64,000 nt of DNA. It comes from Coptis chinensis (taxonomy: Eukaryota > Streptophyta > Magnoliopsida > Ranunculales > Ranunculaceae). Location: the NCBI GenBank assembly GCA_015680905.1, contig CM027383.1:34284501-34348500 (forward strand). Direction: 5' to 3'. The notes below the pieces were generated by a model. The model did no database searches. It saw only the letters and a list, made by a program, of their open reading frames with translations, and was not told where the DNA came from. A program made the translations under genes and the position numbers. The first letter of the stretch is position 1. Every line of letters starts with the position of its first letter. Positions 1 to 64,000 of the stretch are shown one piece after another.

Positions 1-25
1 TTTGAAGCTTTATCTAACGCCGATA

Positions 26-1019
26 TCAATGTGGCATATCTTGAGCTACCCGGTCATAATCCATCATAGTATGCAAATCGGATACATAAGCATAATATCC
101 CAAATGCATCGCATCAGAATGACCATTGGAAAACAAAACATGCCCAATAAAAACATCAAAAAGCCTTAACATCTTGATCAACACTCTCACTACCCTAGAA
201 ACGATCAAAGCTAACTCCGCTCGTGTATCGGGGATGCAATAGGGTTCCATATATCGCGATCTTAATATGAGATAGCTTAATCCCGGAAAAATCATAAACA
301 TCCGCGACCCAAACGAGGAAAACTTCATAAGCATACTATCCATATTCTCATAATGTGTATGAAAAGGTATCGGTTGGCCTATACCGATACTCAACCCAGA
401 AATCATAGTGAAGTCTAGTGATGTGAACTCTAACTCCGCACAAGAAAAATGAAATGTATGAGTTCTACTCCACCATCTTTCTACTAAAGCTATGATCAGC
501 GCCTTGCCGGCGACCTTCTCATAATCCGTATCAATCGAAATACCCAAAGGTGTATACAAAATACTATCTCTAATATATACAAACTCATCCAAATTCCTAA
601 TAACCTTCCACCACTCTCTAACACCAAGTAAAGGCGATCTAACTCGGTAGTCAACAACATGTTGATATTATAAAAAAAAAAAATGCGTATAAGATAAATA
701 ATTAATTGGTCCAACTCAACTAATTAATATTCAAAATATTTAATCAAAACTAATTAATTACCTGAGTATTAGCCACTGCACTCGACACGTGTTTTGTATC
801 ACGTGTAGAAGACACAACTTCCATATCAAGTGCTTCTCCAGGTGTAAATTGCCAATCGAAATCGTTTATCTGATACTCCAGTACGTACGGATGTCTATCA
901 GTCGGCGCGACATCCTCGGGTTCTTCTCCCCCACTGTCTTCTCCCCCATCACCAATGTCATGTGTGTACTGCCAATTATCATCATCGAAAGGTTCAAAGG
1001 GATCCATATAAAATTTCAA
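26..1019 (-). CDS. Plant mobile domain (PMD)-like protein, 5' part of a gene, probably incomplete
   Basis: The first exon reads from an ATG at 1019 (or the in-frame ATG at 1007) to about 762. It encodes an acidic N-terminus rich in D, E and G and ends at a CAG|GTAATT donor. After a short intron, a second coding stretch from about 657 down to a stop at 26 matches the plant mobile domain (aminotransferase-like PMD). Its signature is a WWSRTHTFHF segment followed by E-F-T-S-L-D-F and a G-L-S-I-G turn. PMD proteins occur as host genes (MAIL/MAIN) and inside Mutator- and gypsy-type elements, and this sequence does not decide between them. The domain stops early compared with full PMD proteins, so the gene is either truncated or continues through another intron beyond the window. 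The acceptor of the second exon is not clear. Confidence 0.5.
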
Positions 1020-1122
1020 GAGTTTAGGTAGGTTTTTGTTTTTGTTTTTTTTTTAACTAAGGAGAGGGTTTTATGATTGTGAGAAGAGGTGAAAATGACT
1101 GAACCGCGCGGCTTTGGAGCTG

Positions 1123-1131
1123 CTTATATAG
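1123..1131 (-). promoter_or_regulatory. TATA box of the PMD-like gene
   Basis: On the minus strand the sequence reads TATATAAG about 105 bases upstream of the ATG at 1019. This is a normal plant spacing, allowing for a short leader. Confidence 0.45.
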
Positions 1132-1338
1132 AAGTAGCACGCGGTGTTCTGAACACCGCTAGCGGTTTTAACAAAACGCTGTGGGCTTGGGCTTTGTCGG
1201 TTGGGAACCCGATTGAAGCGGTTTTAGCAAAACCGCATAGTTGCTTGGTGTTTTTTTGATGTTACTCCTGAAGTTGCTTGGTTTTTTTTTGTTCAAAATT
1301 TTAGTGTTTTTTTGGTTGCACTGCTAAAGATGTTCTAA

Positions 1339-1597
1339 GGCTGAGTCCAATGGCTCCCTATCCCTTTAAAAGTAGAGCTAAAGTCAATAGATTTTACTTC
1401 TCATTAATTTTTTCATTAATTTTTTCTTATATCTATTTTACTTCTGAGGGATTAAAATAGAGATATATAAATCATATACATGAAAAATAATAATAGAGTA
1501 AAATATGTTGACTTTAAATTTTTATTTGACTTTAAATTTCCTACTTTATTGATTTTAACACTATTTTTAAAGGAATAGAGAGCCATTGGACTCAGCC
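1339..1597. mobile_element. Tourist-like MITE (PIF/Harbinger), 259 bp
   Basis: The element has perfect terminal inverted repeats that begin GGCTGAGTCCAATGGCTC. They are flanked on both sides by the trinucleotide TAA (1336-1338 and 1598-1600). The interior is AT-rich with no coding capacity. A TAA target duplication with GG-starting termini is the hallmark of PIF/Harbinger-derived Tourist MITEs. Confidence 0.85.
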
Positions 1598-1600
1598 TAA

Positions 1601-2001
1601 GTACCTACATCGCAAAGACAAACACCGAGCCCACCTTCCTATGTTCGATAAAACCCCACTGACCCATGGCCGTAGTCCATACCATTATACCAACCAATTT
1701 AGGCATTCAGCCGTAGTCATTTAGGTTTAGCAAATTAGCAGGGGAAATTGTTGAGGACTTAATTAAGGCCAAATAATGAAACTTCGGTCCAATTCTCAAA
1801 TCCATGTAGGCCAGGCTTATGAGAGTCGGGCCTGGGCTGAACGCTGAAGCCGATTTTGACACCCCTAAAAACGGAACACTATCCGCTGCAAAACATTGAC
1901 TTTTCTGAATACCACACCATTAACTGCACAACTGTAGTTGCTAACAAAGCCTGATTTGAGTCATTCCCCACATCAACAACGGCCATCTAAAAAAAGAAGC
2001 C
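1601..2001. other. Upstream region of the methyltransferase gene
   Basis: This is non-coding sequence between the MITE and the ATG at 2002. I see no clear TATA box or further repeat in it. Confidence 0.4.
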
Positions 2002-4560
2002 ATGGCAGACGAAACATCAGAAAGTCGAAACAATGCTAGATTAGCAATCTTAGAACTAGCCAACATGATAAGTGTACCCATGTCACTCAACGCAATCATA
2101 CGTCTCAATGTTCCTGATGCCATCTGGCAATCAGGTTCCAACACTCCACTCACCCCATCCCAAATCTTAACACGTGTTAACAAACCCACTGCTGATTCAG
2201 AAAATCTCCAACGCATTCTCCGTATGCTAACTAGCTACAACGTCTTCACAGAGCATGTGATCAACAACGAAAGAAAGTACTCGTTAACTGATGTTGGTCA
2301 AACGTTGGTGACTGATCAAGAAGGTTTATCATATGCGCCGTACGTACTACAACATCATCAAGATGAGTTGGTTAAATCTTGGCCGTTTTTGCATGAAGCT
2401 GTGTTGGATCCAACGGTGGAACCATTTGTGAAAGCAAATGGTGAATCTGCTTATGGATATTATGGTGAGAATAATGAAATGAATGAGTTGATGCAAAAAG
2501 CTATGTCGGGTGTATCTGTGCCGTTCATGAAAGCTATTTTGGATGGGTATGATGGGTTTAAAGGCGTTAGTAAGTTAGTTGATGTAGGTGGCAGTGCAGG
2601 TGATTGTTTGAGGATGATTTTACTTAAATATCCTCATGTACTTGAAGGGATTAATTTCGACTTGCCAGAAGTAGTGGCGAAGGCACCAAAGATCACAGGT
2701 CAGTCAGAACTGAGAAGAGTGTTTTGGTCATTTTTTAGTGTAGCGCTGAATAGTGATAGAAATGGACGTGTTTGTTTTTTGTTTTTGGAAAATGTAGGTG
2801 TGACGCACGTGGGTGGGAATATGTTTGAAGAGATTCCAAAGGGTGACACTGTCTTCATGAAGGTAGAGTGATAACTATGGATTTTTTCTGTGTCTTTAAA
2901 TCTTTAGATACTGCCCCACCTGATTTGCATAAATGGTTTTATTGGAGAAATGGTCTAATATTTTGAATTGGTCACTGTTTCATGCAGCCCCTCTTTTATC
3001 CACGCTCTAGAGGACTACATCACACTAATTTAATTATCTAGATGGTCCCCTCATTTTTCTGTGACTCAAAAAAAGATTGGACAAGGGGATTTATTAGAAA
3101 AATTTATAATCCCATATCGGGTGCCTAAAGCTTTGTGTTCAAATATATAAAGCTTGGGGCCTCTCCATTTATCCCCAATTGGTTTGGTTTTAAGTTGGAT
3201 GCCCATCTTTTAATAATTGGGGAGGTGCAGGAGACATCAAAAACCAAGTTGTACAATGGCATGGCATTTCAATTTACGGCCCATAATTGGTTCACTTGAA
3301 TTTGGTTTTATCCTTGACATGTTCAGTTGTTAGTATTTGTGATATTTGCTACTACATCTCATTATTTCCCTAATCCGAAATAGTAAAAATCTGAGATGGC
3401 TTATGTGAGTTCTGGAGGTTGTGATTTAAGTACTAGTGCAGAGTTCATGGTGCTAGTGGATCTACTCGTCAATAGTGCAAAATTACTCCAAGAGAGAGTA
3501 TGATTGTGACAATCTCTATTTTGTATACTCTCATCGGTTCAAACAAGTTTAACATATTGAGAAAGGGCAATGTGAGTGTAATTTTAGTAGTAGTACAGTA
3601 GTGTACTAAGTACTGCAGTAGAATAAGCAATCGAGCAGTTGTAGCAGCAAATATCACAAACACTAACAATTGGACATGTGTATCATAATCAAGGATGACG
3701 TGGATATTAGGTGGCTGTCCCTGCCACATGTCAATCCACATAGACATGACTTGACAATCTTGATCACATGCGCTTGGCCGCTTGCCAAGCCACCTAAAGA
3801 CCACATGTCATGCCATCGAGGCACCACTTGGCAGTCCATCTAGGCGCCACATGGAGTTGCCATGTCATACTACTATGGATTGACTTGATGGAAGCTTAAG
3901 GAAAAGAAATGAAAAATGAGTGATCAGAAAAAGCGTAGTCAGGTAACGACTACTCACCAGTTTTAAGTATGCTATTGTACATCTTTTTACATGTCCACTT
4001 CTTCTTTATCTCTTCAAACCTGTAACAACATATCATAAGTTTATTACCTTCAGAATTATTCCACTCACAAGTTTTAAGTCTTCGAAGCACAACCATAAAT
4101 AGGAAAGGGTAGAGCTAAATTACCTTGGTTAATTTTGTCTCTACGGGAACCCCATAATAAAAGTATGAAATATCCGTTCCAAACAATTATGAGAGGTAAA
4201 AGTGAAAGTTCGCATCTATATATATGAGATGAATTTTTGTGTAGATGCTATCTATGATTAGTAGATCATATCCACAAATTATTAGCCCTTAACTCATTTT
4301 GTAGGGGGGTGGTATAAACTATGGTATAAAAAGTGTGGTAAACGGAACCTGCTCGTATATATATAAAAAGTTTTGTAAGCATGTTCTAATGTTAGACTTC
4401 TTTGAATAAGCTGAATTTTTGTGAGCATGTTCTCCATGGTAGAGAGATTATATCTACAAAAAATCAGCCCTTAATTCAACTTTTAAGTCCATGATTTTGC
4501 TTGGATTAATTTACAATGTGGCTATAATGTGCGCATAAGAATGTGCCTCTATCCCTCCCC

Positions 4561-4591
<31 letters not shown>

Positions 4592-5605
4592 CATGTGCTT
4601 TGTATACCAATCTAATACGTGATAGTGTCTTGTTTAGGAATTTATAAAAAATTTCTTTTTTCCTATTTTTGTGGCAACATTTGTAGAGAGTTTGGAATCC
4701 TCGACCTGGCCTCTTGATTTTAGAGACCCTTACTTAGTCATCATCATTTTTCTTACCAGAAGTAAGTCGTCCCATAAATTTTCACATGAATTTCTAAAAT
4801 ATGGACGACGTTTTAGTCTAACTGATGATGCATGCACATTAGGGGAATATTAGGGACAATACCTTTGCATAGATACTCCTTTGAGACTGGAAAGCTTTGT
4901 TAGTTGCACTTTTATTTGTGAAAGTTCTCCAAATCATATTGTTCTTTTTTAGATAGTTTCTCTTCAGAAAGTATATATTGGAAATTTCTGTCATAAAAAA
5001 TGTATATATTTCAGATATACTATCTTGTGATGGTTTAATCCCTTGTATGAAACCAGCATATGTTATAGACTGCGTTACTCCTTGATTTTAGGTCCTTTAT
5101 ACACTAGACTACTGTCTACAGGTGCCAGTGACATACGACCAGCCGGTGAATTTTTGGACCTCAATATGTGTCTAAAATTCCTAATTGAATGTATTGGTTT
5201 AATAATATATATCATTTTGTTCCTTTTCTTTTCCTTTTTGTTTTCTTTTTGGTTGATAAATAATGATGTATTAATGACTCGTGTTGTTTGTATACTCTAC
5301 ACTAGTGGATTTTGACGACCTGGACGGATGACGAATGCAAAGTCATCATGAAGAACTGTTACGAGGCACTACCAAAAGGAGGGAAACTTATAGCCTGTGA
5401 GCCAGTGCTGCCTCATGAGTCAGACAACAGCCATAGGACGCGGGCTCTTCTCGAAGGTGATATCTTTGTAATGACTATCTATAGGGCTAAAGGGAAGCAT
5501 CGAACAGAGGAAGAATTTCGACAACTTGGTTTGTCAACGGGGTTCACCAATTTTCGAGCTATTTATATTGACCATTTTTACACTGTTTTAGAATTCCTGA
5601 AATAA
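2002..5605 (+). CDS. Nicotinate N-methyltransferase-like protein (COMT-type SAM methyltransferase), three exons
   Basis: The exons are 2002-2698, 2798-2862 and 5306-5605. They join in frame through GT-AG introns to give 353 residues, the normal length for plant COMT-type methyltransferases. An N-terminal dimerisation/winged-helix region is followed by the SAM-binding glycine loop LVDVGGSAGD (residues 192-201), then a GVTHVGGNMF segment, W-x-L-T-T-W and a C-terminal FYTVLEF. The overall pattern matches the plant group that methylates nicotinate to trigonelline rather than phenolic hydroxyls. In O-methyltransferases of this family a catalytic His sits in the K-W-x-x-H-D-W motif. Here that position is Thr (K-W-I-L-T-T-W), which fits an N-methyltransferase. 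The enzyme is expected to be cytosolic, and I see no transit peptide. Intron 2 is unusually long (2443 bp). The substrate assignment is by family resemblance only. Confidence 0.85.
2863..5305 (+). other. Long intron 2 of the methyltransferase gene
   Basis: This is AT-rich intronic sequence with no complete transposon that I can define. It contains a (TA)n microsatellite near 4561-4586. It also holds two diverged copies of a roughly 80 bp segment around 4222-4300 and 4400-4480, which share phrases such as GAATTTTTGTG and ATCAGCCCTTAA-like words. Short open frames here have no recognisable product. Confidence 0.5.
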
Positions 5606-6064
5606 TATGATCAAAGGCTCAAGACCATGCGAAGTCCCCTGTGGTTTTCAGTCAGTTTACCTGATGATGTTTGGTATGGAAAGAATTTCTTTTTTTTGTC
5701 AAGCAAAAATAAGGTATGTGATTTTATATTAGGGACACGTTATTGTTTTGTAGCACAATGAAATAAAAGGATCTTCCCATCTTTGTCTTCATGCACGCAT
5801 GATTTATCCGGCAAATCTAAGCAATAATACAATGATGTTAGCCGACTCTACTGACAGACCTGAGTTACATATCATATCAGGAAACAAATTTTACCCACAT
5901 CAGTAAGTGGTTTGTGCGTGAATGAGACTGATGTACATAGCAAAAAACGAAATATGTGTCCAGCACTTCCAAAGAATTTTGCAAGCTCCCAACATTATCC
6001 TATTCGTTAGTCAATCAGATGATCGCTTAGAGTGTTCAGCCAACGCAGTTTGCCGAATGCTGCT
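5606..6064. other. 3' flank of the methyltransferase gene
   Basis: This stretch holds a probable 3' UTR with AATAAA-like signals near 5760 (AATGAAATAAAAGG), then unique spacer up to the TIM23-like remnant. Confidence 0.4.
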
Positions 6065-6485
6065 CTAGTCAGAAGATTTCAGTTTGGCTTTGTTGTAAAC
6101 AGCAACAACACCAGCAGCAATTAATGCTCCAATGGACGCAGCAACAGTAACAGGTTTTGGACCACCAGAATGGTATAAATGTAGAATGCACCCGTGCCCA
6201 ACCCAGCTAAGGAGTAGTTAATCACATCTTCAACATCAGGATTTGTTCCTCTCAATCCATAAACTAGGCCCTCTAATCCCCCATAGATACCACCTAAATT
6301 AGCAAACTATCCAGAATACTTAAATACACTAATGAAGAACCGCCCCTTGATGCCACCCACAATGGCACCAACGATATATACGGTTCCCACGTACAGAGAC
6401 ATATTATTCCAGCACCGGGCTGGAGACATCACTGACGGTTTATCCCAAACCTCCTCCTCCATGACCAACGGTTTCAATCCAGAGA
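6065..6485 (-). pseudogene. TIM23-like mitochondrial import channel pseudogene fragment
   Basis: Read on the minus strand, the sequence gives W-N-N-M-S-L-Y-V-G-T-V-Y-I-V-G then GGIYGGLEGLVYGLRGTN. These are followed by an S-L-A-G-L-G-T-G-A-F stretch and a hydrophobic glycine/alanine segment. This is the Tim17/Tim22/Tim23 domain in its plant TIM23 form, an inner-membrane channel subunit for presequence import. The copy has a TAG at 6307-6309 in the middle of the domain and a one-base frame change near 6172, and it lacks the N-terminal half. No intron is visible. Plant TIM23 genes are usually intronless, so that does not separate a retrocopy from a DNA duplicate. It is not functional as read. 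Confidence 0.7.
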
Positions 6486-6815
6486 AGCAAAATTGTGGTA
6501 CAGGTATACAATATACAAAGTTATAAACAAAAGAAACTAGTTTAATCCATCATTTACATCAATTGTATTGTATATGAATGCATGAATTCGGATGGATGAT
6601 CTTTATTCTTGGACCTTGCCTCCTTGGACTCTAATATTAATTGGGTTTGTTAGAATTGGGCTGGGTTGCTCTATTTTTTCTTCGTTAAGCATTTCCTTCA
6701 ATTAACTGAAAATGCTGCCCAGATAACATGTCTGTTCTCAGTAAAGCATAGAGAACCAGAAAATTGTTGCACCAGATAAATGAGTGCTTCGTAGTAGGTA
6801 ACATCATTTAGTTTT
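6486..6815. other. Spacer before the gypsy element
   Basis: This is AT-rich unique sequence between the TIM23-like remnant and the 5' LTR. I see no gene in it. Confidence 0.4.
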
Positions 6816-7426
6816 TGTAGGGGAGTGATATCCTCATAAAGTTATCATGCACGTGTGGAGCATAAGCGAATTCAGGACATCAACCTCCGAGACCGACCTG
6901 TGAGCAGCTCCCTTGTGAACACACATGTGCGCAGCATGAGCGAACTTAGGACATCAACCTCCAAGACCGATCTGTGAGCAGTTCCTTTCAGGTAGGTGGT
7001 ACGAACAAAGATGTCTCAGTACGAATGCATTGCAAGAGACAGAACGCCTCGGATAAGATGACCACCAGGGGTAATCATTACCAAAATCTTACTTGTATTT
7101 CCCACCATCGGAAAATAGGGACAACCGCGCCAACTCCCAATCAGCACATGACTTCTAATACAACCAGCCCAACACTCATTCACGATCTCCACCTTACACG
7201 TGTGCACAAGACACACGTGTCCCCCAGATTGACATTTCCTCAAGCCTATAAATACCACCTATTTGAACTACGTCGGACCTGATTCCTCTCTATCGGAAAA
7301 GAGAAAATACCAAAAAGAGGATACGTAGGTAGCTCGCTCACAAGCGAACTCGGTCCCTCCAGAAAATCTCAACCCTCTTCCCTCTCCCATCGCAAACACT
7401 AAGGAAAACCAAAACGCTCCTTTACA
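6816..7426 (+). repeat. 5' LTR of the Tat element
   Basis: It starts TGTAGGGGAGTGATATCC and ends CTTTACA just before the primer-binding site. It contains a TATAAATA box at 7247-7254. The same sequence, diverged, recurs at 18841. Confidence 0.85.
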
Positions 7427-7427
7427 T

Positions 7428-7442
7428 TGGCGCCGTCTGTGG
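7428..7442 (+). promoter_or_regulatory. Primer-binding site of the Tat element
   Basis: TGGCGCCGTCTGTGG lies 2 bp after the LTR end. TGGCGCC-starting primer sites complementary to a tRNA 3' end are typical of plant Ty3/gypsy elements. Confidence 0.75.
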
Positions 7443-7507
7443 TTTCGATTACTTGAGAAATCACGTTACCCTAACTACCAACTCTCCAATTCTCAAGCCC
7501 ACGAAGC

Positions 7508-8700
7508 ATGGTCAGCCTCGAAACTCAGGTTCAACACCTTCTAGAACAATTGGGTGTAACAAATGAAAGCATTTCCTTGCTCATGCAAGAAAATGCTACT
7601 TTAAGGGCCAAAGTCGACGCTTATCAACAAAGAACCCGGTCCGGTAATGTTCTTTGAAAATGACATCAACGAGGTTAATCCCAGATTAACGAATTGTCAC
7701 ATAGGATAGGCCAAAGTCGCGGTCCGAAAAGACGCTTGAACCCAAATTGTTCAAAAATGCTCAAGACATACCGCGTCCCCCGTTCATCACGCGATGTTCT
7801 CGATGAAATCCTCTCCTCAAGATTTTATCCACCATGTTTCCCCATGTATGATTGCGGACTGTCGATCCAACATGTGGCTCGATACATTGAGTTTAGCCCT
7901 CTACGTTCTTTTCCGAGTATGATTATCTTCACCGCCGATTATTTCCGGCCCGGTCCGGGATGACGACTTGATTGGTTCTTCTCTCGAACCCGATTCTATT
8001 AAAACTTTTGAGCGACTTCTTCGACCTATTTGCTAGCTAATACGTGCATACCGAGGGCGTAAGAAGGCGGATCTCGATTATTTGTTCCGGTTATCATTCC
8101 GAGGATGAAACCATTCGCCCGATTCTTAGGGCGGTTCAAAGCTGAATTTGTTGTATATGGAAAGCGGACTAAAAGAGTCTTTTGCCACACTGGCATTTTC
8201 TAATGCTTGTCGAGTGCGTAATACCGACCTCTCCAGATCGCTCATGAAGGAACGCCCAGAAATGCTATCCGAACTGTACGCCCGTGTTGACAAGTATATC
8301 AAGTTGCAAGAAAGTTTGAAGTCCAGTGGTTTAGCCGAGAACCAGGAGGTAGCAGCGATCTCTGATCATACCCCGCGTACCAAACAGCGATCCAGGTCGC
8401 TGGCACCTAAGGCTGGGACCCGCCAAGATAACAACAGAGAATTATTTTGTCTTGACTCGCTCTCCTAGTTACATCCTCGACAAGATCCGGCGAGCCTCGT
8501 ACTTCCGCCTAGACGTGAAGCAACCAGCAGATCGACCTGGCAAGCCATATTGCGCCTTCCATAGAGCCAAATGTCATGACACGAATGCGTCTTGGGGGGC
8601 TTAAACACTATCTTCAAGACCTTGTCGAAGCTGGTCACATTAAACAGTACACCAACATTCCTGACGGTGATTTGCGTCATAAGCTCATGGCTCGCCGCGT
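7508..8700 (+). pseudogene. Tat gag, degenerate
   Basis: An ATG at 7508 opens a short coiled-coil-like start (E-T-Q-V-Q-H-L-L-E-Q-L). Its frame is lost within about 150 bp. Conserved Gag pieces follow in other frames, including ESFATLAFSNA and M-L-S-E-L-Y-A-R-V-D-K-Y-I around 8150-8310. Near 8550-8640 lies a zinc-finger-like C-x2-H-x5-H-x4-C piece followed by G-H-I-K-Q-Y. Gag would form the virus-like particle. Several frameshifts and stops interrupt the copy. Confidence 0.7.
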
Positions 8701-8989
8701 GCACAGCCGATCTCCACCTCGCCGAGTGCGCAGTCGCTCTCCCCCTCACCGTCATCATCAAGACTTCCAAGCTCGTCCCCACCGTCGAGGACGTCCCCAA
8801 GAGCGTTCTCATCACGAGCGCAGACAATACTCTTCAGATCGGGACAATGCTCGCACAATTCACATGATTACTTTCCCCGATGATTCAGTTACCTCATCAA
8901 GAGAGAAAAACGCGTCGTGTTGGCTCTTCCGCGAAGTATATCACTTTACTTCCCAAGCAGAACATGCTCCGCGTCGCTCAGGCCGCCAT

Positions 8990-9300
8990 TCAAGAGATAT
9001 CATTTTCACAGAGGCCGACCTCAACAAGGTCTGCCTTCCTCACAATGATGCATTAGTCGTCCACGTCGAGATCAGCGACTGGACAGTGAAGCGTGTCTTG
9101 ATAGACCCGGGGAGTTCCTGCGACATTTTATTTTACCACACTCTTCAAGAAATGAGTTTACCCAAGTCAGTTCTGATAGACCCGATTGCCCCTCTTTATG
9201 GTTTCAATGGTTCCAGAGCCGACCTAGTCGGTGATATCATCCTTCCCGTCTCAGTGGGTTCTAAAGAGGACAAAGTCGGTACCGCAATCTGGCGGCAAAT
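8990..9300 (+). pseudogene. Tat aspartic protease domain
   Basis: The segment reads V-E-I-S-D-W-T-V-K-R-V-L-I-D-P-G-S-S-C-D-I-L-F, then L-Y-G-F-N-G and G-D-I-I-L-P-V. This is the retropepsin pattern of Tat elements, with the catalytic Asp in D-P-G-S-S where most relatives have D-x-G-S-S/A. It sits in a frame open from 8576 to 9706. Between protease and reverse transcriptase is a proline- and threonine-rich linker that runs in two frames to 9875. Confidence 0.75.
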
Positions 9301-9949
9301 AAGTCTTCTTGGACATCGATCGTCCTATAATGCCATATTAGGGCGGCGATGGATCCACCAAATGCAAAGTTTGTACCTTCGGCGTTGCATCAAGTTCTCG
9401 TTTCCGGGCCCCGGGATTGATGGAGCCGAAGCAATCAATGAAGCATATCATTGTAACCAAATCTTGTCAGCCGGAAAGACCGACAGTACACCACTCCACA
9501 CAAGTAGCGAACCCATCAGTTATACCATGGCCAAAGACCTGGTTGCAAAGGTCAGAGTCAACACATCCAAGCAGCACGCTGGGGGCTCCAGTAAGAAGAG
9601 GAAGTCGTCCACTTACACTCCAGCCGGCCGTTGCCGCTCCAATAGATTCACAGACACGTGTTACACCTCAAGTTTTCCTGCCGACAGTTACTCCAGCTCC
9701 TCTTAGTATGCCCACAGAAGCCATTCCAGTTCCTGTTCTCGTCACCACGGTGCCGATCGATCCAGTGAATAGATGCACTCTCCACCGGGGCGTTCGCGGT
9801 GCCTCCATCAGAAGAAGCGCCGCCACCCCGGCACCCCCCAACAGTCGACAGAGAGAGGTCAACTTAAGGCGATAATGACCCTAAGTTTGTATATGTAGGG
9901 GCTAACCTTGACCCCACACTTAAGGCCCAACTTGTAAACTTTAAACTAT

Positions 9950-11330
9950 GAATAAAGATGTTTTCGCTGGTGGTATATCGATGTTATGCGGTATAGACCC
10001 TAGTGTAATCTGTTATCGATTAAATATAAATCCTAATGCTAAAGCCGGTTAAGCCCGGCGACCTCGCCGGTTATCTCTGCTGGCTTTGAGAAAGCCATTA
10101 ATGGCGAAGTCGACAAACTCAATCAAATCGGTTTCATCGAAGGTGGAATACCCGATTGATTAAGCTAACATCGTCGCGGTCCCCAAAAAGAATGGCGCGA
10201 TTAAGCCTCTGCGTCGATTTCCGCGAATGTCAATCAAGAAACACCGAAAGATAGTTTTCCCTACCACGCGTTGACCGACTTGTGTCGCCGGACTTCGCGG
10301 ACATGAACTTCTTTCCTTTATGGATGTGTGCATCGGATACAATCAAATCCCACTCGCTGAGGAAGATCAAGAGAAGACCTCGTTCATTATCGAACAAGGA
10401 ATTTATTGTTATAACGTCCTCCCGTTCAGCCTTAAGAACGCCGGAGCGATATATCGGTCACAGTAACCCGACATATTTCAGGACATGTTAGGAGAGACCA
10501 TGGAGGTTTATATCGACGACATGGTCGTCAAGAGCAAAAAAGCAGTCGACCATATTACTCACCTTGAGCAAGCGTTCTCCAGTTAAGCGCGCTTTCGAAT
10601 GAAGTTGAACCCAGAGAAATGCCTTTTTGGAGCGTCCTCTGGTAAATTCCTCAGATATCAGGTGTCACAGCGTGGGATCGAAGCGAATCCAGACCAAATC
10701 AGAGCGTTCTTAGACATGCCTGATCCACAGACAAAGAAGCAAATACAGAAATTGTAAGGTATGGTCGTTGCACTTAATCGATTCATATCCAGGGCGTCAG
10801 ACAAGTGTCGTCCGTTCCTACAACTCCTCAAGAAAGGCGAGCAGTTCTCATGGAACGATCAATGCCATCACGCATTCGCCACCCTCAAAGAATACCTCAC
10901 CACGCCTCCCGTTTTAGCCACACCAGTAGATGGAGAGACACTGGGGCTCTACCTGGCAGTATCAGATTTCGCAATCAGCTCAGTTCTCTTTAAAGAGGAG
11001 AACAACTCAGAAAAGCCGATCTACTTCACAAGTAAGACGCTCATGCTAGCTGAGAAGAATTATTCTTTCCTTGAATGAGCCGTACTTGCTTTGGTGTATT
11101 CGGCACGGAAATTCAGGCCATACTTTCAAGCACATCCGATCAACGTACTGACCGACCTGCCACTGAAGAAACTCCTTCACAAAGAAAACAAAACTACTCG
11201 TATGGCTGTATGGGCCGAGGAGCTCGGAGAACACCACATGGAGTTTGTACCTCGTACCTCTCAGAAAGGTCAAGTCGTTGCCGATTTCCTCGCCGATTTC
11301 CTGTTAAGGACCCACACTGGCAGTCAGAGA
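9950..11330 (+). pseudogene. Tat reverse transcriptase and RNase H, degenerate
   Basis: A C-G-I-D-P-S-V-I start near 9990 is followed by a linker and a G-F-I-E-G motif near 10140. The polymerase active site V-Y-I-D-D-M-V-V-K-S is near 10505-10535 and L-N-P-E-K-C at 10600. The thumb and RNase H (W-N-D-Q-C, L-Y-L-A-V-S, H-H-M-E-F-V-P-R) run to about 11310. Stops interrupt the frame at several places, including one near 10756 and one near 11077, and frameshifts are also present. The domain copies genomic RNA into DNA in the particle. Confidence 0.85.
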
Positions 11331-11369
11331 TGGAGCTCGCTGTTGTCAAAGAGCGTGTCAAATCGATCT

Positions 11370-11690
11370 GGTCTCTCTTTTTGTAGATGGCTCTAGCAAT
11401 CCCGAGGGAGTGGCATCGGGTCGTCTTAGTGTCCCCCGAAGGAGTTATGGTTGAAAAATCGGTTCGACTTCGACTTAGCATCTTCCAATAACGGGCTAAG
11501 CACGGTTACCGATCATGGGCCTTCGTGTATGGCTTCTGATTTCGGTGTCGCAAGAGCTCCAAGTCTTTAGTGACTCCTGGCCCGTGGATTCGCCAGCCCG
11601 ATTGCTAATGAGTACACTACTTAGGAAGGTAACCTTTCAAAGTATCTTCAGGTCGTTCATCATTTATTGCCTTCTTTTAAGAATTCTACC
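11370..11690 (+). pseudogene. Second (archaeal-type) RNase H of the Tat element, degenerate
   Basis: A F-V-D-G-S-S-N-P-E-G start near 11380 and a later V-F-S-D-S-W piece near 11570 mark a second RNase H-like fold. It lies between the pol RNase H and integrase. This additional RNase H is the lineage marker of Tat elements. The frame is broken more than once. Confidence 0.6.
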
Positions 11691-11719
11691 ATACACCATT
11701 TTTTGTGTGATGAGAACCG

Positions 11720-13096
11720 TCACACAGACAACCTAGCTTACCTAGCCACTCAAACACCGAGTTGTGCTCCACGACAACTCCTCATTGAGGTAGTCGACCG
11801 ACCTGCATACCAGGTCGAACATACCCTAGTTATAGCCGATCTGTTCCCTCTCTCCGCCGATCAGTTGCGCCAGACCTGGATGCAACCCCTCATGGACTAC
11901 ATCCAACAGGGCACGCTCCCTGTAGAGCGTGCCAAAGCCAGGCAAATCCAATATCAAGCGCGTCGTTATTGCGTGTTACATGATAAGTTGTTTAGAAAAT
12001 CTGCTGGTGGACCGCACTTGCGATGTATTACTCCAGAGCAGGGACAATTGATATTTGCCGAAATCCATGAGGGAGAATGTGGAAACCATGCCGGAGGTCG
12101 TTCTTTAGCCCACAAGACAATTTCCCAGGCTACTTCGGCCTGCGTGATGCGGACCGATGCCAAAGCATACGTTCTCAAGTGCTTAAAATGTTAAACATTC
12201 GGCCACAACATCATTCAGCCCGGACGCGAGCTGATTAATATAGCAAGCCCATGGCCATTTCACATGTGGGGCATGGACATTATGGGACCATTCGTCCCCG
12301 GAAAAGCAATCGGTTTTTCGGTTCGTCTTAGCGGCAACTGACTATTTCACCAAGTGGGTCGAGGCCATTCCTTTAGCACATGTCAAAGAATCGCATGTCC
12401 GCAATTTCATCTGGACTCATATCATCACCCGATTTGGGTTGCCACATACACTCGTCATGGACAATGGACCCCAATTTAAAGGCCGAACAGTTAAAGACTT
12501 TCTAGCAAAGTGGAAGATAGTTCATGCATTTTCTACTCCACAGTACGCTCAGAGTAATGGTCAAGCGGAAGCCAGCAACAAGGCCATTTTAGAAAATTTG
12601 AAGAAAAAGATTGAAAAGAACAAGAGTCAATGGCCGAACCAGTTGGAGAACATCTTGTGGGCTCATCCACACAATTTCGGTCGATCTGCGTGAATCTCCA
12701 TTCTCCTTGTGTTATGGCACAGAAGCTGTCATTCCCATCGAGCTGACAGTCACTACGACTCGATCCGAGCTAGTGGAAACCGGACATAATGATTCTGTCT
12801 TAGCACGAGAGATCGATTTGCTCGAAGAACGGCGTGACTTAGCTACCATCAGAGTCGCATCTTATCAACAAACCCTGAAGAACTTCTACAATAAACGAGT
12901 GCATCCTCGATCATTCCAGCCTGGCGATCTAGTGCTCAAAAAGACGCAAGACGATTCCAAACTAGCCCCTAATTGGGAAGGTCCGTACATAGTAGAACGT
13001 GTTGTGGGCAACGGAGCGTACTGGATAAAAACTCAAGAAGGAAAATTGTTACCTCGCCCATGGAATACTTATCTGCTGAAACGTTTTTATCAATAA
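11720..13096 (+). pseudogene. Tat integrase, degenerate
   Basis: An H-x3-H...C-x2-C zinc domain lies near 12065-12190 (H-E-G-E-C-G-N-H...C-L-K-C). The catalytic core follows, with W-G-M-D-I-M-G-P-F near 12270, D-N-G-P-Q-F near 12460 and the Glu in G-Q-A-E-A near 12565. The C-terminal region includes Y-G-T-E-A-V-I-P-I-E and N-W-E-G-P-Y. It ends at a stop at 13096. A stop follows the zinc domain, and frame changes lie near 12330 and 12690. The enzyme would insert the DNA copy into the genome. Confidence 0.85.
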
Positions 13097-13277
13097 AACC
13101 TTTGTTGTTGTATATTATGTTTTTTTTTAAGCATGATAAGTTTCAGCTTAATTTTTATGTCACCTAGTATAAGCTATTCCATGTACTGGCATCCAAATGT
13201 CCTCCAGCTCGCATCCGACCCACGACCAGTCTACTTCCCCGCTCTCATACGCTTAACGCGCCATACGCTCTCATAAA

Positions 13278-13794
13278 CGAGAACGCTCCCTGCGAGCAGA
13301 CAGCTCTCTGGAGCTTACAGGTTACATAGCCTCTCCAATTCTTGACACGTCGAGGACCTATATTTCTAGGATCGACTAAACGAGAACGCTCCCTGCGACC
13401 AGACAGCTCTCTGGAGCTTACAGGCTACATAGCCTCTCCAATTCTTGACACGTCGAGGACCTATATTTCTAGGATCGATTAAACAAGAACGCTCCCTGCA
13501 AGCAGACAACTCTCTGGAGCTTACAGGCTACATAGTCTCTCCAATTCTTGACACGTCGAGGACCTATATTTCTAGGATTGACTAAACGAAGAACGGCTCC
13601 TGCGGCGGCGCGACTCTCTGGAGCTTACAGGCTACATAGCCTCTCCAATTCTTGACACATCGAGGACCTATATTTATAGGATCGACTAAACAAGAACGCT
13701 CCTTGCGAGCAGACAACTCTCTGGAGCTCACAGGCTACATAACCTCTCCAATCCCTGTCACGTCGAGGACCTAAATTTCTAGGGTCGACTAAAC
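13278..13794 (+). repeat. Five-copy tandem array, 103 bp unit, inside the Tat element
   Basis: Copies start at 13278, 13381, 13484, 13587 and 13691, each opening with a form of CGAGAACGCTCCCTGCG. Each unit carries the near-palindrome AGGCTACATAGCCT and a CCTATATTTCTAGG block. It follows the integrase stop by about 180 bp. Tandem arrays in 3' untranslated regions of Tat/Ogre elements are known sources of plant satellite DNA. Confidence 0.9.
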
Positions 13795-14162
13795 AGCAGG
13801 ACGTCTATTTATAGAATCATAAGCAGGACGTTAGTTACACACAAGTACACGATAACATGCAAGCCTGCACAAAGATAACCAATAACAATATATGACCACT
13901 TTCGTCATAACAACTACATCCACCGATCTGGCTGGGGATTACCCGGAAAATCCGGTCGGTGCTCATTACAAGATTAATTAGTATCGAACTGCCACTTTCG
14001 TGGAAACCCGGTTCTCTGCATGAAAAAGGACTGCTTTCGGGCAAGCTGAAAAAACACAGCTCTATTGTTAACTCTGGTATAATAGAGGGAAATGTAAATA
14101 GAACTTATAATTTATGGTCGACAGAAAAAGTAGATCCGTCATCAAATCTAAACATGACATGC
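13795..14162. other. Non-coding part of the Tat 3' region
   Basis: This is unique sequence after the tandem array. It includes a further CAGGACGT repeat word near 13797 and 13824. I see no coding signal. Confidence 0.4.
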
Positions 14163-15149
14163 TTATCTTACGGTGTCGCTAGTCGAGCGGTATCTTAGGG
14201 CCGACCTCAGCATCACACGCATCTCATGCCCTTGTTCATCGCTCACAATCGCTTTCTTCAGTGCATCATACTTCTCGTCTAGAGCGGTAAGCGATCTGAG
14301 GGCTTCGGTATCGCCTTCTTCGGCTTTTACTGGCGTCACCTTCTGACACTTCTTAGCATAAGCCACAGCTAATTCCCTTTCTAACTCCGTCTCGTCAGTC
14401 ACTAACGCAGCATTCTCAACCATCACGTTCTGGTACTTGGTAGTCATCACTTCCAGTTTTCTCTTATGCGCCCCTACGCGGCTCGCGTACACCACTAGCT
14501 TCGGCGTGAGGGTTGTCATCCATCTCCGTGTTTTGTACAACATCTTTCAACTTATCATATCCTGCAAGAAACTGCACGAAGCAAGTTAAAGAATCAGTTT
14601 GCCTTGGTAACCGACATAACAACCTAGTGTGTCTTGAACTTACCAAACAAGCAGCCATATCCATCGTCCCCAGCAACGTATCCATGTCCTCATCTTTCAC
14701 CTCTGCCTTATCACCATCCAGTATGATCCCCTTCAAAACGCTGGTCGCTATGGGCGCCGAGTGGAAGCTATAGTCTGAGAGTTTCACCATACGCTTCTTC
14801 CCCGTCTTCCCCATGTAGTAGAATTCGCTCCCCACATCACCACACCGCGGGGACGAACTCTCACCAGCGACTGGCCAACCTTGCCTCAGGTCGCTACACT
14901 CCAATGGCGATGGCGATCGATTAAGCCTACCCGCTGCGGTGACCTAAACACAATGCCGCCAGCTGGACATCCAGCCCTCCTAGGTCGTTTATGACCCTTC
15001 GCCTCTACAGCAGCAGCTTTCCTCTTCCCGCGATCACCATGCATGTGAGGTTCAAACTCCATCCTCTCCATTATCAGAGGAGACGTTTCTCTCATGCTTT
15101 TTTCTCCCCTCATGAATGGACGACACCTTGCCATGATAAAACCTAGCAA
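14163..15149 (-). pseudogene. Antisense reading frame 2 of the Tat element (coiled-coil protein)
   Basis: On the minus strand three overlapping frames read as one broken protein. A basic stretch (G-K-R-K-A-A-A-V-E-A-K-G-H-K-R-P) comes first. A D-Y-S-F-H-S-A-P-I-A block follows, and a coiled coil rich in K, E, L and A ends at the stop at 14163. An intron-like gap lies near 14640. The order resembles the C-terminal half of the antisense protein found in Grande/Retand-type Tat elements (putative gypsy-type transposon family). The role of that protein is unknown. Frame changes near 14890 and 14500 make this copy non-functional. Confidence 0.5.
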
Positions 15150-16140
15150 ACAAAGGTACTGTCACATGAGCTACAGTTGTATTCCAAACTCTTCTCGACG
15201 AAATAACACTCTCAGAGGAGAATGAACTTACCTGAACGAGCAGCAACGATGGTGATACACAGCAAAAGAGCAAAGCGAGAAGACAGACTTAAGCTTAGGC
15301 ACGACGACGAGCAAATACTTTTTGATTTTTGATGGCGGTTTTATTCAATAGGAAACGTCTTTTCCTAAACGCCTCATAATTACCTTACGCCAAACGCCAT
15401 CTGCCCGCCATCATTATGTTCCTTGAATCGCTCGTCTCCCTCCACGTGTCACACACGCGAGGGCACACTGCCGTTAGCGGCATTGAACACAACACGATTC
15501 GACCTCCTTCACGAACCAGAATCCAGCGACCTGGTGGCCTCGTTACGAACACCACCTCACAGCTGCAACCAACTTAACAACAAGATGCTCATGCAAGCTT
15601 CCCCATCATGTGCAGGGACGTTGTCACTGCAATGCACCCACCATGCTTTGTTCTACGCAGTATAGTCAAGCAAGCGATTCATACATAATAGAGGAACAAA
15701 CAACAAGCGTGGCATACACACAAACAACGACCTGTCCTAATAAGCTGGAAATATAGTCAGTTCGCCGGGTTGCTGAGACTACTCAGGAAATTCAACCTGA
15801 CTAAACAATATTCGACCTCACATGAATACCCCAAAACAGAACGGGGTACTAGATCACTCGCAGTGTTGGCACATACAACTAAGAAGACGAACTGCCCGGG
15901 TTACCCCAGGAAACCAGCTCTATTGTATCACAGTTTATAAGCCGACAGCATAACATCACAAACTTACAAATCGCCATCTCTGGGCTCAACAATTAATTCT
16001 CCGGGCACCAGTGATTCATCAATCTCAGCATCCCTCCCAGTCACCATAACAGATACTCCATCCAAGTCTAAGCTCATCCCCGCCCATCGGTATGCGGCAT
16101 CGGTTCAGCGGTATTGCAATCTCGGCATCGACCTGCGGCG
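15150..16140. other. Tat 3' region between the two antisense frames
   Basis: No continuous coding sequence is visible. Part of it (15720-15960) loosely resembles 13900-14080, sharing phrases such as CCAGCTCTATTGT/ACAGCTCTATTGT. This suggests that an older duplication produced the two antisense frames. Confidence 0.35.
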
Positions 16141-16144
16141 GCGG

Positions 16145-18313
16145 GGCTACTAATTCTCCCAAGCACACTTTCTACCCCCCCAATGCGATGTACGGTGCAT
16201 GATCTGTCTTCAAAGCGTTGTAGTCCGCCTCCAGTTCAACGAAGTCTGCATCCAAAATGTCATAGGCTTTGGTAGCATCATGAGCAACCTTCTTGCAGTG
16301 TAAGGTATACTCGTTCAACCTACCAATTTCCACAGTCGCTGCTAAGACGTTATCTTCCTCTCCCTGTAGTTTTTGCCTCGGATCTTCGGGCCGGTGTCTT
16401 TCAACATCTTGGCGGACTTCGGTACTTGATGAGCTTTCTTCGATCTTCCGGTTCCTCCGCGTTCCATCTTGAGGCCTCTTGGGCGTTCTTCACTCATCGG
16501 GCGACTTCACCACCGCTTCTCTATCTGCCTCCGCGGCGGGCAATCTCCTTCAATTTCTCGAAACCCACTTACTAGGCTGCAAAAACACACGCATGGTTAA
16601 TAGCCACAAAATAATAGTGTGTATCACAACAGATACATCAAACGAAGATAGACATCGCGTACCAAACATTGTGCAATTTCCATTAAGCCTCCGAGTTATC
16701 GGCCCGACCATTTCTCATCCGGCTCCTTGCGGTTGCCATCCGTGAGCTATCTGTTCTAACGAGCAACCCGATATCTTACTCGATCACGAAGCTACAATCA
16801 TTTCACTTCACAGTTCGTTGTGCCCCATGCTCGTCTAGGAACACAAATTGTCCCTCTTCTAGCTCGTCGTCACCCGCACAACGGCCTTTCCACTTTCGCC
16901 TTACACGGGCTTCGCTTTAACCGATCGGATTCACACACACCCCGTCGAGGCGCTAGACCCCGCCCCAAAAGTGGCCAAGTCCATAACCTTCTCAGGCCGC
17001 TCCATTACGGCGAGAAACCATAGCCCCAGCCGAGCCACTATCCGAACCGCCCTGGCGGCTGGAGCTTTCCCAGGCGTGCGGCGCTACTTTTTCGTAACTT
17101 TCGAGCAAATAGATCGTCCCAGGCATAAGCATACCCTCTTCTCCTCCACTGCTCTTCGCTCGAGGGTTGAAAACCACCGTTTCCAACTCCAGCGCATCGA
17201 TCGAACCCCCGCCGGGGCGGGCTTCGATCCTCCAGGATACGAGGTACCACCTCTAGCGGCCTCGCCGCCATGCGCCCGTTGCCTCTTTTCTCGCGTTACC
17301 AAGTCACTCGTTCGCGCCTCCATCGCCTCTTCCCTTGTTTGACCTCGAGCTCGATCTTTTTGCGCCTTCCTTTTTTCCCGGATCGCAGGCCCACCCTTCT
17401 CCACAAAGAAATGTGCAACTTCAGGCAACTTCACTTGTTTTTCTTCACGCGTCAGCCGAGCGAACCTCTCTATCTCCCCACGATCAGTTCACTTCTTCAC
17501 AGAAAACTCTGCAGCCAACGCAAGACAAGGGCCTGTTAGAACAACTATCAGTCGTTAAATAAAGTAACAACAGAAAAATATTCCTACCCACCGGATATGT
17601 TACAAATCCTAGTTTGCAATCTACACCCGTTAAGCGCGATGGTTGCCAACTAGCGGCAACGGCCTCTTTGTCGGGCTTTGTTGCTTACACCATCGATCAC
17701 AGCAGAACGCGTCGTCATTGTTTGCAAGCTAAAGTTCAAATTACCAGATCGCCTTACAACATAGTGCTCAACTATGTCGGCTACCCCTATATCGTATTCC
17801 CCACTCGCATTCAACAGGTCAAACACCTTAAACAATCGCCAGGTGTTACCCACGAACTGACAATGGAGACTTCCAACAATGGGCCAAGAAGTCACATACC
17901 AGTTTCGAGAACGGTATTTGCATATGCGCTCTCAGCTGGCCCTCACAGATTATTATTCCACCATTCGGCAGGTTGTACTCCTCACTACGAACATTTTCAC
18001 TCAACCGTGGTTCGTATATCTCCAGGTCGGGGACATTAATCCCATACGCTGCCCTCAGTTCGGGGAACAAGTTTGCAGCACGACGGTTTACACTTCTAAG
18101 GGGCACGTCACTTGATGACGACATCTCCCCTCGACCTGACGTATTGGCCACACCACCTTCTGACCTAGATCGGGTATTTCCCTCATCTACCCTAGCTTCC
18201 TCATCCAACTCAGCCTCAACGCCAATACTTACTGCTTCTTCGTCCTCATACTCTCCGCAACTTAATGATATCTCCCGAACTTCCTCTGATCGAGTATCAT
18301 CAGAATCAGACAT
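16145..18313 (-). pseudogene. Antisense reading frame 1 of the Tat element
   Basis: The likely start is the minus-strand ATG at 18313 (M-S-D-S-D-D). A Ser/Glu-rich leader follows, then a folded block between about 18000 and 17600: I-I-C-E-G-Q-L-R-A-H-M, I-P-F-S-K-L-V-C-D-F-L and Y-D-I-G-V-A-D-I-V-E-H-Y. This block is like the plant 'putative gypsy-type transposon' domain. A basic stretch follows near 17434-17200. A coiled coil near 16420-16190 (E-I-G-R-L-N-E-Y-T, D-I-L-D-A-D-F-V-E-L-E-A-D-Y) ends the protein. Antisense genes near the 3' LTR are known in Tat elements, but their function is unknown. Several frame breaks are present. Confidence 0.55.
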
Positions 18314-18840
18314 TCTAACAAGTTTTTTTTTTATCAAATACTCAAGCTTAAACCCTACAACCTTACAATGACCTACGTATTTACCGAATCGCACTTGAAA
18401 GAGAGGAATGCAAAGTGAAAATCGAAAGATAAAGCAACAGAAGCACTCACCTGAGGAACCCTAGCTTGCGTTTTTGCAGAAGAAGCAAACACAAAATACC
18501 TTTTTTGATTGTCCCAAATTTGATTTTGTATAAACCGCCCGTTAAGTTACCATGATTACAGCCTATGCTCTAGCCCGCACACGTGTTCCAAGATCGTCTT
18601 TTCAAAGCCAGTTCAGGTATATACGCCCCGACCGTTTCTTCCTCAACTGCTATGATTCTGTCACGTGCACATCACGCCACCACTTCCCTTTCCGGCCAAA
18701 TTGTCAGGCCACATGATTCAAAAGTGGCGCCATCCCCGTCGGGTCGTCCACCACAGGTCGCTCATGTTCCACACGTTCTTCCATTTTTCTCTCCGTGAGC
18801 GTTTTCCGTGACATAAACACTCTCTCTTGGTAGGGTCGTG

Positions 18841-19432
18841 TGTAGGGGAGTGATATCCTCATAAAGTTATCATGCGTGTGAAGCATAAAGCGAACTTCGG
18901 GACATCGACCTCGAGACCGACTGTGTGTAGCTCCTTGTGAACACACATGTGCGCAACATGAAGCGAACTTAGGACATCGACCTTCAAGACCGATCGTGGC
19001 GGTTCCTTTCGGTGGGGTGGTGCGAACAAAGATGTCTCCGATCTTTAATGCATTGCAAGAGGCGAGCATACCGGATAAGATGACCACCGGGGGTAATCAT
19101 TACCAAAATCTTACTTGTATTTCCCACCATCGGAAATAGGGCGACCCAGCGCCAACTCCCAATCGACACATGACTTCTAATACAACCCGATGACACTCAT
19201 TCCGCGATCTCCACCTTTACATTGTGCACAAGACACCGCGTGTCCCCGGATTGACATTTCCTCAAGCCTATAAATACCACCTATTTGAACTACGTCGGAC
19301 CTGATTCATCTCTCTCGGAAAAGAGAAAATATCAAAAAGAGGATCGTGGCAAATTTCGTTCAAGCGAACTTCGGTCCCTCTAGAAAATCCCCCTCTTCCC
19401 TCTCCCATCGAAAATCTCAAAACCCCTTCTCA
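18841..19432 (+). repeat. 3' LTR of the Tat element
   Basis: It starts TGTAGGGGAGTGATATCC, contains TATAAATA near 19269, and ends CCTTCTCA. It carries more small deletions and substitutions than the 5' copy. A good polypurine tract is not visible directly upstream. Confidence 0.85.
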
Positions 19433-19439
19433 TAAATTG

Positions 19440-20790
19440 GACTCCATGACCCATGTGTGATATGCCGATAAGGTTTGTTTTTCATTGAGGTTTTGGTGGA
19501 ACTTAGTTGATGTGATCGATAAATTGCTTTAGTTCGCCTGCAGGTAGGTTGTGAACAACCTCATTTCAGCTACCATAAGTGATTAAATCACATTTTGATG
19601 AATGTAGTGTTACCTTGGCTTCAATTCACAATGTATTTTTCACGTTGGTGCTCAAAAAACTATATTCTTAACACACACCCAGGGGCATGCGCGCCAGTGA
19701 TAATTAATTACCTTGTGCAGCTGTGCACCACAGACAATTAAAATTTTTTTTTGAGTAAAAAGTGTTATATTATATACTAGGGTATGCCCGGTAGTGTGTC
19801 CTAAACATTAACCGGAGTTAACATTATCCTCAAAGCGGGAATAAACTTACGGGTTATGGTCGAGAAACTCCCGTAGCTTTGTAGAGTTCAAAAGCTCCGG
19901 TCATCTACATTTATAATATTTTTGACTCCATGACCCATGTGTCCTTCATATGCCGATAAGGTTTGTTTTTGTACATTGAATGAATCAAATGAAAACGAAG
20001 TCGAATGAATGAAAACCTAAGGTTTTTACATTTCATTGGGCTGAAGTTTGTCATTTGGCTGGATCAAATTACATTTTTCAGGGGATGGTTCGTTAGTTCG
20101 ACTTTGTAGTTGATGTGATCGATAAATTGCTTTAGTTCGCCTTTTTCAGGTAGGTTGTGAACAACCTCATTTTTTCAGAATATGACTGTATTGCTGTCTA
20201 AAGCCTTGCATAGAAACTAAAGTCTAATTAAGAACTTAAGATACAAAGAGGACATATTGCTCCATTATTTTAGACATATTAAGATTAAATCACATTTTGA
20301 TGAATATGTAAAAATCTCAACCCCGCCTGTTTAAAATACCATACAAAAACTTAAACAAGCTCAGAGAACATAAAATTTTTTATATTATCTTGGTGCTCAA
20401 AATTAACCAATATTTATTCTTTTGAAGTCATTTTCACTATACACCATCTTGGTTGAGGCCATGCAAACACAACACCATCGATTTGTCGTAGTACTTCAAC
20501 TTGTCCAACCTTTAATTAATTTGTTTGTTTCCCGCTTTTCCATAACACAAAATAACAAAATTTTGATTAAGAATGAAAAACTGAAGTCGACCTCATTTAC
20601 CATTTAAATTGCAAGCTTCGCCATTTACCCTGTGTTGGTTGTGGAAATGAAACAAGGCAATTCTTTCTCTAGAGTGACGGGCGGGAAGGAAGGATAGGGC
20701 ATACATAGTTTGTTTGAAGAATATCCAGATCCACAGACAATAAAGGAGCAATTTTTTGGGATTAAAAGTGTTATATTATATATAAGGTAA
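19440..20790 (+). repeat. Degenerate direct duplication: 19440-19790 is a shortened copy of 19924-20790
   Basis: The same landmarks occur in the same order in both parts. GACTCCATGACCCATGTGT is at 19440 and 19924. GTTGATGTGATCGATAAATT is near 19506 and 20108. GGTAGGTTGTGAACAACCTC is near 19543 and 20149. GATTAAATCACATTTTGATG is near 19581 and 20283. AAAAGTGTTATATTATATA is near 19759 and 20765. The first copy is about 350 bp and the second about 870 bp, so the first has lost many internal pieces. Confidence 0.75.
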
Positions 20791-22543
20791 AATAGGGTTG
20801 TGTTACAATTTGGTACTATACTGGCTCTCCGCTCTCCATGTCAGTGAAAGATAGCGTGAGTGAGAGCCTCATAGATTATACACCACTACAAAAAGACACA
20901 TTACCACTGGTTGTCGATGATCCTTGTCCAGTTGAAAACCAAGTCTGAAAAGTGGTGATCTCGACGAGTTGCATATGTGTTTTCTTTTATGCAAAGCCAT
21001 GCCCAAACACTTTCCTTGATCCTGTTAATCACCTTGTTGATGCAAAGTATCCAGTTTATGAAAATGATTTCATTTCAAACACACCATATTAACCATACAA
21101 TGGCATAGGGAAGGATTGCCCACAGACAATTAAAATGCTTAATGAATTATCTTGCAACTAACCTTATGCTTCAACTAATACTCTCTACACACAAGAGCAG
21201 TCTTGGGATATCTTCATAATCCAGAAGTGTTTATTCCTGATTTAATCTTTCCAAGCGCACATAGATCATAAGGATTTATCTTTACTTGCAATCTTGTAAT
21301 CTAGGCCACAGTAGGCAGCTTGTTCTAAAGTCTGCTTGAGAATGCCAAAAATGCTCAAATTAAGAAAACGTTTTACGACTTGACGTGGAGAACTTTTAGT
21401 ATTTGGCTATCTAGTGATTCTCTACACAGTATTGTCATCAAAAAAGTTTAGCTTAAATAAAGTGCGTCAATGAACAATGAAGACACTGAACGAAGGACTT
21501 CGATCTTTATAATAGCTACCAGAAAACAAGAACATAATTTAATCCTTGCATATTACAAGTGCAACAACTGTTCCAAACATAATCAGGCTGTCTTTTGATC
21601 GAGTTAGTAATGTTTTCTCATATATTCGATCTGTAGCATATCCAATGGATAAGAAAAGGACAAAGAACTTACACCGTACCACACAATGAACAAGTGCTCA
21701 CATGTATAATGCTGGGAAAAAAATCAGATATAATGGTGGTTGATGATATAATGTAGGACCCTGTACAAGCAAAACCACGATTACTTCCTTCTCTCACATG
21801 CTTAAGTCAGTTTCAAAGGTCGCTAAGGTTCAAACAACATGTTGTATAATTGATGTGAAACTACGGAAGGTTTTTTTTCTTACAATACGCAGTGACACAA
21901 TCTTTATACTAATAATTACAATTACTACATTTATTAAAACTTGCTTGGAGCTGTAGTACCAAATTATTCTTTAGAATAGTTCCGTGCGCAAGGTCTAATA
22001 GCTAGAGACATTCTTCCTAACTAAAAAGGCTTTGTCAAACGATTGGGCCAACAAATTTGGAGTCGATCAGGTGTGCCATCTGTGTCCGTGGTTGCACTGT
22101 CTAATAACCATCACCTAACCTAATACTCTTCTTCATTTAAAAAATATAAAAAGATAATCACAAATTCCTTGCTCAATAATTAATACTAATTAACACATCA
22201 CATCAACAGAAACAAACAACTACTCGTTGTCAAAGAGGAGTTAATCAATCTCGGTTAATTCGATGTATGCATTGTGGAAATACGTATTAACCAAAGTGAC
22301 ATAAAAGTTGACTCATACAACCGAGAGCAGGTGATAAGATCCTGTGACACTGAAACACAAGAAGTAATAAAAGTCAGTAATGAAGAAACACTTTTTGTGA
22401 CAAGTACGCATTAACGATTAATTAATTAATTAGGGAAGAATTAAATGCATCTGACACCGAATAAAACGCCAAAGCATATATTATGAAATAAAAAAAAGTT
22501 TTTCTGTGTGTGCAACAAAAAACACAGAGGAAAGAAAGAAAGA
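20791..22543. other. Spacer upstream of the coiled-coil gene
   Basis: This is AT-rich sequence without a recognisable gene. It should include the promoter of the gene starting at 22544. Confidence 0.4.
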
Positions 22544-25500
22544 ATGTTCAGATTACACCGAAACAAATCAGATAAATCAGGAGAGAAAATAGATTTTAAG
22601 TTTTCTAACTTTCAGATTCTTCAGGTGAACACTCTTCACTTGATATATCTTATTTCGAAATTGTTGAAACTTATTATTATTGTTTTGGTAAAATATATAA
22701 TGTAGGTACCAAAAGGATGGGACAAGCTTTTAGTTTCAATTGTATCTGTGGAAACTGGGAAAACAGTTACCAAGTCAAGTAAGGCATTAGCAAGGAATGG
22801 CAAGTGTGTTTGGACTGAATCTTTATCTGAATCGATATGGATATCATTGGACGATGCTTCTAAAAAACAGATGGAACCCAATTTGTTCAAGCTTGTTGTT
22901 TCCATGGTATGGTATGGTGTGCTGCATTTTTTTTTTTGTCGAGTTTCAAGTTTATTGACTTGTTGTTTGTGTTACAGGGATCAGCCAGATCTAGTATTCT
23001 TGGAGAAGCTAGTATTAATTTGACAACCTACATCAGTTCAAAATCTCCTGTTCCTGTTTCGTTGCCGTTGAAGAAAAACACTCAAGGCACTATTTTACAA
23101 GTGAGTCATTTCATTATTTATTATAACCTTGTTCCAATTGTGTTTCCTTAGTGTCCACTAGTTTAGGTTGTATTCTTTTTCTACTTTTAGGAACTGCATG
23201 TACACTTGTTGTAAAGGTGCTTATAGAGCTCAAATGTACGACATCGTGAAAAGTTGTATTTGAACAACTTTACAAGGGAGTAAGATTATAGAAAAGAAAA
23301 GGAAAAACTGAAAAAAGAAAATAAAAGAAATTGAAGTGGATATGGAAAATATATTCTCATCGGACTGCAAATAGAAAAGAGTGCATAGTGTAGGGTCACA
23401 AGAGGGAACATTCTCTACACTAACAGGCTTGAACATAAGCTACCTCTGTAAACTCATATCAGGTCAACTTGTAGCTGGTTTGCAGCATCGCACTGCATAA
23501 GAAAGAAGGCGCATTACCAATTGTTGGTAAAAAGAAATAATAGGTGATAGCAACTTGTGCTAAATTGACTGCAAGGTTCCATTTAAGTTGCCTAGAAGAA
23601 AAATAGAAAATATCAATTTTAGTTACTTCTGTCATTTGGCATTCTGGTTTGATCCCTTACTTCTGTGCTATTCTATATACGCTCCCAAATACTTAAGTTT
23701 TTGTTTTTTATCAGAATTTACAGAAATCCTTACTCGTTGTTATTATTTGCAGGTTAAAATCCAATGCCTTAACCCAAAAACAATTGTCAGGTCTGTGAAA
23801 GTCCTCGTCTGAACTTTTAGAAATCTATAAATTTTATCTGACATCACTTACTGCATACGTTTCAGGGATGAACAATTGCAAGAAGCTGCATCTCCTTTAG
23901 AAGATATGAATGCAGACTACAATGAAACAGATAATAAATCAGATATATCCGATAATTCCTATGCAAAGAGTTTTGGATCTTCCTCCAGTAACCATTTAGG
24001 CAGCGCCTTGCACCCAGGAGAAGTTGGCAGTAGGGTATGAGACCTTTCTTACTCAAACTGACATCTATGTTGAGAGGTTTCAATTGTTCATAATTATTAT
24101 TGTGTTGTCAGGTAGTTTAGACTATACTGTTTCGCCTTACTTTTCTGCATGTATCTAATCAAGTTCCTCATATTGCTCCAGAACGCAAGCTTTTCAGCAT
24201 CTGGATCACGCATTAGCTTTGACTCAGCAGAAGGTTCTGTAGACAAAACGACTTTTTCCCCTAGACACGACTTCAGTGGGGATTTGTACGATCCAATTGG
24301 TATACAGGATTCCCCTTCTTTGCAGAATGGTGGAACTCATGGGGCGGTTCCAGTTGGGGATCATTCTCGCTCAAATCAAACATCGTTTAACTCAAGGTTC
24401 ACAACTTCAGGAAGTAATCTTCATAGTCAGCGACAAGAGTTGGGGCATTCTCCGAGTACACTTGCAATGTCATCATTGGGGAATGCTAGATCCTCTAAAG
24501 AACTCCTCGAGGCTGCAGAAGATACCATTGAGGAGCTTCGTTCCGAAGCTAAGATGTGGGAAAGAAACGCCCGGAAGTTGATGCATGATCTGGAGTTGGT
24601 GCGAAAGGAATCTAGTGGTCAGTCACGTCACCAGGCGGATCTGGATATGGAGCTTTCAGCGGCATGTACTGAAAGGGATAGCTTGAAGAAAGAGATTGAA
24701 CAACTAAAAGAATTATTAGAAGAGTCAAAGACGAAAAATATGGCATCGGAGCATTCAATATCTCAAGCAGAAGGCATATCACACATTCAGAAAGAATTGG
24801 AAAGTGAAATAAAGTTTCAAAAAGAATCCAACACTAATCTGGCTGTGCAGCTGGAGAAAACTCAAGAATCAAATATTGAGCTTGTTTCCATTCTTCAGGA
24901 GCTGGAAGAGACCATAGAGAAGCAGAGACTGGAGATAGATGCTATTTCCGCAGAAAGAGTAAATCTCAGTACAGAAGAAAATTGTGAACATGGAAATGAA
25001 GACATGGAGTGCCCAAACGAAAATCAAGACATCCAAAAATTGGTGGAAGCACAAAAAGAATTCCAAGCTACAGTGTGTTTACTGGAAGAAAAACTGGAGG
25101 ACAAAAACAAGGAGCTTGAGCTGGAACAAAACTTGAGGAGAACCTTGTTGGAACTCGAAGCAGATTACAAGTATAAGCTATCAGCAAGAGAGGTTGAAAT
25201 GATGAAACTAGAAGCAAAGCTATCTGATTTGCTTAATACTCAAGGTTCAAATGATAACAGGTGTTCTCGTGGAATTGATTCGGATCTGATCAAAGAAATT
25301 GAAACCTTAAAAGAAAAGGTGCAGGAGCTAGAGAATGATTGCAATGAACTTACAGAGGAAAATTTGGAGCTTATTTTCAAACTTCAGGAATCAAAAAAGG
25401 ATCTACGACCTGGTGGAGACTCTTTTAGTTCTTCCTCTTCCAAGCTTCACTCTATGGTATCTGCAACGGGATCTGAACCGGAAGTTGATTCACTTAGATC

Positions 25501-28500
25501 ACAAATAGATCAGCTGAAGCAGGAGCTGAAGAACAAGGAAATGCTGCGTGAAGGAGTTTCCTCCACCGACCTAGAAGTTCAATTGATTGATCTTCAAAAC
25601 ATGATTGGTTGTTTGGAGGTTCAGTTGCATTCTTCTCAGGATAATGCTTGTCATCTTGAAGATGAACTTCGTGACCGTCAGGTTGAGTTAGAAGAGCGAA
25701 GAATGGAAATCATTTCGTTGAAACAAGAACTAAATGTACACCGAGAAAAAGAAACGGTCACAGAATTGCAACATACACTTCCAGAAACAAGATTTGAAAA
25801 GGCTGAAGCTCATAACTGTGAGGAAATGTCTGAACTTTTTCCAGAACTATACAAACAGCTTCAGCTCGCCTTGGCTCATGTAAAGAGGCCATGGCGCGAT
25901 GGTTCTTCTCATGTAAATACTGTATGTGAAACTGATCAAAATCACTTGGTGAGTTCAGATTGTACAGATGTGACATGTCAAAAGCTTAAGCCTGAGGATA
26001 TCTTAAACAGCCTTAGTGAGCTAAATGAATTGCTGGAAGCAAAGATTTTCGAATGTGAAACAGTTTTTCAGCATATTGAATCAGAACTGAGGGAGAGGAA
26101 TGAAAATGTCACTGAGGCACAGGAGAAGCTGGAAGGGTATGGTCCGAAGGAAAATGTTTCTCATTTGAATCATGTATTCGAGGATCTGAATAGCAAACTT
26201 GAAGCCAAAGTTGCTGATCTGAACAAGGATTTGTTGGCCAAAGGGACAGAAGTCAAGGAGCTTGAAGCCAGTCTTTTATTGAAAGAAGAGGAGATTGAGA
26301 TTTTGAGGCATTCCCAACAAGAATTGAGGGCGCAGGTTTCTGATCTTCAGGAGGAAAAGGCTCAGCTTGAGGAAAACTTAGAAGTTGTGTCAAGAGGAAG
26401 TAGTATATCGTCCAAATGCTTGGATGATGTAAAAAATGACATGATGGCGCTTACTAGCAATTTAGATTCTCATGTTTCTGCTAATAAGATGCTAGAAAAT
26501 AAATCATCAGAGTTAGAAAGTGGCAAACGAGACCTAGAGCTTCGTCTATTAGAGTTGGAAGAAGAGAATGTACAATTATCGGAACGATTATCTGCAATGG
26601 AAGCTCAATTGAGGTATTTGACAGATGAGAAGGAATTTAGTAGATTGGAGCTAGAAAGTTCTAAATCTCTATCCATGGATCTCCGTGATGAGATCACAAG
26701 ACTTGAAAATGAGATAGAGATTCAAAAGGTGGATCTAAAGCATAAGTTACAAGAAATGCAAAAGCGGTGGTCGGACGCTCAAGAAGAGTGTGAATACATG
26801 CAAAGAGCAAATCCAAAATTACAAGCTACGGCTGAAAGTCTTATTGAAGAATGTGATTCCATGCAGAAACTGAATGGAGAGTTGAGGAAGCAGAAACTTG
26901 AGTTGCATGAGCACTGTACATACTTGGAGGCTGAATTGAGGGAATCCCGTAATAAGTTCTCTGATTGCTCTAAAAAGATTGAAATTTTGGAATCGAAATT
27001 CTTTTCAATGCAGGAAGGTTTTACAGCAAAAGAAGAAATCTTGACTTCAGAACTAAACAATCTTCTTCACGAAAACAAGGAACACAAAGAGAAACTCATT
27101 CTGGAAGAGAGTTTGTTAAGTCAGATGTATCTGGAGAAGATAATAGAAGTTGAGAGCTTGCAAAGAGAGGTAGCACACCTTACTGAGCAGATATCTGCAA
27201 CACATGATGAAAGAGAAAAAATAGCTTCAAATGCAGTACGTGAAGTGTCCACTTTACGTGCTGATAAAGCAAAATTGGAGACTTCTGTTCATGAGGCCCA
27301 AGCTAAAGTCAAATTATCTGAGACAAAACTTCAAACTCTTCAAACAGAATCAGAAACTAAGCTACAAGGGCTGATCAGTGCGCTTGCTTCTGGCAGACAA
27401 AATCAAGAGTTAATGATGGCTGACTATGAAAAGCTGCAGAAATTGTTGGATGAAGTTAAAGCTAGTGAAGATAGATTCAAAGGCACCGTTAACGGGCTTG
27501 AACTCAGACTTTCAACTTCTGAGTATGGAAGACAACAACTAGTGGAAGAAATTTCTTACTTGACGGTTCAATTGCAAAAAATTGGACAGCTTCAGGATGA
27601 GATAGTGGCTCTAAAGAACTCTCTTAATGAGGTCAAGTTTGAAAAGAGTAAAATGGAAGCGTCGTTGCAGTTACTATCTGGAGATTGTGAAGAACTGAAA
27701 GCAGAAAAAGTTTCATTTGTTGAAAAAATCTCTAGTATGCAGAAAGCTGTGTCAGCGTTGGAAGATTGCACACGTTGCAGGGTTGCTCTGGAAGAAAAGC
27801 TCCTGAGGTTGCAGGGTGATCTATCTGCAAAGGAAGCATTATGTGCTCAGGATGCTGAGCTGAAAAATGAGCTTAGCCGAATTAAGAGAGCTAATAGTCA
27901 ATTTCAACGTAAGATACAGTGCCTTGAGGATGAGAAAGATGAGTGCCTGAAGAGAGTTCAAGTGCTGGAAAAGGAACTAAAGTTGAAGAAGGAAGAAGAA
28001 CAAACTCAGAGTATGTCCACCAGTAAAGATTTTCCCAGCCCCAAATCCAACAAAGAATTGAGGCACTCAGAGGTGTTTCTTTGCTATTATATTTCCTCTT
28101 GCTTTAATGCTTTTAAAGCTAAACAGATAGAGATCTCTATTTTAACTTGACTTCTAAACATTTACAGAAAGAAATGGAGAGAAATATCAATGCTGTAAAC
28201 GGGAGGCTATCCACGAAGATTGAGGAGAAAGTTCAATATCAAGAAGAGGTTAATGTATGGATATAGTACCTTTTTATTTTTCTCTTCTAGCTTTACTTAT
28301 CTAAGCGCTTACTGTAACCAAAGATCCATTCACTCCAACTTGCTACAGTGTGAAGTGGATCTCTCCAATATGATTGAATTCACTTGACATTTGTGATATT
28401 TATTATATCTTATTTTGGTTTCAGGGAAATGACAATCATCTTGATTGTAACGGGGGTACGGGAGTTGATATTGTGATGAAGATCCACTTGCTGGAGAATG

Positions 28501-29207
28501 AGCTTGCTGAGGCACTTGAGGCAAACAACATGTATAAAGCACAACTCAAGAAGTAAGTCCCTATTAAGGCAAATTCTGCTTGGAACATTTTTTATTCTTT
28601 TCCTTTCTCCATAGCACATTAGCACCATTGTTCATCTTCGGTGACAGTACATCCCTAAGTCCAGAGCTTGTTGTTGGTTATGGAATGAGAAGTCGTTATT
28701 TAGGTAGAAAGTGTTTAATCATCTTTTATCCGTACATGGCATTTAATGTTTGTTTGGCCTCCATGAGCACCATATAATATACAATATAAATGCATTGATG
28801 ATATATGAAACAACAATCACTAAATCCCTATTAAGTTTACCATTTTGGACAGGTGCAACTGCTTGTGTTTATTTACACACTTTATGGGTAGTTACTAGTT
28901 AGCATCCTCTCGGTTTATATATATGTTCTAAGAAATTGTCAATGTGAACCGTGAATTAACATTTCATCTTCTAGCTTAACTGCTGAAATTAATTGATTCA
29001 TTTTTGTTTACCACAGATTCTTGGCTGATGGTCCAAAATGGTTATGCTAATGGTCCCAAAAAGTTATCATCAGTCGAGGCAGAGCTGAAAGACATTCGTG
29101 AACGCTACTTCCACATGAGCCTAAAATTTGCTGAGGTAGAAGCTGAGCGTGAAGACCTTGTCATGCAGATAAAAACTCTCAGGAATGGAAGAAGGTGGTT
29201 CTCATAA
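22544..29207 (+). CDS. NT-C2 domain and long coiled-coil protein (plant myosin-heavy-chain-related/USO1-like)
   Basis: There are nine exons: 22544-22624, 22706-22906, 22978-23100, 23753-23790, 23866-24034, 24182-28072, 28168-28254 (or -28248), 28425-28552 and 29017-29207. The start M-F-R-L-H-R-N-K-S-D-K-S-G is typical of this plant family. Residues about 20-150 form an NT-C2 (EEIG1/EHBP1-type) domain with VPKGWDKLLVSIVSVETGKT and GSARSSILGEASINLTTY. A Ser-rich linker follows. About 1,200 residues of heptad-rich coiled coil are encoded mostly by the 3.9 kb exon 6. The end is R-Y-F-H-M-S-L-K-F-A-E-V-E-A-E-R and N-G-R-R-W-F-S. Such proteins are thought to link membranes or organelles to the cytoskeleton, but their exact role is not known. 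An extra C at 29033-29034 breaks the frame between exon 8 and the conserved tail. As written, translation stops at 29046. Confidence 0.85.
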
Positions 29208-29876
29208 ATCCAAGATGAATTTTAGGTTGATTTTGTGGCACAGATATAGATGTCTTACTTTACCACAGTATTCATTTGATCATTTCTAATTCATACACTT
29301 GAGAAAGAAAATTACACGTGTATAGATAAAGAATTTTGGCCCAAAAGAGGAGGGCTGTACTGAAAAAAACATGTAACATACACCACCGTGAAAAGTCAGC
29401 TTTTTATTGTGTTTCTACTTTGTAGACAGTGCACAGTAGTACACTAGTACGTACTTACAGAAATAAAAACAAAAGAGAATTCAGTTTCTGTTGACATTGT
29501 CAGTTGATATGAAAAGAGCAAAGTGATGATGATCATCAGTTCATCACAGAACATGGCATTACTTCATCTGTGTTGTGTACTTTGATTGTTACTCTAAAGC
29601 TGCTACAGAAACCGACATATAACTGAAACTGACACCATGTGTCCTTATCGCCAATCCAACTTATCGTACGCTGACAAAATTACTAATTTTCTACTAGTAT
29701 GTATTCAATATAATTACTTGAAATGCATATCACCAAATACCAACACAAAAGCCATTTACAAGACGCAAGCAGCACTAGTAAAACCTTGGAAAGGTTTGTT
29801 TAGCAAAAGTTTCCAAATCAATTTTTTCCAGATTAAAAATACAAATCGGCTCTATTTTGTTTTGCATTAAAACAAG
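29208..29876. other. Spacer between the coiled-coil gene and PDX2
   Basis: It holds the 3' UTR of the coiled-coil gene and the PDX2 promoter. I see no other gene. Confidence 0.4.
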
Positions 29877-29884
29877 TATATATA
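29877..29884 (+). promoter_or_regulatory. TATA box of the PDX2 gene
   Basis: TATATATA lies 118 bases before the ATG at 29995. A CT-rich leader follows at 29959-29978, a common feature of plant 5' UTRs. Confidence 0.5.
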
Positions 29885-29994
29885 GACCGTTGGATTTGGG
29901 AGGACTGAATAGAGAGTACGTAGGCTTTCAAGAACCACAAACAGTAAAAAGCCGCCAACTCTCTCTCTCTCTCTCTCGGCAGCCTTTGGGTGAA

Positions 29995-32469
29995 ATGGCA
30001 GTTGGGGTACTTGCTTTACAAGGTTCTTTCAACGAACATATAGCAGGTAATCTCTCTTTCTCTTTCTGTGTCTGTCTATATCTATATATATTGACATATA
30101 TTTGAATGGGGTTGATGGGGTGCAGCATTAAGAAGGCTAGGAGTTAAAGGAACAGAGATAAGAAAGGCTGAACAGTTGGAAACTATAAATGCACTCATCA
30201 TTCCTGGTGGGGAAAGCACCACCATGGCCAAACTTGCTGAATATCACAATCTGGTTTTTTTTTAATTATTAATCTGAGTTTGTATATTTGAATATGGTTT
30301 CTATAGCTTGTTGCTTAATTATTATGTAGTTTCCTGCGTTACGCGAATTCGTTAAAATGGGGAAGCCTGTTTGGGGGACTTGTGCAGGGTTAATCTTTTT
30401 GGCTGACAAGGCAGTTGGTGAGTATGTTAGTCATTTTATTTTAGTTTTATCTTGTAAAATAAAATGAAGGGAGACTGTTATGTTGATTTTTGGCGGATTG
30501 GTTTTATTTTATTTCAGGGCAGAAAGAAGGAGGGCAGGAGCTTGTTGGTGGATTAGATTGTCTTGTTCATCGAAATTTCTTTGGCAGTCAGGTATCTCGG
30601 TAAACTCACCATGTTATTTCACTGTCTTTTTAATCACAACCAAAACAACTATCAAAATCATGGAGTCCATCGTCCGTTACAACTTCCTAGAAGTACGCAT
30701 TTATAGTTAAAAAATGAAGCCGAAGTCTTAAGACCTAACAAATTCATTCAGATATCTTTTAATTCATAAACTTTCGTTTTGGTGATTTTTATAACTTCTA
30801 AGCAAGTAGCTTCTTAGAAAATGTAGTGACTATAAGGACCCATTCTATCTCTCTCTCTCTCAACAGCCGAATTATTGTTGGTTTAAAGCTGAAAATCTTT
30901 ATTTGCTTTAGAAAATCATGCAATTTCTTTTTGCAGATTCAGAGTTTTGAAGCAGATCTTTTAGTACCAGAGCTTGTAGCCACAGAAGGGGGGCCGGCAA
31001 GTTTCCGCGGAGTTTTTATCCGTGCTCCTGCAATTCTTGAAGCAGGGACTGGAGTTGAAGTCCTGGCTGATTATTCTGTCCCTTCAAGAAAACCAACAGT
31101 GCAACCTGTTGAAGAAGATAAGGAGGTAACCCCTTATCTGTTTTAATTATTTTAATTGATTAGTATGGCATTATGATGTGTTACCTGTTTGAAGGACATA
31201 TATTACACCAACAAAATTTCTCTTTAGACATATTGTTGTTTTTTTCTTATACATATTGGCATGTCTTGATTGGTGATGTTTGGCATGTTCCTCATTCTGT
31301 TCATTGTTTAGAACTGAAAGCATAGTTCACAACACTAAAGTATTCCTGTGTATTTGTAGGTCTTTTAGTTAATAAGTGACTTGGAAACCTTTGTCCTGCA
31401 TTAGTTAAATAGGCTTCTCCCTTGCCTACTGCACTCCCCATTGATTTTACCTGTGCAAATAATCCCTCCACATATTAGCATGAACCAAAGGTGCCCTGTA
31501 AAACAGGCAGCCTCATAACTCTGATATATAAGAATAGATTTCTTTTTGATTTTGTAGAACTTAATGTCATGTTGTTTTGACATCTTAAGATTTGAATAAC
31601 AAATTTTTTCTTCTGCATATGTTTTCACGTCCACCTATGCATATTACCTTTTCCTTAGCCCTTTAGAGCTTAGTATCAGGTTCTTACTATTCAATTGACT
31701 TGCAGCCCCAACAGTCATTTGATTTTATTGTAAAAAAAAAAGAAGAAAATCATAGAAAGAATGTTGGAGTGATTGCTTGTTATTGTGGAAAGAACTCTAG
31801 TTTTATCGCTACAAAAGAAGTTGATCTGTTCTTGTTATCTTTGTTTGAGGAATTCCTGATTAGATATGTCTTGTATTTTGTTAGTGTTGCTTCCACCAAT
31901 AACTTTACATTAATGCAATTGTATGTTCTAAATGGTTATTGGTACTTCACCTATCAAAGAAGACATAGTTGTTCCTTTTGTTCCAATTCAGGTTTGAAGT
32001 CCATTTTCTTTTCTTCTTCCCTTTACAAGATTGCTACGGCACTGTTTCTGGTTCTTGAATGATTTTTAAGTCTCAACTCAGTGAGAACTTATCCATCTCA
32101 GTGTTCCATTTGACATGCCCAATTTGGTAGTAATCCAAGCTTGTTTTATTTACTTTAATTTCTGTTTCAGGAAAAATTAATTCTGAAGAGAAAGTGATTG
32201 TAGCTGTAAAACAGGGAAACCTGCTTGCGACAGCTTTCCACCCTGAATTGACTGCAGACACTCGATGGTATATATACTAAAGCTAATACTTCACAAATTA
32301 AACTAATCTTTTGATCCATTTTCGAACTCACTTGGGTTTCCAACATTTACTTGTGCAGGCATAGTTACTTTATGAAGATGGTGAACAAAGGAGAGCAACC
32401 CTTTCTATTAATGAGGGAGATGTTTCTGACAATGAACCACCAAGGATTGATCTCCCAATATTTCAATAG
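29995..32469 (+). CDS. PDX2: Pyridoxal 5'-phosphate synthase glutaminase subunit PDX2
   Basis: PDX2 releases ammonia from glutamine and passes it to PDX1, which builds pyridoxal 5'-phosphate (vitamin B6). The exons are 29995-30046, 30126-30253, 30330-30417, 30518-30591, 30937-31125, about 32171 or 32191-32267, and 32359-32469. The start [17 protein letters not shown], the oxyanion loop PGGESTTM, the nucleophile in WGTCAGL and the His-Glu pair in [12 protein letters not shown] are all present, so the class I glutamine amidotransferase triad is complete. The family ending D-L-P-I-F-Q and its stop lie at 32452-32469, but one base out of frame with the preceding HSYFMKM. The best acceptor (32171) also does not match the phase of exon 5, whereas an acceptor at 32191 does. 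The enzyme is cytosolic in known plants. Confidence 0.88.
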
Positions 32470-33027
32470 TAGCTTGTTCTTGTTTTTTTTCTCAGTTTAT
32501 AGTTTTTGCTGTCTTGAAAGATCTTTTATGTCTTCTGAAGCCTAGTACATAAACCACAGAAGCAGATGTGACTCTGTACATAATATTATTAAAAAGCCCA
32601 CATCGTTTCTCCTATTCTAATTTTTCTTGCAATGTCATAAAGGAAGTGATACCTCTCACCCTTGACAAAACTGAAGTTCCCTGCAATACTTGTCGCTTGT
32701 AAATGATGGCATGTTAAGAATATTTGTGCATAACAAAAGTATTGGTACGTGTGTTTTTGTGGTGCAGTCAGGTGAAAGTGCTCGACCATTACGTGACGTG
32801 GTCTGAAGAAGAGTTTGTGGTTTGCTTTGCTAGACCCTGCAGACCAAAAGTTACTGAATGCTGATTCTTTAGTGTTTTGGATACTAATATATTATTTTTT
32901 TCTTACAAACCCTTTAAGTTATGGGGTCCTCAACTTATATAGTTTCTCAAAGCACCTCCACAATTCACTACACAGTCATGCAACTAGCCAACTACAGAAC
33001 GTAGAATCCCAGAATTTTGGTTTAAGG
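32470..33027. other. 3' region of PDX2
   Basis: This is AT-rich sequence with no recognisable gene. Confidence 0.4.
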
Positions 33028-33540
33028 TAGGGGTGGCAATGGGTCGTGTTAGGTCGGGTTCGTGTCGTGTCATACTTTCGGGTCAATGTGTGGGGGTCGT
33101 GATATCTCATACTCATACTCGGGTCAATGCGTGTTAGGAGCAAATCAAACCCGACCCAATTACTAATCGTGTCAAGTTCCCTTTGGGTTAATAGATAATC
33201 CGTAAAATTTATTAATCTAAATAATAAAAAGAACTTGTAAAAGTCTTGAGAGAGTTGTTGAAACACAATATCTTTTATTGAATGAATCTATAATATTCTA
33301 TATGCTAGATTGCTAACTGATTTTTCTTTTTTAGTATTTTTTTTAGGTAATTGGGATTATGAGATTTAATAAAATACACCTTTCTCTAATCGGGTATTAA
33401 TATGTGTGACCCTAATCCAACCCATTTATTTAACGGGTTTGGCAGGTTAACCTTAAATAACCCAAAAACTTTTTTTCCTAACCCAAACCCACTAATTTCG
33501 TCATAATGGGTCGTATCAGGTGTATACAGGATAGGGCATT
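33028..33540. repeat. hAT-like or related repeat beginning TAGGGGTGGCAATGGG, incomplete
   Basis: The sequence opens TAGGGGTGGCAATGGGTCG, a word typical of the ends of plant hAT-type elements. It is full of GGGTCGTGT and AACCC words. I find no matching inverted end or 8 bp target duplication, so the boundaries are uncertain. Confidence 0.35.
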
Positions 33541-34789
33541 CTGTTGCAGCAAAAAGCTTCTGGGGTCAATCCCATACTCACGGTTTCCTCCCGTGCCTTT
33601 ATAGGGGTATACCAACATCATTTCATCATTGACCGTCATTATATGCCAATGCAGCTGACATCTACTAGATATCTAACAATCAGTTGGCCAAGGGTGTTCC
33701 ATCAATGTGATTTTGTTTAGATAGTTTCTGCTTTACTAATAAACTGATAAGGGTGGAAGGAATGCTAGTCGATCGAATGAAAGTTTGTTAGAAGAAATGC
33801 TTTAATTTTGAGTTTTGAGCGAGTCTGAACTTGTTCATCAGCACTCCTCTGGTTGATTCCACGAGCATGGCCAATGCTAAGTAGTAGTTCACGCATCCCT
33901 CTCTTGAGAGAAAAACTAGTAACAGGCATATATCGGCAATGAAAAGTTGGGCCTAAAGACATTGAAACTGCTACTAGACAATTGAGAAACACGATAATAA
34001 TCTGAACCAAGAAGATAAAGTGTAAAAGTCACAAAATGGCAAATAATCTGATTGGCGCCAAATGGATCGATTTTCAGTTCATGTCCCGTAGCTGGTGAAC
34101 AGCAGAGCGCGGCACTGGTCCGCAATGATTTAGAGAAGTGAAATTAAAGCCAAATTTTGCCATTTGTGCCATTTACCCGAAAAATTAACAATTCCCAAGT
34201 CCAAACAGAAATTTAGTGCTGTGGTGGATTTAACAATAGCCCTATCACGAAAGCAAAACAACCACTGGCATCTCCATGACAGCAATGCCAAATGAATTTC
34301 CGCAAGGCAGGTTCTTTTAGAATTTGCCAATCGTAATTTAGTCCAAGCAGAACAAAGAACCATGCTCCACACAGATTTTGAAGTTTTACTGATACAAAAT
34401 CGTTCGTCAATTGAGTAGTCAACTTTAACACGTACTGCGAAATTTGGAAGCCCTAATAGATTAAATTATTTCAAGAGGAGTGTGCCGAGTACTTCAAAGC
34501 AAAAAGCTCATTTGAAAACGGAGATTTGAACTAAAGGGCAGTAAGAACTTAACCTCAGCATATTTATTGACAAATGAATGAAGAATCGTAATTCCATTTG
34601 TGATTCAAATCATACATTGCATATGTTCCAAAAATAATCAGAACAATAGCAGTAAAGAACAAAACAAACTATTGACAAATACATGGAGTAGATGTAGTAG
34701 ATTCCACAGCCCAGAAATGAGAAGGCTCCAACATTCACCTTTCCGTTTTCTCTTTTTCTTTTCCTGTACTCTGTTATCCTATTCCTTCT
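33541..34789. other. Spacer and 3' UTR side of the RING gene
   Basis: No coding sequence is recognised. The part next to 34790 should be the 3' UTR of the minus-strand RING gene. Confidence 0.4.
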
Positions 34790-37700
34790 TTACAATATAG
34801 AATAAGCTCGGATCACCTCAACGATCGGTGCACGACACAATGGGCATTTCCCTCCACTACGAACCAACTCGTTAGCACATTTTGCACAAGTGCACATATG
34901 CCCACATCTGTAATTTGAAAAAAAAAAAAGAAAAGCAAATTAATCAAGTTATATAATATAGAGGCAGAACTCATCTACTCTTATATTTTAATCTCAACGG
35001 CATATAGGCGGAAGCAGGTAAGGATACGTACCTGTACAACAAAGAATCAATATGACTATCACAACAGACACAACATGTCCCTTTTCTCACATGACCCCAT
35101 TTAGATCCATCCTCTGATGTCTCCACGCCAACCTCTGTAACCAATTAGAAACTTCAGAAACCATTTTCTAAGATATAGGATATTTGCAAATAAAAGTTCG
35201 GATAAAAAAATAAAATAAATACTCGCTTATCATTACAGACCTGGCCCACCAGTTGAGCGATTTAGAGCTGCAGAGACTTCCTGTCTAACTGACCGCTGCA
35301 ACTCAAGTTGCATATCCATGCAGGCCTCCAACATCCTCTGCATGTGGCTCATCCCCTGCTGAAGCCTGGCCATGTCGGACCGCAAATCGTTTATGATCTC
35401 CCACTCCTGCTCCAATTAACACCAACAATCAGCTCAAAATGAAAAAGCATACTTGACCAAGGATTTGAGATGGACAGATTATACTGCTTATAAAGGTATA
35501 GGAAATATTTGGTTGTAATGTTCAGACAGTATTTACTGGAACTGGAAGCTAACCAAAATATGAAAAATAAAAAACAGATGTTTGTGGATGGTAATTGATT
35601 ACAGGGCCGAAAATATAAAGGATATTGTTAGATATCAACAATAAATATGTGAATTTTGCGAGTCGGATACAGTATCTACGACACTTATCGACCGATTTTG
35701 TAACCATATTTCAAATTTCCCTTGACCATTGAAACATCAGTCTGACATTTCTTCATATCAGCAACGTATACTAAAAATTAAGGGGTTCTATGTATCAGAC
35801 GACATGGATACTTTGGGCCGCGGTTGATTAATTTGTAGTTCAGATGATGATAATGACCAATGTAATTACGCAGAAGCAACTAAGATGTTAAGAGACAACT
35901 CTTTGTTGTCAATGACTGTAAGTACATTTAGAACATAGAGAAAAAAGAGCTGTTACGTAGTTGTCTACTTGTACTGTTGTACAAAGAAGGAAAACATATC
36001 ATGACAAGCAATCAGTATGACATGTGTTTTATTTTATGTTAATTTATTATTTTTTTTGCTCGGTATGTATTAATCCAGGAGGCATCCTGGAGTGCCATCA
36101 TGTTCTTGAGTCACCGTCTCAACTTACATCTCAGATGCCATTTACCCATTTTATTTTGGAAGGATGAAAAAATTTCAATAAAGATTAGCAATCCACGGGA
36201 TTGTTTACCCTAATATATAAAAAATCAAGCTTAAGGTTGTTCCAAACTCCAAGATTTTAGATTTTAGATGCCATACCATTTTCTTTTGCCTTTTTCTATT
36301 TACTATTTGAGCCATCTCCTATACATGATTTAGATAACTTGTAATGGTGTTCGTGTTACAGTAAGCTCCCTTTCTTTTTTTGATGTGAGCTCATGCAAAA
36401 TGCTAGAACAGGCTACATTTACATGTCAGAATGGAGCTCAAACATAGAATAATCACAAATAATAGTCCACATGAAAGACAAATGCAAAGGATACTCATAA
36501 AATACAGATTACTCACAAATTCTGAACGATGCATGCTGTGCCGGGGCCAATTAGCATGATGGAGCTCTTGGTGCCAAAGGGGCTGTGGAGGGGGAACAGG
36601 AGGAGACGGCAGCACAAGGGGCGGTCTGGCAACAGTTTCGGGCTGGTCCTCACTCTGATCGTCCCTCTGCTGCTCCCGATCTTGATTTGGTGAAGCAGGC
36701 GTAGGCAAAGTTCTATGCAGATCCCACTCTATAGGAGATCGGCCTTGTCTCTCTACATACGACTGTATCAACTGGTCAAGACTCTCACGAAACCCACTGC
36801 GAAGAAGATTAGATACACTTCTCCTACAATAAACACATTGACGTTTTAATTAATCGGGTCATAAAGAATAAGTACGACAAAGGCCTGAATAGCTTAACTA
36901 ATGAGTAGGGGTGGGAGAAAATTCTAAACTCTAAAGAAACAATAGAAGGTACCTGCTAAGAAGTTCGCGAAGTTCCATACTGTACACATTATCGTCATCA
37001 GGTGGGTGGAATCTATTGACTCTTCTACTAGAAACAGCACGACGAGTTCTTGGAGGATTAGAAGGCTCATCAGGCCAATTACTAGCAGCTTCTTGGGAGT
37101 CATCCTCATGCCACTCATTTGTTTCTTGTATATGACTATCGTCTACATCATTTTCTGCAGTTATTTGGGGCTGCCAATCTGCAGTAACGGAATCTTGCCA
37201 ATTTCCATCCATTTCTTCTTCATTACTATCTCCCCAGTCATTAAAAGCAACATCTGTAGACTGTTGCCAGTTCCTTCTCTCACCTTCAGTATTTTGTTCC
37301 ACCCAATCCACTTCTTGAGTTGCACTGTCCTGCCAATTGATATTTCCAACCACTGTCTCACTCTCCAAGTCCCTTGTACGCTCCGACAATTGCTGAACAT
37401 TACTTTCATGGCTCCTAGGTTCAGATTGTTCATGGTCATCAATCATGACCTCCTGTGATATGCTCGTTTGGCTTTCTTCATTTCTAGATCCATTGATGTT
37501 ATTATTGGACAATGTATCCGACTGGCTACTTACTTGCCCACGAACAATATTTTCCAATCTGAATCGAAATCCCTCCCTGATTGCAGCATTGTTCACATTA
37601 CTACTATGGATGTTTTAAGAAGGGGGGGAGCTCTTAACATCTAAAAGTATAGAATAAAATAAGATGTAATAAGACCAAATTTTAATAATGAGAAGAGAGT

Positions 37701-40700
37701 TTTCCAGTCTCTATTCTATATAGACATAAGTTGGAAATTTAAAACTGAAATGAAGTATAGGAAAGGTAGTGTCGATACCAAGATCTCACAGTATACCTAG
37801 AACAAAATCTTAAACTCTATGGTATCAAATTCATTTGAATAACAGTATAGCCAGACAAACATCAAAAGTGTTCCACAAACTAACAGTAAAAAAAAAAAAA
37901 TAAGGGGCCAGTCGCACTCTTAAAACTCAATTGCATTCACATGCCACACCAAAATTAAGAGACAAAGTAAAGCTTCAAGACGATAGCAATTTCATAAAAT
38001 TAAAAAAATTAAATTGCATAAAAAACGTTAGTAAAAGACAAGACATGTGACGCTCTGAATGACACAATGATGTTGTAACAAAGGTTAGTATCATAAAGCT
38101 GCACCGAAACACGGGATAAAGCTAAAGCTGTATGTATGAAGTTAAGTATGAAAAAGAGGCCAACAGAAATTTAGTTTACATTTCAATATATTTCAAACTT
38201 AACTTTAGGCTTTTGATTGCATGTTAGCTTCTATTCTTTTCTTCTTTCTTCCTTTCTTTTACTTTCTCTCCAAAACTTACTAGGCTTAAGCCCATGTTTG
38301 AACTTTGAATTAAATATAATATTGAGCTTACATAAGAGCATCTTTAAGGGTGAAAGCTCAAAAACACCAAAAGTTTTTATCAAACCAAACACCAAATCAA
38401 AAAAACACTAAACATCTTCATTCCAGAAATCAAAATTTCAGTACCAAATGATTTGTCTTGGGAAGGACCACAATTTTATTTGTTTTGGGGGGACCAAATT
38501 TGATTTGTCTTGGGGGGACCACAAGGAAAAAAATATGAAAACCAATAACACACGTGACCGTTAGTTATTGGCTAATTTGATTTGTTTTGAAGGGGGGCCA
38601 CAAGCTATATGGTGGATGAGACTACATGTGCGGTGTTTGATAAACAACGTGGTTTTCAAAAAGCCACGTCGTACATTTGGTTAAACATCAAACCAAAAAC
38701 CATTTAACGAAACACCAAATGGTTTGCTGATTTTTTGATGTTGAAATGAATTGGTGTCTCCAATAAACATGGTTTTTAACTATGGTGTTTGCATATGAAT
38801 TGGTGTCTCCATCTTTAATGGTGACACCAATTCACGACCAAACACCAAATTCTTGAAAATTTGGTAAAAAATCATCTTTAGTGAAGAGACCAAATCATTC
38901 CAACATCAAATAATCATCAAACCAAACCAAATTTGGTTTGATATTTCATCAAATGTATGGCTTTTTCGAACACCATGTGGGTTTTCTCACCAAATGTATA
39001 GCTTGTGGTTCCCTCAAAACAAATAAAAGACACCATTAACTAACATCCACGTGTGTCATTGGTTTTCATATTCTTTTTCCTTGTGGTCCCCCAAGATAAA
39101 TCAAATTGTGGTCCCCCCCCCCAAGACACATCATTTGGTGTTGAAAAGTTGATGTCTAGACTAAAGATATTTGGTGTTTGAGTGATTTGGTATTTGGTAT
39201 TTGGTTTGGTAAAAAAAAATTGATGTTTTTGAGCTATCACCATTAAAGATGCTCTAAGTAATCATTTTTTCCCCAAATCTCACTCCTAGCTATTCTCTGG
39301 GTAGAACCCTAGTAGGTCCAGCTACGCTTATTGTCTACTATCTAAAGGGCGAAAAAAAATACATAACATAGGAATTACTAAACCAGAAAAACAGAAAACA
39401 AGAAAAACTGTATCCATAAAAATACCAGAAAAAAAAACACAAAAAGATTGCATACCTTAAACCAGATACAGTGTGGCGTTGCCTCAACTGACCCAACTCG
39501 CTTGCAGCCATTGAAGGCGGTCTCTCATCCTCAGTAGGCCTTTCATTTCTTAAAAATCTACCTCTGAGTAATGACTGCACAATAGTATCAAGACGAGATT
39601 AAGCCACATACCCAACATAGTATTTCATATGCTTCATGAACAAATATCACAACAGTCACATACTAATACCTTCAGCAACAAAAGAAATAAAAACAAAAGC
39701 TTAATTATATACGATACTGATTAGCTTTCATGCTACAATTTTATTGTAAAACAAAATATATCTTCACGTATCTATCTTAATGTAAGAAATTATTTATTTT
39801 AATGAAATTGCGTAAGTGATTACTAGAACTATATTTTCAAAAGGCATCAAATCAAATAAAAGGAAACTGGGTAACCCATACGTGAGTTGCATACCTCACT
39901 AAAAACAACATTTTTGTCTTGTGGTTTGAATTGATATTTAAATTTCCAAGACACAAAGTATGTCTGATTGAGATAGGCATGTTTGCAACTCACAAAGTGC
40001 TAGCAATCGCCTAAGCTGAGGACCATGGAAATCACTAAGATTGCGAAAAGATAAAGAATTTTATGCATCAACTCTGTCTCTCCAGTGATGATCTAAAGGG
40101 GCTTGAGCTGACTCCTTCAGAGCAGTGATGATCTTGAGGGACAGAGAGAAGCCCCCACGGTGCTGTGCAAATCGATGCTCTGATGGGGTTGTTCAATGAG
40201 GTGCAGGTTTTTCATGTTGATAGAGAAGCAAACAAGTGTGCTGATCACCTTGCTACAATTAGTTCGAACAATGACTCAATGAGGAAGTCATGTACTTTTG
40301 ATCGTACTTTGTCTCAACTTAAAAAATGACAAGGATGGTGTTGTAACTTTTCAGTTAAAATTAATACAGCTTTGAATCTGCCTAACCCAGTTTACCAGCC
40401 TTTTTGTTATTAATAGAAAAAGAAAAGAAAAGAAAATTAAAATAAAATAAACCCCTCCGTCTTTTCAAGTGAATATGTATGATCACTCCATTCAACTAGA
40501 AAAGGTGCCTTATGCATAGGGCCCTGAATTCAATGTAAACTTTCTTCAACATTTTAAAGACCGTAAGCAAAATGCATGTTTTCTTATCCATGCGGCATAT
40601 GCCATTAGGCCTACATATCTCCTCAGTAATAAAGTTACTTGTGGTTAGTATCACTTCATCAGATAAATAACTTACAAATAGTAAACCACGAGATAAATAT

Positions 40701-43219
40701 AAGACTAGAAACATCATGATCATCAAAATCCCAGCCGATGTGATATTCAGTTTAAAAATAAAAAGAGCGTTCCTTCCCTATTTAAGGAGCAAACCGCTCT
40801 AATGTCTAAAAGATTTAATAAACCAAATAACATATGTGTTGCTGTACGACACGGTTATCAAGTCTTAGGCACAAGACTCTGTAAACCTGATACACAGCTT
40901 TTACCACATATAGAAGGCTTGCGCCTGTTGGTATAAAATTTTACTGCTTAAGCAATTTTATCGAACTATATATTTCAAGATGTACTCATACTCCCATACA
41001 AACATTAGATTTCTAAATATTTTGATGTTTTTCTTTCCATTTTACCATTGCCCATTGTCAAATAGCAACTCTTAGAACCTTTTCGTACTGATTGCCACCA
41101 ATAAGACAACACCGTCTGACAACATCAACTAATTCATTAAAAAGGATTAAAAATTACCTATTTACACTCATGTTAATTTTAATTAATTGAACCAAAGTAT
41201 TACATGTTTTCTTTTGAAAAATCAATAAGTTGTTCCTTACAAGTGAGCATGTATGCAAGTGCACCCTCACCAGGACTAGTAAAAAAAGTGTTTCTACATA
41301 ATCTGAAGAATGGCGGGGTACAACATGACAGAGTGACAGACATTTGCTTTCTTGAAAATGGTGTGTCTTTATTACAGAAGACCCATATTACGATGGCTCA
41401 TTTTATCCAGATATCCACTCTTAATATATCCTTGACGACTGATAAAGATGGGACAATTTTGGCACAACCAACCTAATAGATAGGTGATCTTTATATATAC
41501 TAGAGGTTGGCCCCAGTGAGAAGTAATTACTTTCATAATGAGGTTAAAACAGGAAATACAACAGACTTAACATCTTAATTAACAAAATGGAATGGCAAGT
41601 TGGCAACATAACTGCAATGTAGCTTTGTGCACATTCTTTATTTGTAAACAACATTATTCTCTTCTTCTGTTTAAAACATTAAGCATTTTGCACCAATCTC
41701 TGACACAGGTAGATAACTCTTACACAAACTGATATCTGAGAAAACTCTAATTTACCTTAATTGGCCAAAGTACAACCTCAGTATGCCAGTAATAGAGAAT
41801 ACATACAAATTTCAAACTATTTTTCAGAGCATGTACACACCAGGGATGTTGGAAGGCAGAAGTATCACTTCATTGGACTATTTAATTGCAAGTTGTGTTT
41901 TCACTATATAATGTTCACCAAAATCAGTTATGACTTACACCTTGTGTTAGTGATGCTGAAAGGTCACATATCCTACCATTTTTCTATATGCAAAAAAAAA
42001 TTAAACTGAAACAGAATTGAAAATCAGAGGTGTACATTGCACAACTGACCTGGATGCGGTTTCGATGAGCAAAGTCAGAAACAGCTCTATGTTCCAACAG
42101 GCCTTGGAGCTCTCTCTGTCTCTCACTCTCGACTCTCATAAGCACATCAATTATAGCCTGTCGACCACGTAGACTACGCATGTGCCTCTGGATATGCTCA
42201 GGTTGGCCTTCCTCATGGTCTGCAACCAATCCATCCCCAACATGGTTGATCTGCGAACCCACAACAGTAGTCTGCTCATCTCTTCGACTAGCGCGTGCAC
42301 CTCTCTCCTGACTTGTCATTTGGACCCATTCTCTTACAAGCCTTACCCTTTCACGTTCAGTTTCGCCAAGCCATTCTGCTCTTGGACTGTTCCTCTGTGA
42401 AATGTTTGATGCACGATCACTTAAGCTAGTATCCCTCCATCCACGAACAATGTGCCTCACTCTCTCCCTCTCAACTTCTCCGAGGTCGGGAGACTGTTCT
42501 CGGCTTGACATTTGGTGGTCCCCCCGATCAATGTGCGAATCTATCTGTCCCTGTGACCACGCCCCATACTCATTCTCACTCTCACTTGCAACCGAGCTAC
42601 CCCGGTGTTCACTTTCCCTGCTTTCAGACAAAGTAGTGCTAGTGAGGTTTGTAGTGGAGTCAACACTCCTCTGTTGCCTTAACCTTTCCCTCACCCTTTC
42701 TCTAGCACGATTAAGCACATGCTCATCCTCCAACTCCCGCCACATTTGCAAGAGTGAAGATGCTTGAGTATTAGGCCTCTCCACAGCACCTTGCCGCCTC
42801 GGAGTCGGTGACTGTGAGTCAGACTCTCTTAAAAAAGAAGAATCAAGCATGGACACAGTATGCAAACCAGCAAGAGCCATAAGTTCAGACTCACGATTCC
42901 TCCTCTCAATCGTAGTAATCATCTCTTCAGCCTGCCTAGCAACCCACCTACTCAATATCCTCGACTGACGTCTCCTAGCAGCAGAAGACTCAGCTAAATC
43001 ATCACCTTCAAGATCCGACCTACGTCTCCTCCGCACAAGCTGATCACCTTCCTCCTCCTCATTACTCTCCTGCTGCTCACGACTACAAGAGGCAGCCAAC
43101 GGCATACATTCACTCAATCTATCCCTCATCAACTCCTCCAACCCCCTCTCAAAATCCGAACAAGCATCATTATTATTACTACTATCCTGCTTCTGTTGCA
43201 ATGCCTCAAAATCAGTCAT
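34790..43219 (-). CDS. Large RING-HC E3 ubiquitin ligase-like protein, seven exons
   Basis: The exons in order are 43219-42050, 39574-39456, 37576-36953, 36823-36517, 35406-35241, 35134-35032 and 34907-34790. All phases agree and give 868 residues. The N-terminus ([10 protein letters not shown]) leads into an Arg/Glu/Ser-rich, mostly disordered region with [13 protein letters not shown] and E-R-E-R-V-R repeats. The conserved [20 protein letters not shown] block spans exons 1-2. An acidic Trp-rich segment lies in exon 3, a proline run in exon 4 and a coiled coil ([16 protein letters not shown]) in exon 5. A C-terminal RING-HC finger follows: C-V-C-C, then [10 protein letters not shown] and C-P-L-C-R-A-P-I. 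It is a member of an uncharacterised plant family of RING proteins, and the target is unknown. An intron in the 5' UTR is likely (donor AAAG|GTAAGT near 43463). Confidence 0.9.
38336..39254. mobile_element. 919 bp foldback element (PIF/Harbinger-type) in intron 2 of the RING gene
   Basis: The ends GAGCATCTTTAA and TTAAAGATGCTC are inverted, and TAA flanks both sides (38333-38335, 39255-39257). The inverted similarity reaches deep into the element. The left arm words TGTCTTGGGGGGACCACAA and ACCACAAGCTATA recur in inverse order on the right, so the transcript could fold into a hairpin with arms of roughly 400 bp. It has no coding capacity. Confidence 0.8.
40171..40329 (+). pseudogene. RNase H-like fragment (retroelement or domesticated type) in intron 1 of the RING gene
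   Basis: The plus strand reads [11 protein letters not shown], then [17 protein letters not shown]. This is the C-terminal signature of plant RVT_3-type RNase H domains found in LINE-derived sequences. It is a short fragment, antisense to the host gene and not functional. Confidence 0.6.
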
Positions 43220-43611
43220 TTCTTTTTTTTTTAAAAAAAAATCTCTTCACCCCACCTTTTTCACACTCCCTCCACCCCCTCCACCAAACTCCCTCCACAA
43301 AACATAAAAAAACCCACCCTTTCTCCACATAGAATCAATAATCAATGTTGCACCAATATGACAACCTTAACAAATTCATCAAAATATTACATTTTTAAGT
43401 CCAATTTGATTCAATTGAGATCAATAAACATAAAAAAATTGATTGAATTAATTAAAAACTTACCTTTAAAAAGCTCTCTGTCCTAATTTCACGGCAAGAA
43501 TAAATAAGACAAAAAGGAAATTATAAAAGTAGGAAAAGGAAACCCTAACTTTTTTCAGGAGAGAAAATAATGAAAAATAAAAAGAGAGAGGTTGTCTGAA
43601 AATGAGAGGGA

Positions 43612-43626
43612 GTCTATAAATATAGC
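43612..43626 (-). promoter_or_regulatory. TATA box of the RING gene
   Basis: On the minus strand GGCTATATTTATAGA lies about 400 bases before the ATG. This leaves room for a leader with one intron. Confidence 0.45.
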
Positions 43627-44102
43627 CAGCGAAACAAGAAAGACGAGAGAGGATTGTCTTCTTTTTTTATTATTATTCCTCTTTTTCAGTGTTTTAATAT
43701 ATCTAGACCGTTGATCTGAATTGGTGAAAGAGAGGGAGAGAATATCAACCGTTGATCTAATCTAAAATATGAAATAAATTTTAAAATTATGTTTACGAAA
43801 AGTCGTGAGGGAGTGCCACGTGTGGTTTTAAGTAATGTGATAGTGAATGAAAGGTCTATTAGGTGGAGTGATGGATGTGTGTTGAGGCCATTCAGGCTCC
43901 ATGCACAAGTTTTTTTTTTTGTTTTTGTTTTTCCACCTACCAATTTTTCTTGTGTGGTTGTGATTTGGCTAAATTGTGTTTCGACAAGTGGGGTATGTAT
44001 CGTTGTAATTACGCATTTACATGTTCATAATTTCGCATTTATCATTTTGTCGAAACAAAAATTTATACGAACTGATGACAATTGTATGGGTCATAGTACA
44101 AA
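43627..44102. other. Upstream region between the RING gene and the METTL14-like pseudogene
   Basis: I see no gene. Poly-T and poly-A tracts are present. A palindromic repeat begins at 44103. Confidence 0.4.
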
Positions 44103-44264
44103 ATATCGCGATATATCGCGATAAATATTGAGATTTCAGAGATGGGTATATAAAAATCGCGATATCAGTTTGGATAAATACCAGTGTAAATATCGACGAT
44201 ATTTATAGATATATCGCGATATTTCGACGATATAAAAAGTTTCTGTTTTAATCACGATATTTTC
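44103..44264. repeat. TATCGCGATA palindromic repeat cluster
   Basis: This is a run of imperfect units such as ATATCGCGATAT and ATATCGACGATAT. It directly abuts the truncated METTL14-like pseudogene. A relative lies at 48496-48740. Confidence 0.7.
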
Positions 44265-44628
44265 AGATATAATTGGTGGTGGTGGCGAGGGAAAGAAACT
44301 TGGGAGGAGTATGTCCATCGAGCACCTGGAGTTGCTGACCATACGGAATATTGGACATTTGAACAAATATCAAACCTTAAGATTGAGGTACCTTTTTTGC
44401 CTATTTCCACTGCTATTCTCTGTGGTCTAAGTGTCACCTTCATGCGTTTGTGCAGTCTAACCTTTTTTTCGGGTCAATTGCAGACACACCGTCTTTTATA
44501 TTCCTATGGGTTGGTGATGGTGTAGGTCTTGAGCAGGGCCGGTAGTGCCTAAGAAAGGTAAGTATTGTTTGGGTATATAAACATATATCATGACACGCGT
44601 AAAACACATTTCCGTAACTGGATTTTTG

Positions 44629-45665
44629 AGTTTGATATTCTCGTATTCATTTCACTAGTCATTAAATCAAACATTCAAACCAAGAACTCTTAATTAGCAA
44701 TTTTCAACATGTCCTCCGTCCTCTTTAATCGTCAGTGACTCAGTGTCAACATTTTTTTCTCTTGGACTATTTAGACATACAGAGAAATATTTCTTTTTAT
44801 GTTTTGTGAGTGTTTTTGTCTCGAAATCTCCGGCCCTCTCATTGTATTATAGACCATCAGGTTTCACAAGATATCTTGTTGGAGTTTCAAGAATCGGGTT
44901 TTAGCTTTTAAGTTTGATATATTTTCTCATACTCGTTTTACAAAGTCCTTATATCAAATAAGGAGCTCTTAGTCTATGAAGCACCGACACTCCTCTAGGG
45001 GCAACCGGCAACGTATCCGACATCAGCACTCCCCGACACTCCGCCAACACGTGTTCGATACTCGATTTGGAGTGTCGGATTTAATAATTAATTTTTAGAA
45101 TTTCAGACACTCTGTGGACATGCTGGGGACACTTCTACAGTTTATTCTTATTTTTTAAAAAGTGATTAAAATACTTAAAAGAATACATGACTTGGTAGGG
45201 GTTTTTGAAATAAGAAAAATGACGCACAATGCACGACTGCACTTGATGATTGCCAATTCCTTTTTATATATATTTGTTATGAATCTTCCATAATTGTTAT
45301 TTCTTTTGTTGGCATTAGCTTGCATTTTTGGACATGTCCAAAACTAGAGTTCATATTTTGATTTAAATTTGTCCATGACGTATTCATGTTCTATCTCTTT
45401 GAATGATGCCGTGTCGTGTGTCAGTGTCCGTGCTTCATAGCTCTTAGTTAGCCCATTTTTAACATCACAATATGGGCTCTCTTTAGAATTTTAATCGTTC
45501 ATGTCAATGATTCTTCTCTTGGAATATTTTGCTGTTTTCTTTTGTACCTCTTTTGAGAATGTCTTATCACAATTGCCCTCTGGCCGCTCTTCTCTTTTTG
45601 CATTATATAGCAAAGTGCCATCAGGTTTCACAACAGCATTGCTGTTGGAGTTTCCTGATGGAAAC
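44629..45665 (+). repeat. Tandem duplication, about 282 bp unit, in the pseudogene intron
   Basis: The sequence from AGTTTGATAT at 44629 repeats from 44911, with shared phrases CATCAGGTTTCACAA and TGTTGGAGTTTC. The second copy is interrupted by the element at 44974-45440. Confidence 0.65.
44974..45440. mobile_element. Non-autonomous TIR element, 467 bp, with 8 bp target duplication
   Basis: The termini CTATGAAGCACCGACAC and (inverted) CTATGAAGCACGGACAC are flanked by a perfect CTCTTAGT on both sides (44966-44973, 45441-45448). An 8 bp duplication favours the hAT superfamily. A 9 bp reading (GCTCTTAGT, Mutator type) is possible because a G precedes both copies. It has no coding capacity. Confidence 0.8.
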
Positions 45666-46617
45666 AATGAACTCTCTTTAATTTTTATTATAATTCTAAC
45701 TGAAAATGATTCAGATTTGATGGAGTCACCCACCATCATTCTTGGATTGGAATGATTCCTGTGACCAAATTGGATATTATTTATTGGATACTTGGATAGT
45801 ACTTATGTACTCTGTAATTCTGTATATAAATTGTAATGTTGTTTATGCAGTGGGGATTTCGGAGGTGTGAGGATATATGTTGGGTGAAGACGAACAAATG
45901 TAATGCAGCTCCTGGTCGGCGACATGATTCTCACACTTTGTTTTAGCATTCAAAGGTTGGTTATATATTCTCTTATGTTTTTTGACATTTGTCATTATTG
46001 GCTTCAACACATAGAAGTGCTGTTATCACTCTTCAAGACGACTCATTTATTACTTTTCGAAAGTCTCTTATCTGTAATGTAGGAACATTGCTTGATGGGC
46101 ATAAAAGGAACAATACGTCGTGGCACGGATGGTCACATTATCCATGCAAACATTGACACAGATATTATAATCGCAGAATAACCTCCTTACGGTGTGTATA
46201 TGTCATACTTTACTAGAGTCTGACAGCAAGTTTTGATGATCTCACTCATTGTCATGACCCAGTGCATGTTTTTGTATACATGAATAGTAAAGCATGGATA
46301 TCGGATTAACTATTCCTGCTTCATTTCAAGTTATATGTTTTATATTTCACTCCATTGTGTATCAATATTCTGCTTATATTGCTGCTGAGCATGGTGCTGA
46401 ATTTTGTAACCAATTGAATGACAGGTTCAAGTAAAAAACCGGAAGATATGTATCGGATTATTGAGCATTTCTCCCTTGGGCGCAGGAGACTTGAGCTGTT
46501 TGGTGAAGATCATAACATTCGGTCTGGTTGGCTGACTGTAGGAAAAGGATTATCTTCTTCAAACTTTAATGCAGAGGTAAAGTATCTAACGAACCCACCT
46601 TTATTTCCTCTGAAGAG

Positions 46618-46823
46618 CATGACACAAGATCAATTGCATGTTTAATCCTAGGGAGTCAAAATCTGATTTGCTAAATCTTTTTGGTTGTACTTGTATCTTG
46701 TGTCTGACTTGGAAAGGGGGCATGACACAAGATCAATTTTATGTTAATCCTAGGGAGTCAAAATCTGATTTGCTAAATCGTTTTGGTTGTACTTGTATCT
46801 TGTGTCTGACGTGAAAAGGGTTT
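46618..46823 (+). repeat. 103 bp tandem duplication in the last pseudogene intron
   Basis: CATGACACAAGATCAATT starts at 46618 and again at 46721. The two copies are nearly identical through CTTGTATCTTGTGTCTGAC, which points to a recent event. Confidence 0.85.
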
Positions 46824-47436
46824 TCCTTCAAAAAATGCAGGGTTATATCAGGAACTTTTGTGACAAGGATGGGAAAGTTTGGCAAAGAGGAGGACTGAAT
46901 CCACCACCCGAAGCACCTCATCTAGTGCTGACAACACCTGATATAGAGGGCCTCCGACATAAGTCTCCAATTCAGAAGAATCAGCAATAGCCACAGTCAT
47001 CGTCCCTCTCCCAGACAACAGTCACTTCAGTCAACAAGAGACCTGCAACAACCTCTCCATAGAATCGCACTATTCTGAGCCTGAACCAAGAAGGTTCCAG
47101 CTCAAACGCTTCAATGCCGGTCCAGTGGACATCACCAATGGTTGGCTAAGCACCAGATACAGTGAACGTGGTCCGAGATGACAAGTCATTTGATGGTTAT
47201 GGATATGAGCCGTCTGGCCGACAAGCAATTGGAGACCAACTAAATTTTGTATCTCAAGGAGCCAGTAATTTGTTGTAATTTAAAATATAGTATAGCACCC
47301 AAATGGTGTGCTATTGAGGCCTGTACCTCTTTTTTCCTGATAAATGAATGGGAAGAAAGCCCTCTGTATCCATTATTAATTTTGTGCGTCGCTGCTATTT
47401 TGCTTTTTGTTGGTGATCATTTTCCTCAAGGATTAG

Positions 47437-47833
47437 AAAAACCAAAAGAATCACAGGGGAGGCTAGTGAATCTCCTGCATAGCTCTACTCTCTCCTCAGG
47501 GCAACAACCTCCATTGAAGGATGTAAAATCCCGGCTTCAACCAAAGGGCTGCAATATGTTGTAGATTGCCTGATCAAGATGATGGATGCGGTTTATGGCT
47601 GTGATGGGGAGGATATTAGTGGGAGCATGGTTTTGGCAAGTGATGTAATTGAACACGTCCTATTGACAACTGATGAAATGGATTGGAGTTGTGTTGGTCG
47701 TCTCCTGAAGACGTTAGAGTGTTGGATAGACTCTATAGGCGAGGCATCTATGGACATCAGGGTTGCAGGCCTTCACGCTCTCATCATGGATTCAATCACA
47801 ACAGAAGATCTAATAGATGCGCTATATGATTGA
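47437..47833 (+). pseudogene. Unrecognised coding-like fragment after the METTL14-like pseudogene
   Basis: From about 47540 the frame reads L-Q-Y-V-V-D-C-L-I-K, then an acidic helical stretch with S-D-V-I-E-H-V-L-L-T-T and a final D-L-I-D-A-L-Y-D before a stop at 47833. The composition and length of the open frame look like real coding sequence, but I do not recognise the family. There is no clear start and the upstream frame is broken. It may be the end of another duplicated gene. Confidence 0.35.
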
Positions 47834-47979
47834 ACGCTCAATGCAAGTGCAATAAGTATTGTAATATGTAGAAAAAAAATTCAAGATTCATTGTTAAAGA
47901 ATGAAAAGTCAATGTAATATATAGGAATTCTGAGGTGTATTTTTGAGCATTAGAAAGTAATTTATATTAAAAGTACGAC

Positions 47980-48443
47980 TGTGAGGGAATAATATATTTA
48001 TATATATTATGCACGTGTCCAACACGAATCAGGAAAACTCATAGAAGATCATTACAACATAACACCTTGTCCAGAACGAGGTGACAACCTCCATGACTCA
48101 TGATAGATCGTTACAACATAACACCTCGTCCAGAACGAGGTGACAACCTGGCACATTCACGCAACGGGCAGTAACGCTCAACGTAGATGTGTTAGTTAAA
48201 GTCGTAGCATCAGTCGCGCTCATGAATACACTGTTTAAAAGCTCATTTATTTTCCTCAAGACAGGGACCTGAGCTGACGGAGGAAAAGGGGGAAGCATTG
48301 GGTACTTACCTATAAAACAAAGGAGAGAAACTATGTCTGACTTGATTCAAGTTCATCACAAAAACTTGATATGTAGGCAGCTCGTCCCAAAGCGAGCTCA
48401 GTCAAAACTCGACCCATCACAATCTTCTTCCCCATTATTCACA
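47980..48443 (+). repeat. Solo or truncated LTR related to the Tat element
   Basis: It starts TGTGAGGGAATAATAT, has TATGCACGTGTCC, a CCTATAAAAC box near 48310, then TATGTAGGCAGCTCG and AAAGCGAGCTC, and ends near ATTCACA. The same landmarks occur in the same order in the LTRs at 6816 and 18841, at much lower identity. No target duplication is visible. It contains a 2 x 59 bp tandem repeat at 48042-48159 (AGATC...ACAACATAACACCT). Confidence 0.6.
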
Positions 48444-48495
48444 CTTGGAAGGACTGATCAAATTCAACCTTTACAATGAACACATTCAAAGAAAA

Positions 48496-48740
48496 TATAG
48501 ATATTTATCGATATTTGTCGATATTTGTGGATATTTGTGGATATTTATCGATATATCACGATATATTCATGATATTTGCAGTCAGAAATACCCACACATA
48601 GTCTGTGGATATTTGTCGATATTTGTCGATATATCTCGATATATCCACGATATTTGCAGATGCCCCAATGTAATATATCCCCACATAGGGGGATATATCC
48701 ACGATACATATCCATAAATCAGAAGTCGATATTTTGCCAT
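48496..48740. repeat. GATATTTGTC/ATATCGATAT short tandem repeat cluster
   Basis: Units of about 11 bp such as GATATTTGTCGATATTTGTG recur, mixed with ATATCACGATAT palindromes. A long segment is duplicated around CCACACATAGTCTGTGG. It is related to the cluster at 44103-44264. Confidence 0.7.
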
Positions 48741-50579
48741 ATCCTGATATTTTGTTCTATGGTATGGGTTACCAAAAAAAAATATTATTTGAATGGGATA
48801 TTGGGATTGGTCAGAGAATGAACCATTGAGTTAGTGTTGTTGATTAAGTTCAATTGGATGAGATTAAAACTAGTAGTATAGTACTGTGGTTCTTTACCAT
48901 ATAAAAAAATAAAATAAAATAAAGTACTGTGGTGTACAGGTTGACATCAGAGTTAGTCACCTGACCAGGTAGAGATGGACACCTTTACCAGTTGTCTCAA
49001 CTTAACGTAGCTTTGAGAGTCATCATAGAAAGCAGTATCTAGAACCTCGAAAGTGCATGTTGGCTACTAAATTGGTGAGCTTGGTAGGACACATTTCACT
49101 ATTATATAGAGCAGATAAGAGGACCATATGACGACTACATTAAACTTTTGAGTTTCATTAAAAAAAAAATTAACTTATTCTTTTCTTGCCCTTTACATTT
49201 TCTTGAAATCCATTGTATCCAATTGAGAGCCCCATCATGTATTAACTTTGATAAGCATGAGTCAAGATCGAATAGATTTTGGGTTATGGTAACTCCATAG
49301 TTCAGGATTTCAAAATTATTGGAATTCCGACAAATCCAAAAACTAAAATTCATAATATTTCGACCCATGATATATTTGAAATTTCAACTAATTTCAAAAT
49401 TATCAATATTTCAACTCTATATTGTTTTTTCTGATTTTTTTAAAAACCAAGATATTAGGCAAAATTTCAATATTCCGTTCGGAATAATAAACACTGGGTA
49501 ACTCATGTTCCTCCAAAATTGTTCTGACTATTCAAAAGCATAGCCCTCTACTCTCTATATATTTCTCACAAGTATGTAAACGTGCTGCGTATCGGGTTTT
49601 TTAAGTCTTGAAACCCATCCCTCGAGATCGATAGTTAACGTGGTTTTTTTAGATTCTAATTGTAAATGGTAATTATAATTATATAAGAGAGACTCATCTA
49701 TTTATTTTTTTAAAACAAAATAAAAGATAATTATATTATTTAAGTGATATTATGGAAGTTTTTTTTAATTATCAATAATAAAATAGGGTTTGTTTTAATT
49801 TAAATGTGGAAAATAGAAATAATTATTTAATTTAAGTGACATTAGAGAAGTGTTTCTAAATTATTAATAAATAAATAAAAATATTGTTCAAATTATATTA
49901 ATAAAAGTGGAGCTTATTCTAAATTTAGCGAAAGAGGTGTTTCTAAATTAAGTCAATAAAAAGATTTTAAATTGGGCGATATTGGGAAGAGTATTTCGGA
50001 ATACTGGCTATCATAGTGTAGGTATTGGCAAAAGTTTTTAGCATATATATTCAAGATTCCCTGTTTTTTTCACTTTTTTATGAAATTTTTCGTTTTTGTT
50101 AATTAGTAGAATGAGGACTGAAACTACGGGACCAGTATTTTTTTTTTTTTTTTTTTTTCTTTTAATTTGGTTTTTATAGGATCAGTATTCAGTGCCTCAG
50201 GGGAGAGTAGAAGAAAAGTGGAAAGTATAATGCACGCACGCGGGCAACGAAAAGTTGATTTGTCTTTTTCACTGAGATGTTGAAAGCTTGAAATACCTCT
50301 TCATTGATTCATTACTTAATTGAGTCACTTGAGGTGGTCAAGCATGGTCAGTACTGTGCCCATTATGCCATGTATAAATTGCTAGTATAAGACTATGAGT
50401 ACATAAATGTGGTAAGTCAAACGTAGTATGCTACCCAGCACCAAGAGCTTATTTTTAGTGCCACTGAATTGGAAACTGAGGTGGAAAACTCAATTCAGGA
50501 GATATCGTTCGTATTTCGTTTAAAGTGGGCATGCCACTCATGCAACTACGCAAGTCGGCAAGTATCAATAGTTTTCTTT

Positions 50580-50619
<40 letters not shown>

Positions 50620-52286
50620 TACGTTACCTGCACGTATCATTGAAAATAGATAGGCCTTGCCTTAGATCAAAGGATATTGTTGTTTTAGAAGGCGTATACA
50701 TGCACTTGTGTCATTATTTGCATCTCATCAGTGTACATACTACATAACCCCCTCTTATGGCCACGTGGATGGACATGGCAAACTACGGCATCCCACCCCT
50801 ATTGACTTGATTAAGAATGCATGAATTCCATGTGGGCTTGTTGCCCTTATCGAAAGGGCCAAGCACTGGATATATGCCAAATAGATTAGGATGAAGTGAC
50901 CGTGCAAGGAAAGTTTGTTTGCTTCCTTTCATGCACTGGAGGTGTTCCCTTCTGTGCACAACAACAAATGCTAACATTTATGTAGTTGTATTGTTTTCTG
51001 ATTGTGTTGTTTCCAATCGTTATCCTTCTGAAAATCAAGCTTATTGGAACTTTAACATGATTTTTGGAAATATATTGGTAGATCAGAATCCCCAAACATC
51101 TCTGCGAAACATATGCTCTGTGTTTTTAAAATTAAGTTAGGCAGAGCTGGTGACCCCTACCCCGAAGCCGGAACATATTATTTTCATCTTTTGTCTCCAA
51201 AGAAATTAAAATACAAGTAATACATGCACATTAACCACAAATTACAATTTGGGGCCATTCTTCCAATGAGTAACATAGAAACTATAATGCCCCGTATTGG
51301 AAACAATGGCAAATCAAATTATGTATTATAATCAATTCAGTCTTTCTTCTTCACTTTTTCCCTTAATAAATTTACCTGAAATGTTTGTGGGATCAAGACC
51401 GTAGTATACTTGCAATATAATATTTGGCAATGGTAGAACCCAATTATGTCGCATGCGGGGACATGCACGAGCACCTAACACATTTGTGTACAGTGGGTAG
51501 TAAAACATTAGTAAGTGTCGAATGATCAATTTTGGTTGAAACCATGGAATATATTAAATTGAAAATTTGAAACATATAACTTGTTAGATCCGAGATTTCG
51601 AACAAATTAAACTAGTCAGGTTACGCAATTTTATGAATGTGATGTATGGTACAAGCAAAAGAAGGAAACTGATGAAAACTAGCTCGTTGGTTTTGGGCAT
51701 GTCTAATGTGCCTCTAGACAAGGGCATTGGTTTACATGTGATAGTTAGCAAAGAGACAACAACATTGGGATGAAAAGATGAGTATTTTATGCGTGGTTAC
51801 CTGTCATTCTCTTCACGACCATGTACGTTGTCCCCAAGTTTCATTTCATCTTCTTGAGTTTATCAAAATGAACTATATTCCATGTTTATAAAGGAGCCTT
51901 TCTTCAAATAGGTTTTCATCATTGAGTTTCAAGCAAGGTGCATGATGAGCAAGTTTGGTCAGTAATGGTGGCTAGCTCTTGCGATGTTATGACATATTGA
52001 CATTACACAGATGGAATTCCTTGTACGCATTTTGTTCTCAAGTCATGACAAAAGGATCCAATGAAGGGTCACATGTCATGGAATTTAACCTACATTATTG
52101 ATGTAGCGTACCAAAAAATAATGTAAGTTAAAATAATTCTAACGGGTTCCACGAAATTGGACTTATAGGACGGTCTTCATGGGATCAAATAGTGGTTAAA
52201 GAAAAAAAAACCCTAAAAGAAAAAGAAAAAAGAAATGAAAAGAACAATTATTCCGATGTTGTTAATGTCATGTTCTTGGTAGGACT
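48741..52286. other. AT-rich spacer
   Basis: I see no gene. It contains a poly-T tract near 50139-50158 and a (TA)n microsatellite at about 50584-50611. Confidence 0.5.
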
Positions 52287-52811
52287 TGTTGGAATCTCTA
52301 AGTGTATTTCGAAATACTTGTGTGTGTGTGCAAAGTGGAGGAGATGAACTATGTGTGTTCTCTCCACTTTAGTGTATTGTGTTTAGTCCCACATTGGTGA
52401 ACCACTACTAGCAAGTGAGGTATATGAGAAATTCCTCTACCATAAAGGCGTGCCCTTAGGGTACAAATGCTTTTGTGTTAGGAGGGACGACTCACCCAAA
52501 GCCACACGCGCGCCCTGCACCAAGTCAGGTTGGGACTTAGGCTTAGGCTTACTGTCTAGTGGGTTTTGGCTTACCAAAAGCCTAAACTTGTTGTCCATAC
52601 CCCGCCAGACTGCCAGAGCATACCTAAAACAATTCATAAAAAACCCATCTCAGAGAAACAGAAACCGCCAGAGAGAGTCTTTCTGCACCATTGAAAGTGG
52701 CGAAATTTTTCCTTAACGCCTAATCCGCGCCTTGGTTATTACCTACTATTCTGTCCTTGTCTCTTTATTGTTTTCTTTATCCGCATACCTTGTCTCTTTA
52801 CTACTAGCTAC
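52287..52811 (+). repeat. Possible solo LTR of a Ty1/copia element
   Basis: It starts TGTTGGAATCTC and contains TTAGTCCCACATTGGTG, a phrase characteristic of plant copia LTRs. It could end at ACTAGCTACA. No target duplication was found, so the right end is uncertain. Confidence 0.35.
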
Positions 52812-52829
52812 AGTCATTAATAGAGAGTA

Positions 52830-54720
52830 GTAATCTGTTGAATAATTATAAAGCGCTAACTCAAGGTGAGTTTAGAAAGTGCCCATTGATGCTTATATAG
52901 ATTCAAGATACATAGGAAATCCCTTCAAGGGATCATTTACAGCAAAGGAAATAATATATTCTTAAGTATATTATACATATCTTTGATTCTTGGCATATTA
53001 TCTTCTTTCCAATTCAGTATCATGGATTTTGTTTTCCTTCTCCAATTGGCTTCTTTCCTTTTGAGATGTGCCGCCACCTATTGGATGAGTTGTTGTAGAA
53101 TCTTGTTTAGATTGTTTATCACTCCCCCTCAAACTTGGCTGGGAAGTGCACACAGCACATAAGCCTAGTTTGATACACAACACCAAATATTGAGCCTTCG
53201 GAAGTGATTTGGTAAAAATGTCAGCAACTTGTTGATGAGAGGGAACAAGCTGAGTGATGAGGGTCCGAAGGGCCACTTTTTCACGAACGAAGTGATAATC
53301 CAGTTCTATATGTTTGGTTCTACCATGAAAAACTGGATTCACAGTCATATAGAACGCACTGATGTTATCACAATGAAGTATTGGAGGCTTTGAAAGTCTA
53401 ATTACCAACATCTCGAAATAAAAATGAAAGCCACGTTAGTTCGGCTGCAGTTGAGGCCATGGTCCATGGACCGATATTCAGACTCGGCGCTTGAGCGAGC
53501 TACTGTTGTTTGCATCTTGGCGCTCCAAGAAATGCAATTACTACCAAGGAAGCTGCAAAACCCCGTAGTCGATCACCGAGCTTGTGGGCATCCAGCCCAA
53601 TCTGCATCAAAAAAGGCATAAAGATCCAAAGTACTAGAAGCCAAGATACGCATTCCAACATTAAGTGTACCACTTATGTATCGAAGAATTCACTTGACTG
53701 TTTTGAAATGGGTCACAGTTGGGGCTTGCATATGTTGGCACACAAAGTTATACACTTAAGGATATTTCTGGCCTAATAAGTATGGGTGCCACTTGTTATG
53801 CGAAAACTCAATTTTTTCGAATTCCGATCCCATATTTTTTTCGAATTTGGCAATAATATTTGTGTTTCGATATCCAAAATTTTAATATCTGATTTTTCCG
53901 AAAAATAATTAGATCGGAATTAGATGTGTTTTCAAAATCCGATCTGATCTGATTTCCGATTAGTTTCCGAATTTTTAACATATAACGGTATATTTCATAT
54001 AGTTACTAAATTAAAACTATAGATGGTTTACAAACCAAATAAAAATCCTAGAGAAGTCGAACATTGTCTCTCTCACAACTTTAAGAAATCAATATTGTCA
54101 TTCTAGTACATGTCTCAATTTCTCCCATCTTCCTATTTACTGAATTAATATATTAACATGAAGAAAAAAAACTTGCTGAATGAACTTGTTAAAATGTCTA
54201 AGTTGTTTACTGAATTAATACATTTCAAAATAATTGCTAAATGAATGTATTAATTAATTGGATAAAAAATGGTTATCCTAAAAGAGAATCCGATTATATC
54301 ATTCAAAATTCTTATTTATTTACGTATTTTGTGGATTCTGAATTTTTTTAAAATTTTCCGATTTTCTAAACTTTCCGAATTTGGAAAAAAAATTGTCATC
54401 CGAAAAATATTTGGATCGGATTTGAAAAAGATATTGCCATCCGAAAAAAAAATTGAATTTTTTTCTGAAAGCCATTTAACCGATCCGATCCGAAGTCACC
54501 CCTACTAGTTAGTGTGAGATACTGAAGTGCTCCCACCACACTACGATAATGTGTCGGGTCATAGTAAGGAGTATCATCCACTTTCATTTATCTGCTCTTT
54601 ATAGCTAAGGGTGTGGATATAGGTTTGTACCCACTCATTTGTGCCCAAGTAAGAAGATCACAAGCATACTTAGCTTGACAAAGAATGAGACCCTCTTTGA
54701 ATTGAGTCACTTCGATTCCC
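52830..54720 (-). mobile_element. Ty1/copia fragment: 3' pol and 3' LTR, truncated
   Basis: On the minus strand it begins near 54718 with reverse transcriptase end sequence (L-G-I-E-V-T-Q-F-K-E-G, Y-K-P-I-S-T-P-L-A, Y-R-S-V-V-G-A-L-Q-Y-L-T). After the hAT-like insertion it continues with I-L-R-Y-I-S-G-T and D-A-D-W-A-G-C-P. RNase H follows ([12 protein letters not shown]), then H-C-D-N-I-S-A and K-H-I-E-L-D-Y-H-F-V-R-E-K-V. A purine tract near 53123-53135 leads into an LTR that starts TGATAAACAATC and runs to about 52830. Stops and frameshifts are present. The 5' part is missing beyond a CAAAAAA microsatellite. Confidence 0.8.
53781..54504. mobile_element. hAT-like non-autonomous element inside the copia fragment
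   Basis: The left end TATGGGTGCCACTT and the inverted right end TAGGGGTGACTT match as hAT-type termini. They are flanked by 8 bp copies CTAATAAG (53773-53780) and CTAGTTAG (54505-54512), equal at six positions. The copia reading continues on both sides, so this inserted later. The interior is AT-rich with GATCCGAT and CCGAATTT words and no coding sequence. Confidence 0.75.
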
Positions 54721-54722
54721 AA

Positions 54723-54762
54723 ACAAAAAACAAAAAACAAAAAACAAAAAACAAAAAACAAA
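54723..54762 (+). repeat. (CAAAAAA)n microsatellite
   Basis: A run of CAAAAAA units marks the truncated 5' edge of the copia fragment. Confidence 0.8.
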
Positions 54763-55565
54763 TTCATAAAGGACTTGAGGAGCAGTTTGTTGCATGCTTG
54801 TCCTAATTATTTATAAAACTCGTTATCATTATTAATAAAATTTTCACTTAAAAAAAACAAAAAACAAAACAAAATAAGGTAATTTTTTTACTTTCAATGT
54901 TAATCTTTTATAGTTTTTTCCACGTGATAGTAGGGTTATATAAACTTATAGCATTATAGAAAGTTAACAATTTGTTGAATTATTGTAAACTTATAGACTA
55001 GATTATGTTGATATATTAGACATAGTAGTATTAATTAATGGCTTAAGTGCTTAAGTAGTTAACTTCGTCAGTCCATATTCAATTCTTAGTAGTCAACGCA
55101 CTCTAGTTTTGTGAATTGAAATAAATGCATAATTTTGTTGATCTTTATTGTTTAGACCTTCTGACAAAATAAAAATAAAAATTGCGTACTTTTTTTTTGG
55201 GTAGGGTGTGGTGTCCACGTAATCTCGCACCCCTGGCTTAGAAAACTGGCTCTATCCCTGCCGGTCAAAGGCGAGGTAGGAGAGAAGGGCGCCGGTGTGG
55301 TAGGAGACGAAGAGGGAACGGAAGGTGAGAATGGTAGAGATAATGGAGAGGTGGCCGAAGTAGGTCGGGTTAGGACGAGGTCGGTGTCGTTGATGAAGTC
55401 GAGGAGGTGAGTGAGGATAAGAGATAAGAGAAGTGCGACCAGAGTGAAAGTGGTGAATTGGTTTCTATAGTAGTAAGGGAGAAGAATAGGGACGAGTAGA
55501 AAAAGTAGTGAATTTTAGCTGTGAAGTGAAGTGAGTAAACGATGACGAAATAGGGTGGGATTTAG
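54763..55565. other. Spacer left of the CACTA element
   Basis: The first part is AT-rich. On the minus strand about 55250-55480 reads as broken hydrophobic peptide in two frames (L-V-A-L-L-L-S-L-I-L-T-H-L-L, then S-Y-H-T-G-A-L-L-S-Y-L). It may be a membrane-protein fragment that I do not recognise. Confidence 0.3.
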
Positions 55566-56453
55566 CACTACACCAAAACAGGATATTTGTAACACACACT
55601 TTTTTTGGTTCCTAACGTTTTTTAAGCGTAACTATGTTTCTAACGTTTTTTTGACGTTAAAATTGAATATAAAGTGTTACGATAATTTGTCCTGATTTAA
55701 GAATTAATTTGTAACGTATTTTAAAAGTTTTGTTTTGATGGGAAACCGTAAAGGTTAAGATAATATTAGAAAATAAAAAATTAAAGACCAAAATTAAAAC
55801 CAAATTAGAATTTTGGGCGAGAGTGAAAAAATAAAAAGATCGCCGCTCTTATATCTTCTCCCCTTTACAACTAACAACACTTATATTTTTTCAATATCAT
55901 CTCTCTTATATTTTTCATCGCCTCTCTCTCTCTCTCTCTCTCAAACTAATAAACACTTCCACCTCTGCGATGCTGCCGCCACCATTTGGTACTACTCCAT
56001 TCCTTCACCTTCTTATAGGGTTTGATTATTTTCATCATCTAATTTATACTTTTTCTCCTTTTTACACTGCTATGCCTAGGTGATCCACAACTGCAATTAA
56101 TTTCGGTTATAACCAAAGGTATGATTTTCATTTTTATATCTTGTATTCATCAATGGAAAAATTCAATTTTTATTTTCATATGTCGCGTATTCTGTAATTT
56201 TGGTGTGTGTTGGAGTTCATGATTTTAGTGGTGATATGTTTTATTTTCCTGGTTTATGGATTGTTACTCGTTTGTAGATTCTTCTTTAATTACTGTCATA
56301 TTGTTCCTGCATTGTTGTGCTCAAAAGTGTCATTTCTTTATCGGGATTTCTAGCATATTTGTTGTTTCTTAAACATAATCACATATTTTTGGTCGACAAA
56401 CAGAATGCAACGAGGAATGAGATCGTTTCTAATCTGTCTTTCCATATTACTTT

Positions 56454-58099
56454 AGGATGCAGCAGAAGCATTGGATCATCTTTTGTCCTCCTTAAGAAAG
56501 GAACTTTTAGAATGTTATGTTCCACATTATCGTTCCCTCGGCTGACATCTCTCCTTAAGCAATCGGTTTTCGTGTCCATTGTGGGGGAAGCCAAAGTGAG
56601 CAAAGAAGACCTACTTGGCGGTTTGATGGAATCCTTTGCGTGCTTTTAGCGTGTAGGAACCGCTCATCTCGTGTTCGAAATGTTTTATACTTTTGATTGA
56701 TAAGTATTTATATGAGGTCCTTATTGTTCTTGAAAGATTCTCTTCTTTGTATCGATCTAAGTTAGCTTCAATATGTGTTCTTTTACCAAAGTATCAAATT
56801 TATATTAAAACGAAAATGTAAAAGAAGTACATTAAGCCAAGTATAAGCCTTTGTCCTTAGAGGACCGAAAACTGAGTTACCTTTGCTAGGATAAGTTTTT
56901 GGTTGCAAGTTTGTAATACATGTTAAGAATGCTCTTTAAAATGGTAGCAATAGTGTAGGCGTGTAAATGTATGTCGAAACATTGTATGGGTTAGGTTTTG
57001 GTCACGAAAACAAAAGGGTGTTACCATTAGATGGGTCTTCTATAAAAATATATACATCTGTTTGTGGCCTATACAGTTATGTGCACCCTACAAACTACTG
57101 ATGTGTGTTTAAAACCAGGGGTACTTGGAGATGTCTGAAGTCTGAACTGTGAAAAGGCACATTCATATAATAAGTCCATAACTGTTGAGAACTCTAAACC
57201 GAAAATTTACTTTTAAGTAATCCTCACTGTTCAATCTGTGGAAGTCTTTTAGATGGGCAGGAAAAGAAAGCCATTGTCCTTTAATAAAGATTTTGATACA
57301 GTACTTCAAATCATCCAATTAAGTTAATGCTTGGTCCAAATATTCACCATTCACCAAGGTGTGGTAGCATTGAATAGTCAACCCATTGTGAAAGCATATA
57401 CGAGTACGTATTTCATTGCCTCTTTGTTCATCTGCTGCTATCTTATCTTTTCTATTTGTGCGTCTGCAGTTCTCAATGGGTTCTGAGTTTTTTCACAACT
57501 TGCCTTTGTCCCCATTGTTGGATGGTAGTGATTCCATTGTATGTGGATTCAGGATTTGGTCATTAGTGCTTCAGTATGTTTTATGTTCTAATTAGACTTC
57601 TATTGCTTTCATGGTAATTTTTGTATCTGACATTTATTTCACTTTTGATTTTCCTTTTAACTTCAGTTAACGGGATCTTCTGTTGAGGATTGCATTAAGA
57701 AGTTCATCATCGCTCTCGAACTCATAGAGAATTACCGGCGCAACCCGGTGTTGGCATAATTCTACAATAAAATATTTATCAATTATAGGAGGAAATGAGC
57801 TGGGTAAGTATTGGACGTATAGTATTTCTCTAGTAGTCTAGTTTAGGGAAGTCCTTTCTCAGAGGAAGATACTGCTCTTGCACACACACACACACACATG
57901 CGTCCTTAGAATAAGTAAAATATCATACATTAAATTTTTTGGTCTGTCATGTTTTGCAGACACATATTGAATCACTCAAGTCTTTGTACCAAGGAAGATT
58001 CATGTGACTGTAGAAATCTCTTTCCTCAAGACGCTATACTGTCGTCAAATAGTTTCTCATGCGTTATTAAGCAATTACGCATCACTCGCTTTCCAAAGG
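56454..58099 (+). pseudogene. Captured fragment of a UBP27-like ubiquitin-specific protease
   Basis: Four exon-like blocks lie in family order. Block 1, from 56454, reads D-A-A-E-A-L-D-H-L-L-S-S-L and then, after a frame change, F-D-G-I-L-x-V-L-L-A-C. Block 2 (about 57471-57540) reads FFHNLPLSPLLDGS. Block 3 (about 57668-57760) reads S-V-E-D-C-I-K-K-F-I. Block 4 (57959-58099) reads E-D-S-C-D-C, then S-F-S-C-V-I-K-Q-L-R-I-T-R-F-P-K. This matches the central part of the USP catalytic domain. The zinc-ribbon and surrounding residues are partly kept, and the catalytic Cys and His regions are absent. UBP27 is a mitochondrial-membrane deubiquitinase in Arabidopsis. Introns are retained, so genomic DNA was captured. 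Stops in block 1 make it non-coding. Confidence 0.65.
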
Positions 58100-58635
58100 T
58101 ATGCATTGTGAAAATCTATACCAATTCTAGGCTAAACCTGGAATCATTTTCATATGCAGGAGATTGGTGTTGAAAATAGATAAGACTGGGTATCTGCTAT
58201 GGACATTCTTATTATGGAGTCCAGTTACCATTTATAATCTGTTGACATTGAAACATTGCTACTGTCCAAGTAATTTGACATAAGAAATCCCGATACAAAA
58301 ATTTGAAGGCATATAAAAATTTTAATTTGGATTTAGAGAGGTCATTTTTTGTTTTATCATAATTAAAATTCGCTATATATTTCTATCATGTTGATTTGTT
58401 GTGTTTTCTCTGTTCTGATTACATTATACAACTTATACATATCAGGACGTCCGTAAATAGTCATTGTTATATAATTATATTTTTTATGGTTTTTTAACCC
58501 ATTTAAACTTCAAGCATGTATAAATTCATTTATTAAGTCTTTGAAATACAATACATGCTTATTTTGGATCTTGAACTATTCATTCATAGTACTAAGGTTC
58601 CTGATCATCACCTCTTATGTTTTCCCAATTTTCAG

Positions 58636-58959
58636 ATCCTTCTATTTTCTGCTACTTTTAACGAAACTATTAAAAGTTTTGCAGCAAAGCATGTTAGTGA
58701 CCCAAACCAAATGTTTGTGAAGAAAGAAGAGTTGTCACTAGATGTGGTGAAGCAGTATAAGGTGTACTGCCCGGACGAAAAAGCCAAGCTAGAGCTCATT
58801 AAGGATAGGATTTTTGAACTAGGAGACAAGTTGGGGCAGACTATCATATTTGTCAACTCAAAGAATAGTGCCAAAATTCTGCACGAAGAATTAGGTGACT
58901 ATGGTTATGGATGTACTACTCTTCATGGTAATCTTGACAAAGAATATAGGGACAAAGTG
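58636..58959 (+). pseudogene. Captured fragment of a DEAD-box RNA helicase (LOS4/RH38, Dbp5-like)
   Basis: A continuous open block follows a CAG acceptor. It reads I-L-L-F-S-A-T-F-N-E-T-I-K-S-F (motif III S-A-T), then D-P-N-Q-M-F-V and V-K-Q-Y-K-V-Y-C-P. GQTIIFVNSKNSAKI (motif IV) and T-T-L-H-G-N-L-D-K-E-Y-R-D-K follow. It corresponds to the junction of the two RecA lobes of the nuclear mRNA-export helicase family. The Walker A and DEAD motifs and the C-terminal motifs V and VI are missing. About 108 codons are intact without a stop, which suggests recent capture. Translation runs on into non-homologous sequence to 59040. Confidence 0.85.
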
Positions 58960-59122
58960 GCCACACCTTGGTTCATCGATAATATACTCTTTTTTATCTC
59001 CATTTCTTATTTTCTAGCTTGTTTAGTTCTACTGTGGTGATTGAAGTAATTGTGCTTCCTGTGCTGTAACAATTAGTTTGTTACTTCCTGAATTTTGTTT
59101 ACATATGTTATGTATCCAATAG

Positions 59123-59202
59123 GGAAGGTGCCACAAGGAGCGCTCTGGTTTTGAAGGGCCCTGGACTGTCAACCCCCTAATATTTGATAACTCTTATTTC
59201 AA
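59123..59202 (+). pseudogene. Captured exon of a cytosolic-type ascorbate peroxidase
   Basis: The block GRCHKERSGFEGPW continues as T-V-N-P-L-I-F-D-N-S-Y-F-K and lies between an AG acceptor and a GTAAGA donor. It matches one exon of plant ascorbate peroxidase, which reduces hydrogen peroxide with ascorbate. The exon includes the ascorbate-contacting Arg (in K-E-R-S) and the Trp of G-P-W. The proximal haem His lies just upstream and is absent. The exon is intact and could still be spliced into a transcript. Confidence 0.85.
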
Positions 59203-61693
59203 GTAAGAATTTTTCGGCTTTGAGATAATTTTTTCTTTGATTGAGTTCAGCTTTTATTGGGTTTCTTTATTGCTTTTTCGAAGGTTATTATTTTTAATTT
59301 AACTGCTGAAATTTATTCCCTTTTACAAGTCTAATAAGGGAGTTGATTAATAGTGTTGATTTCGTTTTATTTGATGCGGTCCAGAAACAATATGTTCATG
59401 CAATAATGCAAGCTTGAACTGTGATCTGTCAGAATATCGTTGTATTATTGCCACCGCAAGTACACTATGTTTCTCCATTGCTCTCATTGTCGCGTAAATA
59501 CTGTGTTATCCTCATTTTGTTTTCCTTTTATTACATAGGGCTTCACTGCCGTTTAAATTTGGCAATTTTTTCAATAAACTAACCTCTCTCTTTCTTTCGT
59601 TTACTCGATTACTGTGAAGGTTATGTATATTCTTCTCTTTGTTCAGTATTATAACTGTGGTTCACAACAAAGGTACGATTTTTTCTTTTTATATTTATGT
59701 TTTTTTCTATTAATTCCAGTACTTTGGTGGTCTTTTCTGAAAATGGGCAGATTTTCTGCTTCTAGTTGTGGTCGTTTTTTATTTTTTAATTATATTTCTA
59801 TCTTCAGATTATGAAATTCGGTATTGAATTTGTGTGATCTCCATTCATGAATTGTGTTTGGTCTCGAGTCTTTTAAAATGGCTTGTCCATGTAACATAGG
59901 TATGCATGCTGATTTTGGGGTTTTAGGCTACTTTTGCTTGGTAGGAAATCGGATTTCTACCTTCAAAAAGAAAAATTCAAAATTGTGATAAACGGGTGTC
60001 ATGAAAACGTAATCTAGCTTATTGAGGATGTCATGCTTATATCAATATTATTGAGATAAAAAAGATCCTTCAAACTAGGGCCTTTTTCTTTGTTGCTGAT
60101 AATCAGTATTATTGGTTTGAAATGCTAGTCCCATGCCCAGATAAAGGAGGGAGGATGGTGGTGCCTTCGACAGTTTTCACTCAACATTGGGAATATGCTA
60201 CTAAAGGCGTGTAAAAGTTTTGTTATTTGTTTTGTTGATTATGGTGAGATAGTAATGGTTATTGATGTTAATTTAGGTCTTGAAAGTTAAGAGAAAATTT
60301 TGGGTACCACTAATTAATGTAGTGAAGAGAATTGTTGATGGGGTAACATCAACACCTTTTTTAGCTTTCAACGAACAAATGTTTATGCATTTTGTGGATC
60401 ACCTCTATTTTTTTTTTCTTTGAAAGTTAAATAACATGCAAGACTTGGGTGGAACCGTGGAAGTTGTTTGTGGTTTATTATAGTGTTATCGTATGGGATG
60501 TTGTTCAGGTGCCAACATTGTGTACTATGCAGGCTTACATACAATGGTATGTTGTGGCTTAGTAAGGTATTTAGGGTGCATTGGTTGTTGTTCTGCTAGG
60601 GTCCTTTAAATAAGAAAAGTTTAGTTGTTACTACATTAGTTAATTGGGACTACTACTAGTAAGTAGTCAAACACCTTGCTGGCTAGGATGTTTTTTTTTA
60701 CGTTCTTAGTTGTAATAGACTTTTCACTTTAGCTAATATTTGGTACTGTTTCAACACTAAATAGTATGATTATGGCATTATGCACTCATATAGGTTGTCT
60801 TGCAAAAAATCATTTGGCTGGAAAGTTTTTGAGGTACTTGGGTAATATTTGGAATTAGACTTGAAATTAGCATTCACTGAATTCAGGTATGGATGTTTCT
60901 TTCATTTTGCTTGTCTTACGTATTTTAATTTATTTTATTCGCAGGACTCAAGATTTATGGAGTGTCAAGGCCTAGATAGTCGAAGAAAAAGAAGATGAGT
61001 TCCCTGACAAATCTAAAATGTTTATTTCCTTGTGCATCAAATTTCCAAATTCGCATGTTCGTTATGTGTATGACTTTTTGGTTGTGATTTGTAGTAATAT
61101 AAAGGAGTACGTATTTGATTGGATGTATTTGTGAGGTTTTTTGTTTATTGGTAACTTTTGTGGAATTTTCAAAAAAAAATGGGGGCATTTTATGCAGGTG
61201 ATTGGTGAAGGTGGTAAACGTGTGGCACGAGAAAATTAATTTTTTTTTCAATATGAAATTGTTTTGTAATGGCAAAAAAGCGTTACTAAACTCTTCATTA
61301 AGTAACACTTATAAAGTAGGAAAAACGTTAGAAATGGGTGCAAAAACCGTTAGTAAATTATTCAATTAGTAACACATACTACACGAAAAAGCGTTACTAA
61401 TTTCTCATAACCATTACTAATATCTTCATTAAGCTACGTGTACAAACTGTTAGAAATTGAAGGAAACCGTTACTATTGTTGAAAATATTTAATGCGATTG
61501 AGTTTAGAAAACCGTTAGTAATTAATTTTAGTAACGCTAAATAACCGTTACTAAAAAGAATTTGTAACGGTTACAAACCGTAAGTAAATAACTTAACATA
61601 TTAATAACGCCCAAACAGTTACAAAAATAAACCGTTACAAATATTTTTAATAACGGTTCTGCGCCGTTAAGAATATCCTGTTTTGGTATAGTG

Positions 61694-62345
61694 TAGATTT
61701 GAGTTGGCTAGCTTTTATATGAAGGGCGGGAAGTGAAGTGAAGTGAATTTGACAAAACTGACCCTGCTTAAATTTCTATTTCGACGTGTCCCAAACTACA
61801 CTACTTCATCTCTTTCCTCTTTTCTTTTCTTTTCTCTCCTCTTCTCTCACAAAACCCAAAAATCTTCCCTGCTCGCGAATGCAACCAACCCTTATTCTTC
61901 TTCTTCTTGATATCTTTCTTCAAACATTTCTTACGGGTTATTTTATTTTGTTTGAAATTTATGCCATGGTCTGACATTTAGATAAGAAACATGGAATTGG
62001 GCTTGTTTTGCATACTTACTATTTTGCTATTTCCGTATTTTATGGGAACTAACAATAGAACATGTATTTTTAACCTTGCCGACTTTTCGTCTCTTGGAAA
62101 GAAGTAGAATTAGGCCGTAGGGATTTGCACTTGGAGAAGGCATATTCTCATAGTTTCGATCACATATTCTCCAATAATATTGTGTTTATGATATTATTCT
62201 GTTTATATATGGCTAAGGTGTTTGTGGAAGCATACAAACAAGTTCATCCTAACCAGCGTCCATCCTGTTCGGGACTTGGTCAGCTGTATTCCCATCTTCA
62301 GTACTTTGGAAAATTGGAGTCGAGCTTCCATTTTCTCCTCTTTTG
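61694..62345. other. Spacer right of the CACTA element
   Basis: It holds pyrimidine-rich TTCT runs and no recognised gene. On the minus strand a TATAAAAG word lies near 61712-61719. Confidence 0.35.
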
Positions 62346-63345
62346 AATGATCAATCATCTATTACACTTCATTGTGATAATAAACAATCATCTATTACAC
62401 TTCTGATCCACAACAACTCCCATATACCATGAGCCATACCACGGAATTCAGCTTTTGCACTTGATCTGGCCACGACTTTCTCCTTTTTGCTCCTCTAGGT
62501 TACAAGGTTACCTTCAACAAAAGTAAAATACTAGATGTGGATCTTCTATCTGTTTGATCCCCCTACCCAATCAGAGTCAGTGTATCCTTCAACGTTGGAA
62601 ACATCATTTTTTGAGAATAGGAGTCTTTTTCCTGGAGAATTCTTCAGGTATCTTAAGATCTGATATACTACATTCATATGTTCCTCACTTGGCGCATGCA
62701 TGAACTGACTTACCACACTCACGGCATAAATTATATCCGGCCTCGTGTGTGATAAATAGATTAATCTTCCAACTAACCTCTGATAACAACATTTGTCTGC
62801 TGGAGCTTGATCTGGAAAAAAATCCAAGCTTGTGATTCATCTCTATAGGCGTTTCTACTGGTTTGCAAGCAAGCATTCTAGTTTCAGTCAGAAGATCTAG
62901 CACATATTTCTGTTGCAAAAGGAAAATTCCGTGTTTTGATCGAGCAACCTCAATTCCCAAAAAATATCTGAGTTGTCCGAGATCCTTCATTTCAAATTTA
63001 GCAGCCAAATACTCTTATAATGATGTCATTTTGCATGGGTCATCTCTTGTTAGAATCATATCATCAACATACACAATCAAAGTTGTTACCTTCCCTTCTT
63101 TATGTTTTATAAACAAAGTATGGTCTGAATTGTTTTGTTTATAGCTGAATGCCTTCATTGTAGAAAGGAACCTCCCAAACCAAGCTCTTGGTGACTGTTT
63201 CAGCTCGTACAATGACTTCTTCAATTTACAAACTTTAGTTCTACATGAGGAACTATGTGTAACTCTAGGTGGCAAATCCATGTAGACCTCTTGCTCTAAA
63301 TCTCCATTGAGAAATGCATTTTTGACATCAAATTGGTGCAGAGGC
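62346..63345 (-). pseudogene. Ty1/copia reverse transcriptase and RNase H fragment
   Basis: The minus strand reads Q-F-D-V-K-N-A-F-L-N-G-D-L, then K-L-K-K-S-L-Y-E-L-K-Q-S-P-R-A-W-F, and the active site V-Y-V-D-D-M-I near 63050-63070. It continues with D-L-G-Q-L-R-Y-F-L-G-I-E, Y-Q-R-L-V-G-R-L-I-Y-L-S-H-T-R-P-D-I, Y-T-D-S-D-W-V-G and S-S-A-K-A-E-F-R-G-M. A stop near 63015 and a frame change near 62815 disable it. No LTRs are visible, so both ends are truncated. A direct repeat of AATCATCTATTACACTT lies at about 62352 and 62388. Confidence 0.85.
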
Positions 63346-63835
63346 TGAAGCTGTGTATGTGGTGTGTAACTTCAAAAGAGTTTGTTTAGAAGTGAGGTTC
63401 ATCATAAATTGTTTAGAGTTTGAGTGTGGGAGTTGTGAAGAAGAAAGGTAAACTCTTGGTATAGATTAGATTGGTTTTAAGCTAATGAAAACATGAAAGC
63501 TTTAGTTGTTGGTATTGAAATGACATAAAAACATTGAAAGAAAGATTGATTGAAGATTGAAATAAGAACAACAAGATAAGATTGAAGATTGAAATAAGAA
63601 CAAGTAAAATAACAAGTTTTAATTTAAAGGAAATAAATAACAATAAAGTAAAAACTTGAATTGAAAAACTAGACAAGAAATTAAACAAACTAAATGGTTT
63701 GGACCCTAAGACAATGGATGCTTTTTGATACTTGTACACATTTGCTGGCTGGTTTTTGATATGTGAGTATGTTTATTTCTTCGTTTTTTACAACATTAAC
63801 TATTTGCAACGAAGCAACCATTGTATGTTATGTTT

Positions 63836-63866
<31 letters not shown>

Positions 63867-63901
63867 TTGGTTTTTAGAGAAAAAGGAAGGAGAGAAAAGA
63901 G
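63346..63901. other. Upstream region of the CCT gene
   Basis: This is AT-rich sequence with repeated GATTGAAATAAGAACAA words near 63549-63602 and a T-rich tract at 63832-63870. It should contain the promoter and leader of the next gene. Confidence 0.4.
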
Positions 63902-64000
63902 ATGGGGGATGAAAAGAAGAACAATGTAGATGTTGTTGTATTGGACCCACCAACTGACATGCCAATTCGTGTATATGCTGATGGGATTTACGATCTTTTT
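63902..64000 (+). CDS. Choline-phosphate cytidylyltransferase (CCT), N-terminal 33 codons, cut by the window end
   Basis: The frame M-G-D-E-K-K-N-N-V-D leads into PPTDMPIRVYADGIYDLF, the start of the nucleotidyltransferase domain. In plant CCTs the next residues are the H-x-G-H CTP-binding motif, outside this window. CCT makes CDP-choline, the rate-limiting step of phosphatidylcholine synthesis by the Kennedy pathway, and associates with membranes. The charged leader before P-P-T-D is normal for the family. No frame problem is visible in the part present. Confidence 0.85.
   Translation, partial: MGDEKKNNVDVVVLDPPTDMPIRVYADGIYDLF

Follow-up and report, generated by a model that had tools for sequence, protein, structure and literature searches.

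Gene-carrying CACTA elements are already known in plants, and how DNA transposons acquire host genes is still debated. In Arabidopsis, rice and maize, Pack-CACTA elements are described with CACTA ends, a target duplication, no transposase and coding DNA from several loci (PMC8903248). In soybean, Tgm-Express1 is a 5.7-kb CACTA element with fragments of five unrelated host genes, and splicing joins their exons in chimeric transcripts (PMC1947982). CACTA-like elements of Chenopodium combine host gene pieces and subterminal repeats, with the fragments beside a retained transposase domain (PMC8978399). Lastly, the Pack-TIRs of animals show joint microhomology, for which a template-switch account of capture has been given; its authors leave undecided whether these models extend to the Pack-MULEs of plants (PMC8277862).

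The window (the whole stretch of DNA that was analysed, 64,000 nucleotides) contains at 55566-61693 a complete non-autonomous CACTA transposon of Coptis chinensis, 6.1 kb in length, of the Pack-CACTA type (Table 1). It is like the Arabidopsis, rice and maize elements in the features listed above, like Tgm-Express1 in being multi-gene, and like the animal elements in its joint microhomology. The host gene pieces and subterminal repeats are shared with Chenopodium; the retained transposase domain is not. Tgm-Express1 occupies intron 2 of a gene for flower colour, with transcripts demonstrated by RT-PCR, whereas the Coptis element is known from its sequence and a gene model. Compared with the elements as PMC8903248 describes them, the joints here show one capture nested in the intron of another, together with templated filler, and break repair fits that step better than tandem insertion alone. 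Both this nesting and the joint scars, which resemble products of repair, are legible here base by base. We found no literature on gene capture by CACTA elements in Coptis or elsewhere in Ranunculales, judging partly by titles and the start of abstracts, and none on five gene models when searched by locus tag. The term “CACTA” is absent from the main text of PMC8166882, PMC8172641 and PMC13394188.

Table 1. Features of the element, in positions of the window.
Feature	Position	Strand	Basis
Left target-site duplication, TAG	55563..55565	.	Read from sequence
5' terminal inverted repeat	55566..55593	+	Pairs with 3' arm, 25/28
5' CACTA backbone, common to many elements	55594..56286	+	Genomic matches within query 1-723, 70-97%
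LOS4 intron remnant, 39 bp, left of protease insert	56290..56328	+	39/39 with L030
USP (UBP27-like) block with introns	56322..58285	+	95% to L010
Apparent filler template, 13-nt inverted match	56339..56351	-	
Public gene model IFM89_033377 (P0002)	56512..60214	+	Spliced translation identical to P0002
7-nt filler AATCCCG at USP-LOS4 joint	58286..58292	+	
LOS4-like helicase block of one intron (58293-58635) and one exon (58636-58959)	58293..58960	+	93.7% to L030
Ascorbate peroxidase block, with an exon end, an intron and the complete exon 59123-59203	58957..59253	+	Cytosolic ascorbate peroxidase match
3' CACTA backbone	59254..61693	+	Other genomic places share all or part
Subterminal repeat array (CCGTTA/TAACGG)	61224..61693	+	Motif counts against shuffles
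3' terminal inverted repeat	61666..61693	-	Pairs with 5' arm, 25/28
Right target-site duplication, TAG	61694..61696	.	Read from sequence

The initial annotation had read this interval as a complete CACTA element, and its 28-nt inverted ends, which start with CACTA, and the TAG duplication are indeed found on both sides. Among 679 CACTA...TAGTG pairs in the window (0.3-20 kb spacing), these ends rank first by a wide margin, the runner-up pairing at 19 positions without a duplication. Dinucleotide shuffles (n=200) reached at most 21/28 paired positions, and at most 19 with a matching 3-bp flank. On this basis, chance pairing was rejected as the origin of the ends. As for subterminal repeats, the last 470 bp contain 8 copies of CCGTTA/TAACGG, compared with a mean of 0.43 and a maximum of 3 in 500 shuffles, and the 5,488-bp interior has a single copy. 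No CCGTTA is found in the left 170 bp; CGTTA is present there 4 times, where shuffles reach up to 5. A clear array is thus seen at the right end only.

Of 769 candidates for the 3' backbone, 40 were scored, and these include 39 other places that match it wholly or in part. Two stretches within it, 60129-60214 and 60505-60573, in common with P0004, were considered as captured genes and rejected, as they match no Pfam family and lie in backbone common to other elements. Rfam and tRNA scans across the window gave no match.

No transposase family was found by Pfam in all 40 stop-to-stop frames of at least 50 aa overlapping the element plus 1 shorter frame, in line with the earlier reading of an element without transposase. 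There are 84 such frames of at least 35 aa, and the 35-49 aa class was scanned for 1 frame. Only Helicase_C passed the cut-off, and the few matches below it belong to non-transposase families. The transposase family PF02992 is abundant in the genome, with all 150 scored (of 2715 candidates) above the cut-off. No autonomous element bearing the same ends was identified. Two stretches of other elements have no transposase-sized reading frame: L019 has 3 frames, measuring 124-143 aa, and L026 none of at least 120 aa. The two ends of the family also enclose long stretches at C5:85905632-85923844 and C7:16701416-16716805. The element would have been mobilised in trans, by a CACTA transposase encoded elsewhere.

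As for the cargo, matches confirm intron-containing pieces of three host genes (a protease, a LOS4-like helicase and an ascorbate peroxidase), all in the orientation first assigned, on the + strand. A retroposed origin of these pieces was rejected, as introns are retained. Aligned within the same genome, the helicase block leads to L030 and the protease block to L010.

The helicase exon has its best match in DBP5/DDX19, and 105/108 of its amino acids are identical to the LOS4-like protein P0005. Its source, L030, is a complete LOS4-like gene on a separate contig, with no CACTA end within the 5.5 kb examined. L027 was rejected as a source, since it matches only in part and its exon is interrupted. 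The initial annotation needs correction here, as the captured stretches do not simply follow one another but are nested: L030 aligns both to the 39-bp remnant and to the main helicase block, which places the USP block inside an L030 intron. A protease piece within a helicase intron implies that capture was stepwise.

The coding frame of the USP block is disrupted by frameshifts and stops. Its protease pieces match P0001, which carries Pfam UCH and has USP30 as its nearest solved relative; on that basis we take the piece to be “UBP27-like”. Alone, the pieces have no convincing PDB match (best E 0.19) and no Pfam match. At L010, the nearest source, no CACTA end was found, and none of three catalytic-site patterns occurs within 9.9 kb, so L010 may itself be a fragment. 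Some related elements carry protease alone, and the protease gene seems to have been captured on two occasions.

The match of exon 59123-59203 to cytosolic ascorbate peroxidase upholds the identity given to the third piece, but its parent gene could not be traced. The piece is nearest to incomplete, repeated peroxidase copies, and tracing reached no intact gene. L028 and L033 are the nearest peroxidase places without two CACTA ends, and L028 was rejected as an intact source because part of the following exon is missing there, likewise in L033 and L034. L035 is a more complete APX-like gene, with a match limited to 87 bp at 84%.

A search of the same assembly for other copies with these termini revealed an element family. 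The three-gene composite is present at five places: the window, L009, L011, L012 and L029. The first four have both CACTA ends, with target duplications TAG, TTT, CCT and GGT, respectively. At L029 only the 3' end is visible in the stretch examined. The three pieces adjoining outside any CACTA element would have spoken against the initial annotation; four of the five composites are two-ended and the fifth shows its 3' end. Considering the window and 11 other loci with both ends located, identical 3-bp flanks are found in 10/12 elements, while L015 and L025 have no matching duplication. Other elements carry subsets of the cargo. L031 and L032 have helicase and peroxidase, with USP not found, and L018 and L021 have peroxidase without helicase or USP blocks. 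L031 and L032 are only 70-76% similar to the window at their 5' ends, against about 94% in their 3' parts, and recombination between elements thus complicates a simple chain.

We are highly confident that this Pack-CACTA was assembled by stepwise capture and then copied to several chromosomes, presumably mobilised in trans. Elements with peroxidase alone, or with peroxidase and most of a LOS4-like helicase gene, are among its relatives. A piece of the USP gene would then have inserted into the helicase intron of a helicase-bearing element, and internal deletions would have joined the helicase and peroxidase exons, before the composite spread over several chromosomes. The exact sequence of these steps is what we infer from the elements compared.

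For Pack-CACTA in Arabidopsis, tandem insertion followed by re-mobilisation has been suggested, a model also defended on the basis of elements in rice and maize (PMC8903248, PMC13317346). On this model, duplication and break repair in ordinary chromosomal DNA would first have formed the composite, and flanking CACTA insertions would later have mobilised it whole. We regard this as unlikely for the composite, although it may still account for the first capture. Related ends enclose peroxidase, helicase plus peroxidase, or all three pieces, and the helicase intron contains USP in the elements, whereas that of the helicase gene L030 does not. The joints, too, resemble repair scars.

The left USP joint has a 7-nt microhomology, CAAAAGT, present in both sources, and is identical in the window, L009, L011 and L012. 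The right USP joint is common to the window, L009 and L029, and differs in L011 and L012. At this joint, the filler with 3 nt on either side forms a 13-nt inverted match to its apparent template. That 13-mer occurred in 0/2000 shuffles, and by a wider measure 13 nt was reached in 1/2000. The filler appears to be an inverted copy of sequence at the other end of this USP insert. The helicase-peroxidase joint has a 4-nt microhomology, GTGG, at 58957-58960. Microhomology and filler at joints are what may be expected of DNA break repair. Together with the retained introns, they suggest that the USP capture was probably an error of break or gap repair within the element.

There is also a wider, tentative possibility, to which we give somewhat less than even weight: CACTA elements may grow by repeated nested capture. 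Synthesis-dependent break repair would act within the element, captured introns would serve as landing sites, different lineages would capture the same host gene twice, and filler would be copied from the other end of the new insert. If true, capture would be a ratchet inside the element and not a by-product of tandem insertion. Source gene, subset-bearing elements and final composite can be compared here in one assembly, with at least one capture step bearing repair-like scars.

The public gene model IFM89_033377 has exons 56512-56595, 57470-57573, 57960-58098, 58636-58927 and 60129-60214. It omits the peroxidase exon and reads the first protease exon in another frame. All 4 introns are GT-AG. 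At the helicase-peroxidase joint one exon abuts the other, and reading continues in a peroxidase frame other than that of P0008; an in-frame fusion of the two is thus not encoded there.

Most likely, the chimera that the element encodes arose as a by-product and has no protein function. We give very little credence to a functional chimeric protein or gene under selection, for which the open, spliceable helicase exon and the predicted gene model could be cited. Over 108 codons, window and source gene differ by dS 0.113 and dN 0.012, a synonymous excess that may largely reflect the source gene's own history. Window-only changes number 0/276 in the helicase exon against 65/5309 over the element, but only about 3.4 would be expected in the exon, which makes the zero weak post hoc evidence. 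The helicase exon of L029 is also open, with a 12-nt in-frame deletion, whereas it has an internal stop or frameshift in L009, L011 and L012, three of the four other composites. The protein would also lack the helicase DEAD part, with its first USP exon off-frame and stops in the USP coding sequence.

Small RNAs from the captured pieces acting on the parent genes are also quite improbable. The pieces share 94-97% identity with the closest genomic sequences outside elements, which makes such action possible, but, apart from the terminal and subterminal repeats, self-comparison showed no inverted repeat of these blocks.

Finally, in terms of annotation, IFM89_033377 and at least the public gene models of P0003 and P0004 are transposon chimeras, and such models affect gene-family counts in this medicinal plant.

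The initial annotation had described a complete CACTA transposon without a transposase, and both points held. The terminal arms pair at 25 of 28 positions, with TAG at either flank, and CCGTTA motifs form a subterminal array on the right. This pair of ends was the best by a wide margin among the 679 CACTA...TAGTG pairs of the whole window, and 200 shuffles gave at most 21/28 paired positions. Neither a second copy of the ends nor another copy of the element (blastn) was found in the window. A Pfam scan of the element's 40 reading frames of at least 50 aa revealed no transposase family, which implies dependence on the transposase of others. Matches to PF02992 are abundant in the genome (150 scored of 2715 candidates), and by eye none of these 150 lies inside any element named here.

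Features of the window element and target duplications of related composites
Feature	Position	Evidence
CACTA element	55566-61693	CACTA-type ends, TAG on both sides, right subterminal array
USP pieces	between 56456 and 58170	match to USP-like protein P0001; frameshifts and stops
Helicase exon	58636-58959	DBP5/DDX19 match in PDB; Pfam Helicase_C
Peroxidase exon	59123-59203	cytosolic ascorbate peroxidase match
Composite L009		target duplication TTT
Composite L011		target duplication CCT
Composite L012		target duplication GGT

Pieces of three host genes had also been proposed, and each obtained its own match. P0001 contains Pfam UCH, with USP30 as best solved relative; searched alone, the USP pieces matched nothing convincingly in the PDB and nothing in Pfam. 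The helicase block and peroxidase exon had been described as lacking stops; the helicase exon is open, and the peroxidase frame is lost at the window's helicase-peroxidase joint.

The helicase block aligns to its parental gene, L030 (C3:86.393-86.396 Mb), where P0005 maps, a 467-aa LOS4-like helicase identical to the Aquilegia protein P0107 at 322/467 positions. No CACTA end was found there within the 5.5 kb fetched. Two window segments match L030, 56290-56328 (39/39) and 58293-58960 (93.7%), with the USP block between them; the USP piece was therefore put into a helicase intron, which now lacks about 330 bp. The three pieces do share one element, with USP nested inside the helicase piece. To the left of the insertion point, L011 and L012 keep extra helicase sequence that is not in the window or L009. 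Helicase and peroxidase occur together at two loci, L031 and L032, whose fetched stretches yielded no USP. A helicase paralogue (L027, C3:116044000-116049500) is interrupted by about 400 bp in the region of the window exon; the interruption is either an intron or else a short insertion flanked by a target duplication, and the aligned pieces overlap by 8 bp. The peroxidase region is repeated and partly deleted in L028, L033 and L034, the last also having a CACTA 3' half and end, neither of which was found in the other two.

At the left USP joint, identical in the window, L009, L011 and L012, CAAAAGT is present in both sources (microhomology). The right joint has a 7-nt filler which, with 3 nt on each side, forms a 13-nt inverted match to the USP block start. 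That 13-mer appeared in 0/2000 shuffles, and 13 nt was reached in 1/2000 when the matched stretch could vary. This joint is common to the window, L009 and L029 (one change in the filler), while L011 and L012 share another. At the helicase-peroxidase joint GTGG is present in both sources, and the exact joint occurs in the window, L011 and L012; an exact pattern search did not find it in L009 and L029, though their alignments span the joint. The joint of L032 differs from the window's.

In terms of related elements, 18 loci of the same genome were aligned, and L029 was added afterwards. Copies with related termini do exist: three of the 18 (L009, L011, L012) hold all three pieces between both CACTA ends. 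L029 contains the composite from window 57557 onward and the 3' end, its 5' end falling outside the fetched stretch. The nearest of the three other two-ended composites is L009 (K2P 0.041), about 1.6 million years at a substitution rate of 1.3e-8 per site per year. Forty of 769 candidate places for the element's 3' half were scored; 39 of them, all outside this element, match it, which makes the 3' half family backbone. At L011 (C2:36173500-36183400), the public gene model P0004 traverses the Pack-CACTA, with an FKBP_C match at its start and its final 76 aa mapping past the element's 3' end.

A second 6-kb Pack-CACTA subfamily, with other USP boundaries, comprises L013-L017 (C3, C7, C3, C9, C8). 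What these five share with the window is the USP piece (56596-58243) together with the ends, the latter at 71-74%; K2P among them is 0.024-0.045. Flanks match in four, the exception being L015, which terminates in TAGTC. On L010, the best USP match, the boundaries are 1735-3384 in this subfamily (identical in three loci compared) and 1446 to 3414 or 3426 in the composites, which suggests that the gene was captured twice. The peroxidase occurs without helicase or USP blocks in L018 and L021 (duplications GTG and TAA). USP sequence without a detected CACTA end is present in L010 and L022-L024; in the fetched stretches of L019, L020 and L026 a 5' end is the sole CACTA end seen. In L025 (C7:23956000-23965900) a single 3' end accompanies two 5' ends, and the flanks (CCA, TCA) differ; the element's first 299 bp stand twice in direct repeat, spaced by about 1.3 kb, as in nested or tandem CACTA insertion.

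As for coding potential, the joined USP pieces as protein query returned four proteins, all from Coptis chinensis. One, the public gene model P0002 (IFM89_033377), is letter for letter a five-exon GT-AG splice of the element. It omits the peroxidase exon, translates the initial USP exon in a different frame and terminates at 60214, within the 3' backbone. The window's helicase exon differs from the source gene by 7 synonymous and 3 non-synonymous changes. Window-only changes number 0 of 276 comparable sites in the exon vs 65/5309 overall, at most a weak hint of selection, because about 3.4 were expected. A stop or frameshift interrupts this exon in three of the four other composites (L009, L011, L012); it is open in L029, with a 12-nt deletion, and broken in L031 as well. 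We take the predicted chimera to be a by-product.

Pack-CACTA elements that combine several captured loci have been described in Arabidopsis and maize (PMC8903248), and capture through repair errors has been proposed (PMC3260210, PMC8277862). In soybean, chimeric transcripts arise from a CACTA element that carries fragments of host genes, five in number (PMC1947982). A literature search, mostly by titles, found no publication on the present element; this case adds source gene, partial composites and joints, all in one genome.

Lastly, the window holds a long O-methyltransferase reading frame at 1960-2871 (Pfam Methyltransf_2 and dimerisation domain); in this plant group, enzymes of that type take part in making alkaloids. 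A 103-bp unit, repeated about five times in tandem (13274-13795), lies closely behind an integrase-like reading frame (rve, 12244-12690).
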